A stretch of 64,000 nucleotides of DNA from Phycisphaerae bacterium (GTDB lineage Bacteria; Planctomycetota; Phycisphaerae; Sedimentisphaerales; Anaerobacaceae), in contig JAAYBV010000018.1 of assembly GCA_012744475.1 (NCBI GenBank), forward strand, positions 1-64,000, in the 5' to 3' direction. Shown piece by piece: positions 1 to 64,000 of this stretch (position 1 is its first letter; each line of letters opens with the position of its first letter). Made by a program: the position numbers and the translations under genes. The notes beneath the pieces are model-generated. The model had not been told where the DNA came from. It did not search any database and saw only the letters and a program-made list of their open reading frames with translations.

Positions 1-1235
1 CCCTTGAGCCCGAAGCCGAGAATGATCTCGAACTGCACGTTGTAGTTCCAGACCAGAAGCTCGTGGAGCTTGTAGACGCGATCGAACTCGTACTGGACGT
101 ACAGGGCCTCGCCCTCCGGCGCGCTGGCCAGCCACATGTCATCGCTGACCGTCGAGTGCTGATCGGCAGCGTCCAGGCCGGAGCCGTTGACCGTGTTTTC
201 CGGCCCCACACCTGGCTCGGAGCTCCCGTTGCTGGTGGCAACGATGTTCTGGATCGCGTAGGCAAACGGCTCGGTGGTGAAGTACCAGACCTCGCCCTTG
301 AAGATCGTGTTATCGGGGGCGGCATTGACTTCGTCGATGCGCCAGTAGTACGTCTGGCTGAAATCGAGCAGACCGGCCGGATCGAACGCGGTCGTCGCCT
401 GAGCCTGGCTGGCCAGAACACCCATCGGATTGGCGCGGCTGGCCGCGTTGACGTCGTCAAAGGACGTGCCGAAGTAGACATCGTGCGTTGCCGCGAACTC
501 GCCCACCGTCCAGCTCAGGACGACGTCGCGAGGGACGTCCGTCGCCTCCGTGGCAGGGCTGGGATTGGTCGCCAACGCGGGATCCATCCCTCGCATCGCC
601 TCGGCGATCTCTTCCGGCGTCAGAATGTGGTCAAAGATCCGCACATCGTCGATCATGCCGACCAGGTTTTCGCCCCACTGGTTGCTGGCAATGAGCAGCG
701 GTCCGGTGCCCGCGCTGATCGCCGAACTGGTCAACCGCTCCGCTTCCTCGCCATTGTAGTAAAAGATCAGCCCTTCGTTCTGGCTGGGCACGAAGGTGGC
801 GGCGACGTGCTGCCAGGTGCCCGCCTCCAGCGTAATACTGGTGCTGCTGTGGTCCAGAACGCCGGGCGTGGTGAAACGGACACCGGTTTCATGGCCCTTG
901 AGAGCGTAGTTCCCGGTGCGGCCGACAAAACCCTGCTCGCCGCCCGGCGCATCGGGATTGACCCAGCAGGCGATCGTAATCGCCCCGGTGAGTTCGAGGG
1001 CGTTGCCGCAGTCTACCCAATCGCTGCCGCCCACCTGCAACGCGCCCCCAAGCCTGCCGGCCACCCATTGAGGCGCTCCCGCAAGCGTGCCGTCGTTTCC
1101 GTTTCCGCTGGAATCCCGGGCGACTGTCCCGGAACCCTCATCGAGTTTCCAATGACCAACGAGGTCAGCCGATGCGCTGCCGACCAAATCCAGCAGCAAC
1201 ACAAGCGAAACCAGACATGACAATGTGACGCGCAT
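1..1235 (-). CDS. Secreted LamG-domain (concanavalin-like) protein, 3' end cut by window
   Basis: Reading the minus strand from an ATG at 1235 gives an open frame that runs off the window at base 1, so about 411 codons are visible. A Sec signal peptide (MRVTLSCLVSLVLLLDLVGSASA) opens it. Residues about 25-215 form a LamG/jellyroll domain: LVGHWKLDEGSG start, GAITIACWVNPD, WQHVAATF, GMIDDVRIFDHILTPEEI end. A fibronectin-like segment follows (NPSPATEATDVPRDVVLSWTVG), typical of planctomycete LamG proteins. The last visible part (WLASAPEGEALYVQYEFD) looks like the start of a discoidin-like domain. An AGGAGG ribosome site sits just upstream. The role is probably extracellular glycan binding. No catalytic domain is visible in the retained part. 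Confidence 0.8.
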   Translation of the reverse strand, partial: MRVTLSCLVSLVLLLDLVGSASADLVGHWKLDEGSGTVARDSSGNGNDGTLAGAPQWVAGRLGGALQVGGSDWVDCGNALELTGAITIACWVNPDAPGGEQGFVGRTGNYALKGHETGVRFTTPGVLDHSSTSITLEAGTWQHVAATFVPSQNEGLIFYYNGEEAERLTSSAISAGTGPLLIASNQWGENLVGMIDDVRIFDHILTPEEIAEAMRGMDPALATNPSPATEATDVPRDVVLSWTVGEFAATHDVYFGTSFDDVNAASRANPMGVLASQAQATTAFDPAGLLDFSQTYYWRIDEVNAAPDNTIFKGEVWYFTTEPFAYAIQNIVATSNGSSEPGVGPENTVNGSGLDAADQHSTVSDDMWLASAPEGEALYVQYEFDRVYKLHELLVWNYNVQFEIILGFGLK

Positions 1236-1363
1236 GATCAGTCCTCCTTCAAGACCCGATGAAACGGTATTACGTGGCGCCCGCACACACGTGAGCACAC
1301 ACCTTCTCCGAGATATGATCCAACTGCGTCCGCTTTACGCGGCTTCTCTTCACCTTCCATCCT

Positions 1364-1394
1364 GATTCCGGATTGCCGATTTCGGATTGCGGAT
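1364..1394. repeat. Degenerate 7-base tandem repeat (GATTNSS x4)
   Basis: Four consecutive heptamers, GATTCCG, GATTGCC, GATTTCG and GATTGCG, followed by GAT, lie in the gap between the LamG gene and the pseudopilin gene. The rest of the 1236-1478 gap shows no gene. A 14-base piece of the same pattern recurs near 27489. Confidence 0.5.
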
Positions 1395-1478
1395 CAGCCG
1401 CCAGATGGGAATCCGAAAACCGCAGTCCCCAATCTGCCATCAGGGCTCGGGTTCCTCGCCCCGATCCCTTCATTCGAC

Positions 1479-2303
1479 TCAGTGACTGGGGGTGTAGCCG
1501 AGCTTGCCCCAGCAGCCCTTCTGCATCTGATACAAGTCCTCGAAACCCTCTTGCGTCTCCGGCGTCCAGTTGCCCTGGTGACTGTCCGCGACGAGCCGGG
1601 CCCGCTTGATCGTATCGGTGCCTCTCCATTTCCAATGCTCGACATGCCCGTCGGCAAATGAGATGTTGGTCCCGTCGCCGTGCCGCACCGGCGGGTCGTC
1701 CCACCACTGCTCCTGATCATAGTTGACGGCATAGGCATCCGACGTCATGTACCCCTCGTCGATGAAGACCAGTCGATACGCCGGCGCCGGATTGCGGATT
1801 TCGCTTCGCTTCTTGACGTGAGCGCCGCGCACACCCTGCGTCGCAGGGTGGTTGACGGCGTTCATAGAGAACATGATCGCGTAGTGGAACGCCTCGCCCC
1901 GCCTGCCGGTGGGACAGCGATAGATCTTCTCATTCTTGATGTAAGGCCAGAGCGCCCCGCGACGGATGTCCTCTTCCGCCGCCTCCAGGTCCAGGGGATG
2001 AAAACCGTCAACCCAGGCCAGCTCGTTGCGGTGGTCGCCCCAAGTCTGGTTCGAGTTGCTGAAGCCCGTGGCGCCGTTGACAATCCGATCGTCGTTCTCA
2101 TCGGCGTACATGAGCCAGGCCAGGCTCAACTGCTTGAGATTGCTCAGGCAGGCGGCTCGGCGGCCCTGCTCGCGGGCCCGGTGCAGGGCCGGCATCAGCA
2201 CCGCCATCAGAATGGCGATAATCGCGATGACGACGAGCAATTCGATGAGGGTGAACGCTCTGCGCATCATAGCCCCCCCGCTGAACGTGGACTTGCCGTT
2301 CAT
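1479..2303 (-). CDS. Type II pseudopilin-like protein with H-X9-DG C-terminal signature
   Basis: The 274-residue protein begins with a short basic leader, then the class III prepilin peptidase site and hydrophobic helix [21 protein letters not shown], which should be cleaved and N-methylated by a prepilin peptidase. The distal part has the planctomycete H-X9-DG signature ([20 protein letters not shown]). The family is very abundant in Planctomycetota and its function is unknown; members are assumed to be exported pseudopilins. I chose the ATG at 2303 because GGGAGG precedes it. An ATG pair at 2270 also has a G-rich stretch and would give a shorter leader. It is of the same subtype as the genes at 26636 and 54783. 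Confidence 0.85.
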
Positions 2304-2444
2304 AGGACCTCCCAATGAATAAGGACTTCATCTATTCTACCATCTTACCACGACAGCCAAGTGTCTCACAAGTGGAAAATGGGCAATCTGTTGGCCATTT
2401 CCGGCCGTCGGGCGACCGGCGACGCCGGCGAAGGACCAGCCCCC

Positions 2445-2473
2445 TTGCACCATACGAAGCGCGGGGATATCTT
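2445..2473 (+). promoter_or_regulatory. Candidate sigma70 promoter for the TolB/SUMF1-HDAC/MBOAT operon
   Basis: TTGCAC at 2445-2450 and TATCTT at 2468-2473 are separated by 17 bases and lie about 58 bases before the first gene. The -35 matches the TTGC core of other candidate promoters in this window. Confidence 0.4.
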
Positions 2474-2531
2474 GTTGGGTAGGAAAGGACCCTGATTTCG
2501 ATGTTGGCCTGGTTTTCGAGGGATTCCCACC

Positions 2532-3611
2532 ATGCAGCGTATGTCACTCGCCCTGGGGGCCATACTGGCACTCGCGGGGCTTGCCTCTGTGGAGGCGGCG
2601 GAAGCGGCCGGCTTCGAGGCGGCCGCCGAATCCGAGGCCCCAGCGGTCCGTATGCGACCGAAGCAGATTCCCCTTCCTCGCGAAGCGATCGATCTGGCGA
2701 AGATCCCCTTCAAACTCGTCCACGAAACCTATCGTCGGACCGAGGGAAAGGAGAACTGGGAAATCTTCATGAGGAACGCGGACGGCTCGAATCCCGTCAA
2801 CCTCACCAACACGCCGGACGTGGACGAGATGTACCCCCACGTCTCGCCCGACGGCACCAAGATCTGCTTCGTCGTCGACGAGGGGTTCGGAAGAAACCGC
2901 GTGCGACACGTCTACTACATGAAGATCGACGGCTCCGACCGGGTCCACGTCGCCGAGCACGCGCGCGAGCCCTGCTGGTGCTTCGACAACAAGAGCATCG
3001 CCTACCTGACCGACGAGTACGAGCGGTTCAGCACCCGCGAGTATGCCACCGATGCGCTGATGTTCTACTACCTGGAACACAAGTGGACCAGCCCGCACGT
3101 GAACACGAATCTGCACCACCTCTATGCCATCTGCTGGTCGCCCGACGGTAGGTGGTTTCTGGCGGCGGTCTCCGGGGGAATGGGATACAGTGACACGATC
3201 ATCGCGTTCGACGCTTTTGGCCCGCGCGTGTTCGACCTGGCGGTTTGGGGGGTCAAGGGATGCCGGCCCGAATTCAGCATCGACGGGACCCAGATGGTCT
3301 GGGGCGAGACCGACTGGAATCTCCAGATCGCGGATATCGATCTGAAGGGCCCGGAGCCCCGGGTCGCGAACATCCGCGAGATCGTCCGCTGCGCGCGCGG
3401 ATCCAAGGTCTACCACGTGGACCTTTCGCCCGACAGCAAGTACATTGTCTTCAGCTACGGCCCGTCGCGCGGCGGCCAGCAGGTCGGAGGCATGGCCGAG
3501 GGCTGGAACATCTGCATCGGCGACCTGACCGGCCGATGGGTCCAGATCACCGACGATGGCTTTCACAACAAGGAGCCCGACTGGGTGCCGGTCCCGCAGA
3601 CGGCGAGGTAG
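2532..3611 (+). CDS. Secreted TolB-like WD40/PD40 beta-propeller protein, copy 1
   Basis: A 359-residue protein with an N-terminal signal peptide (SLALGAILALAGLASVEAAEA) followed by PD40-type propeller blades: YPHVSPDGTKICFV, YAICWSPDGRWFLA, PEFSIDGTQMVWG and HVDLSPDSKYIVFSYG. It ends with the NKEPDWVP motif. Such propellers act as periplasmic or surface binding scaffolds and no catalytic motif is visible. It is a close paralogue of the next gene, 41 bases downstream, so a recent tandem duplication is likely. The start has only a weak ribosome site, and the next in-frame ATG (residue 4) is possible. Confidence 0.8.
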   Translation: MQRMSLALGAILALAGLASVEAAEAAGFEAAAESEAPAVRMRPKQIPLPREAIDLAKIPFKLVHETYRRTEGKENWEIFMRNADGSNPVNLTNTPDVDEMYPHVSPDGTKICFVVDEGFGRNRVRHVYYMKIDGSDRVHVAEHAREPCWCFDNKSIAYLTDEYERFSTREYATDALMFYYLEHKWTSPHVNTNLHHLYAICWSPDGRWFLAAVSGGMGYSDTIIAFDAFGPRVFDLAVWGVKGCRPEFSIDGTQMVWGETDWNLQIADIDLKGPEPRVANIREIVRCARGSKVYHVDLSPDSKYIVFSYGPSRGGQQVGGMAEGWNICIGDLTGRWVQITDDGFHNKEPDWVPVPQTAR

Positions 3612-3652
3612 CAACCTGACCCACCAAGATTAGAGACAAGAGGAGATGCGAC

Positions 3653-4726
3653 ATGGCAAGTGCATCGAACCGTTGGCATCACGCATCATGTGTACATATT
3701 CTGCTGTCCCTGGTGTTGGTCATGGCGTCCACAACGGCCCTGGCCGACCATGCCGAGCCGGCGGCGCTGCCGGGGGCGCGACTCCAGCCGTATCCCGCAT
3801 CCGCGCTCGACCTGGCCTCCATCCCGTTCAAAATCGTCTACGAGACATTCCGCCAAACCGATGGAAAGGAGAACTGGGAACTCTGTCTGGTTGATGCGGA
3901 CGGCTCGAATCCCGTCAATCTCACCCGAACGGCCGACGTGAACGAGCTGTACCCCCACGCCTCGCCCGATGGGGCGAAGGTCTGCTTTGTCGCCGATGAA
4001 GGAACAGGCCGCGACAAAATGCGCAACGTCTACTACATGAATCTGGACGGGACCGGCCGGGTGAAGGTCGCCGAGAACGCCAGACAGCCCTGCTGGGGCC
4101 CTGACAGCCGGACGATTGCCTACCTGAAGGCCGAATACCGTCGCTACACGATCACAGACTATGCCACCAGAGAGCTGATGTACTACGATCTCAAGACGGG
4201 TGAGCACAAACCACATCCAAACAAGGACTTGCATCACCTCTACAACATCTGCTGGTCGCCGGACGGCCAGTGGTTCGCCGCCACGGTCCATGGGGGCATG
4301 GGTCACGACCACGCAATCCTGGCGCTCCAGGCCCACGGGATGGCGGTATACGATCTGACGAAGTTCGGCGTCACCGGATGCCGGCCTGACTTCAGTCCTG
4401 ACGGCAGGAAGATCACCTGGGGCCTGACCGATTGGGACCTGGGCGTCGCCGACATCGACCTGAGCGCGCCGGAACCGGTGGTCACGAACGTCCGGCCGTT
4501 CATCAAGTGCGACAAAGAGCACGAGACGTACCACACCGACTTCTCGCCGGACGGGCAATACATCGCTTTCGGCTACGGACCCAAAGCCAATGAGATGGTC
4601 GGCGGCCAGGCGCCCGGCTGGAACATTTGTGTCAGCGATCTGGCCGGCAGGTGGGTCCAGATCACGACCGACGGCTGTCAGAACAAGGAACCGGACTGGG
4701 TGCCGGCTCCAACAAAGGCGAAATGA
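3653..4726 (+). CDS. Secreted TolB-like WD40/PD40 beta-propeller protein, copy 2
   Basis: A 357-residue paralogue of the upstream gene that can be aligned over its whole length. Shared segments include GKENWE, DADGSNPVNL, the SPDG blades and the terminal NKEPDWVP. A hydrophobic signal segment (ILLSLVLVMASTTALA) lies after a short polar N-terminus. The ATG has AGAGGAG seven bases upstream. It is followed after 35 bases by the SUMF1-HDAC lipoprotein gene, so the propellers may be exported partners of that protein. The function is not known. Confidence 0.82.
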   Translation: MASASNRWHHASCVHILLSLVLVMASTTALADHAEPAALPGARLQPYPASALDLASIPFKIVYETFRQTDGKENWELCLVDADGSNPVNLTRTADVNELYPHASPDGAKVCFVADEGTGRDKMRNVYYMNLDGTGRVKVAENARQPCWGPDSRTIAYLKAEYRRYTITDYATRELMYYDLKTGEHKPHPNKDLHHLYNICWSPDGQWFAATVHGGMGHDHAILALQAHGMAVYDLTKFGVTGCRPDFSPDGRKITWGLTDWDLGVADIDLSAPEPVVTNVRPFIKCDKEHETYHTDFSPDGQYIAFGYGPKANEMVGGQAPGWNICVSDLAGRWVQITTDGCQNKEPDWVPAPTKAK

Positions 4727-4761
4727 AACTCGAACGTTCACCGTACGTAAAAGGAAGACCG

Positions 4762-6597
4762 ATGCCGTTGCACACAATGAAATCAGGGATGATGGCTCTT
4801 CTGTTTGTGGCGGGCGCGATCGCCGTTCCAGGTTGTCAGCGGAAAGAGGAAACCTCCCAATCGCCCGAACGGCAAACGACCGCCAGCGGCATCGAGATGG
4901 TTCTCGTTCGGGGAGGATCGTTCGAGATGGGCAGCGCCAAAGGTCAGAGCGATGAGTTGCCGGTGCACAGGGTCTGGATCAGCCCGTTCTGGATGGACCG
5001 GCACGAAGTGGTGCAAGAGGAGTTTCGGAAGTACGAGCTTCCCGACCCGTCCCATTTCAAAGGCCCCAACCAGCCGTTGGAGCAGGTCAATTGGACCGAT
5101 GCGGCCCTCTACTGCAACGACCGGTCGATGGCCGAGGGGCTCGAACCCTGCTACGACGAACAGACGTGGGAGTGCGATTTCGACGCCAACGGCTATCGCC
5201 TCCCGACTGAAGCCGAGTGGGAGTACGCCTGCCGAGCGGGCACGTCCACCCAATACAGCTTCGGTAACGATTCCCGCATGCTCAAAGACTACGCATGGTT
5301 CGCGGAGAACTCCTCGCAGACGACCCATCCCGTGGCCCGGAAGAAGCCCAATCCCTGGGGGCTGTTCGACATGCACGGCAACGTTGCGGAATGGTGCAAC
5401 GACCGGTATGCCGAGGACTACTATTCGAAGAGTCCCGACAGAGACCCTAGAGGCCCGGCCGACGGGACCGACCGAGTCATCCGCGGCGGCGCGTGGAATT
5501 CCAGCGCCGAGAGCTGCCGATCCACGTACCGGGCCAGCGACCCGGCCATCGATGACACGTGCCTGGCCAACGACGCCATCGGGTTCCGCTGCGTCCGTAA
5601 CGCCCCGAACGAGGCGCCGGACGCAAACGCTGCATCGGCCCAGACGGGTAACCCGCGATCGAAGACCGGGTTCGTCTATGACGCTGTCTATCTTGAGCAC
5701 AAGACGGGCGCCGGCCATCCGGAATCTCCCGAGAGGCTCAGCGCGATCGTCACTCGATTGAAGACCTCGGGCCTGGACTCTGAGCTCACTCATCTGAAGC
5801 CCTCAGCCGCGTCGAGAGAATGGATCGAAACCGTTCACAGCCCGGAATACATCGAGCGAGCCAAGGCCACCTGCGAATCCGGCGACAGGTATCTGGACTC
5901 GGGCGATGTGCCGGTTTCCCGGCAGTCGTATCAGGCGGCGGTGCTGGCCGCCGGAGGAGTCATGGCCGCCGTCGATGCCGTGATGGCAGGCGATGTCACC
6001 AACGCCTTCTGTGCGATCCGGCCTCCGGGCCACCACGCACTGAGGGACCGCGCGATGGGGTTCTGCATCTTCAACAACGTCGCCATCGGAACCCGTTACG
6101 TTCAGGGCAAGTACGGCCTGCCCAAAGTCCTGATCGCCGACTGGGACGTCCATCACGGCAACGGAACGCAGGAGGCATTCTACGACGACCCCAACGTGCT
6201 GTACTTCAGTATCCACCAATGGCCCTTCTATCCAGGCACCGGCAGCGCCTCACAGACCGGGACCGGAGCCGGTTCGGGCCTCACGATCAACGTGCCCACC
6301 CCCGCCGGTTCGGGGGATGCCGATTATGTCGGCGCGTTCGAGCAGCGACTTCGTCCGGCGGCGATGGCCTTTCGACCCGACTTCGTCTTCATCTCGGCCG
6401 GCTTCGACCCACAGGCGGGCGACGGGCTGGGCGGCATGAGAGTCACCACGGACGGATTCGCCCGCCTGACGCGTATCGTCAAGGAGATCGCCCAGAAGTG
6501 TTGCCAGGGCCGACTCGTCTCCATCCTCGAAGGCGGATACGGCCCGGAGCTTCTGGCCGCATCGGTCGAGGCCCATATCCGCGCCCTGATGGAGTAA
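4762..6597 (+). CDS. Lipoprotein fusing a SUMF1/formylglycine-generating-enzyme-like domain to a histone-deacetylase-family domain
   Basis: The 611-residue protein starts with a lipoprotein signal (MMALLFVAGAIAVPGC, lipid cysteine C25). Residues about 45-285 are a SUMF1-like domain (IEMVLVRGGSFEMGS, YRLPTEAEWEYACRAG, NPWGLFDMHGNVAEWCND, RVIRGGAW, AIGFRCVRN). The first of the two FGE active-site cysteines appears replaced (GGAWNSSAESC), so formylglycine formation is doubtful. Residues about 301-611 are a class II HDAC/acetylpolyamine-amidohydrolase fold. Its metal ligands and catalytic residues are visible: H424-H425 in PPGHHA, D462 and H464 in DWDVHHGNG, D549 in SAGFDPQAGD and Y593 in EGGYG. 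An active Zn-dependent deacetylase is therefore predicted, probably anchored outside the cytoplasm. The start at 4762 is chosen because AAGGAAG and the lipobox follow naturally. An MBOAT acyltransferase gene lies 12 bases downstream. Confidence 0.88.
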   Translation: MPLHTMKSGMMALLFVAGAIAVPGCQRKEETSQSPERQTTASGIEMVLVRGGSFEMGSAKGQSDELPVHRVWISPFWMDRHEVVQEEFRKYELPDPSHFKGPNQPLEQVNWTDAALYCNDRSMAEGLEPCYDEQTWECDFDANGYRLPTEAEWEYACRAGTSTQYSFGNDSRMLKDYAWFAENSSQTTHPVARKKPNPWGLFDMHGNVAEWCNDRYAEDYYSKSPDRDPRGPADGTDRVIRGGAWNSSAESCRSTYRASDPAIDDTCLANDAIGFRCVRNAPNEAPDANAASAQTGNPRSKTGFVYDAVYLEHKTGAGHPESPERLSAIVTRLKTSGLDSELTHLKPSAASREWIETVHSPEYIERAKATCESGDRYLDSGDVPVSRQSYQAAVLAAGGVMAAVDAVMAGDVTNAFCAIRPPGHHALRDRAMGFCIFNNVAIGTRYVQGKYGLPKVLIADWDVHHGNGTQEAFYDDPNVLYFSIHQWPFYPGTGSASQTGTGAGSGLTINVPTPAGSGDADYVGAFEQRLRPAAMAFRPDFVFISAGFDPQAGDGLGGMRVTTDGFARLTRIVKEIAQKCCQGRLVSILEGGYGPELLAASVEAHIRALME

Positions 6598-6609
6598 GAA
6601 GACGCCCGA

Positions 6610-7986
6610 ATGCTGTTTCAGACCTGGTCATTCCTGATCTTCTTCCTGATCGCCTATCCCCTGTATCTGCACGTGAAGGGGACGAAGCTGCGGCTGCCCT
6701 GGCTGCTCGTGACATCCTACGCCTTCTATGCGTGGCTGGACTGGCGATACCTGATTCCCATCGCGTACGTCAGCGTGGTGGACTTCTTCGTCGTCGCGCG
6801 AATGGCCAGGAGCGAGAGGAAGAAACGATGGCTCTGGGTCAGCATCGTCAACAGCCTCGTTCTGCTGGGCGTTTTCAAGTACGGCCAGTTCGCCGCGGAC
6901 AACGTCAACGCGCTGTTCGCAGCACTGCGGATTCCCGGCCGGCTCCCGGCGCCGGGCATTCTGCTTCCCGCGGGTCTGTCGTTCTATCTCTTCCAGTCGA
7001 TGGGCTACGTCATCGACGCCTATCGCGGAACGGTCGCACGGGAGACGAGCTTCCTGCGCTACGCTACATTCGTGGCGTTCTTTCCGCGTCTGCTGGCCGG
7101 ACCGATCGAACGAGCCGGGAACCTCTTGCCCCAGTTGAGCCGTACACCGAAGATTACAGGGAAGGACTTCGCCGATGGGCTGTCCCTTTTCGTCGTGGGC
7201 CTGTTCAAGAAGGTCGCACTGGCCAACTACCTGGCATTGTACGTCAACAAGGTGTACGCCGCACCGGCCGACTTCCAGGCGCCGGCGCTGGTCCTCGCAA
7301 CGTTCCTCTTCGCCTGGCAGATCTACTTCGACTTCAGCGGGTATACGGACATGGCGCGCGGCATCGCCGCGATGATGGGCATCCGACTGATGCTCAATTT
7401 CGACAATCCGTACCTGGCCACGAGCCTCGGAGAGTTCTGGAGCCGCTGGCACATCAGCCTCTCGTCCTGGTTCAAAGACTACGTCTATATCCCGCTCGGA
7501 GGCAACCGCAAGGGTAGCTTCAATACCTATCGCAACATCTTTCTGACGATGGTGCTGTCGGGCCTGTGGCACGGCGCGGCATGGACCTTCATCCTGTGGG
7601 GCACGGTCCATGCCCTCGGGCGGTTCGCCACGCGAGAATTGGAGCGAACCGCGTTCTACAGAGACCGGGTCCCGGCCTTCGTCAAGCAGGTGTTCGTCTT
7701 CGCGATCGTCACCTTCGCATGGATCTTCTTCCGAGCGGCGACGCTGGGCGACGCCTGGCTGATCGTGACACGGATCTTCACATCGGGTATCGCGGATCCC
7801 TATTGCCCGCTGCTGGCGATCGTCCTGATCGTCGCGGTGTGGTGCTACCAATACGTGTTCGATTCCCGACTGCGTTGCGTGCTCGAATTCCGGGCGGTTC
7901 GCATGGGACTCGTTGTCCTCATGCTCGCATATCTGGCGCTGTTTGCCCCTTCGGGGGAGCAACCCTTCATCTACATGCAGTTCTGA
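6610..7986 (+). CDS. MBOAT-family membrane O-acyltransferase (AlgI/DltB-like)
   Basis: A 458-residue polytopic membrane protein with the MBOAT signatures SFYLFQSMGYVIDAYRG, LLAGPIERAGNLLPQL, FWSRWHISLSSWFKDYVYIPLGG and GLWHGAAWTFILWG, the last holding the conserved catalytic histidine. Family members such as AlgI and PatA move acetyl groups across the membrane to extracellular polysaccharides or peptidoglycan. It begins 12 bases after the SUMF1-HDAC gene and ends 3 bases before the SGNH gene, so the three are probably co-translated. Its length matches the family. The target glycan is unknown. Confidence 0.92.
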   Translation: MLFQTWSFLIFFLIAYPLYLHVKGTKLRLPWLLVTSYAFYAWLDWRYLIPIAYVSVVDFFVVARMARSERKKRWLWVSIVNSLVLLGVFKYGQFAADNVNALFAALRIPGRLPAPGILLPAGLSFYLFQSMGYVIDAYRGTVARETSFLRYATFVAFFPRLLAGPIERAGNLLPQLSRTPKITGKDFADGLSLFVVGLFKKVALANYLALYVNKVYAAPADFQAPALVLATFLFAWQIYFDFSGYTDMARGIAAMMGIRLMLNFDNPYLATSLGEFWSRWHISLSSWFKDYVYIPLGGNRKGSFNTYRNIFLTMVLSGLWHGAAWTFILWGTVHALGRFATRELERTAFYRDRVPAFVKQVFVFAIVTFAWIFFRAATLGDAWLIVTRIFTSGIADPYCPLLAIVLIVAVWCYQYVFDSRLRCVLEFRAVRMGLVVLMLAYLALFAPSGEQPFIYMQF

Positions 7987-7989
7987 ACG

Positions 7990-9108
7990 ATGGCAGAGAA
8001 TCTGAAAGACACAAGGGATGCGGCGCTGCCGAGCTCGAACGCCGTGTGGCTGACGCCGCGACAGTGGCTGGTTGTCGCGCTGGTCCTGCTGGCCCTGTTC
8101 GTCTTGGCGCCGATACTCTGGAAACAGGTGGAGACCTTCCGCCCCGGCCCGGACTACCGCGTCCCCTACGCGCTGGGCAGCGACTACTGGCTGTACGCCC
8201 GCCACTGTCGCGTGGCGTGTCGGCGTGAGAAGATCCCGGTGATCGGCGACTCCGTCATCTGGGGCCACTACGTGCGGCCCGATCAGACGCTCTCGCACTG
8301 CCTCAATGACGCACTGGGCGAGGAACGGTTCGCCAACCTCGGCTTGGATGGGACCCACCCGGCCGCATTGGGCGGCCTGATCGAGTACTACGCTCGCGCC
8401 GTCTCCGGCCGGCCGGTCGTTCTTCAGTTCAATCCGCTGTGGATGAGCTCCGCCAAGCACGATTTGCAGACAACGAAGGAATTCCACTTCAATCACCCCC
8501 GTCTGGTCCCGCAATTCGCGACCGAGATTCCCTGTTACAAGGCCCCGTTCTCAGCCCGGCTGGGCATCGTGATGGAGCGCCATGTCCCCTTCCTGAGCTG
8601 GACCAGCCACCTGCGGATCGCCTGTCTCGGGGGCATGGACCTGCCTGCCTGGACCCTGGAGAATCCGTACACCAATCCCCTCGGCGCCCTGGCTGAACCG
8701 CTGCCGGAGCCGGAGAGCACGGAAGCAGAGAAAGGTGTCCCCTGGCTGGACGCTGGAGGCCAGAAACGAGACATGGCGTGGGTGGATCTCGACAGTTCCC
8801 TGCAGTGGCTTTTCTTCCGGCGCGCGGTCGAGCGTTTGCAGGCGAGGGGAAATCGCGTGTTCGTCCTCGTGGGGCCTTTCAATGAGCACATGCTCACGGC
8901 CGAAGATGCCGTCGTGTACGGCCGGATCAAGGCTCAGATCGCGCAGTGGCTCGCCCAAAACGGTGTTCCACACCTGGTAGCTGCCCCCCTGCCGACCGAT
9001 CTCTATGCAGACTCAAGCCACCCATTGGCCGAGGGATATGTGCTTATCTCAGAGCAACTTATGAACGATCCTGCCTTCCAGACCACCGTTCGCAACCGGG
9101 AACACTGA
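7990..9108 (+). CDS. Membrane-anchored SGNH/GDSL-type hydrolase or acetyltransferase partner
   Basis: The 372-residue protein has one N-terminal membrane helix (WLVVALVLLALFVLAPILW) and an extracytoplasmic SGNH fold. Block I is VIGDSVIWG with the nucleophile serine, and the terminal block is DSSHPLAEGY with the Asp-x-x-His dyad. It partners an MBOAT protein immediately upstream (3-base spacing), the same arrangement as AlgI with AlgJ/AlgX. It probably completes O-acetyl transfer to a surface polymer, although an esterase role cannot be excluded from sequence alone. Confidence 0.75.
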   Translation: MAENLKDTRDAALPSSNAVWLTPRQWLVVALVLLALFVLAPILWKQVETFRPGPDYRVPYALGSDYWLYARHCRVACRREKIPVIGDSVIWGHYVRPDQTLSHCLNDALGEERFANLGLDGTHPAALGGLIEYYARAVSGRPVVLQFNPLWMSSAKHDLQTTKEFHFNHPRLVPQFATEIPCYKAPFSARLGIVMERHVPFLSWTSHLRIACLGGMDLPAWTLENPYTNPLGALAEPLPEPESTEAEKGVPWLDAGGQKRDMAWVDLDSSLQWLFFRRAVERLQARGNRVFVLVGPFNEHMLTAEDAVVYGRIKAQIAQWLAQNGVPHLVAAPLPTDLYADSSHPLAEGYVLISEQLMNDPAFQTTVRNREH

Positions 9109-9127
9109 TCCCGGCTCAGAATCCCTG

Positions 9128-9478
9128 TCAGCTCTTGAGGGCCTGGAGAGCCTCGCGGATTCGCGTCTTGTCGCCCCGCTGGAGAATCGAGCTGGCTTTC
9201 TTCTCCTTGCTGAGCCTCTCGAGAATCCCCCCAAGCTCTACGGGGAATCCGTGCTCATCCTGGCCCAGCGTTCGCAACAGCCACCTGCCGAGTTCCTGAA
9301 CGGTCTCCGGGGGCAGCATAACCGCCGCCCCGATGTCCCCGTCGTGGCTCAGCTCCAGTTTCACTCCCGCGCCGCCGCGATCGCTGACGTTGAGGCAATA
9401 CCCCGCCTCGTAGCGGAAAGGAGGCAGTGATGAGGACTTACGATTTACGGCCTCGTCAGAGTCTTGTCCGATATACAC
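9128..9478 (-). CDS. Small conserved-looking hypothetical protein
   Basis: This 116-residue soluble protein begins at a GTG preceded by GGGAG seven bases upstream. It has a beta-rich N-terminal half (YCLNVSDRGGAGVKLELSHDGDIGAAVML) followed by amphipathic helices (PETVQELGRWLLRTLG). I do not recognise a family. It converges on the SGNH gene with a 19-base gap. Confidence 0.55.
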   Translation of the reverse strand: MYIGQDSDEAVNRKSSSLPPFRYEAGYCLNVSDRGGAGVKLELSHDGDIGAAVMLPPETVQELGRWLLRTLGQDEHGFPVELGGILERLSKEKKASSILQRGDKTRIREALQALKS

Positions 9479-9790
9479 AACACATCTCCCAAAACAGCCG
9501 GCCCTTCAGGCCCCTCTGGACAGCACAAAACCCTGCCCTATCCTCCTTGACCGGCGACACACCGTCTCTATATGTCGCCTGCACGCTTCCTGTTACTATA
9601 GACGCTTATCGGACTACGAATATTGCAGAGGGAAGTTTGATGTCACCAGATACCATAGCACGCTGATATGATATGCTATCCCTGACGCACGAACAGGAAT
9701 CCATCGCTTTTCTTCATCGCTGCCGCGAATCTTCGGTCCCATAGGCGTCGATATGGATAGCATTTGGTCGTTTTCTCAGGAGATGCACCC
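9479..9790. other. Intergenic region between two divergently read small genes
   Basis: No gene is visible in these 312 bases, which are richer in A and T than their surroundings near 9650-9770. The only structure noted is a 9-base inverted pair, ATGCTATCC near 9672 and GGATAGCAT near 9753, about 75 bases apart, just before the zinc-ribbon gene. It presumably contains promoters for both flanking genes. Confidence 0.4.
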
Positions 9791-10000
9791 ATGCAGACCA
9801 TCCGTTACACGTGTCCGAAGTGCTCCGGCACGGAATTCGAAACGGGCGAGATCCGAGCGGCCGGAGGCTTCTGGAGCAAGATATTCGATGTGCAGAGCCG
9901 ACGGTTCTCCACGGTGACCTGCACGCGATGCCGCTATACGGAGATGTACAAGGCCGACACCAGCATGCTGGGCAACATCTTCGACCTCTTCACCAACTGA
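9791..10000 (+). CDS. Zinc-ribbon nucleic-acid-binding-type small protein (DUF2082-like)
   Basis: The 69-residue protein has a four-cysteine zinc ribbon: CPKC near the N-terminus and CTRC about 38 residues later, with the family core TGEIRAAGGFWSKIFDVQSRRFSTVTC. This matches small predicted zinc-ribbon proteins of the PF09855 type. AGGAG lies eight bases before the chosen ATG. Its partner is unknown. Confidence 0.75.
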   Translation: MQTIRYTCPKCSGTEFETGEIRAAGGFWSKIFDVQSRRFSTVTCTRCRYTEMYKADTSMLGNIFDLFTN

Positions 10001-10015
10001 GACCCTTCCACGCGG

Positions 10016-11920
10016 CTATTTCGTGTAGGGCTGGTGGTGGTCGGCGGCGGTCGCCGGCACGATCCGGACGGCCTGACCTGCCTTTTCCGATGCAGTCATC
10101 TCAAGCCTCGTGTCATGGTCCAAGGTGAATCGGTCGATCCGGACGTGGGTCTTCGTGGAAACGGAGGGTTCGTCCGAATAGACGTGGGCAACGTAGGTCT
10201 TCTCTGGATCGAGGAAGCCGAGCGGGACATCGAATGTGCGGGCCTGGCCGCTGTTCATGAAACCGATGAACCAGTTCGGACCGCTGCGCCGGGCGATGAT
10301 CGCATACTCGCCGATGCGGCCCTCGATCACCTTGGTCTGGTCCCACACCGTCGGACAATGGTCGAAGAAGTCCAGCTCGGGCTCGTCGCGAAACATCTCC
10401 GGGCGATCGTACCAGTAGAGGAACTGCCAGGGACTGTAGAAGCAGACGGCCTTGGCCAGTTGATAGGCGTGTGTGGACTGCTCGTCCACCCGCTTGTCGA
10501 GATAGCAGATCGTGTTGTCACCGGCTCCGGCCAGCATCCGCGTGAACAGCGTCGTCAGGCTCATCTCGTTGGGCTGACGCTCCTCGTCGCCTCGGATGCC
10601 CTCCTGCGTCATGAAGTTCGGATACGTGCGCGAGTAGCCGGTCGGGCGGTACTCATCGTGCGCGTCCACCATGAGCTGATTCTCCGCGGCCTTGCGAACG
10701 GCCTCGTGCAACCAACTCGTCCACTGCTGCGAGCCGACGTTGACAAAGCCGTACTTGACGCCCTTGATGCCCCACCGGCGGTAGAGAGGCAGAATCTCGC
10801 CCAACTGGCGTTCGAGGGCCCGGCGATTGACGTAGACGATCACTCCGATGCCTCGCTCCTCGGCATAGCGAATCACCTCCTGCAAGTCCAGCGGCCCCTT
10901 GGAGCGTTTCGGGTCGAGCGTCACCGTCGTCGCATCGGATTCGTCGGAATACTCGGGCCCGTACCAGCCGGCATCGTATTCGACGTACTGGAGATTGTGC
11001 TCGACCGCGAAATCGACGCAGCGTTTGCCTCCCGCAGTGGTCAGAGAGACCTCGCGGATCACCTTGCCCGGCTCGATCCACGAGGTGTCGGCAATCGCAC
11101 ACGGCGCGTTGAGATTGAGGATGATGTCGTTGTTCTCGAGAAGGCGGCCGGGACTGTCGGCCGCCATCACGACGCGCCAGGGCGTCGTCAACGGCAGCGG
11201 AGCTTCCACGGGGCTGCTCAGGTCGCTCACCAGACTGTTGGCTCGGCCACTCAGCGGCGACAGCTTCATTCGCGCGTAATCGACGCAACGGGCTTCTGCA
11301 ACAGCGACGTACACCTCGTCAGCCGGCTGGATCACCAGGGGCCTTTCGCAGCCCGGCTTGATCCGGCCCAGCGCGACTTTCTCATACCTGCCCTGTGCGC
11401 TGTACGTCGCCCAGGCGGCGTGGTCGCCTGGAAACCGAAACTCGCTGGCCTCTTTCGCGACGGTGACGCGATCCATCCCGGCCTGCTTCGGAATCGTGTA
11501 GCAGAAGGCCACCCCCTCGTCATAAGCACGGAACGCAAGCGTCACGATCCGATGGGGAGCGTCCATCTGCCTCAGTTGAATCTCGGCCTCGCTGTAACGG
11601 TCGCGGATGGCGCTTCGCTCGCCATAGACCGGCTTCCACGTCGCATCGTGACTTCCCGTCGAAAGAACGCTGGCAGTCACGCCGTCACCAAGCCGGCCGT
11701 CTTCGAGCTCCAGTCCAAGCTGCGACTCATTGACGATGATCCTGTTCCCGTACCGGACGCTGTAGACCGGGCAGGCAGATGTACCCTCGAAGTCCTTCAC
11801 TTCGAATGTAACGCTCATCAGACCGCTGGGCGAACGGACTTCAACCGCGTCGGCCGAAGCGCTATGGCACATCGCGATGGTTACATACAGCGTACAGATC
11901 ACTCTGCGGATGCTTATCAT
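10016..11920 (-). CDS. Glycoside hydrolase family 97 (alpha-glucosidase/alpha-galactosidase type)
   Basis: A 634-residue secreted enzyme (signal peptide VICTLYVTIAMCHSASA) with the GH97 N-terminal beta-sandwich (VRSPSGLMSVTFEV), a TIM barrel and a C-terminal domain. Family motifs are VDAHDEYRPTG and RTYPNFMTQEGIRGDE. At the position where retaining GH97 enzymes carry an Asp nucleophile, this protein reads GVKYGFVN, and the EGIRGDE segment keeps acidic residues, which favours the inverting SusB-like mechanism. That assignment is inference. The ATG at 11920 is preferred over a GTG at 11926 because GGGAG lies nine bases upstream. The PL11 stop codon is just upstream, so it is the last gene of the saccharolytic operon. 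Confidence 0.88.
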   Translation of the reverse strand: MISIRRVICTLYVTIAMCHSASADAVEVRSPSGLMSVTFEVKDFEGTSACPVYSVRYGNRIIVNESQLGLELEDGRLGDGVTASVLSTGSHDATWKPVYGERSAIRDRYSEAEIQLRQMDAPHRIVTLAFRAYDEGVAFCYTIPKQAGMDRVTVAKEASEFRFPGDHAAWATYSAQGRYEKVALGRIKPGCERPLVIQPADEVYVAVAEARCVDYARMKLSPLSGRANSLVSDLSSPVEAPLPLTTPWRVVMAADSPGRLLENNDIILNLNAPCAIADTSWIEPGKVIREVSLTTAGGKRCVDFAVEHNLQYVEYDAGWYGPEYSDESDATTVTLDPKRSKGPLDLQEVIRYAEERGIGVIVYVNRRALERQLGEILPLYRRWGIKGVKYGFVNVGSQQWTSWLHEAVRKAAENQLMVDAHDEYRPTGYSRTYPNFMTQEGIRGDEERQPNEMSLTTLFTRMLAGAGDNTICYLDKRVDEQSTHAYQLAKAVCFYSPWQFLYWYDRPEMFRDEPELDFFDHCPTVWDQTKVIEGRIGEYAIIARRSGPNWFIGFMNSGQARTFDVPLGFLDPEKTYVAHVYSDEPSVSTKTHVRIDRFTLDHDTRLEMTASEKAGQAVRIVPATAADHHQPYTK

Positions 11921-11922
11921 TC

Positions 11923-13797
11923 TCACTTGCTCCCAACTGGCGCCATGCTCCTGCCTGCGAGTCGAATATTCGGTCGCGGCGGAGGCGCCATTCCGGCGCC
12001 GAGGAAGAATCCCACGTGCGGAGGCTGATTGTAGGCCACATTCTGCCAGGCAATGCTCAGCCGGTATTGCGGGTCGTGCATGAGCGTGTAGAAGCGGTGC
12101 GCTGTCGGCATGGTCGTCGTGTAGATGCGCAGCTCCTTGCCGTCACGGCTTCTCCACGTCACCTCTTCCCGCCAGTCGCCGAAAAGGTCGGCGCTCAGGG
12201 CCGGCGTGGACTTCGAGCCGTTGTTTGAGGAGCATCCCTCGGCCATCATCAGGGGCACCTCAACGCCGCCTTTCCAGTCCCACTTGGCGATGCGAATGCC
12301 ATCGAGCGTCTCGCGAAGCAGGTCGCCATCCCACCAGACGACGAAGTTCTGCGACCGGGGTCGCGGCCCGATTTCCTGGCCCCTGGCATCGCACAGGACC
12401 GACGACGCGCTCCACCAACATTCGGCGCCCGGATACCTGGGGTCGATGTCGGCCGCAACGCCTCGGCCAACGTCACGCCCCGGGCTCTTGCCCCAGAGAA
12501 TCTCCCCAGTCCCGGCGTCGAACATGGCGGCGCCGAAGCCGTCTTCATATCCCGGTATCACGACTTCGTTCTCGTGGATGCCCCACACTTCGAGCCCGCC
12601 TCTGGCCGGGTCCAGATCGCCGACATGCATGGCGTCCCCATGTCGCAGGTCCGTCGAATACAGACCGCTGCCGTCGTCGTCCACGCACATCGACCCGTAG
12701 ATGATTTCGTCCCTGCCGTCGGCGTCCACGTCGGCGACGGTCAGATTGTGGTTGCCCTGCCCCGAGTATTTCTCCAGTCCGGGTGTCGCCGAATCGAAGA
12801 CCCATCGCGAGGTGAGCCTGCCGTCTCTCCAGTCCCAGGCAGCGAGTACGGACCGGCCGTAGTAGCCCCGGCACATCACCACGCTCGGCCGGGTCCCATC
12901 GAGATAGGCGACGCAGGCGAGCATGCGATCGACGCGATTGCCGTTGTGGTCGTTGCTGCCGTTGCCGCCGATGCCACCCCAGCCGCCGATGTCGCCTCGG
13001 GGCGGAATGTAGTCGGCAGTCGCCAGTGCGGCGCCCGTTTGCCCGTCGAAGACCGTGAAGAACTCCGGGCCGTCCAATATCTTGCCGTCTCGGTTGACCC
13101 AGTTGGCGTTCGGGTCGCCGATGACTTTACCGGTTCCATCGGTCGTGCCGTCGGCGGTCTTGCACGCGACTTCGGCTCTGCCGTCGCCGTCGAGATCGTA
13201 GACCGTGAACTGAGTGTAGTGGGCCCCCTCGCGGATGTTCCGGCCGAGATTGATTCGCCAGAGAAACGTTCCGTCCAGCCGATAGGCTTCGAGGATCGGC
13301 GGATCCGTCATGCCGCGTGAGGCATTGTCCCGACTGCGTCCCGCCTGGTGCAGCACGATTTCGTACGCGCCGTCCCCGTCGAGATCGCCGACGGACGCAT
13401 CATTCGGACGGTATCCCTCGGGCGTCCGAAGAGGGACGGTCACATAGTCCTGTTTCCAGACCGTCGCCGGCTTCGAGGGCGCCGCCTGCGAACCATCGAT
13501 GACGGCGCAGACCGCGTACGTCGCATCGCCGGCGCCTCGGTCGTCCACGAAGTTCGTCGAATCCGCGATCGGCGTCTCGTTCACGCAGACGCCGTCCCGG
13601 TAGACGTTGAACGCGATGGAGTCGGGTTCAGTCCCCAGCATGCGCCATCCAACGTAGATCGTCCCATCGCTCCGCTGGACGGCAACCAGGCCCCGATCGA
13701 GCCATTCCATCTGGCGCTGGGCGTGCACCGTTGGGGCCAGAACCGCCAGAGCGGCAACTGCCCACACGGATGCCATGTACGCCGGTCGTATTGTCAT
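11923..13797 (-). CDS. Rhamnogalacturonan lyase, polysaccharide lyase family 11, copy 1
   Basis: A 624-residue secreted protein (signal ending in PTVHAQ) beginning with the PL11 N-terminal segment MEWLDRGLVAVQRSDGTIYVGWRMLG, followed by an eight-bladed propeller rich in calcium-binding DLDGDG and DVDADG loops. The catalytic region includes IREGAHYTQFTVYDLDGDG and DHNGNRVDR. PL11 enzymes cleave the rhamnose-galacturonic acid backbone of rhamnogalacturonan I by beta-elimination. GGAG precedes the ATG. The next gene upstream (13815) is a paralogue, so the pair may differ in endo/exo action or substrate decoration. Confidence 0.92.
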   Translation of the reverse strand: MTIRPAYMASVWAVAALAVLAPTVHAQRQMEWLDRGLVAVQRSDGTIYVGWRMLGTEPDSIAFNVYRDGVCVNETPIADSTNFVDDRGAGDATYAVCAVIDGSQAAPSKPATVWKQDYVTVPLRTPEGYRPNDASVGDLDGDGAYEIVLHQAGRSRDNASRGMTDPPILEAYRLDGTFLWRINLGRNIREGAHYTQFTVYDLDGDGRAEVACKTADGTTDGTGKVIGDPNANWVNRDGKILDGPEFFTVFDGQTGAALATADYIPPRGDIGGWGGIGGNGSNDHNGNRVDRMLACVAYLDGTRPSVVMCRGYYGRSVLAAWDWRDGRLTSRWVFDSATPGLEKYSGQGNHNLTVADVDADGRDEIIYGSMCVDDDGSGLYSTDLRHGDAMHVGDLDPARGGLEVWGIHENEVVIPGYEDGFGAAMFDAGTGEILWGKSPGRDVGRGVAADIDPRYPGAECWWSASSVLCDARGQEIGPRPRSQNFVVWWDGDLLRETLDGIRIAKWDWKGGVEVPLMMAEGCSSNNGSKSTPALSADLFGDWREEVTWRSRDGKELRIYTTTMPTAHRFYTLMHDPQYRLSIAWQNVAYNQPPHVGFFLGAGMAPPPRPNIRLAGRSMAPVGSK

Positions 13798-13814
13798 ATT
13801 GTCACTCCGCCACC

Positions 13815-15689
13815 TCAATGGCTTCCCAGGTAGTAGCTGGTCATGGGATAATGCGCGTAGCCCATCGAGCGGTGGGTCACGTCGTTGCGATACAGCGGGT
13901 CCTGCATCAGGCACACGCGGCGGTCCTCCGCTGGAATCATCGTGCTGTAGATGCGCAACTCCCCATCGGTATACGTGACGATCTCCTCGCGCCAGTCGCC
14001 CAGGATATCGGCGATCTGCTGAACACTGCCTCGGATGTCCGTCAGCGAGTCGCCCTTCCACTTGGACACGCCCCGCCAGGCAAGGATCTCGCGCAGCGGA
14101 TCGGCATCCCACCAGACGAGTAAGTTCTGAGGCGGCACCGGCCCGTCGATCTTGCGGCCCTGTGCCGTGTAGAAGTGCCGGCCGCCGGCGCACTCCATGC
14201 CCGGATAGGCCGGATCGATGTCACCGGCGATGGCCAGACCCAGCTCGTTGTCGCGGTTCGATTCGGGAATTCCGAAGATCAGATTCCCGGTCCGCGCGTC
14301 CCACAGACTCGCGCCGTTGTGAGGGTGCGGCTCTTCGAAAATATACCAGACTTCCAGACCGGGCCGAGCCGGGTCAATGTCACCGAGATAGAAACGGTCG
14401 CCGTGTCCGTATCCCGTGCCCCAGAGGGTGCGACCGTCGTTGTCGATCGCAATCGAGCCGGCGAGAATCTCATCGCAGCCGTCGCCGTCGATGTCACCGG
14501 CCTTGATGCTGTGCTGGCCTTGCCCCTGGTACATGAAGGGAGCCCGCTCGTTGGTCCAGCGCCAGACCTTCTGGAGTTTCTTGTCCATGAGCACCCAGGC
14601 GTCAATCTTCATCATCCCGTAGATGCCGCGAACCGCCAACACTGCCGGGGTCCTGCCGTCCAGGTAGGCCACGCCCATCATGTGACGACAGGAGCGATTG
14701 CCGGTGTTGTCGCCCCAGTCCTGGACCCTGCCCCGCTCGATCCAGTCGACCTTGTCGATCTCGGCGCCGGTGGCGCCGTTGTAGACCGCCAGGTACTCGG
14801 GCCCTTCCATGACAAATCCGGTCTTGCCGCTGGGGAACATGTCGTCGGCACCGGCCGCGTACGGCGCTGTCCTCACACAGACCTCCGCCTTGTTGTCGCC
14901 GTCGAGGTCGCGAACGACCATGGGCGTCCACCAGATCCCCATGTCCACGTTCCAGCCCAGGTCGATCCGCCACAGGAATTCGCCCGTCGCGCCGTCGTAG
15001 CCGTCATACTTGTACGAGCCCCGGTTGGGACCGACGCGGCCCGGGTCCTTTCCTCCGCCGGGATGCTTGACAACGAGGTCATAGACGCCGTCGCCGTTCA
15101 GGTCGCCGATGCCGACGATGGACACCCCGCGAACGTCGTCCTTGAGCTTGATCGCCTTGTACTGCTGGGCCGGAGCGTCGACGCCAAGCTCGGCGCGCGC
15201 CGAGGGCGCCAGTTCCGACCCACCTACGACCGGGACAACCCACCAGGCGTTCGGCCGATCCAGGGGCGCATCGGCGTCGATGAAATCCGTAGTCTTGCGA
15301 ATCGGCTCGGCGTTCAGCTTCACCGGCTCGCCGCCGGCGCTCGAGCGATAGACATTGAAGGCAATCGCCTCCGGGTCGGTCTTGAGTAATCGCCAGCCGA
15401 GATAGACGCGGCCTTCACCCATCGCCAAGGCGAGCATGCCACGGTCAAGCATCTCCTCAATCCGCTGCGAGGCCCAGCCCAGCTTCGCATTCGGGTCGTA
15501 AAGCGGGTCCATCGCGTAGAAGTTCAGGTTGGGCGGGATCTCCTCGTCCGTCAGCTCGCGCAATCCCCGCTCGTTGTTCGCCGGCGGGCGCGTCCCGCCC
15601 AAGCCGCGCCGCGCCGCCGGATTCTGCGCCCAAGCGAGTGACGCACACAGCACAAGTGCCAGCGAGAGTATCGCCGCATTTCGAATCAC
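13815..15689 (-). CDS. Rhamnogalacturonan lyase, polysaccharide lyase family 11, copy 2
   Basis: A 624-residue secreted PL11 paralogue with signal peptide (LSLALVLCASLAWAQ), an extra Pro/Gly-rich linker at residues 23-75, then QRIEEMLDRGMLALAMGEGRVYLGWR, split by family-typical positions, and calcium loops DLNGDG, DLDGDN and DIDGDG. It starts at a GTG with AGGAGG nine bases upstream. It lies 17 bases before the other PL11 gene. The sequence differs strongly from copy 1, so this is an old duplication rather than a recent one. Confidence 0.92.
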   Translation of the reverse strand: MIRNAAILSLALVLCASLAWAQNPAARRGLGGTRPPANNERGLRELTDEEIPPNLNFYAMDPLYDPNAKLGWASQRIEEMLDRGMLALAMGEGRVYLGWRLLKTDPEAIAFNVYRSSAGGEPVKLNAEPIRKTTDFIDADAPLDRPNAWWVVPVVGGSELAPSARAELGVDAPAQQYKAIKLKDDVRGVSIVGIGDLNGDGVYDLVVKHPGGGKDPGRVGPNRGSYKYDGYDGATGEFLWRIDLGWNVDMGIWWTPMVVRDLDGDNKAEVCVRTAPYAAGADDMFPSGKTGFVMEGPEYLAVYNGATGAEIDKVDWIERGRVQDWGDNTGNRSCRHMMGVAYLDGRTPAVLAVRGIYGMMKIDAWVLMDKKLQKVWRWTNERAPFMYQGQGQHSIKAGDIDGDGCDEILAGSIAIDNDGRTLWGTGYGHGDRFYLGDIDPARPGLEVWYIFEEPHPHNGASLWDARTGNLIFGIPESNRDNELGLAIAGDIDPAYPGMECAGGRHFYTAQGRKIDGPVPPQNLLVWWDADPLREILAWRGVSKWKGDSLTDIRGSVQQIADILGDWREEIVTYTDGELRIYSTMIPAEDRRVCLMQDPLYRNDVTHRSMGYAHYPMTSYYLGSH

Positions 15690-15722
15690 GTTGCAGGCCC
15701 TCCTGAACGCAGCGGTTATGAC

Positions 15723-17558
15723 TCAGTTCCAGGGCGAGCGAGGCGTCCCGGCGGCCGAGGCTTTGGGCCTCTGGTCGAAAGGCGCCGCCTTGCCGGCGTG
15801 CACGTCGGGCAGGCGCTTGTGCGTGGCCTTGGCGGCCTCGATCAGCTCGACATAGGGACGATTTGTGACATCGACCAGGCCGATGTTGTAGTTCTCGCCG
15901 TCAAACCGCCCGAGGACAGGCTCGTCGGTCCACTGGAACCAGTGCGCCCCCACGAAACAGGGCAGGGCCGCCGCCTGCTCGACGTAGTAGCGATAGCCTT
16001 TGCCCCGCTCGATCTGGTCGGCGGTCTGGACCAGGCCCGCGCCCAGCCCATCGGCCGGAACGCCGAAGTGGAACTCCCCGATCATGATCGGCCGGCCGGT
16101 CGCTTCGTACACGCGTTTGAGCTGCGCCGTCGGCTCGTAGTCGTACACGTTGATGCTGCACACGTCGAAACTCCTGCCGAGGCGCATGACGCCTTCCGGA
16201 GGCGAGCCGCCGAACCGAATGCCCAGATTCAGATGGTTCGCGTCGTATCGCTTGATCGCATCGCCGATCAGCGAAAGGTACCTCTCGAACATTCCATAGA
16301 CGAATTCCACACGGCGTTGCGGCGTATCGCCGGCGGCCAGAAAGGCCTGGAGCTTCGCTTTCGTCGCGGTGTCCGGGCCGTTGAGGAACATATCGACGAC
16401 CTCGCTCTCGCGGTCCGGCCACGCCGGCTCGTTGCCGATGAAATACCCAAGCAACCAGGGATCGTCCTTGAGCGAGGCGCACTGCTGCCGGGCGGCCTCA
16501 TCCACGCGGCGGGCGAAATCCTCCGAGTAGACGTCGGGCATGCCCAGATACGCCGGCTCCGCCCGTGGCGATCGGAACGTCACGACATATACCTTGCGGT
16601 CGGCCTCGTCGGAAACGCGAAACCACGACCAGTTGCCGACGGTGTTGAAGCCCCAGGCGCTCATGCGCTGCGAGACGAGATTGCGTCCAGGCTCAGGAGC
16701 CTCATCGCCACCGCGACGCCCGCCGGTGCTGATGCAATTCGAGCCGGTCGACAGGAAAAGATGGCCGTGAGGGTCCATAAACCACCACCTGCCGTCGATC
16801 TGCTCGACGCGGAAGAAGCCGGTGGCTCTCGCCTGTGTGGTCTTGTAGCCGCCGTATTCGCAGTAGCCGAACGCATCGCTGCCATCGAATGACTTCCGCT
16901 CTTCCTCCAACTCCCTCTGAAGCTGCTCGCGGCTGCCGATCTTGCGCGGCCAGTTCCCGCGGGCCCATTGCCCGAACTCATCAACATACGGCTCGGCCTC
17001 CAGGAACTTCGAACCCTGATCCTCTTTCGACAGCTCGATGGACCGAATCTCGAGCGTCGGCTCATTCAGAGGATAGTCCATCACCACGCTGAGCGCCTCG
17101 ACGTTCTTCAGGTCGCCGAACGGGCCCCAGGTCGACAGCCAGAACGAGTCCCAGCGCCGATTGTTGGCCGAGGCCAGGTCGTTGCCCCGCTGGTCTCTGC
17201 CTCGAAAGTACTGGAGCGGGACCGAGGCGCGGAGCCAGATGTTCTGCCCGAGCGGCTGGAACATCACGCGACGCTTCCCGTTGGCGGTATGAATCCACAA
17301 GGAGAAACGTTGAGGCGAAGAGGTTCTCATCTCCAGGACGAGATACTCATATGGCGACCAGTCCGAAGGCCATTGCGGATCGAGTTGTTCCAGCGTCCAC
17401 TTGTGCTCCGACACGCGGCCCTGGAAGGTGATCTTGACGGGCTGGTCCAGAGCCGGAGCGGTCTCGGTCAAGAGCAGCAGCGCCATCAAGACCAGAAGTC
17501 CATACCCCCTTGTTCCCAAGGAATCCAGCGGGTGTCTGCGATTCGCGTTCGTCGTCAT
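15723..17558 (-). CDS. Secreted clan GH-A glycoside hydrolase, agarase-like (GH50-like)
   Basis: The 611-residue protein has an N-terminal membrane/signal helix (GLLVLMALLLLTETAPALD), a carbohydrate-binding-like beta-sandwich at about 35-180 and a TIM barrel. Candidate catalytic acid/base is E377 in FIGNEPAW and the candidate nucleophile is E495 in IMIGEFHFG, the usual beta-4 and beta-7 positions of clan GH-A. The FFRVEQIDGRWWFMDPHGHLF segment, including W-W-F, is typical of GH50 and related beta-galactan-active enzymes. The exact family cannot be fixed here. In this operon it may act on galactan side chains of rhamnogalacturonan. AGGAGG precedes the ATG. Confidence 0.78.
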   Translation of the reverse strand: MTTNANRRHPLDSLGTRGYGLLVLMALLLLTETAPALDQPVKITFQGRVSEHKWTLEQLDPQWPSDWSPYEYLVLEMRTSSPQRFSLWIHTANGKRRVMFQPLGQNIWLRASVPLQYFRGRDQRGNDLASANNRRWDSFWLSTWGPFGDLKNVEALSVVMDYPLNEPTLEIRSIELSKEDQGSKFLEAEPYVDEFGQWARGNWPRKIGSREQLQRELEEERKSFDGSDAFGYCEYGGYKTTQARATGFFRVEQIDGRWWFMDPHGHLFLSTGSNCISTGGRRGGDEAPEPGRNLVSQRMSAWGFNTVGNWSWFRVSDEADRKVYVVTFRSPRAEPAYLGMPDVYSEDFARRVDEAARQQCASLKDDPWLLGYFIGNEPAWPDRESEVVDMFLNGPDTATKAKLQAFLAAGDTPQRRVEFVYGMFERYLSLIGDAIKRYDANHLNLGIRFGGSPPEGVMRLGRSFDVCSINVYDYEPTAQLKRVYEATGRPIMIGEFHFGVPADGLGAGLVQTADQIERGKGYRYYVEQAAALPCFVGAHWFQWTDEPVLGRFDGENYNIGLVDVTNRPYVELIEAAKATHKRLPDVHAGKAAPFDQRPKASAAGTPRSPWN

Positions 17559-17573
17559 GGTATCCTCCTTTTC

Positions 17574-20459
17574 TCAGCGTCGAGCCTGTAGCTGCGCTCG
17601 GCCGTCTTTGAGGCCTTCGGCGCGGGCAGTGACACGAATCCGGCCGTTCTGCCCTTCGAGCGTGCGAAGGATCAGCATGGCCTTGCCGTGGAACAGCTCG
17701 TGACTGTCGTCCTGGAACGATTCGAGCGAGAGCGGATTGCCGTTGCCAATGCCGGCGATTTCCGCCGGACCGTCGATCTCGAACCGAACGAGATTGCCGG
17801 CCAGAGGGCAGAGCGTCCCCTTCCCATCGAGCACCTCGACCAGGATGTACGCCAGATCCTCGCCGCTGGCGCTCAGCCGTGTCCGATCGGGCGTCAGGCG
17901 GAGTCTGGCCGGCTCGCCTGCGGTACGCATGGTCGCTTCGCCGATTCTCTTGCCCGCCTTGTACGCCACCGCTTTCAGCACGCCCGGCTCGTACGCGACG
18001 TCATTCCAGCGCAGACGATACGCGTAAGTAACATCGTAGTAGTCCGACTCGCAGTACTCGGGGTAAACGGCAAACTCGGCAACAGCGGCCCACGCATTCT
18101 CTCGCGTCTCGTCGAACTCGATCCGCACGTAGCGTGCCTGCGTGTCCACGCTGTGGAAGATCTGCTTTGGCCCGCCCCAGCGCGGCTCGGCGCTGGCCGG
18201 TTTGGTCACGATCGTCTCCCAGGCGGCCGCATCAGGCGAGACCTTGATCTCGTAGCCGTACAGCTTTTCCTCGCGTTCAAATTCGATCGCGAGGTATTTG
18301 ATGGATTGGACCTGCCCGAGATCAACCTGCCACCATTGCTCGGCGTGGCCGGAAGCAGCCGTCCAGCGGGTGTCTCGGGCGCCGTCGTTGGCGCTGTCCG
18401 GCGTGTGATCGATCTGGCTGCTGCTGGCGGTCGCTGCCCTGCCCTTGGCGAAGTTGGCCGGTCGTTCCGGAATCACGCCTTTCTGCCGGCGTCCGAGCGA
18501 CTTGCCGTTGAGAAACAGCTCGGCCGAGTCACCGTTGGTGTAGACGAACACCGGGACGAGCTGCCCAACGCGGTCGGACCAGTTCCAGTGCGGCAGGATA
18601 TGCACGGTGGTTGTCTCCGGCCGCCAGTAGCTGCGATACAGATAGAATCGGTCTTTCGGCATGCCGCACAGATCGACGATGCCGAAATAGGAACTGCGCG
18701 CCTCCTGGCTGAACGGCGTCGGCTCGCCGAGATAATCGAATCCGGTCCACACGAACTCGCCGGCGACGAAACGGTCGTCGGCCATGAGCTTGAACTCGGC
18801 GTCGGGGATATCCGACCAGGCGGCCGCATTCAGGTCGTAAGAGCAGACCTGCAACGCGTCGTCTGCATAGTCGGTCTTGGTCGTGGGCAGCGGGAAATCG
18901 TAGAAGCCCCGCGTGCTGAGCGCCGAGGCCGATTCGCTGTAAACAATGGGTTTGTCGGGATACTTCTGACGGTAGTTGGCGTATCTCCGGGAGTAGTTCC
19001 AGCCGGTCAGGTCCAGCGCATCGAAGTTGGGCTGGTCGACCATGCCCGGGATGTGACAACCCATCCCCACCGGACGCGTCGGATCGTATTTGCGCACGAA
19101 GTCGCTCATGAACTTCACACGCTCCGGCGTCACGCCCTCGCGGCCGGCGCCGATCTCGTTGCCGATCGACCAGACCACGACACTCGGGCTGTTCCGGTCG
19201 CGCATCACCATGTTGCGGATCTGCCTTTCGCCAAATTCCTCCAACGGCGGCTCGCCGCGCTGCCGGCCGGCCGTGCCGTCCCACTTGTCAAAGGCTTCGT
19301 CCCAGACCACGAACCCCAAGCGGTCGCACAGCGACAGCAACTCCGGCGCCGGCGGATTGTGACTGGTGCGGATGGCGTTGACGCCCATCTCGCGCATGAT
19401 CTCCAGTTGGCGCTCCATGGCCCGCGGATAGAAGGCGGCGCCGAGCGGGCCGTGGTCGTGGTGCAGACAAGCGCCGTAGAGCTGGAGCCGCCGGCCGTTC
19501 AGATGGAACCCGTCGTCGGCTGTGAATTCGAACGTCCGGATGCCGAACGTCGTGTCTTCCATATCGGTGATCGCGTTCTCGGTGCGGACGATCGTCTTGA
19601 CGGTGTAGAGATGCGGGTGTTCGACGTCCCATCGCTGGGGGTTCTTGATCGTGAACGTCTGATCCACCTCGGTCGCGCCGCCGGCCGGCACGTTGGTTTC
19701 TCTCCTGCCGGAGGCAACCGACTTACCCTTCGGGTCGAGCAAGATAACCTCAATCGTCGCTTTGGACTCGGCATCCAGATGATTGTCCACCGTCGATCGC
19801 ACGCGAACCATGGCCGACGCGTCCGTCACCTGCGGCGTGGTCACGTACGTGCCCCAGTGCGCCAGATGCACCGGCTCGCAGATCGCCATCGTCACCTTGC
19901 GATAGATCCCCGCGCCCGGATACCACCGTGTGCCGTGCTGGCGCGTATCGGCCTGGACCGCGATGACGTTCGTCTCGCCGAACTTCACGTAGGGCGTGGC
20001 ATCGACGCGAAACGACATGTAGCCGTAATCCCAAACGCCCGCCAGTTGCCCGTTGACGTACACCTTGGGAAAGGCCATCACGCCGTCGAAGTCGAGATAC
20101 ACCCGCCGGCCCTGGTCAGCCTCGTCGAGCCGGAACGTCTTGCGATACCACCCCACCCCTCGCCAGGGCAGCTTGCCCGCGTAGCCGTTCTCGCTGGGAT
20201 TGAACGGCCCTGCAATCGCCCAGTCATGCGGCAGATGCACCGCCTGCCAGGCCGAATCGTCGAAATCCAACTGCGTGACATTCTCGGCCTGCTCGCCCTT
20301 GACGAACAGCCAATCCGCGTTGAAGCGTTCGATCCGGCGCGGTCCGCCGGCGCAGACCGCCGTTTGTAGTGTGCCCGTCAGGGCATACATACCCAGAGCC
20401 ACTGCAAGGAAATGAATGTAGTATCTTGCGACGCCACGGCAAACTCGCGTGCTTCCCAT
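17574..20459 (-). CDS. Glycoside hydrolase family 2 beta-galactosidase with inserted discoidin (F5/8 C) module
   Basis: A 961-residue secreted GH2 enzyme. It has the sugar-binding jellyroll (HLPHDWAIAGPFNP, YLDFDGVMAFPKVYVNG), an Ig-like domain, the TIM barrel (IRTSHNPPAPELLSLCDRLG, GEFVWTGFDYLGEP), catalytic acid/base E435 in VWSIGNEIG and nucleophile E509 in IVYSESAS. A discoidin-like module at about residues 690-815 (TASSSQIDHTPDSANDG, WWQVDLG) is followed by the DUF4982-type C-terminal Ig domains. It probably removes galactose from pectic side chains. The ATG at 20459 is chosen because AGGAG is nine bases away; an ATG at 20465 is closer. A dispersed repeat forms part of its signal-peptide codons. 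Confidence 0.92.
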   Translation of the reverse strand: MGSTRVCRGVARYYIHFLAVALGMYALTGTLQTAVCAGGPRRIERFNADWLFVKGEQAENVTQLDFDDSAWQAVHLPHDWAIAGPFNPSENGYAGKLPWRGVGWYRKTFRLDEADQGRRVYLDFDGVMAFPKVYVNGQLAGVWDYGYMSFRVDATPYVKFGETNVIAVQADTRQHGTRWYPGAGIYRKVTMAICEPVHLAHWGTYVTTPQVTDASAMVRVRSTVDNHLDAESKATIEVILLDPKGKSVASGRRETNVPAGGATEVDQTFTIKNPQRWDVEHPHLYTVKTIVRTENAITDMEDTTFGIRTFEFTADDGFHLNGRRLQLYGACLHHDHGPLGAAFYPRAMERQLEIMREMGVNAIRTSHNPPAPELLSLCDRLGFVVWDEAFDKWDGTAGRQRGEPPLEEFGERQIRNMVMRDRNSPSVVVWSIGNEIGAGREGVTPERVKFMSDFVRKYDPTRPVGMGCHIPGMVDQPNFDALDLTGWNYSRRYANYRQKYPDKPIVYSESASALSTRGFYDFPLPTTKTDYADDALQVCSYDLNAAAWSDIPDAEFKLMADDRFVAGEFVWTGFDYLGEPTPFSQEARSSYFGIVDLCGMPKDRFYLYRSYWRPETTTVHILPHWNWSDRVGQLVPVFVYTNGDSAELFLNGKSLGRRQKGVIPERPANFAKGRAATASSSQIDHTPDSANDGARDTRWTAASGHAEQWWQVDLGQVQSIKYLAIEFEREEKLYGYEIKVSPDAAAWETIVTKPASAEPRWGGPKQIFHSVDTQARYVRIEFDETRENAWAAVAEFAVYPEYCESDYYDVTYAYRLRWNDVAYEPGVLKAVAYKAGKRIGEATMRTAGEPARLRLTPDRTRLSASGEDLAYILVEVLDGKGTLCPLAGNLVRFEIDGPAEIAGIGNGNPLSLESFQDDSHELFHGKAMLILRTLEGQNGRIRVTARAEGLKDGRAQLQARR
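20362..20387 (-). repeat. Partial copy of the GCCCT-S-ACGGGC dispersed element inside the GH2 signal-peptide codons
   Basis: Read on the minus strand, this 26-base stretch is TATGCCCTGACGGGCACACT followed by ACAAAC and differs by one base from the copy at 22613-22638. It contains a GCCC/GGGC hairpin. It encodes residues of the GH2 N-terminal hydrophobic region. Confidence 0.65.
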
Positions 20460-20526
20460 GACCATGTTCTCCTTTTGCGTGCTGAGGTGTTGTCCTGCCC
20501 AGAGATACCCGATGCCTTTCCGCCGG

Positions 20527-22710
20527 TCAAGGCATCCGCCGCAGCCCCTCCCAGCGGATGCGCCACGTGCCGTCGTCCGGGAAGCCGGGGTTCGGGCGGT
20601 CGGGGCAGCCGTCCCACCCCGCTGCCATCATTGCCACCGCCGCGAGCAGTCCCCCGTTGCCCGGCAGGTAAACGGGCAGGCGAGGCGATTGATAGTTGTG
20701 TCCATTGGCGAGATAGCGGTTCTTCTCGGCGTCGACGAACAGCGCATCGATCGCCCTGGCCGGCTCGCCCAGACGGGCGGCGGTCATCGCCATGACGGGA
20801 TAGTCCCAGCCCCACGTGCTGGGCCAGTCCCACTCGGCCATCACGCGATCGAGCGTCCGTCGCATCACCGCCGGATCGATCAAAGGCGTTTGCGGCAGGA
20901 AGCCCAGAGCACACAGCATCGACGGGTGATCCTGGAAGATCGTGTACGGTTCGGTCTCGATCGCCGCGTAGACGCCGTCGCGGATGGTCGGACGCGAGAG
21001 ATGGCGTATCACGCGATCCCATGGGGCGTCGCGCTCCAGGCCGAGCCGCTCGCGCCACTTCTGCGCCGTCTCCAGGGCCCAGTGCCAGTAGGCCAGTTCG
21101 AAGGTCGGGTTCAGCGTGCTCCTGCGATAGCGTCCATAGCTTTCCTGGGCCGGGATCATGGCCGGTCCCAGCACATAACGCTGACCAGCCTCGTCCCACA
21201 CGGGATACGACGCCATGAAAGCGGCGGTCTCGAACACGATGTCACGATATCGCTCGAGGGTCGCACGGTCGCCGTGGGCGCGGTAGCACAGCTCGGCGTA
21301 GTAGATCGGGTGCGGCTGCTGCCAGACCAGGAACACGCCCACGCTGCTCGGGCTGTCGCGTCCATCGGGCGAGGCCATCTTGGGCCAGCGAACCCCTTCA
21401 TAGCCCTGAAGCTGCGCCGTCGCCCGCGCCGCCGGCAGGATCGACTGATACCACGACAGGCTCCGCTCCAGCAACGGCAACCGGTCCCACAGCGCGAAGT
21501 GAACCGCGTGCCACCAGTGCATCTCCAGATGGAATTTGCCGAACCAACTGTTGTAGACCAGGCCGGTCTCCTGCGGCGGCCGGTCGCCCGAGCAGTTGAC
21601 CGCCATGAGGTACTGCGAGAGCACCACTCTCCGCTCCAGTTCGGCGGCGCGCGGGTCGGTGCACTCGGAGAAATCAATCGCTCCGCCGCTGTGCCAGAAT
21701 CGCTCCCAATGGTCGCGTGCGGCGGCCCGAACCGCTTCGAAGCCGGAAACAGATTCGGAAATCGGCTCGGGACAGAAGGTGAACGCCACCTCCAGCACGT
21801 GATTATCCTGTCGATCTATTTCGTATTGATGTGGCGCCGTACTGCGGATTCGGGTGCCCTGTGATCCAACCACGCGGACGCAGTAGCGGTCCGCGTCGAG
21901 GGTTCGCGTCAGGTCGGCTTGACAGCCGGCGATTTGAGCCTGCGTCGTATGGCGATCCGGATGGTCCCAGTCGGCGGCGTTGCGCCAATCAGGATTGCCG
22001 TAAGGAAATGCCAGCAAGATTCGCAGCCGGCCTTGTTCGACGAGGGGAGATTCGATGCGAACCGCCAGGATGTCACGCGTCGGATGGCACACCGTCAAGA
22101 CTTGAACGGGCTGGCCCTCAACCTTGAACTCGCTGGCCAGCAGCCCGGACCACAGGTCGAGAGTCTGCGACGTCTCGGTCAGGTCCTCGATGCTTGCGGC
22201 CGAGCCATTCGATTTCGCCAGAAGCAGGCCGATCCTGCCCAGGTGCAGACGATGCGGATTGGCGCGCAGCCACTCTGCGGCCGGCAAGTAGCCGCCGGAA
22301 CGAGCGGCGCCAGAGGCATAGGGCACCTTGCGTCCGGCCACGTCGTACTCCTCCAGCGCATCGGCCAGCCGGTAGCCGTCGGGATTGGGGCAGGCGTGCC
22401 AGCCCCACTGCGATTGCGTGCACAGCGGCGTACCTCGCTCGTGGTACTCGGGGAAGGTCTGAAGGCCGGTGATGTCGGCGGTGAAGGCGAACTGGCCGTT
22501 GCCGACACTCAGCCCAGTCAGCGCGTCCGCGCGCGTCAGTGTGACATTGTGTCGCGTCACCAGGGCATGGCGGTCGAGCTTGTAGTGACGCCGTAAGGCG
22601 TTATCCTCAGGGTATGCCCTCACGGGCACACTACAAACAGCGTTTGACGACCCGACAGTCGCGATCAGCAGCGCGGTGGCAACGATCATCGATGTCAATG
22701 TGTCGGTCAT
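20527..22710 (-). CDS. Secreted (alpha/alpha)6 six-hairpin glycosidase, GH65-like
   Basis: A 727-residue protein with a signal peptide (SMIVATALLIATVGSSNA), an N-terminal beta-sandwich (TRADALTGLSVGNGQFAFTAD) and an alpha/alpha toroid (FHLEMHWWHAVHFALWDRLPLL, YEGVRWPKM, LNPTFELAYWHWAL). The pattern resembles GH65/GH95/GH15-type six-hairpin glycosidases. The conserved acid cannot be assigned with certainty. The ATG at 22710 has GGAGGG five bases upstream. It sits 66 bases after the AKR gene and 67 bases before GH2. A structured dispersed repeat supplies residues just after the signal peptide (AVCSVPVRAYPEDNALRRHYK). Confidence 0.75.
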   Translation of the reverse strand: MTDTLTSMIVATALLIATVGSSNAVCSVPVRAYPEDNALRRHYKLDRHALVTRHNVTLTRADALTGLSVGNGQFAFTADITGLQTFPEYHERGTPLCTQSQWGWHACPNPDGYRLADALEEYDVAGRKVPYASGAARSGGYLPAAEWLRANPHRLHLGRIGLLLAKSNGSAASIEDLTETSQTLDLWSGLLASEFKVEGQPVQVLTVCHPTRDILAVRIESPLVEQGRLRILLAFPYGNPDWRNAADWDHPDRHTTQAQIAGCQADLTRTLDADRYCVRVVGSQGTRIRSTAPHQYEIDRQDNHVLEVAFTFCPEPISESVSGFEAVRAAARDHWERFWHSGGAIDFSECTDPRAAELERRVVLSQYLMAVNCSGDRPPQETGLVYNSWFGKFHLEMHWWHAVHFALWDRLPLLERSLSWYQSILPAARATAQLQGYEGVRWPKMASPDGRDSPSSVGVFLVWQQPHPIYYAELCYRAHGDRATLERYRDIVFETAAFMASYPVWDEAGQRYVLGPAMIPAQESYGRYRRSTLNPTFELAYWHWALETAQKWRERLGLERDAPWDRVIRHLSRPTIRDGVYAAIETEPYTIFQDHPSMLCALGFLPQTPLIDPAVMRRTLDRVMAEWDWPSTWGWDYPVMAMTAARLGEPARAIDALFVDAEKNRYLANGHNYQSPRLPVYLPGNGGLLAAVAMMAAGWDGCPDRPNPGFPDDGTWRIRWEGLRRMP
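22580..22636 (+). repeat. Two-hairpin dispersed element, best-formed copy, inside the six-hairpin glycosidase gene
   Basis: TTGTAGTG (22580-22587) pairs perfectly with CACTACAA (22629-22636). Inside are ACGCC-GTAA-GGCGT (22588-22601) and TGCCC-TCAC-GGGCA (22615-22628), giving a cloverleaf-like shape. A related copy lies at 35711-35771, and partial copies lie at 20362 and 23818. Confidence 0.65.
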
Positions 22711-22753
22711 TGTGTCCCTCCAGATACGGGTCCATCTCGGCGCATAACGAGAC

Positions 22754-22777
22754 AGGGGCGAATGATGATTCGCCCCT
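22754..22777. repeat. Palindromic repeat (GGGGCGAAT type), copy 1, at the AKR stop codon
   Basis: AGGGGCGAATGATGATTCGC followed by CCCT forms a near-perfect hairpin. The minus-strand stop codon TAG of the aldo/keto reductase (22776-22778) lies within its edge. Related copies are at 25568 and 35114. Confidence 0.75.
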
Positions 22778-23744
22778 ACTTTCGCGTGCCGCTGGCATCG
22801 ATGACCTTGGCGCCGGCGGGGCCGAGCGTCTTGCGGATGGCGAACACGTCCGGCCGCTCGATCCGCCGCCCCAGCGCGCCGGCGGCTTCGGCGACCTGAT
22901 CGGGGTTTTTGAACCCGCAGACCGCCACGTGGATCGCCGGGTGCATCAGCGTGGCCGCCAGAATCAACTGGTACAGCGTCAATCCATACCGCCGGGCCAT
23001 CGGCGCCAGCGACTGAACCGCCCGGCACAGGTCGCGGAATCGCTGCCCCTGAAAATCCGGATGATGTTTGCGAAAATCCGCGAACGTCTCGTCGCCACGG
23101 TACTTGCCCGTCAGCAGGCCCTTATGCATCGGCGAGTAGATCATCACGCCAAGGTCCTGCCCCTGGCAATAGGGCAACAGGTCGTCCTCGCCGGTCGGGT
23201 CGATCAGACTGTACGGAGGCTGCACGACGTCGTAGGGCCCGAAGCGCCGCTGGGCCCGCACCTGCTCGACGCTGTGATTGCTCACGCCGATCGTGCGTAC
23301 CTTGCCTTGTTCGCGCAACTGATCGAGCACGCCGGCCACCTCCTCCAGCGGAGTCATCAGGTCATAGAAGTGCAGGAGGTACAGATCGATCCGTTCGACG
23401 CCCAGACGCTTCAGCGACGCCTCGCACCGTTCGATCAGGTGCTCCCGGCTGAGATCGGGATACCGCGAGCCGTCCGGGTTGAAGTGGTTGTACACCTTCG
23501 TGCAGACGACGATCTCGCCCCGCGGAAGATCGCGGATCGCCTCGCCCAGCGTGCTCTCGCCATACCCATCGCCATAGGCATCAGCCGTGTCGAAGAAGTT
23601 GATCCCTTTGTCAAACGCCAGCCGGACCGCCGCAAGTATCTCCTTCTTGTCCACCTCGCCCCAGAAACGGGGACTCAACTGCCACGTGCCAAAGGCAACC
23701 GGCGATACCGACAGCCCGCTTCGTCCCAATCGAACTCGTTCCAT
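22776..23744 (-). CDS. Aldo/keto reductase
   Basis: A 322-residue cytoplasmic (beta/alpha)8 oxidoreductase. The catalytic tetrad is visible: Asp in FFDTADAYGDG, Tyr in the same motif, Lys in VVCTKVYN and His in YLLHFYDL. NADPH-binding residues lie in the C-terminal part (GFKNPDQVAEAAGAL). It is the first gene of the minus-strand saccharolytic operon, so it may reduce a sugar released by the lyases or hydrolases. GGGAGG lies 11 bases before the ATG, which is a long spacing. The stop codon comes from a palindromic repeat. Confidence 0.9.
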   Translation of the reverse strand: MERVRLGRSGLSVSPVAFGTWQLSPRFWGEVDKKEILAAVRLAFDKGINFFDTADAYGDGYGESTLGEAIRDLPRGEIVVCTKVYNHFNPDGSRYPDLSREHLIERCEASLKRLGVERIDLYLLHFYDLMTPLEEVAGVLDQLREQGKVRTIGVSNHSVEQVRAQRRFGPYDVVQPPYSLIDPTGEDDLLPYCQGQDLGVMIYSPMHKGLLTGKYRGDETFADFRKHHPDFQGQRFRDLCRAVQSLAPMARRYGLTLYQLILAATLMHPAIHVAVCGFKNPDQVAEAAGALGRRIERPDVFAIRKTLGPAGAKVIDASGTRK

Positions 23745-23817
23745 AGATCGAACGACCTCCCGATTCGTGTTATGCGTCTACCAGCTTCCAGGGGTGAAGC
23801 GCAGTTCGCCCCCGCCG

Positions 23818-23846
23818 TATGCCCTGACGGGCCGACCACGAACAGC
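23818..23846 (+). repeat. Degenerate partial copy of the GCCCT-S-ACGGGC dispersed element
   Basis: TATGCCCTGACGGGC at 23818-23832 matches the copies at 20362 and 22613 and keeps the GCCC/GGGC hairpin. The following bases CGACCACGAACAGC are a degraded form of CACTACAAAC. Confidence 0.5.
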
Positions 23847-23851
23847 TTGTG

Positions 23852-23880
23852 AGTATACCCGATGCAATCGGTGAGATGAA
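23852..23880 (-). promoter_or_regulatory. Candidate promoter for the AKR/saccharolytic operon
   Basis: On the minus strand TTCATC (23880-23875) and TATACT (23857-23852) are 17 bases apart. The -10 is good and the -35 is weak. It would give a leader of about 100 bases before the AKR start. Confidence 0.35.
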
Positions 23881-23934
23881 CACTGATCCCCGGCCTGAGG
23901 CGCCTTCGCGGGCACAATATGAATGAAGCGATGT

Positions 23935-23963
23935 TTGACAGGGAACATGGCACGTGGTTTACT
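23935..23963 (+). promoter_or_regulatory. Candidate sigma70 promoter for glpK-glpF
   Basis: A perfect TTGACA at 23935-23940 is followed after 17 bases by TTTACT at 23958-23963. The predicted leader is about 80 bases long and contains the hairpin at 23995-24016. Confidence 0.55.
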
Positions 23964-23994
23964 TTGGCCTTTCGGAAGGGGTCGTGCTGGCCGT

Positions 23995-24016
23995 AATCCC
24001 GATGCACGTCGGGATT
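23995..24016 (+). other. Leader hairpin upstream of glpK
   Basis: AATCCCGA (23995-24002) and TCGGGATT (24009-24016) form a perfect 8-bp stem around the loop TGCACG, 34 bases before the glpK start. No U-run follows, so it is more likely a regulatory or stabilising structure than a terminator. Confidence 0.5.
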
Positions 24017-24049
24017 CACATGTACATCGATAAAAAAGAAGGGTGCTAC

Positions 24050-25546
24050 ATGGCGAAAGCGAAGTACATTCTGGCGCTCGATCAGGGAACCACCAGCTCC
24101 CGCGCGTTGATCGTGGACCGGCAGGGCAAGATCTGCTCGGTGGCCCAGAAGGAGTTCCAGCAGATCTTCCCCAGAAGCGGCTGGGTCGAGCACAATCCGA
24201 ACGAGATCTGGTCAAGTCAGGCCAGCGTCGCGGCCGAGGCCATGGCCAAGCTGAACCTCGGCGGCGGGGACATCGCCGCCATCGGAATCACCAATCAGCG
24301 CGAAACCGCCCTCGTCTGGGACCGCCGGACGGGCGAGTCGATTCACAACGCCATCGTCTGGCAGGACCGCCGAACCTCGGCGTTCTGCGACGAGCTGCGG
24401 GCCGCGGGCCACTCCGAAATGATTCAGCAGAAGACCGGACTGGTGATCGACGCCTATTTCTCCGCGACGAAGGTGCGTTGGATTCTCGATCACATCCCCG
24501 ATGCCAGGCAGCGGGCCCAGGCGGGAGAGCTGGCCTTCGGCACCGTCGATTCGTGGCTGGTGTGGAAGCTGACCAACGGCGCTGTGCACGCCACCGACAT
24601 CTCGAACGCCAGCCGGACGTTGCTGTTCAACATCCATGATCAGAGGTGGGATGAGGAGCTGTGCGAGTTGTTTGGCGTCCCGTCGTCGATGCTTCCCGAG
24701 GTCAAGAGCTGCAGCGAGGTGGTCGGCGTGACCGCGACCACGTTTCCCGCCCCCAATGTCCCCATCGCCGGCATCGCGGGCGATCAGCAGGCCGCCATGT
24801 TCGGCCAGATGTGCACGGACGAAGGCATGATCAAGAACACCTACGGGACCGGCTGCTTCATCATGATGAACACGGGGCAAGAGGCCAGGCTATCCAAGAA
24901 CAACCTGCTGACGACCATCGCCTGGAAGCTGGGCAACCAGGTGACCTATGCCCTGGAGGGAAGCATCTTCATCGCCGGTGCGGTCGTGCAATGGCTTCGT
25001 GACGGACTGCACTGCATCGACAAATCCGAACAGGTCGAGGCGCTGGCCAACTCCGTCGAGAACAACGGCGGCGTGTACATGGTCCCGGCGTTCGCCGGAC
25101 TCGGAGCCCCCTATTGGGACCAATACGCCCGCGGCGCCATCTTCGGCATCACGCGCGGAACGACCAGTGCCCACATCGCGAGGGCCTGCGTCGAGTCGAT
25201 CGCCTTCCAGACCAAGGACGTGCTGGACGCGATGGCCGACGACGCGGGCATCCCCATCGCCGAGCTTCGCGTCGACGGCGGCGCATCGGTCAACGACCGC
25301 CTGATGGAATTCCAGGCGGGACTGACGGGGGTGAAAGTCGTCCGGCCCCAGACGCTGGAGACCACCGCGATGGGCGCCGCGTTCTTCGCGGGCCTGGCCG
25401 TCGGGTACTGGAAGGACCTGGCCGAGATCCGAAAGATCTGGAAGAAGGGGGCCCAGTTCGAGTCGCACTTGGCGCCCCAGATGCGCACCGAGCTTTTGAA
25501 GAACTGGCACAAGGCGGTAGAGAGAGTGCGGAACTGGGACCGATAG
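24050..25546 (+). CDS. glpK: Glycerol kinase
   Basis: This 498-residue protein of the FGGY family has the full length expected of GlpK. Signatures include [16 protein letters not shown] at the N-terminus, [30 protein letters not shown], the ADP-binding [14 protein letters not shown] and the FGGY motif [17 protein letters not shown]. It phosphorylates glycerol to glycerol 3-phosphate. The ATG at 24050 follows GAAGGG. glpF lies 74 bases downstream, separated by a palindromic repeat, so the two probably form one unit. Confidence 0.97.
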
Positions 25547-25567
25547 CGCAGACGCCGCCGGATGTTT

Positions 25568-25595
25568 GTAGGGGCGAATGATTATTCGCCCTCAC
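25568..25595. repeat. Palindromic repeat (GGGGCGAAT type), copy 2, between glpK and glpF
   Basis: GTAGGGGCGAATGATTATTC followed by GCCCTCAC forms a hairpin with a GGGCGAAT stem. It begins 21 bases after the glpK stop. It could stabilise the glpK mRNA or reduce glpF expression. Confidence 0.75.
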
Positions 25596-25620
25596 GGGAA
25601 ATCAGAAGGGAGAAGTGTCG

Positions 25621-26361
25621 ATGAGCGAATTCGTAGCGGAATTCATGGGGACGATGATTCTGGTTCTGCTCGGTGACGGCGTCGTTGCCAACGTCTGCCT
25701 GAAGGGCACCAAAGGAAACGCCGGCGGCTGGATCGTGATCACGATGGGATGGGGACTGGCCGTCTTCGTCGCCGTCGCCATCACCGGCGAGTTCAGCGGC
25801 GCGCACATCAACCCTGCGGTGACAATCGGTTTGGCGGCGGCCGGGAAGTTCGCGGTGGCCAAGGTCCCGCTGTTCCTCGCTGCCCAGTTCCTCGGCGGTG
25901 CGGCCGGTGCGTTCCTCGTCTGGCTGTTCTACAAGGACCATTTCGACATCAGCACCGACCCGGCCACGATCCTCGGCACCTTTGCCACGGGACCGGCGAT
26001 TCGCAACCCCCTGCGGAACGTCCTGTGCGAAGCGATCGGCACCTTCGTGCTGCTGCTGGCGGTGCTGTACGCCTCCTGCCCGACGTTCACCTCCGGGACC
26101 GAAGAGATCAAGGTGGGCATGGGTTGCCTCGGCGCCATCCCCGTCGCCCTGGTGGTGATGGGGATCGGGCTGTCTCTCGGCGGAACGACGGGATACGCCA
26201 TCAATCCGGCGCGCGACCTGGGACCGCGCCTGATCCACCAGCTCGTGCCGATCAAGAACAAGGGAACGAGCGACTGGGCCTATAGCTGGGTCCCCATCGT
26301 CGGCCCGACCCTCGGCGCCCTGCTGGCGGCCTTCGTCTACTGCCTCGGTCGACCGGTTTGA
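25621..26361 (+). CDS. glpF: Glycerol facilitator (aquaglyceroporin)
   Basis: The 246-residue MIP-family channel has six membrane helices and two half-helices with the NPA motifs HINPAVT and YAINPARDLGPR. The Asp after the second NPA (NPARD) is the mark of glycerol facilitators rather than water-only aquaporins. It conducts glycerol inward for GlpK, encoded just upstream. The ATG at 25621 is eight bases after GGGAG. A GTG two codons earlier is too close to the ribosome site. Confidence 0.95.
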   Translation: MSEFVAEFMGTMILVLLGDGVVANVCLKGTKGNAGGWIVITMGWGLAVFVAVAITGEFSGAHINPAVTIGLAAAGKFAVAKVPLFLAAQFLGGAAGAFLVWLFYKDHFDISTDPATILGTFATGPAIRNPLRNVLCEAIGTFVLLLAVLYASCPTFTSGTEEIKVGMGCLGAIPVALVVMGIGLSLGGTTGYAINPARDLGPRLIHQLVPIKNKGTSDWAYSWVPIVGPTLGALLAAFVYCLGRPV

Positions 26362-26389
26362 GGAAAGAACTGAGCTTGGTCTTTCCCGC

Positions 26390-26415
26390 CGGACCAGGAT
26401 CGTTCTGGCCGGCCC
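26390..26415 (+). terminator. Candidate terminator hairpin after glpF
   Basis: GCCGG-A-CCAG and CTGG-CCGGC form a 9-bp stem with a one-base bulge and a 7-base loop, starting 29 bases after the glpF stop. No clear U-run follows, so Rho-independent action is uncertain. Confidence 0.35.
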
Positions 26416-26464
26416 ATTCGCCTCTCCGGGCAGCACTTGACCCGCTACCTGGGGCTGCCTCCGG

Positions 26465-26491
26465 GAAAATAAGTAGTCACCACAATTGACA
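26465..26491 (+). promoter_or_regulatory. Shared leader motif AAAATAMGTAGTYRCCMCAAT, copy A
   Basis: AAAATAAGTAGTCACCACAA followed by TTGACA lies about 145 bases before the pseudopilin gene at 26636. It matches the copy at 27618 at most positions. The rest of 26362-26635 shows no gene. Confidence 0.5.
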
Positions 26492-26635
26492 TTTGCGGCG
26501 GATGAAGCTTGGATGGGGGTGCGCCGGCGTCTGTCGGAGGGGCAAACAGACCTGCCGGACCAGTCTTTCGGGGTTCGCTGGGCAGGCAAGCGCGCACCAA
26601 GCGAGAGGCTGCGCCGAGGCGAAAGGGCAAGATGC

Positions 26636-27439
26636 ATGGACCGCAGGGACGGTTTCACGTTGATCGAGCTTCTCGTCGTCATCGCGGTCATCGCCATTCT
26701 GATGGCCCTGCTCATGCCCGTCCTGCATCGAATCAGAGAACAAGGCAAGCGGGCGGTCTGCCTGGGCAACGTCAAACAGATGGCTGTCGCCTGGAACCTC
26801 TACGCGGACGACAACGACGACCGGATCGTCAGCGGCAATACCACCCTGGGGGCCCACAACCGCGATGGAGCCTGCTGGGTCTACTGGCCTGGCGCCGACA
26901 GCCCCGAAGACCGGCGGATCCAGGGGATCAAGGACGGGCTGCTCTATCGCTACTGTCCGAACATCAAGCTGTACAAATGCCCGACCGGCGTCCGCGGTGA
27001 GGTGGTAACCTATGCCATCCCCGATTCCATGAACGGTTACTACCACATCCCCGGCGCGCAGGGGCAAATCAAGAGGCAGCGCAGCCAGGTCCGCAACGCC
27101 AGTGTGCAGATCGTGTTTCTGGACGAGGGCCGGCTCAGTCCCGACAGTTGGACGGTCTATTATGACGATGAACGATGGTGGGACCAGGTCACGGTTCGCC
27201 ACGCCGATGGAACGAATTTCTCCTTCGCCGACGGCCATAGCGAGTACCGCAAGTGGAAGGACCCTCGCACTCTCGAGGTCGCCAAGATGGATATGAACCT
27301 GTGGCAGTCGACCGCCCGCCACACCGAACTGGCCCTCTCGCCCGGGAATGAGGACCTGCACGGCGTCCAGAGGGGCGTCTTCGGTGAATTGGGTTACACC
27401 CCGGTGATGTGCCCGGGAGGCGTCTGCCCCATGCCTTGA
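26636..27439 (+). CDS. Type II pseudopilin-like protein with H-X9-DG signature
   Basis: This 267-residue protein begins [20 protein letters not shown], a class III prepilin signal with Glu5 of the mature chain, and continues as a membrane helix. Its distal part has YADDNDDRIV and VRHADGTNFSFADGHSEYRK, the H-X9-DG type signature. It is the same subtype as the proteins at 1479 and 54783. AAAGGG lies eight bases before the chosen ATG. A motif shared with the next gene's leader lies upstream. Function unknown; export through a type II-like system is presumed. Confidence 0.85.
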   Translation: MDRRDGFTLIELLVVIAVIAILMALLMPVLHRIREQGKRAVCLGNVKQMAVAWNLYADDNDDRIVSGNTTLGAHNRDGACWVYWPGADSPEDRRIQGIKDGLLYRYCPNIKLYKCPTGVRGEVVTYAIPDSMNGYYHIPGAQGQIKRQRSQVRNASVQIVFLDEGRLSPDSWTVYYDDERWWDQVTVRHADGTNFSFADGHSEYRKWKDPRTLEVAKMDMNLWQSTARHTELALSPGNEDLHGVQRGVFGELGYTPVMCPGGVCPMP

Positions 27440-27819
27440 GAAGGGCTTTCGAGCCGGCGTCATTGTGGGTGTAGCGCCTTTCGACATGGAATCGGCAATC
27501 CGGCCGTACACCGTGCATCTCAGGACGAGCTGGCCCGCTTGGCTTCCGCGCCCTGCCTGTTGCTCCAGTCTGGGGTCTCCGGTTTGCCGGCAACGGTCCG
27601 GCGGGACCCGGCCGGCCCAAAATACGTAGTTGCCCCAATAGAAAAGGAGTCGCGTAGTCCGCTATGATATGGCGGAGGCAATGAGGACTCTCATTGTCGT
27701 TGTGCGTCCCGGCCGAAGAAGAGGTCACCCTGCCGGGTCGCGGGAGGTCGGGTGACAGAAGCACGCGGTTTCATCGTACGGTTTCGTCCGCTCATTTGTG
27801 CATCAGAAGGAGGTGTGTC
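27440..27819. other. Long intergenic leader between the pseudopilin and the Omp28-like gene
   Basis: No gene is seen in these 380 bases. They include the conserved leader motif copy B and, downstream of it, several short G/C-rich inverted stretches. Confidence 0.4.
27618..27643 (+). promoter_or_regulatory. Shared leader motif AAAATAMGTAGTYRCCMCAAT, copy B
   Basis: AAAATACGTAGTTGCCCCAA followed by TAGAAA lies about 180 bases before the gene at 27820. Both copies are preceded by CCGG and are on the same strand as the downstream gene. Confidence 0.5.
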
Positions 27820-29664
27820 ATGGGTAGGCGCCCAATTCTCGTGCTGACTACGGCCCTGATCGCGGCAATGGCCGTCGCAACAACGGCACAAATCAAGAAT
27901 GTCCTGCTGGAACAACACACGGGAGCGTGGTGCGGCTGGTGTCCCGACGGAAGCGCGATGGTCGATGAGATTGTCGACCTGTACGGCGATCAGGTCATTG
28001 CGACGAAGCTCCACAACGGCGACGCCATGGCCATCGCGGAACAGTGGGTGATCGGCGAGGCCCTGGGGCTGACCGGGTTCCCCACGGCGTCAATCAACAG
28101 GCGGAATTTCGGCGGCGAAGTCTTCTTGAATCGGGACGTCTGGAAAACGTGCTGCGAGTTCCAGATGCAACAGAAGGCCAGAGCGGAGGTCGATTGTTTC
28201 TACACGCTGAACCGGAGCACGCGCACTGCGAAGATACGCGTTCTCGCGAACATCGTCGAATCCATGGACTTCCCTCTGCGATTCAACGTTTACATCGTTG
28301 AAGATGACGTGAAGGGCACCGGTTCCGGCTACGATCAGGCCAACTACCTCTCCGGCCGTCCCGGCTACGAAGACAATCCCTACTACAACGAACCGACAAA
28401 GATCGTTGGATACCATCACATGAGCGTGGTGCGCGCCATGCTGGGCGGTCCCTGGGGCCTCGCCGGGGGTCTTCCGTCCTCCGTCGATGCAGGCGCGTTC
28501 TACGAGTACGAATTCGAATCGCAGATCGACACACGCTGGAACATCGACAATGTGTATTTTGTTGGAATCCTCCAGGCGGATGCTCAGGACAACAAGGAAA
28601 TCATCAACAGCGCCGTGGCCGTCAAAGACGGCACGCTGCTGAACAAGATTATCAACTCCGATGTTCCCGCAACGAAGGCGCTCCCTGCCGGCTCGGATCT
28701 GGCCAACAGCTACACCCTGAAAAACGCCACCAATAAGCAACAAACCTACACCGTGACGCTGTCGACCACCGACAGGACACCCGCCGATTGGTCGGCGCGA
28801 TTTGCCAGCGGCAGCACGACGCTCGTCGCATCCGGCGCCGATCCGGCCACGGGCCAGTTGGTGGTCGCCGCGAACGCCTCCGTGCAGATGTCGCTGACCT
28901 TGAATATCGGCTCCACGCTCGGAGTCGGAGACGCCCAGGTGCTTCTCCAGTTGCAGGGGACGCCGACGGTTAACAGGTCGCGAATGGTTACAGGAATCAC
29001 GACGGAAATCGAGCACCTGCTGCTCGAGACCGGATCCGATTACTCGATGGCGCCCTACATCACTCACGCCGCGTATGCCGACACCGTGATTCTCGATCCG
29101 AGCACCTATCTGACCTTCCAAGAGGAATTGACGAATGTCAAGGTGGTGATCTGGAACAAAGGTCCTTCCGACGGCCTGTCTTCCGAGGAAGTCGACGCCA
29201 TCAAGAGCACCAGCAATGTCAACCACTTCATTTGCGGAGACGGCGTGATCGGTAGCCTGGTTTCCCCCAACAATCTCAGCTACTTCGGCCTGGAGTATAT
29301 CGGCTGGAACCTCGAGGCACGAGGGTCCACCTACAGCATCTGGATCGAGGGTCAGCAATGGGATGTGATCACGGGTGAGCTGGAACGTCATATCGAAGGC
29401 CGCCTGTTGATGTACTACGTCAACATGGTCCGCATCATCGATCCCGCGAATGTCTTCCCGATCATGCATTTCGAGCAGGAGGGCTTCAGGAAATACAACG
29501 GCATGACCTTTTGGATCGAGGCCAAGGACACCATTTTCGGTGTCCGGTCCACGGCGAACGGCCGCCGGACCGTCATTCTCGGCATATGTCCATATGTCAT
29601 CGTTCGCGAAGGAACCCGTCAGGATCTGGTGACCAGAATCCTTGGTTGGCTCGCCGAGCAATGA
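27820..29664 (+). CDS. Secreted Omp28-like protein with thioredoxin-type CxxC and a C-terminal GAT-like domain
   Basis: A 614-residue protein with signal peptide (TTALIAAMAVATTAQ). Residues about 24-110 have a thioredoxin-like start with a redox motif C38-GW-C41 (EQHTGAWCGWCPDG) and the cis-Pro region GFPTASINR, as in Omp28-related outer-membrane proteins. A middle beta-rich part (about 130-400) ends in VQMSLTLNIGS. Residues about 405-614 (LLLETGSDYSMAPYI to the end) look like a Rossmann-like glutamine-amidotransferase-type domain without an obvious catalytic Cys. AAGGAGGT precedes the ATG. Role unknown; a redox or extracellular binding function is plausible. Confidence 0.75.
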   Translation: MGRRPILVLTTALIAAMAVATTAQIKNVLLEQHTGAWCGWCPDGSAMVDEIVDLYGDQVIATKLHNGDAMAIAEQWVIGEALGLTGFPTASINRRNFGGEVFLNRDVWKTCCEFQMQQKARAEVDCFYTLNRSTRTAKIRVLANIVESMDFPLRFNVYIVEDDVKGTGSGYDQANYLSGRPGYEDNPYYNEPTKIVGYHHMSVVRAMLGGPWGLAGGLPSSVDAGAFYEYEFESQIDTRWNIDNVYFVGILQADAQDNKEIINSAVAVKDGTLLNKIINSDVPATKALPAGSDLANSYTLKNATNKQQTYTVTLSTTDRTPADWSARFASGSTTLVASGADPATGQLVVAANASVQMSLTLNIGSTLGVGDAQVLLQLQGTPTVNRSRMVTGITTEIEHLLLETGSDYSMAPYITHAAYADTVILDPSTYLTFQEELTNVKVVIWNKGPSDGLSSEEVDAIKSTSNVNHFICGDGVIGSLVSPNNLSYFGLEYIGWNLEARGSTYSIWIEGQQWDVITGELERHIEGRLLMYYVNMVRIIDPANVFPIMHFEQEGFRKYNGMTFWIEAKDTIFGVRSTANGRRTVILGICPYVIVREGTRQDLVTRILGWLAEQ

Positions 29665-29891
29665 GCGCAACCGTCGCCAGAGGGCGGCCCCAAAGGCAAC
29701 GTCCAGGCCAGCGGAGCGGACGTTCCGTCCCGGCTCCGAGAGGAGGTTTCGGACGATGAGAATGCGTGTTTGTACGTATTGAATCGGAGCGAGCCGCATG
29801 AGGGAGGAGTATTCGCAGAGGAGGGCGTGCTTCGGTGGCATCAGCGTTGCGGCGTCGGTCAGCAAGACCGGGGGAGGTTGAGGAGCAGACC

Positions 29892-30377
29892 ATGACGGCG
29901 AGGAAGACACTGAGCCGGCTTCACTTGGTCGGGATGTTCTGGTTCACCTTGTGCGTCGGCTATCTTCTGGTGATGGGGTTGTACCAGGCAGGATTCCGCT
30001 GGCGGACGATCTTCTCGTTCTCGGGCCACTCGGCACTGATAATCATTCTTGTGGCCGGCCTCTACTTTTTCGCCCTGCTGCGAGGAGTCGCCCGATCCGG
30101 GCACGTTGAACAGGAGCACCCTCTAACCAGCAGCAACTGCTACATGGGCCTCTACGTTTCGGCGCCTCTGCTGGGCGGCCTGGCGGCTGTCCTGGGGATG
30201 GCCGGGGTCCGCCAGATGAGCCGGTTCTTGTTTGGCGTCGCCCTGGGAACGCTGGGGACGACGTTCCTGGTCTGGATGGTGATCGACCCGCTGGCCGGAC
30301 TGATCGAGATGCTTCTGCCTGCCAGCCGCAGACATCGCGCCGAGCGCACTGGCAGAAGCCACGCCGCACCATCCTGA
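29892..30377 (+). CDS. Small integral membrane protein, unknown function
   Basis: A 161-residue protein with four predicted membrane helices (GMFWFTLCVGYLLVMGLY, ALIIILVAGLYFFALL, YVSAPLLGGLAAVLGMAG, FLFGVALGTLGTTFLVWMV) and a basic C-terminal tail. GAGGAG precedes the ATG. I do not recognise a family. It lies between the Omp28-like gene and the exonuclease gene with about 230-270 bases on either side, so it may be monocistronic. Confidence 0.65.
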   Translation: MTARKTLSRLHLVGMFWFTLCVGYLLVMGLYQAGFRWRTIFSFSGHSALIIILVAGLYFFALLRGVARSGHVEQEHPLTSSNCYMGLYVSAPLLGGLAAVLGMAGVRQMSRFLFGVALGTLGTTFLVWMVIDPLAGLIEMLLPASRRHRAERTGRSHAAPS

Positions 30378-30540
30378 CACATCGACCACGCATTCTCTCC
30401 CCGCGACGCGGGCACCCCACTCCAGTAGCCCGGAAGATTGCCCAAGCGGATTGACCCACGCGCTCACACGGATCATAATGGGCCTGGATATCCTGAGAAT
30501 GACCCCATGGCAGCTTCAGCTCGGTGGTATCCCGAAGACT

Positions 30541-30606
30541 CGTAGGGTGTGCAATGCACACCAATTCGATCGCGCGATGAGGAAGGTGTGCGGTGCACAC
30601 CCTACG
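30541..30606. repeat. MITE-like 66-base inverted repeat (GTAGGGTGTGC type)
   Basis: The 22-base arms are CGTAGGGTGTGCAATGCACA plus CC at the left and the complement-like GGTGTGCGGTGCACACCCTA plus CG at the right. The arms match at 20 of 22 positions when inverted. It lies in the leader region of the exonuclease gene. No target duplication is evident. Confidence 0.7.
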
Positions 30607-30649
30607 AGGCTGTCACCCAGGTCCGAAAGGACCGCGAAGGAGCGCGACA

Positions 30650-31528
30650 ATGTTCAAGAGTGTGAAGAACCGGGTGTGGGCGTTCGACGCCGAATGGATT
30701 CCCGATCCGCTGGCGGGCCGACTGCTGTACAAGCTGCCGGTGGAGATGTCCGACAGAGAGGTTGTCGAGGTCATGTGGAAGAAAGGCGGCGCGACCGAGG
30801 AGGACCCGACGCCTTACCTCAAGACGGTGCTTTGTCGGATCGTATCGGTCGCGGCGGTCGAGCGGCACCAGACGGGCAACGATGTGAAGCTCCACCTGTT
30901 GTCGCTGCCGCGCGACAGTCACGACCCGGCCCAGACCGAAGAGCGACACGTGGTGGGCACCTTTCTGGGCAAGGCCGGGCAGTACAAGCCGCAGCTCGTC
31001 GGCTTCAACTCCGCCAGCGCCGACCTGAAGGCGCTGATCCAGCGCGGCGTCGTCCTGGGTCTTTCTATGCCGGAATTCTGCAAGCGCCCGAACAAACCGT
31101 GGGAAGGCGAGGACTACTTCGACAGCCGCAACAGCGATGCCAGTGTGGATCTCAAGGAGGTCGTCGCCGGCTGGGGCAAGGCGACGCCTTCGCTCAACGA
31201 GATCGCCACGCTCTCCGGCATCCCCGGCAAGATGGACGTCGACGGAGAGCAGGTCGCTTCCCTGTGGCTCGACGGCCGCCTCGACAAGATCATCGCTTAC
31301 AACGAGTTCGACGCGCTGACGACGTACCTGCTCTGGCTGCGGGTCGCGCATTTCGGGGGGCATTTCAGTACGGAGCATTACGAACAGGAGCAGGAGTTGG
31401 TGCGGGAAATGATCGACGCGGAGATTCGCGAAGGGGGCAAGGAGCACCTGGGGGATTTCCTGGAGGAATGGGACCGGCTGAAAGGCTGTGTCGAGCGGGG
31501 CCTGGTGGCAGGGCATCCGGTGGGATAG
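30650..31528 (+). CDS. Predicted 3'-5' exonuclease related to the PolB exonuclease domain
   Basis: A 292-residue DEDDy-type nuclease of the PF10108 kind. Motif Exo I is AFDAEW with D13 and E15, Exo II lies in LVGFNSASADLKAL, and Exo III is YNEFDALTTYL with the Tyr-x3-Asp pattern. These residues bind two metal ions. It is cytoplasmic and probably acts in DNA repair or nucleic-acid turnover. AGGAG precedes the ATG. No partner gene is evident nearby. Confidence 0.82.
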   Translation: MFKSVKNRVWAFDAEWIPDPLAGRLLYKLPVEMSDREVVEVMWKKGGATEEDPTPYLKTVLCRIVSVAAVERHQTGNDVKLHLLSLPRDSHDPAQTEERHVVGTFLGKAGQYKPQLVGFNSASADLKALIQRGVVLGLSMPEFCKRPNKPWEGEDYFDSRNSDASVDLKEVVAGWGKATPSLNEIATLSGIPGKMDVDGEQVASLWLDGRLDKIIAYNEFDALTTYLLWLRVAHFGGHFSTEHYEQEQELVREMIDAEIREGGKEHLGDFLEEWDRLKGCVERGLVAGHPVG

Positions 31529-31608
31529 ATCAGCGTGGGGCGGTCGTCCCGACGATTGATGGCGACAACGGGAAAGATGGCGCATGAGAAGAGCGTGTGG
31601 AGTAGAGG

Positions 31609-31788
31609 TTGGAGCGAGCCAAGAAGGACTTGCGGGAAGGGAGGGCTTTCAACGCCGACGCGTTCGACGTGGAGATGCGTCCCTGGATGAGACAGTGGTC
31701 CAGTGAGCGAGATTCGTATCCGGATCGGGCACGTGGCGACAGTGTCGAAGAGGCCAGGAGGCTCTGGAAGAAATGCCAAATACCGTGA
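31609..31788 (+). pseudogene. Remnant of a small helical protein, possibly an antitoxin C-terminus
   Basis: A 59-residue frame beginning at TTG (31609) reads LERAKKDLREGRAFNADAFD, then EMRPWMRQW and EEARRLWKKCQIP. The composition is coding-like: charged, helical and without rare residues. It is closed upstream by an in-frame TAG at 31603 and has no ATG start. The LERAKKDLREGR-F pattern recalls the C-terminal part of RHH-type antitoxins such as ParD. It ends 16 bases inside the next gene in another frame. Either it uses the TTG or it is a truncated remnant. Confidence 0.3.
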
Positions 31789-33071
31789 GAGAAGAGATGG
31801 AAGACCGTCACCTGGGAAGACGACAATTCATGCGGCGCTCTGTTGCCGGTGTCGCGCTGGCGGGTTCATCGAGTGCGGCGCTGGGGGCCGATTCCGGTGC
31901 TCGGCCGCGACGTACCGGCAAGAGGGAAGGGACTGTCAGGACGGAAGCCGATGTGCTGGTGGTCGGAGGCGGGACGGCGGGCACCATCGCGGCGATTCAG
32001 GCCGCCAGGGCGGGAGCAAAGACGGCCCTGGTCGAGCGGGGCACGCAGCTTGGGGGGACCGCCACAACAGGCGGTGTGTCTTTTCCGGGGCTTTTTGATG
32101 CCTGGGGCAAACAGATCATCGCGGGAATCGGCTGGGAACTGGTCAAGCGAGCCGTCGAACTCGATAAGGGGACGCTGCCCGACTTCAGCCAAGTCCCGGC
32201 GCGTCATTGGCAGAATCAGGTGCACGTCAACCAGTTTGTCTACGCGCTTCTTGCAGAGGAAGCGTGCGTCGAGGCAGGCGTTACAGTTGCTTATTACGAA
32301 TCCCCGCTGTCGGTCGAGCAGACAGTCGATGGGTGGCTGGTGGACACCGTGGGGCCGGGCACATATCGCCGAGTGACGTGCCAACAGATCATCGACTGTA
32401 CCGGCGGGGCCAGCGTTGTCGGGATGCTCGGCCTGCCCAGGCTTCGCGATAGCGAAACGCAGCCCGGCTCGCTGCTCTACAAGCTGGGGGGCGTACACCC
32501 TGTGGGTCGTGGGCAACTTGAGCAATTGTACGTGCATGGTGCGGACTCGTCGACGTCGGTCACTTTGACGGAGGCCAACCTGAATGGGCGGAGGTTGCTT
32601 CTGAAGAAGCTGCGTGGCCAGAAGGACACGTCGCGTCTGGTACACATGCAGCCGGAGACCGCACATCGTGAGACCTACCGCATCCGGGGGGAGACCGTGA
32701 TTACTGTGGAGGACTATACGTCCGGTCGGGTATTCGATGACGCCGTGTGCTACGCGTTCTATCCCGTGGATCTGCACACGCCAAGCGGGGTCAAACCCAA
32801 GCCTCTGGCCAGGGGCACGGTACCAACAATCGGCTTGAGGGCATTGGTTCCGAAGGGAAGCCGTGACATCATGGTGGCCGGCCGATGCGTTTCGAGCGAC
32901 CGTCTGGCCAATTCCGGTCTTCGCGTTCAGGCCTCGTGTATGGCCATGGGCCAGGCGGCCGGGGCTGCTGCCGCGCTGGCGGCACAGCGGAAGACGACGC
33001 CGATTGAGGTGCCCCTGGAAGACATTCGGGAACTGCTTCGCCACCATGGGGCCATCGTTCCGAGTGCATAG
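31773..33071 (+). CDS. Tat-exported FAD-dependent oxidoreductase (FAD_oxidored family)
   Basis: The 432-residue protein has a twin-arginine signal (GRRQFMRRSVAGVALAGSSSAALGA) and an FAD-binding Rossmann motif ADVLVVGGGTAGTIAAIQAARAG, followed by VERGTQLGGTATTGGV. The C-terminal FAD-binding segment is IMVAGRCVSSDRLANSGLRVQ. It matches the PF12831-type oxidoreductases common in Planctomycetota, which often sit near glycan-degradation genes. The substrate is not known. The ATG at 31773 follows GGAAG, and an ATG eight codons later is an alternative. It precedes the sialidase-like gene by 41 bases. Confidence 0.85.
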   Translation: MPNTVREEMEDRHLGRRQFMRRSVAGVALAGSSSAALGADSGARPRRTGKREGTVRTEADVLVVGGGTAGTIAAIQAARAGAKTALVERGTQLGGTATTGGVSFPGLFDAWGKQIIAGIGWELVKRAVELDKGTLPDFSQVPARHWQNQVHVNQFVYALLAEEACVEAGVTVAYYESPLSVEQTVDGWLVDTVGPGTYRRVTCQQIIDCTGGASVVGMLGLPRLRDSETQPGSLLYKLGGVHPVGRGQLEQLYVHGADSSTSVTLTEANLNGRRLLLKKLRGQKDTSRLVHMQPETAHRETYRIRGETVITVEDYTSGRVFDDAVCYAFYPVDLHTPSGVKPKPLARGTVPTIGLRALVPKGSRDIMVAGRCVSSDRLANSGLRVQASCMAMGQAAGAAAALAAQRKTTPIEVPLEDIRELLRHHGAIVPSA

Positions 33072-33112
33072 AACATCGAAACTTTGATGGCAAGCCGATG
33101 GAGAGACAACGG

Positions 33113-35125
33113 ATGAGAAGAGAATGGGTTGTGACGGTAGTGTTGGTATCGATGCTGATCGGGCAGGTGTTGGGTGGACCGGTGGACGGACAAGGTCGGC
33201 CTTTGATTCGGAAACTCGGGACGATTGACTGCGATCTGGTGGAGACGACGCCGGTCGTATTCCAGGGAAGACTGTACCGTAGCGAGTGGGTGCGGACGAG
33301 CTATGAGGGTAACAAGCTGGGTGAGAACTATACGCGGTTGGTGGATGTGCAGACCGGCGAGGCGACGGCGCCGTTGGCGCGGGGCTGTGTCTTTTCCAGT
33401 GCGTTTGTCGATGGTGATACGGTTTACGTGACGGGGACGAGCACAGAGCAGGGGTGGACGGGCCAGCGCGTCGAGATGTTCGCATCGAAGGATCTGAAGA
33501 CGTGGGAACACTGGACTGCACTGGATCTCGACGGGTTCGGCATCTGCAATACGTCGATCTGCAAAGCCGATGACCGATACGTGATGATGTTCGAGATCCA
33601 CAAGCCTGAGGATCAGGCCGGAGTGGCCTTCACGGCCCGGTTCGCCACCTCGAAGGACCTGCGGACCTGGGAGGTCACACCGCCCGAGTGCGTCTACGCC
33701 AAGGACCGCTACAGCGCACCTCATTGCCTGCGCTACCTCGACGGCTGCTTTTACGATTTCTACCTGGAAGCCCACGAAGGGTACGAGATGCGCGTGGTGC
33801 GCTCGCCGGACCTGATCCATTGGGAGTCGAGCCCGCTGAATCCGGTGCTGAAGGCGTCGGCACAGGACAAGCAGATCGCCAACCCGAAGCTCACGACCGA
33901 GCAGCGGCAGCGCGTCACCAAGGCCGAGAACATCAACAACTCCGATATCGATTTCTGCGAATACAAGGGCCGGCTGGTCATCAACTACTCCTGGGGCAAT
34001 CAGCGGGGCGAGGAATTCCTCGCGGAGGCCGTCTACGAGGGAACGGCCGAGGAGTTCCTCCGGGGCTGGTTCCCGCCGGACGCGCTTCGTGGAGAAATGA
34101 AGCCGCTGCTGGTTATCGAGCCAAGCGATGCCTATCCTCGCCACTCCGAAGGCGATCTCATCGAGCTGAAGGATGGGCGATTGTGCCTGATCTACACGCG
34201 ATTCACCGGTGGCGGGAGCGACCATGCGGCCGCCGACCTTGTGATGCGCACGTCGGCCGATGACGGCGCGACCTGGAGCGGGCCGGAGACGGTGGTCCGG
34301 CGGACGGGCGGGCTGAACGTGATGTCCGTCTCGCTGCTGCGAATGGCAAGCGGTGAGATCGCCCTGTTCTACCTGCGCAAGACCTCACAGGAGGACTGCC
34401 GGCCCGTCATGTGCGTCTCGACGGACGAGATGCGGACCTGGAGCGAACCGACCGACTGCATCACCGATGAAGTGGGCTATTATGTCCTGAATAATGACCG
34501 GGCCGTCCAACTGACTTCCGGCCGTATCGTCTTACCCGTCGCCTGGCATCAGGGGCCGGGCCGACCGCGCGACAGTGCCGGCATCATCATGTGCTATCTG
34601 TCCGACGACAACGGGCGGACGTGGCGCCGCAGCCAGGACACGTTCAAAGGCTGCGACCCCGACGGCCGGCGCATCACCGTGCAGGAGCCGGGAGTCGTTG
34701 AGTTACGCGACGGGCGGCTGATGATGTACATCCGCACCGACGCCGGCAGCCAGTACATCTGCCACTCGCAGGACGGCGGCCAGACGTGGTCAAAGCCCCG
34801 CCCTTCCGACCTGGCCTCACCGCTGAGCCCCGCTTCGATCGAACGCATTCCCTGGACGGGCGATCTGGTCTGCGTATGGAATGACCATTCCGGCCGCCAT
34901 CCCTATCCGAAGGGCCGGCGCACGCCTCTGTGCATGGCCGTCAGCAAGGACGAGGGCGACTCCTGGAGCGAATCGCGCGTCATCGAAGCAAATCCCGACG
35001 GCTGGTACTGCTACACCGCGATTGCCTTCGTGCGGGATCGGATGCTCCTGGCCTACTGCGCCGGCGACAAGCAAGTTGGCGGCCTCAATCGCCTCAAGGT
35101 CCTGGCCGTCGGCAGGGGCGAATGA
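33113..35125 (+). CDS. Secreted two-propeller protein with a C-terminal sialidase (BNR) domain
   Basis: The 670-residue protein has a signal peptide (VVTVVLVSMLIGQVLG). Residues about 30-335 read like a five-bladed GH43/GH32-type propeller (FASKDLKTWEHW, FATSKDLRTWEV, VRSPDLIHWESS), and residues about 340-670 like a six-bladed sialidase with Asp-box-like repeats (SADDGATWSGPE, SDDNGRTWRRS, SQDGGQTWSKP, SKDEGDSWSES) and RHSEGDLIELKDGRL. It probably cleaves or binds a terminal sugar outside the cell. The ATG at 33113 has GGAGAG upstream; an ATG at 33098 would add five residues. The stop TGA lies in a palindromic repeat. Confidence 0.8.
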   Translation: MRREWVVTVVLVSMLIGQVLGGPVDGQGRPLIRKLGTIDCDLVETTPVVFQGRLYRSEWVRTSYEGNKLGENYTRLVDVQTGEATAPLARGCVFSSAFVDGDTVYVTGTSTEQGWTGQRVEMFASKDLKTWEHWTALDLDGFGICNTSICKADDRYVMMFEIHKPEDQAGVAFTARFATSKDLRTWEVTPPECVYAKDRYSAPHCLRYLDGCFYDFYLEAHEGYEMRVVRSPDLIHWESSPLNPVLKASAQDKQIANPKLTTEQRQRVTKAENINNSDIDFCEYKGRLVINYSWGNQRGEEFLAEAVYEGTAEEFLRGWFPPDALRGEMKPLLVIEPSDAYPRHSEGDLIELKDGRLCLIYTRFTGGGSDHAAADLVMRTSADDGATWSGPETVVRRTGGLNVMSVSLLRMASGEIALFYLRKTSQEDCRPVMCVSTDEMRTWSEPTDCITDEVGYYVLNNDRAVQLTSGRIVLPVAWHQGPGRPRDSAGIIMCYLSDDNGRTWRRSQDTFKGCDPDGRRITVQEPGVVELRDGRLMMYIRTDAGSQYICHSQDGGQTWSKPRPSDLASPLSPASIERIPWTGDLVCVWNDHSGRHPYPKGRRTPLCMAVSKDEGDSWSESRVIEANPDGWYCYTAIAFVRDRMLLAYCAGDKQVGGLNRLKVLAVGRGE

Positions 35126-35136
35126 TGATCCGCCCA
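35114..35136. repeat. Palindromic repeat (GGGGCGAAT type), copy 3, spanning the sialidase stop codon
   Basis: AGGGGCGAATGATGATCCGC followed by CCA is a degraded copy of the hairpin seen at 22754 and 25568. The stop codon TGA (35123-35125) is inside it, so the repeat defines the last codons of the gene. It also separates the gene from rnpB, which is read from the other strand. Confidence 0.7.
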
Positions 35137-35150
35137 GGCGGGAGCCGGTC

Positions 35151-35616
35151 CATTCCGAGAGTGGGTCTGTAAGCCGAGTTCTGTACCCGCCGCGAGGGCG
35201 GGTGGCGATCATTTATCTGGACCGGCCGTTGCCGACCGGCTCTCCCGCCGAAACGGGACGCGACCTACCCGCCGGCCGAACGACCCGAAGGCCATTCACA
35301 CCCGGGCCAGGTGCGACCGAAGTCGACCGGCTGCTTGGTCTTGCAGGCGGTGGGGTTTACCCTGCCGACGACGTCGCCGCCGTCGCGGTGCGCTCTTACC
35401 GCACCTTTTCACCTTTGCCTGTGCCCCGAAGGGCCATCGGCCGTGTGTTTTCTGTGGCACTTTCCCTGGGGTCGCCCCCGGTGGCCGTTAGCCACCACCG
35501 TGCCCTGGGTCTCCCAAACGCGAGATCTCGCGTTTGGGGTCCCCTTCCTGCTCGGACTTTCCTCCCTGCCTCGCACGAAGCGATGCAGAGCGACCGCCCG
35601 ACCCACTCTCGGAATG
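35151..35616 (-). ncRNA. rnpB: RNase P RNA, bacterial A type
   Basis: On the minus strand the 466-base RNA has the conserved parts in the right order: GAGGAAAGTCCGAGC near the 5' end, CACAGAAAACA, GGTAAGAGCGCACCG, GGGTAAACCCCACC, AGATAAATGATCGCC and ACAGAACTCGGCTTA near the 3' end. The ends pair perfectly over 16 bases (CATTCCGAGAGTGGGT with ACCCACTCTCGGAATG), forming P1. It is the ribozyme that matures tRNA 5' ends. The ORF-like frames across it are not genes. Confidence 0.97.
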
Positions 35617-35710
35617 AACCAGTTCCGAATTGACAATTGACTGTTGATTATCTGGCCCAAGGCCAACTCGCATTGTACCACTATGACGAAGTCTTTTCCA
35701 GTGGCGCTTC

Positions 35711-35771
35711 GCAGTGGCGTCGTAAGACGCTACTGCCCGCGAATAACATGCCGTCACGGGCACACGGCAAA
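35711..35771 (+). repeat. Two-hairpin dispersed element, diverged copy
   Basis: GCAGTGGCGTC-GTAA-GACGCTACTGC (35711-35736) is an 11-bp stem with a GTAA loop, followed by TGCC-GTCACG-GGCA and CACACGGCAAAC. Compared with 22580-22636 the inner stem has compensatory changes while the GTAA loop is kept. It fills part of the 295-base gap before the glycosyltransferase, in which I see no gene. Confidence 0.55.
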
Positions 35772-35911
35772 CGGACCGTCCCTATCGGCCTTGACGGAAC
35801 AGGGGGCAGGTCTCTACACTACGCCCGCGCACGTTGGCACGATTTCTATCGCCGCCACATTGCTTCATCGCCCGAAGGAGAAGATCGAGGCAACAATCGG
35901 CGTCGCACGTT

Positions 35912-36655
35912 ATGACAAAACTGTTCCAACACCTGATCCTGACGCGTTTCAACGTCGACCTGTACGGCTCGAAGACGAAGGCGCGCCTCGAACCCAATGC
36001 CTGGATGGAGCACCGTCTGCGTCTGTTCGAGGCGTTCACGCTGCCGTCGATCGCCGCACAGAGCTGCCAGGATTTCGCCTGGCGGATCATGATGGACTCG
36101 CGGACGCCGGATGCGCACGTTCAGACGATGGAGCGCCTCTGCCGGACGAACATGAAGCTCATCTTCCCTGTGCGCGGCGCCAATGCATGGCTGAGCGGTG
36201 TGGAGCCGGGGGCCTACGATCTGCTGACGACCCGCATCGACAACGACGACGCCTTTCACCGCGATGCCGTAGCCGCCTTGCACGAGACCTACCGTCAGAA
36301 CCGCAAGAAGCTCGCCCGTCCCTGGGTCATGGTGTTTCCCTTCGGCATGATCTTCGACCTGGGCGCGCGCCGGGGATGGCTCATGGAGTACTGGTACAAC
36401 AATTGCCCCACGCTGGTGGAGGATGGACAGGCCCCGCAAACGATCTGGCAGTGGCGGCACAATCAGATCCCGGCCGACGTGCCCAGGTGCCCCATCAAGG
36501 ACATCCCCTACTGGCTCCAGGTCATTCACGAGCAGAACCTGCGTAACGCGATCGAGAGCCCCAACGCGCTTCGGAAGATACACAAAGAGGTCCCCATGCA
36601 GCCGAAACACCTGGCGCCGTTCGGAGTGGACCCCGAGCGTCTGCCGGCCGCATAG
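35912..36655 (+). CDS. Glycosyltransferase-like protein (putative rhamnosyltransferase, PF11316 type)
   Basis: A 247-residue soluble protein of the GT-A fold. The start region FQHLILTRFNVDLYG, the RLRLFEAFTLPSIAAQSCQDFAWRIMMD core and the metal-binding TTRIDNDDAFHRDAV (DND/DD) are typical of bacterial proteins annotated as putative rhamnosyl transferases. It probably transfers a sugar in surface-glycan synthesis. The start at 35912 has a poor ribosome site. It converges on nadB with a 14-base gap. Confidence 0.75.
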   Translation: MTKLFQHLILTRFNVDLYGSKTKARLEPNAWMEHRLRLFEAFTLPSIAAQSCQDFAWRIMMDSRTPDAHVQTMERLCRTNMKLIFPVRGANAWLSGVEPGAYDLLTTRIDNDDAFHRDAVAALHETYRQNRKKLARPWVMVFPFGMIFDLGARRGWLMEYWYNNCPTLVEDGQAPQTIWQWRHNQIPADVPRCPIKDIPYWLQVIHEQNLRNAIESPNALRKIHKEVPMQPKHLAPFGVDPERLPAA

Positions 36656-36669
36656 TGGTTGCGAGGGAC

Positions 36670-38328
36670 TCAGTTGGCCTTGACGATCTCGATGTGCTTG
36701 CGGAAATGCGCATCATCCGTCTTGGGATGGTCCGTCCGGTAGTGGACGCCGCGGCTCTCCTTCCGCAGCTCGGCGGCGTGGGTGACCAGCAGCGAGGTGG
36801 TCAGCAGGTTCTGGCATTCCCAGCCTTCGGGCGAGTCGAAGATCTTGTCCATCACGTAGCGATGCCAGAAGCGGATGATCTCCTGCGCCTCGGCCAGCGG
36901 CTGGGCGGTCCGCGTGATGCCCACGTTGCGCCACATCAGGGCGCGCAGGCTGTTGCGCACGTCGGCGGCGTCGAGCTGGCTGCGGTCGGAGTGCGGAATC
37001 TGGTACTTGATGAGCGGGTGCTTCAGGCCGGCGACGTCGGCCGGGGCCTTCTGCCCCACCTGCCGGCCGGCGATGGTCCCGAAGACCAGCCCTTCCAGCA
37101 GCGAATTGCTGCCCAGCCGGTTGGCGCCGTGCAGCCCGGTCGAGGCGACCTCCCCGCAGGCGTAGAGATTCTCGATGCTCGTCCGTGCGCTCACATCGGT
37201 CAGAACGCCGCCGACCATGTAGTGCGCGCTGGGCCGCACCGGGATCAGGTCGTGACTGACGTCGATGTCGAAGCTCTCGCACAGGTCGCTGATCATCGGG
37301 AACCGCTTGGCAAAATACTCCTTGTTCAGGTGCCGCACGTCGAGGAACACGTGCGTCGATTCGGTCTTGCGCATCTGGTCCAGTATCGCGCGGCTCACCA
37401 CGTCGCGCGGCGCCAGCTCGCCCGCCGGGTCGTATTCGGTCATGAAGCGATGCCCGTTCACGTCCAGCAGGTACGCGCCCTCCCCGCGCAGGGTCTCGGT
37501 GATCAGCGCGCGCGACGCGCCTGCGATGTACAGCGTCGTCGGGTGAAACTGCACGAACTCCATGTCCCGCAGCACGGCCCCGGCCCGGTAGGCCATCGCG
37601 ACGCCGTCGGTGGTCGCTCCCGGCGGATTCGTCGTTTCGCGATACAACTGCCCGCCGCCGCCGCTGGCGAGGATCGTGTTGGCCGCCCAGAGAATCTGCA
37701 AGCCGCGTGGCGGATCGTATCCGATGATGCCCACGCAGCGATGGTCCTCATCCGTCAGCAGGTCGATGGTGTAGAAGTTCTCGATGACCTTGATGTTCGG
37801 CGTGGTCCGCACCTTGTCGATCAGCGCCTCGGCAATGGCCCGTCCCGTCTCGTCGCCGTGCGCGTGCAGGATCCGCGCGCGGGAGTGGCCGCCCTCCAGC
37901 GTGATGTCGATCTGGCCGTCGACCAGGTCGAACGCGGTGCCCCACTGCTGCAGTTGGCGGACCAGTTCGGGGCCCTGCTCGACCACAAGCCTGACGATCT
38001 GCTCGTCGCAGATGCCGCCTCCGGTCTTGAACGTGTCCGCGATGTGCGCTTCGAAGGTGTCATCCTCGCCGAGCACCGAGGCGATGCCGCCCTGGGCCTT
38101 CCACGTGTTGCTGTCCTCGAGAGTGCCCTTGCAGACCACCATGACGTTGCGATGGTCGGCGGCCTCGATCGCGGCCCGCAGGCCCGCCAGACCCGCCCCC
38201 ACGATCACACAGTCGGTGAAAAGCTGATTGGTCGAGATCGAGTCCACGTCGACGAGATACCGCCTGGGCTCGCCGAAACGGACCCGTTCGGCCTCGGTCG
38301 TGCCCTTGCTCTTGCTGCATTGCTTCAT
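36670..38328 (-). CDS. nadB: L-aspartate oxidase (quinolinate synthase B)
   Basis: A 552-residue flavoprotein of the succinate dehydrogenase/fumarate reductase family. It has CVIVGAGLAGLRAAIEAA (FAD), SNTWKAQGGIASVLGEDD, VQFHPTTLYIAG, RFMTEYDPAGELAPRDVVSRAI, HYMVGGVLTDVSARTSIENLYACGEVASTGLHGANRLGSNSLLE, here broken into its usual blocks, and a C-terminal helical domain. It oxidises aspartate to iminoaspartate, the first step of NAD synthesis. No nadA or nadC is in the window. GGAAGG lies ten bases before the ATG, and a candidate promoter lies at 38407-38434. Confidence 0.95.
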   Translation of the reverse strand: MKQCSKSKGTTEAERVRFGEPRRYLVDVDSISTNQLFTDCVIVGAGLAGLRAAIEAADHRNVMVVCKGTLEDSNTWKAQGGIASVLGEDDTFEAHIADTFKTGGGICDEQIVRLVVEQGPELVRQLQQWGTAFDLVDGQIDITLEGGHSRARILHAHGDETGRAIAEALIDKVRTTPNIKVIENFYTIDLLTDEDHRCVGIIGYDPPRGLQILWAANTILASGGGGQLYRETTNPPGATTDGVAMAYRAGAVLRDMEFVQFHPTTLYIAGASRALITETLRGEGAYLLDVNGHRFMTEYDPAGELAPRDVVSRAILDQMRKTESTHVFLDVRHLNKEYFAKRFPMISDLCESFDIDVSHDLIPVRPSAHYMVGGVLTDVSARTSIENLYACGEVASTGLHGANRLGSNSLLEGLVFGTIAGRQVGQKAPADVAGLKHPLIKYQIPHSDRSQLDAADVRNSLRALMWRNVGITRTAQPLAEAQEIIRFWHRYVMDKIFDSPEGWECQNLLTTSLLVTHAAELRKESRGVHYRTDHPKTDDAHFRKHIEIVKAN

Positions 38329-38406
38329 AATCCCATGGCCTTCCAGAATCAGCCGCTCCAACGAGAAGCTGCGATAAACAAACACCTTCACAGGTAAAGG
38401 TCGGCC

Positions 38407-38434
38407 ATCATACCGAAAAACCACCATCCCGCAA
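38407..38434 (-). promoter_or_regulatory. Candidate sigma70 promoter for nadB
   Basis: On the minus strand TTGCGG (38434-38429) and TATGAT (38412-38407) are 16 bases apart, about 80 bases before the nadB start. Confidence 0.45.
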
Positions 38435-38486
38435 GCCCGCAAGAAGACGGAACCATAGCGCCCGCATCTGTCCTCTCGATCTGCCA

Positions 38487-38522
38487 ATGGGTCTTGTGGA
38501 TCCCATAGGTCCTGCGGGACGG
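38487..38522. repeat. Degenerate 9-base tandem repeat
   Basis: Four consecutive 9-mers, CAATGGGTC, TTGTGGATC, CCATAGGTC and CTGCGGGAC, share a GGNTC/GGGAC core. They lie between nadB and the lipoprotein gene, upstream of nadB. Confidence 0.4.
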
Positions 38523-38553
38523 GTAGAGCTTCTCGCTCGACGCCGCACGGCGC

Positions 38554-39192
38554 CTATTGCGGGAGGCGCTCCAGGATGATCCCGTCGGCGAAGACGCGGT
38601 CGTCGCCGGCATAATGCGAGACGAACGCCTGCAAGTCCTTCGTCGAGGCCGTCAAGATCGGCTGGTCGTCGACCGATTCGTAGGCGATCGGGCTCGGTTT
38701 CGATTCGAGCAGACCGTTGATCTTGTCGTCGTTGGTCAGCCACATCGACATGCGATTGCCGCTGAGGTCCACCTTGACGAAGGTGTGGGCCCGCACGAAA
38801 AGGAAGGCATTGTAGAACAGCTCCGCCTTTTCGGGATCGCCCTGTCCCGAGGGCAGCACATCGGGAAAGATGTCCAGGAACACGTTGCTATCGAGCTTCA
38901 CCAGACATGCAAAGAACGACCCCTTGCGCCCTTCCGGATCGGTCAGGCCCAGGTGGTAGACCTTGTCGGCGCTGTCTTTGAGCGCGTCGGGCAGCGTGTC
39001 GGCGTCGCCCTGTCCGAGACGCGTGAACACCCAGGCGCTGCTGGTGTCACTGGGGTTTTCCACCCACGTGCCGAGCAGATGTTCGTCGAAGAACAGGGTG
39101 TCTTTCGTGAACAGCGGTTGCAGCGAAATCACCGGGACGCAGCCGCCGACGAGGATCGCCAGACCGAGATACAGGGCCTTGTTCGCTTTCAT
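38554..39192 (-). CDS. Putative lipoprotein of unknown function
   Basis: A 212-residue protein with a lipoprotein signal (ALYLGLAILVGGC, lipid cysteine after GG). The mature part includes LLGTWVENPSDTSSAWVFTRLG and then a beta-rich region, resembling small lipocalin-like outer-membrane lipoproteins, but I cannot name a family. AGGAGG precedes the ATG. A candidate -10 (TATGAT) lies in the gap upstream, so it is probably transcribed alone. Confidence 0.75.
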   Translation of the reverse strand: MKANKALYLGLAILVGGCVPVISLQPLFTKDTLFFDEHLLGTWVENPSDTSSAWVFTRLGQGDADTLPDALKDSADKVYHLGLTDPEGRKGSFFACLVKLDSNVFLDIFPDVLPSGQGDPEKAELFYNAFLFVRAHTFVKVDLSGNRMSMWLTNDDKINGLLESKPSPIAYESVDDQPILTASTKDLQAFVSHYAGDDRVFADGIILERLPQ

Positions 39193-39305
39193 GTCATACC
39201 TCCTGAATTCGCGTTGGTGCGGTCAATTGCCATACGCAATCCCCATCATACCATCAGCCGGGCGGGATAGGAAGCAGCTTGCGGCGGCGGGGCAAAACCG
39301 CTACA

Positions 39306-39334
39306 GTGCACGACCCACACAGGTGGAGTATAAT
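39306..39334 (+). promoter_or_regulatory. Candidate promoter for the TauE-like exporter gene
   Basis: A perfect TATAAT at 39329-39334 lies 24 bases before the ATG, with GTGCAC at the -35 position 17 bases upstream. The leader would be very short. Confidence 0.5.
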
Positions 39335-39357
39335 GACCGCTTATGCAGGAATAAGTA

Positions 39358-40098
39358 ATGCCCGAATTGGAACCCATCGCATGGTTCGTGGTCACACTCT
39401 CGGCCCTCATCGTCGGCATCTCCAAGACCGGAATACCGGGTGTGGGCATCCTGCCGACGATCCTGATGGCGCTGGTGCTGCCCGCCCAGAAATCGGTGGG
39501 CCTGCTGCTGGGCATCCTCATCCTCGGCGACGTCTTCGCGGCCGTCTATCACCGGCGCAACGCGGAGTGGTCCCACATGATCCGCCTGCTGCCTGCGGCG
39601 TTTGCCGGCATCGTCGCGGGATTCTTCGCGCTGAGGGTCATCAACGACCGGCAGCTCAAGCCGATCATCGGCGTGATCGTGCTCGTCATGCTGGCCCTGA
39701 ACTACTGGCGGACCCGAAACCAGAACGAAGAACTCCACATTCCCACGCAGTGGTGGTTTGCCGCCGCCCTGGGCTTCGTCGCCGGCCTGACCAGTATGAT
39801 GGCCAACGCCGCCGGACCGATCATGGTGATCTACCTCTTGGCTATGAAGCTGCCCAAGGTCGCCTTCGTCGGCACCAGCGCGTGGTTCTTCTTCGTCGTC
39901 AACTGGCTCAAGGTCCCGTTCAGCATGAACCTCGACATCATGACCCGCGAATCGCTCACACTCGACCTGATGATGCTGCCGGTCATCGCCCTTGGCGCTG
40001 TGCTCGGCATCTTCCTGCTGCGGCGCATCCCGCAGAAGGCGTTCAATGCTGTCATGCAGATCCTGGCGGCGGCCGCCGCGATCAAACTGCTGTTCTGA
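39358..40098 (+). CDS. TauE/SafE-family membrane exporter
   Basis: A 246-residue polytopic membrane protein with the family repeats: WFVVTLSALIVGISKTGIPGVGILPTIL near the N-terminus and FVAGLTSMMANAAGPIMVIYLLAMKLPK in the second half, each with the conserved Gly-Lys/Asn-Ala-Gly-Pro features. Family members export sulfite, sulfoacetate or related organosulfur anions. The substrate here is unknown. It is followed by pcm after 55 bases. Confidence 0.9.
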   Translation: MPELEPIAWFVVTLSALIVGISKTGIPGVGILPTILMALVLPAQKSVGLLLGILILGDVFAAVYHRRNAEWSHMIRLLPAAFAGIVAGFFALRVINDRQLKPIIGVIVLVMLALNYWRTRNQNEELHIPTQWWFAAALGFVAGLTSMMANAAGPIMVIYLLAMKLPKVAFVGTSAWFFFVVNWLKVPFSMNLDIMTRESLTLDLMMLPVIALGAVLGIFLLRRIPQKAFNAVMQILAAAAAIKLLF

Positions 40099-40153
40099 AA
40101 CCAACGTAACAACCGTGGGGTGGAAAGGGCGCACGAAGGCCACAGCGAATCGC

Positions 40154-40816
40154 ATGGACAGACAACGCGAACAGGACATGCTCGACCAGGCCAGGCAGCG
40201 GATGCTCCGGAACGATCTACAGGGCCGGGACATCACCGACCCGGACGTTCTGCGAGTCATGATGGAGGTCCCGCGCGAGGCGTTCGTCCCAGACGGCTAC
40301 CATTCGCAGGCCTATGTGGACGGCCCCCTGCCGATCGGATCGGGCCAGACGATCTCGCAGCCTTACATCGTGGCGCTAATGACGCAACTGCTGCGGCTGG
40401 ATCGCGACTGCGCGGTGCTCGAAATCGGCACGGGCAGCGGTTACCAGACCGCGATTCTGGCCCGCCTGGCGGGCAAGGTCTACACCATCGAGAAGTTCGA
40501 AGAGCTGTCGTCCGGCGCCCGGCAGGTGCTGGAGAGACTAGGCATCGGCAACGTGGAGTTCCGCGTCGGGGACGGCAGCGCCGGCTGGCCCGAGCCACGC
40601 CGCTTCGATCGCATCCTTTTGACCGCGGCGGCGCCCGACTGGCCGGCGCCCCTGCTGGCGCAGCTCGTCGAAGGCGGCGTGATCGTCGCGCCGGTCGGCT
40701 GCGGCTCGACCCAGGCGCTGGTCGCCGCCGAGAAAGTTCACGGCAAGCTGATCGAGCGGCACGTCTGCGGCTGCCGCTTCGTCCGGCTCATCGGCGAACA
40801 CGGTTTTAGCCAGTGA
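40154..40816 (+). CDS. pcm: Protein-L-isoaspartate O-methyltransferase
   Basis: The 220-residue enzyme has the PCMT N-terminal part ([42 protein letters not shown]), shown here as the family's usual block, and the SAM-binding motif [20 protein letters not shown], then VYTIEK and GDGSAGWPE. It methylates L-isoaspartyl residues in damaged proteins as the first repair step. Length is normal. The ribosome site is weak. It is followed by recG after 38 bases. Confidence 0.94.
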
Positions 40817-40854
40817 GCAGGTCCTGCTGGCCGACCGGCCCAAAAGCGGATAAG

Positions 40855-43047
40855 ATGACCACCGCAATGAACGCAGGAGAACACCCACACACGGAATCGG
40901 CACCGGTCCCGGCGCATGGCGCCCCGGATTTCGAACCCTTGCGGGCCGATGCGCATGACGACAGTCACGACCGAGGTCCACTCACTCCCTCGACGCCCGT
41001 TCAGTACGTCAAAGGGGTCGGCCCCGCCCGCGCCAAGACCTTCGCCCAGCTCGGCGTGAACACGGTCGGCGATCTGCTGGAGTACTATCCGCGCGACTGG
41101 GTCTTCGCGCCGAGCCCGGTGAAGATCGCCCGGCTACAGCCCAACGAGACCGCCAGCGTGATCGCCCTGGTCGAGTCCACCGATTACCAGAACTATCGTC
41201 GTCCGCCGATCTTCGAGGCGATGGTCAGCGACGACACGAGCACCTGCCGCGTGGTCTGGTTTCATGGCGGCTACCTGCGCAACCAGCTCCAGCCGGGCCA
41301 GGTCGTCATGCTCTCGGGCAAGGTCACGCTCTTCAAGCACCAGCTTCAGATGACCAACCCGAAGTTCATGGTGCTCGACGAGGCCCACACGCAGCCCGAT
41401 CTGTATTTCAACGGCGGCGTCTATCCCGCTTCCGCCAATCTGTCCAGCGCCCAGATCAAGCGCATCATCGTCCCGCTGCTCGAACGGCTCGACGATCTGG
41501 TCTGCGAGTTCTACGAGGACGACTTCCGCAAGCGAAACCGCCTGATCGGGCGCCGGGAGGCGTTCGCGTGGATCCACATGCCGCCCGATGAGGAGAACCT
41601 CGCCCAGGCTCAGCGTCGTCTCAAGTACGACGAGCTGTTCCTGATGCAGCTCGGGTTGGCGTTGCGGCGGTACCGGATCCAGCACTTCTCCTCGGCCGTC
41701 GCCTGCGCCTGCTCGGACGAAGTGGACAGCCGGATTCGCAAACGGTTCCCGTTCCTGTTGACCGAGGACCAGAACGAGTGCATCGCCGAGATCGTCGCGG
41801 ACATGGGCCGGACCGAGCCGATGAACCGCCTGCTCCAGGGCGACGTCGGTTCGGGCAAGACCGTCGTGGCGCTCTACGCCGCTCTGCTGGCGGTCGCCAA
41901 CAGGACACAGGTTGCCATCATGGCGCCGACCGAGATCCTCGCCTCGCAGCATTTCATCAGCATGGAGCGATACCTCAAGAACAGCCACGTCAGGCGCATC
42001 CTCATCACCGGAGGCCTGACGGGCAGGAAACGCGCTGAGCTTCTCGAACAGATCCAACGCGGTGACATCGACATCGTCGTGGGCACCGTCGCCCTGCTCC
42101 AGAAAGACATCGAGTTCCGCAGGCTCGGGCTGGTGGTCATCGACGAGCAGCACAAATTCGGCGTGCACCAGCGGGCCCAGCTTCGCAAGGACGGCACGCC
42201 GCACTGTCTGGTGATGACCGCCACGCCGATCCCGCGCACGCTGGCGATGACCGCCTTCGGCGACCTCGACGTCTCGATCATCCGGCACGTCCCGCCCGGC
42301 CGAGGCGCCGTCATCACACGCTGGGTGGGCCGTCGTCACCAGAAGGACGCCTACGACTTCATTCGCGAGCGCCTCAAGGTCAAGAAGCAGGCGTATTTCG
42401 TCTATCCGCGCATCGCCGCCGTCGAAGAGACGGGCAAGGACATCGAAGCCGCCACCGACGCATGGAAGAAACTGGCGGAGAAGGTCTTTCCCGAGTTCAA
42501 CGTGGCGCTGTTGCACGGGCAGATGCCGTCCGCGGAGAAGCAACGCATCATGACCGAGTTCCGCAAGGGCCGGATCGACGCTCTGGTCTCCACCGTGGTG
42601 ATCGAAGTCGGCGTCGATGTCCCCAACGCCACGATCATGGTGATCGAGGCGGCCGACCGGTTCGGCCTGGCCCAGCTTCATCAGCTTCGAGGACGGATCG
42701 GACGAGGCGAATCCAAGTCCTATTGCCTGCTGTTCGCCGAAACCGAGAACGAAGTCGCGCGCAGCCGGCTCGACGTGATGACGCGTACCCACGACGGCTT
42801 CGAGATCGCCGAGCAGGACCTGCGCCTGCGCGGGCCCGGCGAGCTGTTCAGCGCCCGCCAGCACGGATTGCCCGACCTGAAGATCGCCAATATCATCGAC
42901 GACTCGGAACTGCTGGTCATGGCGCGCAAACACGCCTTCGAGCTGGCGGCCCGCGATCCGATGCTCGCACAGATTCAGAATCGCAGCATCCGTCGGACTC
43001 TGCTGGCGAAATTCGGCGATTCCATCGGACTGGCGGATATTGCCTGA
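40855..43047 (+). CDS. recG: ATP-dependent DNA helicase RecG
   Basis: A 730-residue superfamily 2 helicase. After about 35 disordered residues it has the RecG wedge/OB region ([30 protein letters not shown]), Walker A GDVGSGKT at about residues 329-336, motif II DEQH at 430-433 ([14 protein letters not shown]), motif [13 protein letters not shown] and the C-terminal motifs [22 protein letters not shown] and [10 protein letters not shown]. It remodels stalled replication forks and Holliday junctions. The ATG at 40855 is the first plausible start, and an ATG five codons later is possible. Confidence 0.96.
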
Positions 43048-43070
43048 CTGCCGGAGTCCCCGTTGCGGAA

Positions 43071-43090
43071 CTTGTCCCCCAAGGGACAGG
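43071..43090 (+). terminator. Candidate terminator hairpin after recG
   Basis: CTTGTCCC and GGGACAGG form an 8-bp stem (one G-T pair) with the loop CCAA, starting 24 bases after the recG stop. There is no U-run directly after it. Confidence 0.35.
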
Positions 43091-43189
43091 CCCTCGACGG
43101 ACGCAATTTTGCTGGAACTCTGTCGAGAAAAAGTGTAAAAGCCCGCTTGGCTGCAATCGCATACAGAGGTCTGGAACGAAGCGATACCC

Positions 43190-44980
43190 ATGCGCATCGC
43201 ATATAAGAACACTCGAATCGAGAGAACGCTGACGGTCGTCAAAGCGATCGCGTCGGCGGTGGTCGTCGCGTCGTTCGTCACGCTCTTCGGGTTCGATAAG
43301 CCCTTTGTGCCGCTGCCGATCCTGTTCAACATTCAGATCGGCATGTTGTGCATCTTCTTGATCGGCAAGGTCATCCGCCTCTTCAATGCCGTATCGAAGA
43401 AGGAATACGTCGTTGTCAACTGGTTTGAGATTCCCATGCTCATCGCACTGGGGATTGCTGTCCTGGGCTCGGGACGCTGGTTCAGCGAGACCGAGCCCGG
43501 TCAGGTGCGGCACCTGGCCGTCGGCATCTACCTGATCATCGAAGTCACCGTCAAGGTCTGCATCAGCTCGGTGAGCCTGGCGGCCTCGGGCAAGAACCCG
43601 ACCGGCACGCTGATCGCCAGCTTCGTGGTCCTGATCGTCGCGGGCGCCGGACTGCTCATGCTCCCCCGAGCCTCGACCGCCGCACCCCTGGGTTTTGTGG
43701 ACGCCCTGTTCACCGCCACCAGCGCCACCTGCGTGACCGGCCTGGTCGTCAAGGACACCGGCCAGGACTTCACCTTCATGGGCCAGTTGGTCATCCTGAT
43801 CCTGATCCAGCTCGGCGGCCTGGGGATCGTCGTCTTCGGGGCCGTCTTCGCACTGCTGCTGGGCCAGGCCTTCAGCGTTCGCGAATCCGTCGCCATGCAG
43901 GATGTGGTCAGCGCGCAGACACTCAGCCGGATCGGCAACATGATCCTCTTCATCTTCGTCACGACCGTGGTGATCGAAGCGGCCGGAGCCTTCCTGCTCT
44001 ACCCGATGTGGGACAACATCCCCGGCTGGCAGGGCGACGCGCACTTCCGGTGGTTCTGCAGCATCTTCCACTCGATCAGCGCGTTCTGCAACGCCGGTTT
44101 CGGCCTCTTCAGCGACAGCCTCATCCGTTACCATCGCCAGTGGCAGATCTACGCCGTCATCTGTCCGCTGATCGTCCTGGGCGGGCTCGGATTCGGTGTC
44201 CTGTACAACCTGGCCAACATGGCCGGCAATCGCATCCAGCGGTTCTTCCTGAAGCACGTCACCAGGCGACATCAGCTTCAGATGGAAGTCCCCAAACGAA
44301 TGCATCTTCAGACCAAGGTGGTCCTGAGCGTCAGCGCGGCGCTGATCGTTTCCGGCACGCTGACCATCCTGCTCTTTGAACGTTACACCGGCCGCTCGGT
44401 CGCCGGCCGAAGCCCCGATGTGCTGGCGGCGCTGTTCCAGGCGGTGTCGGGGCGGACGGCCGGGTTCAACATTGTGGACATCGCCGCCATGACGCCGTCG
44501 AGCAAGATCATGCTGATACTGCTGATGTTCATCGGCGGCTCGCCCGGCTCCGCCGCCGGCGGGATCAAGACGGTGACGCTGGCCGTGATCGTCATGACGG
44601 TGCTGGCCACCCTGCGCAAGCGCGGGGAAGTCGAGATGTTCCGGCGCAGCGTGCGGCCGGTGGTCGTCGGCCGCGCCATCACCGTCACGATGCTCTTTGC
44701 CGTGGTCCTGTTCGTCGCCATGCTGGCGCTGAGCGTTACGGAGGGGCCTCTCTCCGGGGACTTCACCATGTTGGACCTCATGTTCGAATCGGCCTCGGCG
44801 CTCGGGACCGTGGGGCTCAGTACGGGAGTGACTCCGACTTTGACAACGGCCGGGAAGGCCATTATCATTGTCGTCATGCTGATTGGACGCCTCGGACCGC
44901 TGACGCTGCTGGCGGCGCTGACGTTCAACCTGAAACCGATCCGGTACAACTATCCGGATGAGGCCATCATTGTCGGCTAA
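43190..44980 (+). CDS. TrkH/KtrB-type potassium uptake channel subunit
   Basis: A 596-residue membrane protein. The pore loops contain the selectivity glycines in SATCVTGLVVKDTG, SAFCNAGFGLFSDS, SGRTAGFNIVDIA and SALGTVGLSTGVTP, the four-repeat pattern of Trk/Ktr channels. The sequence is longer than typical KtrB because of an N-terminal extension with two or three extra helices (residues 1-125). It takes up K+ with the TrkA/KtrA-like regulator encoded 12 bases downstream. Confidence 0.93.
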   Translation: MRIAYKNTRIERTLTVVKAIASAVVVASFVTLFGFDKPFVPLPILFNIQIGMLCIFLIGKVIRLFNAVSKKEYVVVNWFEIPMLIALGIAVLGSGRWFSETEPGQVRHLAVGIYLIIEVTVKVCISSVSLAASGKNPTGTLIASFVVLIVAGAGLLMLPRASTAAPLGFVDALFTATSATCVTGLVVKDTGQDFTFMGQLVILILIQLGGLGIVVFGAVFALLLGQAFSVRESVAMQDVVSAQTLSRIGNMILFIFVTTVVIEAAGAFLLYPMWDNIPGWQGDAHFRWFCSIFHSISAFCNAGFGLFSDSLIRYHRQWQIYAVICPLIVLGGLGFGVLYNLANMAGNRIQRFFLKHVTRRHQLQMEVPKRMHLQTKVVLSVSAALIVSGTLTILLFERYTGRSVAGRSPDVLAALFQAVSGRTAGFNIVDIAAMTPSSKIMLILLMFIGGSPGSAAGGIKTVTLAVIVMTVLATLRKRGEVEMFRRSVRPVVVGRAITVTMLFAVVLFVAMLALSVTEGPLSGDFTMLDLMFESASALGTVGLSTGVTPTLTTAGKAIIIVVMLIGRLGPLTLLAALTFNLKPIRYNYPDEAIIVG

Positions 44981-44992
44981 GGAACGGATCGC

Positions 44993-45673
44993 ATGAGACG
45001 ATTTGCCGTCATAGGTCTGGGACGCTTCGGTCAGAAGCTGGCCATCGCACTGGCGATGAGCGGCTCGGAAGTCATTGCCATCGACCGGAACCGAAACGAG
45101 ATCGACCTGATTCGGGACCAGGTCAGCCACGCCGTCCGTCTCGACAGCACCGATGAAGAGGCCATGAAGGCCCAGGGCGTCGACAAGGCCGACGTCGCCA
45201 TCATCGCGCTGGGCCAGGAGAGCTTCGAGGCCGCCATCCTGACCGTCGTGAACCTGCGCCAGATGGGCGTCAAGCAGATCTATGCGCGGGCCGAAAGCCT
45301 TATCGCAGGCGAGGTCTTCTCCAAAGTCGGCGCCACCGAAGTGATCTATCCGGAGATCGAGTCGGCCCAGCGATGGGCGTACAAACTGATCGCGCCGCAG
45401 ATCGGCGAGAAGATCGATTTCTCGCCGGGCTACAGCCTGGCCCGCATCAAGGCGCCGCCCAGCTTCGACGGCAAGACCGTCATGGACCTGCAACTGCGAC
45501 AGAAGTACAGAGTCAACCTGGTGATCGTCAAACGCGGCGATGAGGCGAAGGCCCGCAAGAACGAGAAGGACTCGATCATCAACATCCCGATGCCGGACAC
45601 GATCATCTACGCCGAGGACATCCTGATGGTCGCCGGCTCCGACGCCGACCTCGCCAGACTCCCCCAGGAATAG
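44993..45673 (+). CDS. TrkA/KtrA-type potassium uptake regulatory subunit (RCK)
   Basis: A 226-residue cytoplasmic protein with an RCK_N Rossmann fold (FAVIGLGRFG, G8-G13; VIAIDRN) and an RCK_C domain (residues about 140-220, PSFDGKTVMDLQLRQKY). It binds NAD(H) and ATP/ADP and gates the channel encoded just upstream. AAGGA precedes the ATG. A G/C-rich hairpin overlaps the end of the gene and may end the operon. Confidence 0.94.
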   Translation: MRRFAVIGLGRFGQKLAIALAMSGSEVIAIDRNRNEIDLIRDQVSHAVRLDSTDEEAMKAQGVDKADVAIIALGQESFEAAILTVVNLRQMGVKQIYARAESLIAGEVFSKVGATEVIYPEIESAQRWAYKLIAPQIGEKIDFSPGYSLARIKAPPSFDGKTVMDLQLRQKYRVNLVIVKRGDEAKARKNEKDSIINIPMPDTIIYAEDILMVAGSDADLARLPQE

Positions 45674-45704
45674 CGCCTCGCCCTCCAAAGTCATAGCGAG
45701 GCGC
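45673..45704 (+). terminator. Hairpin at the end of the potassium-uptake operon
   Basis: GCGCCTCGC and GCGAGGCGC form a perfect 9-bp stem around a loop of about 14 bases immediately after the trkA-like stop codon. No U-run is visible. Confidence 0.45.
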
Positions 45705-45825
45705 CATGTGTCGGGGGCGGCACTGGCCTTCGGCGAACACACTACAGGCGCAATGCGATGCACCCTTGCCTCGATCAAGGGCAAACATGACATTTCGTGC
45801 CGCAGGTGCAAAGAGGAAGACGACT

Positions 45826-46752
45826 ATGGCTAAGACGCCAATTCACTTCATAGGTTTTCTCGCGAACACAGACCCTTCAGTCAAAGGGCTCAGAATGGGG
45901 GAGAGGTATACAGTTGAATACAGGTCGAACGATTATATCACGCCGTTCCTCAGGATGCTGGACAGCCACTATGGGTTCGAGACAGCTATGGGCGTTTTGT
46001 CTCGGAGTTCCTGTTGCGTCATAGGAACTGACATCGCTCAATTCGAGGCGACGCCGCAGGGAGGCGTGGCCATACGACCAAGTGTGCTCACGGAGGTCCA
46101 CAAGTTTGTCCAAGACAAGTGCCGTCTTCTCCGCCTATTCAAGGAAGGCAACATTGTCCTCGCTTATTCGTTTCTCTATCATCTCTCAGATACTAATGAA
46201 GAGCCGAAGCCTTTCGCCTTCGCCCGAGAATACCCCATTGTTGATACCACGAAGCTCGCCCTGACACCTAGCGAGTTTTTTGAAGCAGAATCCTTTATCC
46301 AAACAGTCTCGCTACCATTGGCGGAACCGTCTCTGGATTTGGCCCTTGAGAGTCTCGAACAATCATACGAGGTACAGGACACTCGTCTGGCTTTCCTGTC
46401 GCTGATGATCGGCATGGAGGCGACTCTTGGGCCAGAAGGAGCGACCACGGAGATCACGCGCCAAATATCGAGAAATGCAGCGGTTCTCTTGGGCGCTACC
46501 CCATCTGAATCGGATGAGATCTTCGCGCGTTTGAAAACACTCTATGCAAAGAGGTCGAAGATCGTTCATGGTGTGACACCCACGAAACACAAGGATCGGC
46601 TACAACGAGAAGACTTGTTCATATTGCGACACTATCTCAGGACCACCATCAAGATACTGCGAACTGTGTCTGAATCACGAGAGGAGACATTAGCTCGTCT
46701 CAATCGATGCGCCTTTGGCTCTCGACCATTTACGCCCCCAACCGTTAGGTGA
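45826..46752 (+). CDS. HEPN (Apea-like) domain protein in an AT-richer segment
   Basis: A 308-residue soluble protein. The C-terminal helical half (about residues 180-300) holds the HEPN signature R243-SKIV-H248 in LYAKRSKIVHG, with IGMEATLG earlier as in Apea-type HEPN proteins. HEPN proteins are often RNases in toxin-antitoxin or phage-defence systems. The N-terminal half is unassigned. Base composition is clearly more A/T-rich than the neighbours and codon use is less biased, which suggests acquisition by transfer. AGGAAG precedes the ATG. No partner antitoxin or nucleotidyltransferase gene is adjacent. Confidence 0.75.
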   Translation: MAKTPIHFIGFLANTDPSVKGLRMGERYTVEYRSNDYITPFLRMLDSHYGFETAMGVLSRSSCCVIGTDIAQFEATPQGGVAIRPSVLTEVHKFVQDKCRLLRLFKEGNIVLAYSFLYHLSDTNEEPKPFAFAREYPIVDTTKLALTPSEFFEAESFIQTVSLPLAEPSLDLALESLEQSYEVQDTRLAFLSLMIGMEATLGPEGATTEITRQISRNAAVLLGATPSESDEIFARLKTLYAKRSKIVHGVTPTKHKDRLQREDLFILRHYLRTTIKILRTVSESREETLARLNRCAFGSRPFTPPTVR

Positions 46753-46769
46753 TCTTTTCCGTACGGCCA

Positions 46770-47753
46770 CTACTTTCTATACCGGCGGAGCAGATCGAGC
46801 AGGTGCTGCATATCGGCCGGCAGCGGGGCTTCGAACCTGACGCGCTGCCCGGTGGTCGGGTGGGTGAATCCCAGCGTCCAGGCGTGCAGGGCGCAGCGGC
46901 CGATGACGGGCTCCTCGACGGCTGGCTCGGCGTCGGCGAGCTGCCAGGGATAGACGAGCTTGCCGCCGTACATGTCGTCGGCGACGATCGGATGCTTCAG
47001 ATGCGACAGATGCACGCGGATCTGATGCGTCCGTCCGGTGCGAGGCTTGCAGTGGATCAGCGAGAAGCCGCGAAAGGCCTCGACGACCTCGTAGAATGTC
47101 ACGGCCTCTTTGCCCGTCTCGGGACGAATCGAGTACTTCTCGCGGATCTTCGGGTGCACGCCGAGCGGCGCATCGATCCGGTCGGCGGTCAGTTCGGGCG
47201 TGCCGTGGACGATCGCCAGGTAGCTCTTCTCGACCTGCCGCAGCTCGAATTGCTTGGCCACCTTCCACTGCGCCATGTCGTGCTTGGTCACCACCATCAC
47301 GCCCGTGGTGTTGCGGTCGAGCCGATGGACGATGCCCGGGCGGAACTCGCCCAGTCCGCTGGAGAGATGCTCGGAGTAGTGCGCCAGGGCGTTGACAAGC
47401 GTTCCGTGCTTGTTGCCCCGCGCCGGATGCACGATCAGGTCTGGCGGCTTGTTCAGGACGATCAGATCGTCGTCCTCGTAGAGGACGTCGAGAGGGATGT
47501 CTTCCGGCTCGATCTCCTTCTTCTCCGGCTCGGGCATCACGAACTCGATCACGTCGCGGTGGCTGAGCTTGAAGCTGGGCTTGACGGGCTGGCCGTTGAC
47601 CTTCACGGCGCCGGATCGGATGGCGTTCTGGAGGAAGTGCCGGCTGAGGTTGCGGAACCGGCCGTGCAGGTACTTGTCGATCCTCCGCTCTCGGATCGAG
47701 ACGCCCACGTGAAGCGTCACCGGTTGACCGTAAACTTCGGGCAACTCACACAT
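46770..47753 (-). CDS. RluD-family 23S rRNA pseudouridine synthase
   Basis: The 327-residue protein has an N-terminal S4 RNA-binding domain (RIDKYLHGRFRNLSRHFLQNAI) and a RluA-type catalytic domain with the nucleophile D146 in VHRLDRNTTG, plus KPRTGRTHQIRVHL. This points to an RluD/RluC-type enzyme that isomerises uridines in 23S rRNA. The ATG at 47753 follows AAGG. It starts 10 bases after the end of the TPR-like protein gene, so the two form an operon. Confidence 0.92.
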   Translation of the reverse strand: MCELPEVYGQPVTLHVGVSIRERRIDKYLHGRFRNLSRHFLQNAIRSGAVKVNGQPVKPSFKLSHRDVIEFVMPEPEKKEIEPEDIPLDVLYEDDDLIVLNKPPDLIVHPARGNKHGTLVNALAHYSEHLSSGLGEFRPGIVHRLDRNTTGVMVVTKHDMAQWKVAKQFELRQVEKSYLAIVHGTPELTADRIDAPLGVHPKIREKYSIRPETGKEAVTFYEVVEAFRGFSLIHCKPRTGRTHQIRVHLSHLKHPIVADDMYGGKLVYPWQLADAEPAVEEPVIGRCALHAWTLGFTHPTTGQRVRFEAPLPADMQHLLDLLRRYRK

Positions 47754-47763
47754 GGCCTTGCCG

Positions 47764-48591
47764 TCAATTGCCTGCCGGAGCGTTCGCCTCAGGCACCGCG
47801 GGCGCGTTGGCATCCGGCGTCGCCGGTGCGAAGAAGACCTGATCGCTCGGCGCGTTGGTGCCGAGCGGCGTGATCTGAACCTGCGGCGCCGATGCGCCCT
47901 CCGTCTTGGGCTGGGGCGCCGGCCGGAAGGTCACTGCGCCGCGATAGTCGTCGGCCGTCTGGAGACGATCGGCGGCGGCCGCCTGCGCGGCGGTGCCGTC
48001 GTACTCGGCCTTCTGCGCCACCTCGCGGTAGATCTCCTTGGCCTTGTCGAGGTTGCCCAGCTCTTCTTCGCACAGCCCCAGTCCGAACTGCGCGGTAGCC
48101 GCCAGCGCCGGAATCGACGCCGCACGCGACAGCGCCGCCTGGTAACTGCTCTGCGCCTGCGCGATCTGCCGCGCGACCTCTTCGCTTCCGGGGGCGGTGG
48201 GACGATAGTGCAGCTCGGCCCGCAGCGTCTCAGCATGCTTGATCAAGGCCAGGGCGGCCAGACGGTCGTTGCCGCTGCCGTCGGCGAACTTCTTGAGATC
48301 CTGCCCGATCGAAAGCAGAGCGATCGACTGGTCCGTCCCCTGACTGGCGGCCCGCGCGCTGGTCATCTTCTGACTGGGAATCTGCGTCACCAGACCGGTC
48401 AATTGCACGTGATGGCGAACGGACACCACGTCCTTCCGATAAAACCGCACGAAATACACGCCAATCACCAGAACGATCACCACGACCGCGCCGATCAGCG
48501 TCGACCGGTTGTCCTGGATCCACTGCGGAAAGTGCGCGAGCCATTCGGCCAGCTCGTTGGTCTTCAGTTCGTGCCGATGCTCCGATTTCAT
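47764..48591 (-). CDS. Single-span membrane protein with TPR-like repeats
   Basis: A 275-residue protein with a cytoplasmic N-terminus, one membrane helix (LIGAVVVIVLVIGVYFV), and helical repeats (ARQIAQAQSSYQAALSRA, ALAATAQFGLGLCEEELGNLDKAKEIYREVAQKAE) typical of YfgM-like TPR proteins. The tail from about residue 225 is Pro/Ala/Asn-rich (PATPDANAPAVPEANAPAGN). It may be an envelope chaperone-like or scaffold protein. GGAGA precedes the ATG. Confidence 0.72.
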   Translation of the reverse strand: MKSEHRHELKTNELAEWLAHFPQWIQDNRSTLIGAVVVIVLVIGVYFVRFYRKDVVSVRHHVQLTGLVTQIPSQKMTSARAASQGTDQSIALLSIGQDLKKFADGSGNDRLAALALIKHAETLRAELHYRPTAPGSEEVARQIAQAQSSYQAALSRAASIPALAATAQFGLGLCEEELGNLDKAKEIYREVAQKAEYDGTAAQAAAADRLQTADDYRGAVTFRPAPQPKTEGASAPQVQITPLGTNAPSDQVFFAPATPDANAPAVPEANAPAGN

Positions 48592-48676
48592 TCTGGTTCT
48601 CCATGTCCATGCCTGGGAACGCCGGCCCGGGTTATCGGGCCACCGAAAGACAAGCCTTTATGGTAACAAATTCGGC

Positions 48677-48705
48677 TTGCAATGCAACTGCCGGAAAAGT
48701 AGAAT
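48677..48705 (+). promoter_or_regulatory. Candidate sigma70 promoter for the S55-protease/propeller/fumarase operon
   Basis: TTGCAA (48677-48682) and TAGAAT (48700-48705) are 17 bases apart and 31 bases before the first ATG. Confidence 0.6.
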
Positions 48706-48735
48706 TTTGCGCTGCTGCTGATTGAAAGGATACAC

Positions 48736-50610
48736 ATGCTGGGGACGGACGCAAAACCACACCAGAACGCAGAAGGATCCACCTGTTTCGGCCGCCGTCT
48801 CGGGGTCGTCGGTCTTCTTGCGCTGGCGCTCGTTCTGGTCTTCGGCGTCGCCGCCCGTGGTTCGACCGGTGTATCGTGGGATCCGCAGCGATATATCGAC
48901 ATCAACGAAGTCCGTCCCGGCATGGACGCCTACTGCCTGACCGACTACGGCGACAACGGGATTGAAAAGTTCGCATTGAAGGTATTGGACGTCGTGTATG
49001 AGGTGGATCCGGGGCACGACGCCATCCTGGTGATGGGTCTGGACGAGCGGTTCAAGCACACCGGTCCGGTGGGCGGCTGTAGCGGTTCTCCGGTCTATAT
49101 CGACGGCCGCCTGGCCGGAGCGCTGGCCTTCGGCTGGCAGTTCGCGAAAGACCCGCTGTACGGCGTAACGCCCATCCGGGAGATGCTCGAGGTCGGACGG
49201 ACAAACCCGGCGATGGCCGCTCCGGGCGCCCGCCGCCAGCCGGCCTTCGCCTTCGATTTCTCCAAGCCCATCGATCTGGCGCAGATCAGCGAGCAGGTGA
49301 GCCGTCGCCGACTCATCGGATCGGCCGGTCCCAGCGGCACCAGTGCGATGCCCTGTCCGCTGTTGATCTCGGGCCTTCCAACCCAAGCCTGTCAGGAACT
49401 CGCTTCGCAGTTCGACGCGATGGGGTTTATGGCCGTTCCCGGCCTGAGCGGCACCGCCGCCACGGGTGACGAAGAGGCCACGGAGTTGAAGCCCGGCGCC
49501 GCCCTGACCATGCCCCTCGTCGCCGGCGACATCAACATGAACGTGCTGGGCACGGTGACGGAGGTCCGCGACGGCCGCGTCTACGCGTTCGGGCACAGCT
49601 TCCTGGGCTACGGCGCGGTCAACCTGCCCATGGCCGGCGGCAAGGTCTACACGGTCATCTCCAACGTGATGCGCTCGTCCAAGCTGGGCGCCGCCGGCAA
49701 GATCGTCGGCACCATCACCACCGACGAAATCACAGGGGTCTGCGGGCAGCTCGGCGTCGAGCCCAACATGATTCCGCTGTCGATTCGCATCGAGCGATAC
49801 AACGACCCGGAGCCGCGCACCTACCAGTGCCGGCTGGCCTACAATGACACGATGACCGCGAGCCTGGCTCGTTCGGCGGTGGCCGGCGCAGCGCTTCGAC
49901 TCGGCCCCCTGCCGCCGGAGCATACGATTGAATACACCTCCGCGATCCACCTGGACGACGGGCAGGCCATCCGTTTCGGAAACACCTCTGCGAGCGATGA
50001 TCTGACCGACTCGGTCTCCGAGATCGTCGGCGCCGTGGCCCTGCTCATGAACAACCCGTACGGATCGCCCAAGATCCAGTCGATGGATTTTGACGCGCGG
50101 ATCCGGACCGACAGCATCTCGTCGCACCTCTGGTCGATCGACGTGGTCGATCCTACCATCAAGCCGGGCGAAGACATCGAAGTGAACGTGGTGATCGAAT
50201 CGTACCGGGCCCAGAAGAAGAAGTATCAGATCACGCTGCCGGTGCCGAAGAGCGTGGCGCCGGGCAAGTACGGCCTGATGCTCTGCGGGGTCCAGGAATA
50301 CGAGCGGTTCCTGGCCAAGACCGTCCCCTACCGGTTCATCGCGACGAACTACCAGACGCTCGTGGAGGCGTTGAACCTGGCGCTGAACATCCCTCGCACG
50401 CGGCTCTACTGCATTCTGGTGTTGCCGCCGGAGGGAATCACGCTCGACAAGGCGGAACTGCCCGACCTGCCCGGGACCAAAAGCGTCGTCCTGCAAAGCG
50501 ACAAGAGGGCTTTGCGGGTCCAGCCGTACCCCCACTGGATCGAGAAGACTATCGAGACAGGCACCGTGATCAGCGACAGAGAGATCGTGCCCATCGTGGT
50601 GGAAGAATGA
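48736..50610 (+). CDS. SpoIVB-type S55-family protease-like exported protein
   Basis: A 624-residue protein with a signal or anchor helix (GVVGLLALALVLVFGVAARG). The N-terminal half has the S55 features: DINEVRPGMDAYCLTDYGDNG, the serine motif GGCSGSPVYIDGRLAGALAFGW with S116, and later YAFGHSFLGYG with H287. These resemble SpoIVB-family serine peptidases found in non-sporulating bacteria. The C-terminal half is beta-rich. It could process an exported protein. GAAAGG precedes the ATG. The next gene overlaps or follows directly, suggesting translational coupling. Confidence 0.8.
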   Translation: MLGTDAKPHQNAEGSTCFGRRLGVVGLLALALVLVFGVAARGSTGVSWDPQRYIDINEVRPGMDAYCLTDYGDNGIEKFALKVLDVVYEVDPGHDAILVMGLDERFKHTGPVGGCSGSPVYIDGRLAGALAFGWQFAKDPLYGVTPIREMLEVGRTNPAMAAPGARRQPAFAFDFSKPIDLAQISEQVSRRRLIGSAGPSGTSAMPCPLLISGLPTQACQELASQFDAMGFMAVPGLSGTAATGDEEATELKPGAALTMPLVAGDINMNVLGTVTEVRDGRVYAFGHSFLGYGAVNLPMAGGKVYTVISNVMRSSKLGAAGKIVGTITTDEITGVCGQLGVEPNMIPLSIRIERYNDPEPRTYQCRLAYNDTMTASLARSAVAGAALRLGPLPPEHTIEYTSAIHLDDGQAIRFGNTSASDDLTDSVSEIVGAVALLMNNPYGSPKIQSMDFDARIRTDSISSHLWSIDVVDPTIKPGEDIEVNVVIESYRAQKKKYQITLPVPKSVAPGKYGLMLCGVQEYERFLAKTVPYRFIATNYQTLVEALNLALNIPRTRLYCILVLPPEGITLDKAELPDLPGTKSVVLQSDKRALRVQPYPHWIEKTIETGTVISDREIVPIVVEE

Positions 50611-50663
50611 GTCGGCCGGCCAACCGGAGCGCCGGAGCGGCATTCATGGAACAGGGAGTTGAG

Positions 50664-52973
50664 ATGAGAATGGAATTTCGCAGTGGGAATCGGTTGCGCA
50701 TGGTCGCGGTGGCGATGATGGTCGGCCTGCTGGTCGGCCCGACGGGAGCGGTGACCAGCAAGATCACGCGCCAGGCCACCGGCAAGCAACTGCTCGAAGG
50801 CAAGACGGAGAATGTCGTAATCAGCTCGCGCGGGACCATCCAACTGGGTCGGGCCGCCAAGGTGCTCGCCTCGAACTTCGATGACGTATGGTCGGTCAAC
50901 AGCATCGTCGCCAGCGGGGGGACGGTCTACATCGGCACCAGTCCGAACGGCAGCATCTACAAGTACCGCCTCGGCGCCGTCACGAAGATCTATCCGACCG
51001 AGGGCCAGAGCTCCATCGACAAGGACCAGCCGGCCGTTCCGAAGGCTCCCCCGTCCCCGGAGGCGGCCGAAGAGAAAGACGAAGCCGGCGACCAGACCGT
51101 CGAAAAAGAGGAGCTGTTCTCCAACGAGCACATCTTCGCCATGGCGATCGACGTGGCGGGCCGGCTGGTGGTCGGCATCAGCGGCAATAAGTGCCGCCTG
51201 TGCCGCTACGAGACGGGCACGATGGAGACGATCTTCGAGCCGGACGACGCCAAATACATCTTCGCCATCGAGACGGACAACGTGGGGAACCTCTATCTCG
51301 GGACCGGCCCGGAGGGCAAGATCTACGTGCTCGATCCATCGGGCAAGGTCGCACAGCTCGTGTACGACAGCCCGGACAAAAACATCCTGTCCCTGGCGGC
51401 CGGCAAGGACGGCTTCGTCTATGCCGGAAGCGACACGCGCGGACTGGTCTACAAGATCAACCCGCGCAACAAGTCGGCCACCGTCCTCTACGACAGCGAG
51501 GAGCCCGAGATCAGCGCACTGCTGTTCGGCGGCGAAACGCCTGGCGAAGCGGAATATCTCTATGCCACCGCGACGTCTGCCAAGGTCGTGGAGAACGAGC
51601 GCAAGTTCGCGGCCGACCAGACCGTTGCCGGACGACCGGAGCCCAAGGAAGAGAGCCGCAAGGACACCGGCGATGGCGGCATGAAGCTCCAGATCGCCAA
51701 CACCAGGAAGGAAGCCGGCGAGAAATCCCCCCAGCGCCCCGCGCCTGTCGCCCGCGGCAGCAAACCGGGAACCGCCAGCTACCTCTACCGGATTTCGAAG
51801 CAGGGTTACGTCACCGAACTGTTCAGCGAATCGGCGGTCCTGCTGTGCCTGACCCAGCAGAAGGGCAGCGTCCTCATCGGCTCGGGCAACAGCGCGCAGC
51901 TCTATTCGATCGATCCCGAGGCCGAGCGCAGCACGATCGCGTACCAGGACGAGAAGGCCGCCCAGATCACGGCGGTCGAGGTCATCGAGGGCGACGTGTA
52001 CATCGGGACCGCCAATCCGGCCAGGCTCGTGCTGCTGTCGTCGGACTATGCCTCGGAAGGAACCTACGTCTCCGGGCTGATCGACGCCGGGCAGCCGGCT
52101 AAATGGGGCAAGCTGCAAATCGACGCCGACGTCCCGCGCGGCTGCAAGGTGCTCGTCGCCTCGCGCAGCGGAAACGTCAAGGACGTCAACGACCCGACCT
52201 TCTCCGAGTGGACCGAGCAAGCCGAGATCGTTGAGCCAATCCAGTTGCGCTGCCCGCTGGGACGCTTCTGCCAATACAAGCTGACGCTGCAAACGCCGGA
52301 CGGCACGAAGACGCCGCTGATCCGCGAGGTGGCCGTGGCCAGCACGATCCCGAACCTGGCGCCCAAGGTCGAATCGGTGGAGGCCACCCGGCTGAGCGGG
52401 TCGGGCAAAGAAGGCCTGTTCAAGATCAGCTACAAGGCCAGCGACGACAACGATGACACGCTCACGTACACGATCGATTTCCGCAAGATCGGCCGGGACC
52501 ACTGGATCGAGCTGAAGGACGCGATTGAGGACGAGAGCTACGAATGGGACGGCAAGACCGTCGAAGACGGCCGGTATGAAGTCCGCGTCGTCGCCAGCGA
52601 CGAGCGCAGCAACAGCCCCACGACGAAACTGACGGGCAGCCGGATCAGCGATCCCATCGTTGTCGACAACACCGGACCAGTCATTCGCAAGTACGCCCTC
52701 GACAAGGTGGGCAAGGCCGCCACGCTCAAGCTCCAGATCACGGACGACCTGAGTGTGATCGGCAAGCTCGAATACACGATCAACAGCAACGCCAAGTGGA
52801 AGAGCACCCTTCCCGACGATCTGGTCTTCGACACCACCGACGAGAGCTTCACACTGATCACCGAGGAGCTGGAGCCGGGCGAGCACGTCATCGCGCTGAA
52901 GATCAGCGACGATGTGGGCAACGCCACGTACAAGACGTTCGAGCTCAGCATGCTGGCTCCTCCGCAACCGTAA
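50664..52973 (+). CDS. Large secreted beta-propeller protein with C-terminal Ig/FnIII-like domain
   Basis: A 769-residue protein with a signal peptide (RMVAVAMMVGLLVGPTGA). Residues about 40-480 contain repeated propeller strands (SVNSIVASGGTVYIGTSPNG, FAMAIDVAGRLVVGISGN, ILSLAAGKDGFVYAGSDTRG), interrupted by two low-complexity charged loops. The C-terminal part (from about residue 560) looks like an Ig/FnIII domain (SYKASDDNDDTLTYTIDFRK, YEWDGKTVEDGRYEVRV). No catalytic motif is seen. I prefer the ATG at 50664 because GGGAG lies upstream and the signal peptide follows. An ATG at 50607 overlaps the previous stop by four bases. Confidence 0.72.
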   Translation: MRMEFRSGNRLRMVAVAMMVGLLVGPTGAVTSKITRQATGKQLLEGKTENVVISSRGTIQLGRAAKVLASNFDDVWSVNSIVASGGTVYIGTSPNGSIYKYRLGAVTKIYPTEGQSSIDKDQPAVPKAPPSPEAAEEKDEAGDQTVEKEELFSNEHIFAMAIDVAGRLVVGISGNKCRLCRYETGTMETIFEPDDAKYIFAIETDNVGNLYLGTGPEGKIYVLDPSGKVAQLVYDSPDKNILSLAAGKDGFVYAGSDTRGLVYKINPRNKSATVLYDSEEPEISALLFGGETPGEAEYLYATATSAKVVENERKFAADQTVAGRPEPKEESRKDTGDGGMKLQIANTRKEAGEKSPQRPAPVARGSKPGTASYLYRISKQGYVTELFSESAVLLCLTQQKGSVLIGSGNSAQLYSIDPEAERSTIAYQDEKAAQITAVEVIEGDVYIGTANPARLVLLSSDYASEGTYVSGLIDAGQPAKWGKLQIDADVPRGCKVLVASRSGNVKDVNDPTFSEWTEQAEIVEPIQLRCPLGRFCQYKLTLQTPDGTKTPLIREVAVASTIPNLAPKVESVEATRLSGSGKEGLFKISYKASDDNDDTLTYTIDFRKIGRDHWIELKDAIEDESYEWDGKTVEDGRYEVRVVASDERSNSPTTKLTGSRISDPIVVDNTGPVIRKYALDKVGKAATLKLQITDDLSVIGKLEYTINSNAKWKSTLPDDLVFDTTDESFTLITEELEPGEHVIALKISDDVGNATYKTFELSMLAPPQP

Positions 52974-52986
52974 CGCAGCGAGGGCC

Positions 52987-53859
52987 GTGGCCGCCGTGCG
53001 AACCATCGAATTCGAACAGATCGTCCGGGCCGTCGCGTCGCTGTGCATCGCGGCCTGCCACGAGTTGCCCGACGACGTCCGGGCGGCGCTCGAACGGGCC
53101 GCTTCGACGGAATCCAATCCGGCCGCCGCGAAGATCCTCACCCAACTGCTCGAAAACGCCGCCATCGCAGCGCGCGAACGGATCCCGCTCTGCCAGGATA
53201 CGGGCCTGACCGTCGTCTTCGTCGAGCAGGGAGCTGAAGTCACGGTCAGCGATGCGTCTCAAGGCCACCCCGCAACGGTCGTCGACGCGATCAACGAAGG
53301 CGTCCGCGCCGGCTACGAGAAGGGCTACCTGCGAAAGAGCGTGGTCGCCGACCCTCTGAAGGCCCGCACCAACACCGGGACGAATACGCCCGCGATCGTG
53401 CACCACCGCTTCGTGCCGGGCGACAAGGTCAAGATCGTGGTCATGGCCAAAGGCGGCGGCTGCGAGAACAAGAGCCAGTTCCGCATGTTTCGACCCACCA
53501 GCGAGATATCCGACGTGATGAATTGGATCGTCGAGGTCGTCCGGACCGCCGGCGCCGATGCGTGTCCGCCGTTCGTGGTGGGTGTGGGAATCGGAGGCGA
53601 TTTCGAGCTGAGCTGTCTGCTGAGCAAGAAGGCCCTGTTGCGCCGCCTGGATGAGCCGCACGCAGACGCGTTCTACGGACAGATGGAACGGGAACTGCTG
53701 ACGAGGATCAATGCGTTGGGCGTAGGCCCGCAGGGACTTGGAGGCGACACCACCGCACTCGGCGTGCGGATCGAAACCGCCCCCTGTCACATCGCGTCGC
53801 TGCCCGTGGCGGTCAACATCGAATGTCACAGCCATCGCCACAAGACGGCGATCCTGTGA
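52987..53859 (+). CDS. Fumarate hydratase class I, alpha (N-terminal) subunit
   Basis: A 290-residue protein of the Fe-S hydro-lyase N-terminal (TtdA/FumA alpha) family. Conserved parts are ERIPLCQDTGLTVVFVEQG, the KGGGCENKSQ motif, and GVGIGGDFE with the later GLGGDTTALGVRIE and CHIASLPVAVN, carrying Cys residues expected to hold a [4Fe-4S] cluster. It hydrates fumarate to malate together with a beta subunit. No beta subunit gene lies in this window. It begins at a GTG with AGGG upstream, 13 bases after the propeller gene. Confidence 0.88.
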   Translation: MAAVRTIEFEQIVRAVASLCIAACHELPDDVRAALERAASTESNPAAAKILTQLLENAAIAARERIPLCQDTGLTVVFVEQGAEVTVSDASQGHPATVVDAINEGVRAGYEKGYLRKSVVADPLKARTNTGTNTPAIVHHRFVPGDKVKIVVMAKGGGCENKSQFRMFRPTSEISDVMNWIVEVVRTAGADACPPFVVGVGIGGDFELSCLLSKKALLRRLDEPHADAFYGQMERELLTRINALGVGPQGLGGDTTALGVRIETAPCHIASLPVAVNIECHSHRHKTAIL

Positions 53860-53880
53860 CTCGGCGGCACGGACGACCGG

Positions 53881-54666
53881 TCAGTAGTCCCCTTTGAAGC
53901 CGGCCATCCAGTCGGGCCATTCCTTCACGACGTCGGTGTCGAACCGCTTGCTCCACTTCAGACGCCACATCTCCTTGAGCCAGACCTTGCGCACCGAATA
54001 GTCCAGGAAGACGGCGTTGATCGCCTGCGAGTGGCGGTTCATGCAGAAGCGGTTCATCGAATCCGTGTCGCCCGAAAGACGCCCTTCCCGACCGTCCACG
54101 ACCGGCACCGAGTCGGTGTCGTCCGGCCAGCCGCACCAGAACCAGCCATCGAGAAACAACGGCACCTGCGCCGCCCCTTTGATGTTGGGCGTCTTCCAGA
54201 AGAACGCTTTGGGCTTGCCGTACAGGACCTCGTCGCCGCAGACGTAGGTCCAGCCATTGATGCCGTAGCTGCCCCAGGTGCCGACGGGCCGCTCGCCGCT
54301 GGGCGCCACGATGCCCCAGGAAGTCACCGCATCGCCCCCCAGCGTCAGAGTGTCCGTCGCCCCTTCCGGAGCGGCAATCTTGCTGGCCACCGGGCAGACG
54401 CGGAACTTGGGGTCCTTCTGGTAGTAGCGATACAGCAGATCGATCCAGCGGCCGTGGTCCGACTTGCGCGTAGGCATGAAGCCGTTGTTGTCGTCGCAGT
54501 ACATCGCCCAGATCTGACCCCACTGCTTGAGGTTCGACTGGCACACGACGCCGCGAGCCTGCTTGCGCACGCGCGACAGCGCGGGCATCAGGATCGACAT
54601 CAGCAGTGCGATGATGGCGATGACGACCAGTAATTCGATGAGGGTGAATGCTCTGGGCTTCTGCAT
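53881..54666 (-). CDS. Type II pseudopilin-like protein, RKVWLKEMW subtype
   Basis: A 261-residue protein beginning [20 protein letters not shown], a class III prepilin signal. Instead of the HGDG/FADGH signature it ends with the subtype motif MNRHSQAINAVFLDYSVRKV, then WLKEMWRLKW and KEWPDWMAGF. The same ending appears in the gene at 55709. GAGGAG lies upstream at a somewhat long spacing. It is the last of three pseudopilin genes on this strand. Function unknown. Confidence 0.85.
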   Translation of the reverse strand: MQKPRAFTLIELLVVIAIIALLMSILMPALSRVRKQARGVVCQSNLKQWGQIWAMYCDDNNGFMPTRKSDHGRWIDLLYRYYQKDPKFRVCPVASKIAAPEGATDTLTLGGDAVTSWGIVAPSGERPVGTWGSYGINGWTYVCGDEVLYGKPKAFFWKTPNIKGAAQVPLFLDGWFWCGWPDDTDSVPVVDGREGRLSGDTDSMNRFCMNRHSQAINAVFLDYSVRKVWLKEMWRLKWSKRFDTDVVKEWPDWMAGFKGDY

Positions 54667-54782
54667 CGCTGCAACTCTCCTCAAGACTGCCACGCGTGCG
54701 AAACGCCGGACCGCGCGCCGCAACGATCCGGCAGATTTCAGATCCTCTATCCGGATTCTCTCGCCCAGTCGCGTTCGACGCG

Positions 54783-55610
54783 TTACGGCATGCGCGTCTC
54801 CGCCGCGCCCCACACTGTCAGCGACGACCAGTAGATATCCTCGTTGTCCTGATCGATCTCTCCCGTGTTGGCTTGGGGTGGGATGCGCTTGCCGAAATCG
54901 ACGGTCCGTTGATCCTTCCACTTGCGGTAGTCGGCGTGGCCGTCGGCGAACGAGAACGTGGTCCCATCCCCATGCCGCACCGGAGGCGGGTCCCACCACG
55001 ACCACTTCGTCGCCCATACCGTCCAGCCGCCCAGGGCCGACGGGCACGTCCCGCCGTCGTCGAGGAACACGCCGCGAAACGCCGGATCTTTGATCTTCAT
55101 CCGCAGCTTGGTCAACGTCGTCTTCATCTCACTCGGCCAGGCCTTGCAGTTCATCGAGTCGCAGATGGAGTAGGTCCGGACCGGAGGGGCGGTGTACCCG
55201 TAGTAGTCCATGACCTTGCGTTCCACGCTCAGGCACTTGTAGAGCTTCAGATCCCGCGTGTATGGCCAGAGCGCCCCATCCATGATGGCCCTCTGCTTCT
55301 GGACTTCCGTCATGGCCCGCTCCCAGTCCCTCAGGACCCAGTACGGCCCGTTGGCGGCAGCTTGGCCGTACTCCGCGGAATCGCCGTTGACCAGCTTGTC
55401 GTCGTTGTCGTCGGCGTACATGATCCAGGCGAGCGTCAACTGCTTCAGATTGCTCAGGCAGGTGGCGCGCTTGCCCTGTTCGCGGACCCGAGCCAGCGCC
55501 GGCATCAGGATGCCCATCAGGATCGCGATGATCGCAATGACCACCAGCAGCTCGATCAGCGTGAAGCCGGCATGAGCGCAACGCTTCGCAAGACTCCCTT
55601 TCAGCTTCAT
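54783..55610 (-). CDS. Type II pseudopilin-like protein, H-X9-DG subtype
   Basis: A 275-residue protein with a basic leader ([15 protein letters not shown]) then [20 protein letters not shown]. The distal signature [20 protein letters not shown] is the H-X9-DG type shared with the genes at 1479 and 26636. GGGAGG precedes the ATG. Its 5' neighbour ends at a strong terminator hairpin, so it may rely on read-through or its own unseen promoter. Confidence 0.85.
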
Positions 55611-55654
55611 TCCATGACCTCCCAGTTTCGATGCAAACTCATGATGCGCAGGCA

Positions 55655-55686
55655 TGAAAATGGCCGACTCTCATTCGTCGGCCATT
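55655..55686 (-). terminator. Rho-independent terminator of the pseudopilin gene at 55709
   Basis: On the minus strand AATGGCCGAC, loop GAATGAGA, then GTCGGCCATT form a perfect 10-bp stem followed by TTTTC, starting 22 bases after the gene's stop. Confidence 0.7.
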
Positions 55687-55708
55687 CTCCTATGTCGTCG
55701 TCGAGCGG

Positions 55709-56530
55709 TCAATACTCCGCGAAGCGGCGCATCCAGTCGGGCCAGTCGTCGCCCGTCACACCGCCGGCCTTCGTGTAGGGCCCGCGGGTGTTGTACAGCT
55801 TGTGCCATTGCAGGGTCCAGACCTCTTTGATGCCGACCTTCCGGACCGACCAGTCCATGAAGGCGACGTTCAGGAAGCCCTGGTGCCGGTTGATCGCGCA
55901 GCGGGCGGTGTTGTTTCCGCTCCAGGCGGCAAATTCATCTACGGCCGGGGCATCCGTGTCCAGGGGCCACAGGTCGAAACGCAACGCCTCGATGAACCAA
56001 GGGACATTGCCCGCGCCTTTTGCGCCCGCGGTCATCCAGCCCCCCTCTTTGACGGAGACGCCACCCTCGTAGGTCCCCGCGGTCCCACCGGAGGGGATCA
56101 GGCAGTAGCCGTTGATGCCGTAGCTGCCCGCAATCCCGTTGGGCCCGAGGTTCGCATGATCTGCGTTGGTGAAGATGCCCCAGGCGTTGAAGATGTTGAA
56201 CGTGGGAGGACTGAGCCCGTCTTCGTCCCGAATGGGCTTCGTCGCCGTCGGGCAGAACCAGATCTTGTTGGCCTTCCAATCTTTGTACTTGTCCTCCAGG
56301 TAGGCGATCCACCAGTAGGCGCTGCCTTCGCTCTGCCAGAACTTCCCATCGTTGCTCTCGGTGTGCATCGCCGCGATGAGGTTCCATTGCTTCAGATTGC
56401 CCAGGCAGGCGATCATGCGCCCCTGCTCTTTGACGCGTCGCAAAGCCGGCATCAGGATCGCCATCAGGATAGCGATAATGGCGATGACGACCAGCAGTTC
56501 AATCAGGGTAAAACCACGTCGCTTGGTCAT
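55709..56530 (-). CDS. Type II pseudopilin-like protein, RKVGIKEVW subtype
   Basis: A 273-residue protein beginning [20 protein letters not shown] with the usual membrane helix. The C-terminal motif [20 protein letters not shown], then [10 protein letters not shown] and WPDWMRRF matches the gene at 53881. GAGGAG precedes the ATG. A consensus-like promoter lies about 135 bases upstream and a terminator follows, so the gene is probably monocistronic. Confidence 0.87.
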
Positions 56531-56664
56531 AACGAAAACTCCTCAACCTGCACAGATTTACGGAACACCCCTTACCCACGGCAAAGATGCACCGAATCGG
56601 CGATCTGTTCCACCTATTTCGGGCTATTTTGCACAGAGACAACCGTTCCACACACACCGCTGTC

Positions 56665-56693
56665 ATTATACCCAAACCGGGCCCGGCCTGCAA
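56665..56693 (-). promoter_or_regulatory. Strong candidate sigma70 promoter for the pseudopilin gene at 55709
   Basis: On the minus strand TTGCAG (56693-56688) and a perfect TATAAT (56670-56665) are 17 bases apart. The leader would be about 130 bases. The 56531-56803 gap shows no gene. Confidence 0.7.
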
Positions 56694-56803
56694 ACCAAAA
56701 CCTGATGATGCCCCTAATTTCCTATCCTGCCGGAGGTTACATGTTCTCCAGCCGCCACAACGTCCGAATATACCGGCGATGTTGCATCGAAATCAAGGTT
56801 GTC

Positions 56804-57730
56804 TCAGATTGGCGCTCGGCGGTTTGCCAAGCGACGCAGGCACAGGTTCGCCAGCTTGATGTACTGGTCCGGCGACAGCTCCTCGGGTCGACTCGTCGGT
56901 TCGACGTCGCACTGCTCGAACAACTCCGTCCAGAGATCGCGTCCGCCCAGATGGGCCGGGGCGTGCTTGGCGCAGGCCCGAAGCATCTTGCGCCGATGGC
57001 CCATGAACAGCCCCACCACCTCGCCCAGAAGCGCGATGTCCTCGATCGCGTTTCGCTTCTGGTCGTTGCGGGCAAACCGGACGATGGCCGAGTCCACCTG
57101 CGGCGGCGGCCAGAAGACCCCCGGCTTGAGGATGCGGAGAATCTCCACGTCGCCCGTAGCCCCGAGCAGGATGCTCAGCGACCCGTAGTCCCTGCTCCCC
57201 GGCGCGGCCGCCATGCGCTGGGCCACTTCCTTCTGCACCGTCACGACCATCGCATCGGCCACGAGCGGTCCGTTGACCAGATTGGCGATGACCGCCGAGG
57301 CCACATCGTAAGGAAGGTTCGAGACCAGAAGCAGTCGCGACGGCTTTTTCGACATAGATACATCGTGCCTTATCGGACGCCCCTCTTCGATCGCCGCGAT
57401 GACCGCCGGATTGAAGCTGCCCTTGCTCGATAGAGCGTCGCCCTCGACGAGGACGACGTTCGAGGCCTGGGCCAACTGCGACCTGGCGATCGCTGCCAGC
57501 GTCGGGTCCAGCTCTACCGCCACGACGCGTCCGGCCCGCTCGGCCAACGCCTCGGTCATGGAACCGGTCCCGCAGCCGACTTCGAGAACGACGTCGTCCG
57601 GTCCGATCTGCGCCGAATCGACGACCAGCTTCAAGAGGTTCAGGTCGACGAGAAAGTGCTGGCCGAACTTGCGATTGGGCACCACGCCCGCAGAAGTGAG
57701 CAGTTGCTGGATCTGACGTTTCGTCTGCAT
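56804..57730 (-). CDS. rsmA: 16S rRNA (adenine(1518)-N(6)/adenine(1519)-N(6)) dimethyltransferase
   Basis: The 308-residue KsgA-family enzyme has FGQHFLVDLNLLKLVVD, the SAM site VLEVGCGTGSMTEALAERAG, and the target-base motif LVSNLPYDVASAVI (NLPY). It dimethylates two adjacent adenines in helix 45 of 16S rRNA. The C-terminal part (PPPQVDSAIVRFAR) is conserved. Its ribosome site is weak. It lies 36 bases after pdxA in the same orientation, an arrangement also seen in other bacteria. Confidence 0.95.
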   Translation of the reverse strand: MQTKRQIQQLLTSAGVVPNRKFGQHFLVDLNLLKLVVDSAQIGPDDVVLEVGCGTGSMTEALAERAGRVVAVELDPTLAAIARSQLAQASNVVLVEGDALSSKGSFNPAVIAAIEEGRPIRHDVSMSKKPSRLLLVSNLPYDVASAVIANLVNGPLVADAMVVTVQKEVAQRMAAAPGSRDYGSLSILLGATGDVEILRILKPGVFWPPPQVDSAIVRFARNDQKRNAIEDIALLGEVVGLFMGHRRKMLRACAKHAPAHLGGRDLWTELFEQCDVEPTSRPEELSPDQYIKLANLCLRRLANRRAPI

Positions 57731-57766
57731 GGTCTCGGACAGGTTCCGCTGGAGCGGCGGGGTCTG

Positions 57767-58846
57767 CTATTGCGGTGGCGACCCCGCGGCCCGACCGTTC
57801 GCAGCCGCGTCCGCCGGGCAGGCCCGCCGGACCTGGGCCATGCGAACCGCCGTCAGGATCGCCGACTTCATGCTCGAAGCGTTCGCCATGTTGCGTCCGG
57901 CGATGTCAAACGCCGTCCCGTGCGCCGGGGACGTCCGCACCGCCGGAATCCCGATCGTGACGTTGACCGCATGGTCGCGGTCGAGCAGCTTGATCGGGAT
58001 CATCGCCTGGTCGTGGTACATCGCCACCACCGCGTCGAACTCGCCTTGAACCGCTCGCAGGAACAGCGAGTCGGCCGGGATCGGGCCGGTGCAGTTGATC
58101 CCCTGCTCCTGCGCCAGCAGGATCGCCGGCGCGATGATCCGCTGTTCTTCGTCGCCGAACTGGCCGTTCTCACTGGCGTGAGGGTTCAACGCCGCCACGC
58201 CGATGCGCGGGTTCTCGATGGAGAAGTACTCCTTCAGGGCGTCGTTGAGCAGGTCGATCGGCTCGAACACGCAGCCGATCTTGAATTTGTGACGCACCTC
58301 GAACAGCGCCTCGTGGATCGTCGCCAGCGCGACCTTCAGCGGCCCGCTGACGAACATCATCGCCTTGCGGAAGGCCTTGTACTTCTGGGCGAACATCTCC
58401 GTGTGGCCGGGCCAGGCGGCGCCCGCCATCTTCCAGCTCTCCTTGCTGATCGGCGCGGTGACGATCCCGTCGATCACGCCCATCTTCTCGGCCTCGATCG
58501 CGTCGAGGCAGAACCGAATCGACGCCTCGCCGGCGACCTGGCTGGGCGCTTTGAGCCAGGGGGGTACGCTGTACTCATCGTAGTCGGCGACCACGACCTT
58601 GAACGGATAGTCGCGGCCGATCTTCTCGTGCTGGTGCCGGCCCCAGAACGGCTCGATCTCGGCGCGGTCGGCGGCGTAACAGAGCTGCTCGTTCATGCCG
58701 AAGACGATGAACTTGGCGGCCCGACGGACCTCCGGATCGGCCAGGGCCTTGACCACCACCTCAGGCCCGATGCCTGCAGCGTCGCCCATGGTCACGCCGA
58801 TGACCATCTGCTCCGAGATCGAATTGTGGTTGGCCTTGTTGTTCAT
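57767..58846 (-). CDS. pdxA: 4-hydroxythreonine-4-phosphate dehydrogenase
   Basis: A 359-residue enzyme with GVTMGDAAGIGPEVVVKAL, VTAPISKESWKMAG, GHTEMFAQKY, the metal-binding histidines in ALNPHASENGQFGDEE, YHDQAMIPIKLL and VRTSPAHGTAFDIAG. It oxidises 4-phosphohydroxy-L-threonine in the DXP-dependent pyridoxal phosphate pathway. The C-terminus has a short Ala/Pro-rich extension. It starts 56 bases after the riboflavin synthase gene end. Confidence 0.95.
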   Translation of the reverse strand: MNNKANHNSISEQMVIGVTMGDAAGIGPEVVVKALADPEVRRAAKFIVFGMNEQLCYAADRAEIEPFWGRHQHEKIGRDYPFKVVVADYDEYSVPPWLKAPSQVAGEASIRFCLDAIEAEKMGVIDGIVTAPISKESWKMAGAAWPGHTEMFAQKYKAFRKAMMFVSGPLKVALATIHEALFEVRHKFKIGCVFEPIDLLNDALKEYFSIENPRIGVAALNPHASENGQFGDEEQRIIAPAILLAQEQGINCTGPIPADSLFLRAVQGEFDAVVAMYHDQAMIPIKLLDRDHAVNVTIGIPAVRTSPAHGTAFDIAGRNMANASSMKSAILTAVRMAQVRRACPADAAANGRAAGSPPQ

Positions 58847-58902
58847 GTCCGTGCACCGAAAACCCTGCGGACAATACTGATATCCGCGTTCTCACGCGTG
58901 CT

Positions 58903-59550
58903 TCAGTAACCCATCTGCCGCAGCCGCTCGACCGTCAAGGGCTCGTCCTTCGGCAGGAGGTTCTCCAACTGCCGCCGGACAATCTTGACGAGGATGTCGA
59001 CCTCGACGTTGACCTTGTCCCCTATACGGGCCGAACCCAGAGTCGTTCTGCCCAGCGTTTCAGGGATCGCCGCAACGCGAAAACTCGCATCGCCCAATCC
59101 GGCAATCGTCAGGCTCACGCCGTCGATGGCCACCGAGCCCTTCGGAACCATCTGCTCGAGCAGTTCCGCGGGCGCGCCGAACTCGATATCGGCAAACTCG
59201 CCGAGCTTCTTGATCGCACGGACCGTTCCGATCCCGTCGACGTGGCCCTGAACGATGTGGCCTCCGAACCGGTCGGTCGCTGCCATCGCCCGCTCGACGT
59301 TGACCTTCGACGACGGTTTCAGTGTTGCCAGCGTCGATTTCGCGAGCGTTTCCGGGCTCAGCGCAAACGTCGCCACGCCGCCTTCGAGGCGCGTGACCGT
59401 CAGGCAGGCGCCGTTGATGGCGACGCTGTCGCCGGTGCGGCAGCCCTCGGCCAGCGCGCCCAGATCGACCGCCAGTGCGCCGCCTTCGGACGGCCGGCCG
59501 GCTGACAGCGATCGGACCTGACAAACCGATTCAATCAGTCCGGTGAACAT
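58903..59550 (-). CDS. ribE: Riboflavin synthase, alpha subunit
   Basis: The 215-residue protein has two lumazine-binding repeats: MFTGLIESVCQVRSL with GDSVAINGACLTVTRL in the first half, and HIVQGHVDGIGTVRAI with SVAIDGVSLTIAGL in the second. It converts two 6,7-dimethyl-8-ribityllumazine molecules into riboflavin and a pyrimidine. No other rib gene and no FMN riboswitch is seen upstream. It heads the ribE-pdxA-rsmA group. Confidence 0.95.
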   Translation of the reverse strand: MFTGLIESVCQVRSLSAGRPSEGGALAVDLGALAEGCRTGDSVAINGACLTVTRLEGGVATFALSPETLAKSTLATLKPSSKVNVERAMAATDRFGGHIVQGHVDGIGTVRAIKKLGEFADIEFGAPAELLEQMVPKGSVAIDGVSLTIAGLGDASFRVAAIPETLGRTTLGSARIGDKVNVEVDILVKIVRRQLENLLPKDEPLTVERLRQMGY

Positions 59551-59646
59551 ACCAAGTCATTCCCCAGGGGACCGGTCCCACTCCTCCATGAGCGTCACAG
59601 ACCCCATGCTATGCCTGACGCCCCATCCCTGTCAAACAATTGTTGC

Positions 59647-60000
59647 TCAGGGGGTCCTTCTCGATCCGCGTGCCTCTTCCCCGTCGCGCAGGGCGGACAA
59701 GAGCTCCATGGTGACGATCCGAATCGCGAAACGGGCATGACGATCTTCCGGATACCGGCGGTCGTAAGAGCACAGCACCCCCAGGCAATGCCAGTACTGC
59801 CCTTGCGCGAACAGAGCCGCGGCCAACAAATCGGTCCAGCGCCAGCAGTCCGGCTGGGATTGAGGCCGTGGCGCCGCGCACAGGCAGCAGATCGCCCCGT
59901 CCACGTCTTTGTCTTCCAGGATCAACCTCCTCGCTTCGTCATAGCAGGATTGGAACGAGGCCGTTCTTGCCGTATCTGCCATCGTCTGGGACCTCAGCAT
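59647..60000 (-). CDS. Small helical (TPR-like) hypothetical protein
   Basis: A 117-residue frame with helix-pair character (TASFQSCYDEARRLILEDKD, DLLAAALFAQGQYWHCLGVL) that recalls a TPR-type or secretion-chaperone-like helical protein. GGAGAG lies before the ATG at 60000. A frame on the other strand covers the same bases but shows less protein-like composition. No neighbour gives context. It may not be expressed. Confidence 0.45.
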   Translation of the reverse strand: MLRSQTMADTARTASFQSCYDEARRLILEDKDVDGAICCLCAAPRPQSQPDCWRWTDLLAAALFAQGQYWHCLGVLCSYDRRYPEDRHARFAIRIVTMELLSALRDGEEARGSRRTP

Positions 60001-60283
60001 GTTCATCTCTCCAAGGGCATCGACAATCCGTCAACTTCACCGTCACCAGCCTCGTATGTCCGATCGGGACAAGCAACGGCAATCGGAGTGACATGCGATA
60101 GATTTCGGCAACAGTTTGGCGAGACATCCCCGGAATTGTCGCACTTGGTGCACGTTACAGTTCTCCCGAGTTCCAGCCCAACTGTATCCGGCTTTTCCTC
60201 GCGCGCCTCGTCTTGCCGGCTCCTTGGCCATTGCTTGTCCCACCCGTTTGTGCTTCCATGCGGATATTTGGAGGACTGAGCCC

Positions 60284-61396
60284 ATGGCTACGAAGACCGC
60301 CCGCCGCAGGCCGCCAACGCGACCGAATGCACGCCCCACCCACCGCAGATCTTCCGCTCCCAGTGCGAAAATGCCCTGGAACGAACTCGACCGTGAGGAG
60401 AAGATAGCCCTCGTGTGCCGCCTGTTCTGCGCAGGCGAGAAGCCCAGCGCCATCGCAGAGCGCATTCAGAAGGACTACGCCCCCAACAAATTTACTCGTC
60501 AGTCAGTCCACCGAATGCTCCGCAAGGCGGCAGAAAAGGGCCGGTTCCGATTCGCCCCCAGGGCCAGCTTCGTCCTGTCCAACAAGCTGCGTCAGCGCTA
60601 TCAATGGCTCGCGGGCGTTGAGGTCGTGCACACGAACGACTTCGAGGACGTGGCCTACCAGGGCGCGCAGACGCTGATCCGTCTGGTGCAGGACATCGGT
60701 CGAAGCTCCCGGCAGGAAGTGCACGTCGGCTTCGCCGGAGGTCACGCCATGCACCGATTGGCGCAAATCTTCGCGCAACTTCTCGATGCGTCGGATGAGG
60801 ATCTGCCGGAGACCCTGGTTCTCCATGCGCTGGTGGCCGGCTTCGACGTGCGGGATCCCACCACCGATCCGAACACCTTCTTCACCCTCTTCAACAACCG
60901 AACCAGCGTGAACACCAGGTATGAGTACGTGGGTCTTCGCACGCCGCCGGTGGTCCGGGCCGACGAATACGACACGCTCCGAAATTCCGAGGGCATCAAG
61001 GAATCCTATGATCGTGCCGGGGATCTGGACATCATCGTCACGTCGGCGGCGGACTGGACGGACGAGCACAGCAACTTCCACCAGTACATGGAAAGATCGG
61101 CCGGCTGCGCGGAAATGCTCGTCAAAGGGGGCTGCATCGGCGACATGCTGTGGCTCCCCGTCGGCCCGCACGGACCTCTCAACGTGCAGACGAAGATTCG
61201 GTCTATGACCCTGATCGAGCTGGGAGAGCTGCCGTCGTTCATGGAGAAGGGCAAACACGTCCTCCTGGTGCTGGGTCCTTGTGCCATGTGTCGGCGAACC
61301 AAGTCCCGCGTGCTGTCGGCGATTCTGGCCTCCGAACAGAAACTGATCTCGCACCTGGTGGTCGATACCCGGTCCGTGAAGGAAGCCTTGCGTTAG
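60284..61396 (+). CDS. SorC/DeoR-like transcriptional regulator with sugar-binding-type domain
   Basis: A 370-residue protein. After about 30 basic residues it has a helix-turn-helix region (residues about 33-95, REEKIALVCRLFCAGEKPSA, FTRQSVHRMLRKAAEKG) and then an effector domain related to the SorC sugar-binding fold (EVHVGFAGGHAMHRLAQIFA, DIIVTSAADWTD, GDMLWLPVGPHGPL, VLLVLGPC). It would respond to a phosphorylated sugar, but no sugar operon adjoins it. GGAGG precedes the ATG. The assignment rests on overall pattern only. Confidence 0.55.
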   Translation: MATKTARRRPPTRPNARPTHRRSSAPSAKMPWNELDREEKIALVCRLFCAGEKPSAIAERIQKDYAPNKFTRQSVHRMLRKAAEKGRFRFAPRASFVLSNKLRQRYQWLAGVEVVHTNDFEDVAYQGAQTLIRLVQDIGRSSRQEVHVGFAGGHAMHRLAQIFAQLLDASDEDLPETLVLHALVAGFDVRDPTTDPNTFFTLFNNRTSVNTRYEYVGLRTPPVVRADEYDTLRNSEGIKESYDRAGDLDIIVTSAADWTDEHSNFHQYMERSAGCAEMLVKGGCIGDMLWLPVGPHGPLNVQTKIRSMTLIELGELPSFMEKGKHVLLVLGPCAMCRRTKSRVLSAILASEQKLISHLVVDTRSVKEALR

Positions 61397-61453
61397 AAGA
61401 TCGATACCGGGCGGATCCTTCCGCGCCGCCGGCGTCCCGGCATGAATTCGGGT

Positions 61454-61482
61454 TTGCAGCGGGCGCCGCCTTGAGGTAGGAT
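61454..61482 (+). promoter_or_regulatory. Candidate sigma70 promoter for the 61538-63942 operon
   Basis: TTGCAG (61454-61459) and TAGGAT (61477-61482) are 17 bases apart, 55 bases before the first ATG. Confidence 0.55.
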
Positions 61483-61537
61483 GGGCGCGAAAAGCGAGTG
61501 CAACGTTTCTTGCATCGCTTTGGAAGGAGCGCATCGC

Positions 61538-62170
61538 ATGAACACGATTTGGATGAAGATTGCCGGCGCGGCGGTCGTTCTGGTGGTGATCCTGATCGTC
61601 GCCAGCCGATTCATGTCGGACCAATCGGCGCCGCAGCCCGGGCCCGAGGAGCCGGCCAGGGAGCGGAACTTCTACGACATGGCCGACCGGGACAAGCAGT
61701 TCCAGGAAGAGCCCAAGCCCGTCGAAGAGCCGCCAGCGGCCGAACCGCAGCCCGCCGGGCAGCCGGCGGCCCAGGAAGCGCCGGCCCAGGAGCCTGCGCC
61801 GCAACCCGCCCCGGCCGCCAGCCCCTACATCCCGCCCAGCAGCATCACGCAGCCGACGACGCTCTACTTCAAGCCGCTGAGCGAGATCGACGACATCGAG
61901 GCCCAGCAGATCCTGCCCTACGCGACAGCCGGACGCAGCATCGGGCGTCTGCCGGTGATGCAATACGGCCTGATGGTCAAGGCCTGCCGGCAGATCGAGG
62001 AACGCTGGCCCGACAGTTGGTACGCCTTTCGCGCCAAGCAGTTGCTCGAAGAAATCTACGAACGCTACGCCGCCAACTACAAGATCACCGAGCAGGAACT
62101 GGACATCAGCAGATTCATGAAACCGAGGCAGGGAACCGAGCCTCGCACGGTGGAACCGGTACAACGATGA
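61538..62170 (+). CDS. Single-span membrane protein with Pro/Ala-rich linker
   Basis: A 210-residue protein with one N-terminal membrane helix (IAGAAVVLVVILIVASRFM), a Glu/Pro/Ala/Gln-rich linker (residues about 30-105) and a C-terminal helical domain (about 115-200, IGRLPVMQYGLMVKACRQIE and YAFRAKQLLEEIYERYAANY). GGAAGGAG precedes the ATG. Its stop codon overlaps the start of the next gene by four bases (ATGA), so the two are translationally coupled. No family recognised. Confidence 0.75.
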   Translation: MNTIWMKIAGAAVVLVVILIVASRFMSDQSAPQPGPEEPARERNFYDMADRDKQFQEEPKPVEEPPAAEPQPAGQPAAQEAPAQEPAPQPAPAASPYIPPSSITQPTTLYFKPLSEIDDIEAQQILPYATAGRSIGRLPVMQYGLMVKACRQIEERWPDSWYAFRAKQLLEEIYERYAANYKITEQELDISRFMKPRQGTEPRTVEPVQR

Positions 62171-63054
62171 CGACATCCCAGACGCAGACGATCCCCGTCC
62201 TTTCGGTCAGCGCCGAGTGTCTGCCCGAGGCGTGGGAGAAGGCGGTCCTGGCCGTATGGGACCAGGGCTACGAGGTCAAGACGCAGTACGACAAGCCTGA
62301 CGATCCGCCCAGCAAGGACGCGACGGTGATGATCGCGGTGGCCGATCCGTTCAACGAGCCGCGGATTCACAAGAACTTCCCCGGCGGGCCTGAGGAGCTG
62401 GAGGCCTACCGGCAGGAGGTCGTCGCGGGCATTCACGATCACTGGATCGATCCGGCCGCCGGCAAGTGGACCTACACGTACCACGAGAGGCTGTTCTCCT
62501 ACAGCCCGGTGGCGGACCTGCGCGATGCGGACGCCGCCAAGCCATTCGTCGCGGTCGATCAGATTCAGTACATCATCGACTGCCTGTCGCGGGCCGGACA
62601 CAGCCGAAGGGCACAGGCGACCACCTGGATGCCCACCGCCGACCCGCAAACCGACGATCCGCCCTGTCTCCAGCGGATCTGGTGCCGGCTGCTGGCCGAC
62701 GACGACGGGCAATGGACGCTGAACATGAACACGCACTGGCGAAGCCGCGATCTGTACAAGGCGTGGTTCATGAACGCCTACGCGCTGACGAACCTCCAGC
62801 AGCTCATCGCCGAGGCCATCGCCGCCCGGCGGGGCGAGCCGGTCCGCGTCGGACGCTACGTCGACATCAGCGACTCGCTGCACATCTACGGCAGCTACTT
62901 CAAAGAGGTGTCGGTCGAAGTCGAGAAGATGCGAAGAAGCCCCTTCTCCGAGCGGGCCTGGAACAGCGCGCACCCGGCGTTCGAAATGATGACCCTCGAA
63001 GCGCGCGAGAAGCTGGCGCAGGACCCCGACTGGTTCGCCAAAGCTCGAGGCTAA
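62167..63054 (+). CDS. Divergent thymidylate-synthase-fold protein
   Basis: A 295-residue protein. Its C-terminal part carries ThyA-type residues: the nucleophile C167 in DPPCLQRIW, RSRD at 192-195 in place of the phosphate-binding RSxD, N203 in FMNAYALTNLQQLI, and H239-Y241 in DSLHIYGSYFKE for base binding. The N-terminal half (VLSVSAECLPEAWEKAVLAV) differs from ThyA and resembles dUMP/dCMP-hydroxymethylase-like or archaeal ThyA-like proteins. It may make dTMP or a modified pyrimidine. It overlaps the upstream membrane-protein gene by four bases. Confidence 0.78.
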   Translation: MTTSQTQTIPVLSVSAECLPEAWEKAVLAVWDQGYEVKTQYDKPDDPPSKDATVMIAVADPFNEPRIHKNFPGGPEELEAYRQEVVAGIHDHWIDPAAGKWTYTYHERLFSYSPVADLRDADAAKPFVAVDQIQYIIDCLSRAGHSRRAQATTWMPTADPQTDDPPCLQRIWCRLLADDDGQWTLNMNTHWRSRDLYKAWFMNAYALTNLQQLIAEAIAARRGEPVRVGRYVDISDSLHIYGSYFKEVSVEVEKMRRSPFSERAWNSAHPAFEMMTLEAREKLAQDPDWFAKARG

Positions 63055-63084
63055 GATCACCTTCACACACATCAGGAGCATCGC

Positions 63085-63942
63085 ATGGCGCTTGTCATCA
63101 ATGGCGAGAAGATCGAGGACAGGGAGATTCAGCAGGAGGCCGAGCGTCTGCGGCCGCGATACGAGGAGGTCTTCGCCGAGAAGGACCCGGCCGAACGCGA
63201 GGCCCAGTTGCAGGAGTGGTCCCGCGACAACGTGATCGAGCGTGTCCTGCTTCGCCAGGAAGCGAAGAACGCGGGCGCCGCCATCCCGCCGGAACAAATC
63301 GAAGAGGCGTTCAAACAACTGCGACAGCAGTACGACAGCGACGAGGCGCTCCACAAGTCGCTCGATGTCGACTCCGACGAGAAGGTGCGGCGCACGATCG
63401 AGCTTCAGATGAAGACCGAGCGCAAGATCGGCGAGGTCTACGCCAAAGCGCCCAAGCCCTCCGAAGAGCAGATTCGCGAGTATTACGAAGAAAACAAGGA
63501 CAAATTCCGCTCGGACGAGCAGATTCACGTCGCGCACATCGTCAAGTACGTCAACTGGCAGACGGACGAGGACTCCGCCATGCAGACGATGCGGCAGGCC
63601 CAGGAGCAGATCAGGAGCGGCGCTCCATTCGAAACGGTTGTAGGCAAATTCACCGATTGCGCCGACAGCGGCGGAGACCTCGGCTACGTCCTGCGAGGAC
63701 AGATGGTCGAGGAATTCGAAGACGTCGTGTTCAACCTCAGTCCGGGACAGGTCAGCGACGTGTTTCGCACGCGTTTCGGGTTCCACATCGCCAAGGTCTA
63801 CGACCGGCGGCCGCCCAGCATTCCCGCGCTCAAGGACGTCAAGAAGCAGGTGACCGCCGAAGTCCAGGAGCAGCTTCGCGAGCAGGCGCTCGGTGACTAC
63901 CTCGACGCACTGCGGGCCAAAGCCACCATCGAACAGGCGTGA
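63085..63942 (+). CDS. SurA-like parvulin peptidyl-prolyl isomerase without signal peptide
   Basis: A 285-residue protein. Residues 1-145 form a SurA-N-like helical region (REIQQEAERLRPRYEEVF, IERVLLRQEAKNAGAAIPPE). Residues about 150-250 are a parvulin domain (IHVAHIVKYV, SGAPFETVVGKFTDCADSGGDLGYVLRGQMVEEFEDVVF, in its usual blocks, FGFHIAKVYDRRP). Unlike SurA or PrsA it has no signal peptide or lipobox, so a cytoplasmic role is likely. AGGAG precedes the ATG. It is the last gene of the operon seen here; the final 58 bases of the window show nothing. Confidence 0.85.
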   Translation: MALVINGEKIEDREIQQEAERLRPRYEEVFAEKDPAEREAQLQEWSRDNVIERVLLRQEAKNAGAAIPPEQIEEAFKQLRQQYDSDEALHKSLDVDSDEKVRRTIELQMKTERKIGEVYAKAPKPSEEQIREYYEENKDKFRSDEQIHVAHIVKYVNWQTDEDSAMQTMRQAQEQIRSGAPFETVVGKFTDCADSGGDLGYVLRGQMVEEFEDVVFNLSPGQVSDVFRTRFGFHIAKVYDRRPPSIPALKDVKKQVTAEVQEQLREQALGDYLDALRAKATIEQA

Positions 63943-64000
63943 TCGGCTCGGCGATTCCGCCGCACAGACCACCTGCGCACCAGAACGGCGCCAGGGCAGT

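Follow-up and report, generated by a model that had tools for sequence, protein, structure and literature searches.

A REPIN-type repeat with two dissimilar GTAG-tagged arms in a Phycisphaerae bacterium, and two of its copies in genes for secreted proteins

REPINs are described as doublets of REP units arranged as inverted repeats, with singlets as their remnants and a clover as their possible configuration (PMC3116915). The GTAG-tagged REP families of Di Nocera et al. (2013, PMC3733652) form head-to-head (HH) dimers with GTAG outside, including heterodimers, and the description of GTAG-1 and GTAG-2 gives them an unpaired dinucleotide between GTAG and the stem; the repeat analysed here has the same features. 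According to the same paper, REPs occur in Planctomycetes, and in-frame REPs and rickettsial palindromic elements (RPEs) have already been described, with the authors' warning that N-terminal cases are often extragenic. A group 3 RAYT was shown to cleave substrates of the GTAG-plus-hairpin kind in the work on REPtron Mb (PMC8266576).

We analysed an element in a stretch of 64,000 nucleotides (hereafter, the window) that belongs to the 5.75-Mb genome, in 118 contigs, of a Phycisphaerae bacterium. With high confidence, we assign this element to the REPINs, also named head-to-head REP dimers or BIMEs: two GTAG REP units of differing class stand face to face in it and would travel, now or in the past, together as a single non-autonomous unit.

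Anatomy, dispersal and covariation of the repeat

The element occupies positions 22579-22637. Its left arm, of the Y class, lies at 22579..22603 on the plus strand (foot CTTGTAGTG, stem ACGCC/GGCGT, loop GTAA, then TA). The right arm, inverted and of the Z class, lies at 22613..22637 on the minus strand (foot TTTGTAGTG, stem TGCCC/GGGCA, loop GTGA, then TA), and a 9-nt spacer (22604-22612) separates both arms. ACGCC- and GCGTC-like stems make up the Y class and TGCCC-, TGCTC- and GGCCC-like stems the Z class, two classes that were defined after the units had been seen. The general REP unit consists of the foot TTTGTAGTG and a 5-bp stem with a GNNA tetraloop, usually followed by TA. The foot contains GTAG and then TG, and this GTAG is unpaired and 5' of the short hairpin, as in GTAG-tagged REPs. 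As single-stranded DNA, the REPIN folds into a two-hairpin clover (-16.3 kcal/mol), in which the foot of one arm pairs with the inverted foot of the other to form the outer stem TTGTAGTG/CACTACAA; the z score is -5.1, and none of 200 shuffles folded equally well.

A second copy in the window has a Y-class left arm at 35708..35732 (plus strand; TTCGCAGTG, stem GCGTC/GACGC, loop GTAA, TA) and a decayed Z-class right arm at 35748..35772 (minus strand), whose foot TTTGCCGTG breaks the outer stem. An additional decayed Z-class arm (23819..23843, minus strand; family D19) shows 80% identity to the right arm of the REPIN. A preliminary description of this DNA had drawn the copy at 22580 as an outer stem with two inner hairpins, which agrees with both the sequence and the clover fold. 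It had also noted two base pairs changed on both sides in the copy at 35711, A-T to G-C and C-G to T-A, and these are the changes between ACGCC/GGCGT and GCGTC/GACGC. That copy does keep its GTAA loop and inner stem, as was stated, but with its broken outer stem it forms no clover. The GTAA tetraloop is real but is only one form of the GNNA loop, and the element is indeed dispersed, with one arm of about 25 nt, alone or paired, as the repeating unit rather than the 57-nt whole. An RNase P RNA of bacterial class A (Rfam RF00010, 201 bits) lies at 35154-35609 on the minus strand, and its 5' end is about 100 bp from the REP copy at 35708-35772.

The search of the genome with a pattern centred on the left arm (at most 2 mismatches) gave 79 matches, compared with 2 for the reversed pattern. 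Surroundings were fetched for 75 of the 79 sites; 4 without a hairpin by eye were left out. Together with the window and two RAYT loci, the fetched stretches came to 466,553 bases. Here the foot (at most 1 mismatch) with a full stem occurred in 72 units, compared with 0-3 for six shuffled feet, and a looser cut gave 100 units in 70 clusters. A covariance model, the search for more copies that the preliminary description had proposed, brought the genome's count to at least 148 units at E<=1, with 150 of 2442 first-look candidates scored. A scan of the window for GTAG followed by any hairpin was unspecific: 49 of the 290 GTAG sites passed, and four other tetranucleotides scored a higher rate.

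Covariation was judged by pair counts with shuffle and slide controls on an alignment (A1) of 72 distinct units, one of 73 being omitted for its shifted register. Our results showed that 96.1% of the stem cells were paired, whereas shuffles gave 64.4% and sliding no more than 46.1%, and that 107 cells were changed on both sides, versus 37.5 in shuffles. Both-side changes appeared in four of the five stem pairs; that number and the count of pair types were no higher than in shuffles. Since a minimum of 4 pairs had been a condition for selecting the 72 units, the stem count was repeated on the foot criterion alone. All 5 pairs were then present at 62 of 83 sites of this genome, in 11 stem types, and at 54 of 68 sites of relatives, in 10 stem types. 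None of the control-foot sites, in this genome and the relatives, had all 5 pairs. The changes separate the stem classes ACGCC, GCGTC, TGCCC, TGCTC and GGCCC, and they thus testify to selection that acts on the repeat as a unit to be recognised, not to a job at each site. The covariation noticed earlier is strong, but it mostly distinguishes stem subfamilies that spread by copying.

Neighbouring units were convergent, that is, with their GTAG ends outside, in 26 of 30 pairs, which is the inverted REP pair of REPINs, and the spacers of paired units measured 2-69 nt. One Y arm and one Z arm were combined in 24 of the 25 typed convergent pairs; about 47% was expected from the class frequencies, which are biased because the starting pattern favours ACGCC stems. 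At the cut used, 44 of the 70 clusters were single, many with a decayed partner recognisable by eye. With 81% of the DNA called coding by a simple home-made codon-usage gene finder, 61 of the 70 clusters were intergenic, 5 overlapped gene 3' ends and 4 were inside genes. This high copy number (at least 148 units), dispersal and mainly intergenic placement are those of GTAG-tagged REPs.

Other repeats share the region. Several REPINs (L049, L062, L070, L081, L082 and others) have a Z arm that encloses a different palindromic repeat, GCCCCTTCGGC...GCTCAGGGCAGGCTC. Another GTAG repeat type, GTAGGGGCGAAT...ATTCGCCCC, occurs at 22755-22779 (minus strand) and 25568-25592 (plus strand). The former is kept at the same place in two congeneric genomes, G001 and G002, and is thus older than the REPIN 120 bp away. 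In a third type, at 30536-30611, GTAGGGTGTGC...GCACACC and its mirror copy face each other as an inverted pair with arms that are 89% complementary.

The units might also be RNA elements kept by the host, whatever the way they spread, whose hairpins in transcripts would terminate transcription or make mRNA more stable. Such a role has been proposed for REPs elsewhere (PMC3733652), and the arms fold well single-stranded, covary and are mostly intergenic. Yet the covariation includes the conserved unpaired GTAG foot, which is the part that a RAYT reads according to the REPtron Mb work (PMC8266576), and the intergenic clusters lay as frequently between divergent genes (12) as between convergent genes (11). 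Rfam at gathering score matched RNase P alone in the whole window, and congeners lack the REPIN copy at 22579-22637 in their version of the gene. We consider this explanation unlikely. A riboswitch or other structured RNA was rejected separately, since Rfam gave no match except RNase P and the copies differ in place and stem class. A GTAG foot with a hairpin typifies the repeats that Y1/RAYT enzymes recognise, in agreement with the transposase-recognised hairpin that was suggested at the outset beside a folded RNA.

Copies within two secreted-protein genes

The REPIN at 22579-22637 lies in a gene on the minus strand (20527..22710) for a 727-aa protein that had no match in Pfam or NCBIfam. The protein begins with a signal peptide, MTDTLTSMIVATALLIATVGSSNA, recognised by eye, which is followed directly by the REPIN-encoded VCSVPVRAYPEDNALRRHYK and then by the conserved start of the mature protein. 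G001 and G002 lack the whole REPIN: the orthologous site measures 16 bp in them and 61 bp here, a net gain of 45 bp that keeps the frame. Those 16 bp of congener sequence are missing here, at 22578-22638, so that the insertion may not have been a simple, clean one. Other orthologues of the gene with a printed N-terminus also lack the insert, and one locus (L123) has a run of N there. The REPIN is probably tolerated as a 20-residue linker between the signal peptide and the mature part.

The adjacent gene (17574..20465, minus strand), which encodes a glycoside hydrolase of family 2 (GH2; beta-galactosidase-like, 963 aa), hosts a second REPIN. Its Z-class arm, TTTGTAGTG-TGCCC-GTCA-GGGCA-TA, is at 20363..20387 on the plus strand, inside the GH2 signal peptide. 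Its Y-class arm, at 20418..20444 on the minus strand, is decayed (TTTGCCGTG-GCGTC-GCAA-GATAC-TA), and none of 400 shuffles was as similar to the Y consensus. In G001-G004 the GH2 orthologues lack the second REPIN, and their signal peptide is shorter. The similarity of the GH2 spacer to two congeners was reached by 27 and 19 of 400 shuffles, to two others by 335 and 350 of 400, to the Y consensus by 17 of 400 and to another REPIN by 85 of 400; this spacer may derive either from the older signal peptide or from the REPIN.

Both in-gene copies were taken as coding because the upstream start is kept in congeners without the insert. If translation started downstream instead, both would be non-coding and would sit in 5' untranslated regions, a situation described as common for REPs at ORF 5' ends (PMC3733652) and one that some repeats of this genome resemble (e.g., L070). 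For the two genes at hand this is quite improbable: in each, a start that resembles a signal peptide precedes or spans the REPIN, with the beginning of the mature protein close behind, and the insert-free congeners keep the upstream start together with a Shine-Dalgarno-like sequence.

Read as coding, the two in-frame copies, set beside their insert-free orthologues, are a clear instance of secreted proteins that have acquired a mobile hairpin. The copies stand in frame at the signal-peptide junctions of two adjacent secreted-protein genes, and arms and spacer of the second REPIN would account for most of the GH2 signal peptide (VCRGVARYYIHFLAVALGMYALTGTLQT). REPINs of this genus could on these grounds be ready-made coding modules, a suggestion that we make with considerable doubt; if true, an enzyme would have had its export signal reshaped by the recruitment of a mobile hairpin repeat. 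A general preference for signal-peptide junctions was rejected, as called genes contained only 4 of the 70 clusters, and the window accounts for 2 of these. Nor do we claim signal-peptide enrichment, since several apparent N-terminal cases, L070 among them, may start downstream of the repeat.

RAYT transposases and the distribution of the repeat

The genome has RAYTs at C22 (NF047646, 101.9 bits, above the cut-off), C77 (59.6 bits) and C32 (37.4 bits, in two pieces). The repeats that flank them are a GGTGGCA-CGGCAAGC type, GTAGGGGCGAGGCATGCCTCGCCC and a GTAGGGTGG type, and none of the three is flanked by the TTTGTAGTG repeat. A link of this repeat to any of them via flanking repeats was rejected, because each has other repeats. 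A REP-type (Y1) transposase, for which the preliminary description had suggested looking, is therefore present in the genome but in none of the three loci beside the repeat. The C77 RAYT (L093:2097-2699) carries its own repeat in frame within the coding sequence, as GRARHASPLPA, a feature that has been described for subclass 2.4 (PMC6006769).

RAYTs were present in 65 of the 89 genomes of the family. Among 114 fetched loci with RAYT-like ORFs, many of them overlapping, TTTGTAGTG units enclose the RAYT at a single place. This is L314 (the same as L352 and L356), which carries the label candidate division KSB1 and has a frameshift in its RAYT. The sole relative of this RAYT found in the family (42% identity, in 1 of the 89 genomes) is that of G075, an open 206-aa frame (L318:1486-2106) with the sister repeat TTTGGAGTT-CCGCC-TTCA-GGCGG on both sides. 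Repeat and RAYT vary together between L314 and G075, which fits a cognate pair, and the cognate RAYT seems to be missing from the genome studied here.

By analogy with the TnpA_REP literature, a RAYT, as an HUH Y1 transposase, would bind the GTAG foot and hairpin of each arm in single-stranded DNA, cut beside both arms and then move the pair. The cognate enzyme would later have been lost from this genome, and the frameshift-broken RAYT between the same repeats in the KSB1-labelled contig would be a fitting one. The REPIN at 22579-22637 would have inserted, with the frame preserved, where the signal peptide meets the mature protein part. That the palindrome arose by chance, or that the repeat is an unrelated one with no transposase link, we consider extremely improbable; the notion is favoured by the lack of an adjoining RAYT in this genome and by the unspecific loose scan but opposed by the 79 matches against 2 in the control, by the stem covariation and by the repeat on both sides of the L314 RAYT.

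At no more than 1 mismatch, the repeat had a match in 20 of the 89 family genomes, four of them with a single, probably chance match. This genome had 31, three of its five congeners had 8-15 and the other two 3 and 0; G037 had 12, and all nine genomes of genus g40 had 2-78. In named genomes there were at least 107 stretches, and among the matches listed were planctomycetes and records labelled Desulfobacteraceae and KSB1, labels that are the submitters' own, with GC content as the sole check. One of these records, S10.Bin129 (labelled Desulfobacteraceae), had 36 sites in its genome and a GC content of 48-55% at the loci. With the same core sequence in Phycisphaerae and in Desulfobacteraceae- and KSB1-labelled records, one repeat type may have crossed phyla. 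These data document a REP/RAYT repeat family in uncultured Phycisphaerae.

RAYT matches with frames of 1200-1350 aa led to valyl-tRNA synthetase genes that contain an in-frame RAYT-like domain of the HUH/Y1 transposase type. One such ORF matched both TIGR00422 valS (709 bits) and NF047646 (84.5 bits), each above its cut-off. We compared 14 loci (L319-L332; L319 is G001:C13:125000-129500) from 14 family genomes chosen for long frames. The insert was at the same site in 14 of 14, before VTVATTRPETMLGDTA(or G)(V or I)AMNP and directly before VTVATTRPETML, and NHVH and the tyrosine of the YDH motif were invariant. Host and insert identities were weakly correlated (r = 0.27; 82 of 2000 permutations were as high), perhaps a hint that the insert has moved here more than once, and it resembles a transposase that homes to an essential gene. 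At E<=1e-20, the insert matched nothing in the Phycisphaerae genome studied here. In the literature searches, no publication dealt with such an insert by its title or the opening of its abstract; REPs, not RAYTs, are mentioned in tRNA synthetase genes (PMC3733652).

An in-frame relative of the same RAYT-like domain occurs in another family of the phylum (L334, G121:C5; ORF 1-3090, minus strand). The long ORF resembles a DNA methyltransferase by its NPPY motif, recognised by eye, and peptide repeats such as DGLYASVGHVEPDR adjoin. This RAYT-like subfamily may enter genes in frame repeatedly. The valyl-tRNA synthetase insert is more surprising than the REPIN and would matter more if it holds up.

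Comparison with known systems

The preliminary description knew of no described family of this shape, a view that did not hold: the shape is that of a REPIN, a head-to-head GTAG REP heterodimer, and an undescribed family was rejected on the descriptions in PMC3116915 and PMC3733652. The REPINs with RAYTs of Bertels and Rainey (2011, PMC3116915) are described with the same inverted REPs, variable spacer, single remnants, mostly extragenic placement and possible clover. Their repeat sequence is another one; here the arms differ in stem, and the genome shows no RAYT flanked by the present repeat.

The GTAG-tagged REPs (PMC3733652) share the GTAG tag, a short stem with complementary variants and some in-gene copies. 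The stem has 5 bp here and 6-9 bp in most of those families, a comparison made with the description of those families. The same geometry, namely GTAG, 2 nt, a 10-nt palindrome and a 4-nt loop, is reported for REPtron Mb of Marinomonas sp. MWYL1 (PMC8266576), but in another organism and with another loop sequence. The RPEs, as reviewed in PMC3733652, are likewise short palindromic repeats in frame within protein genes; RPE-4 and RPE-6 are placed in the CGTC superfamily, said to have no transposase of its own, whereas the present repeat has a GTAG tag and 61 of its 70 clusters are intergenic. The repeat of this genome is of a known kind and needs no new category, and it is ordinary except for its two in-frame copies.
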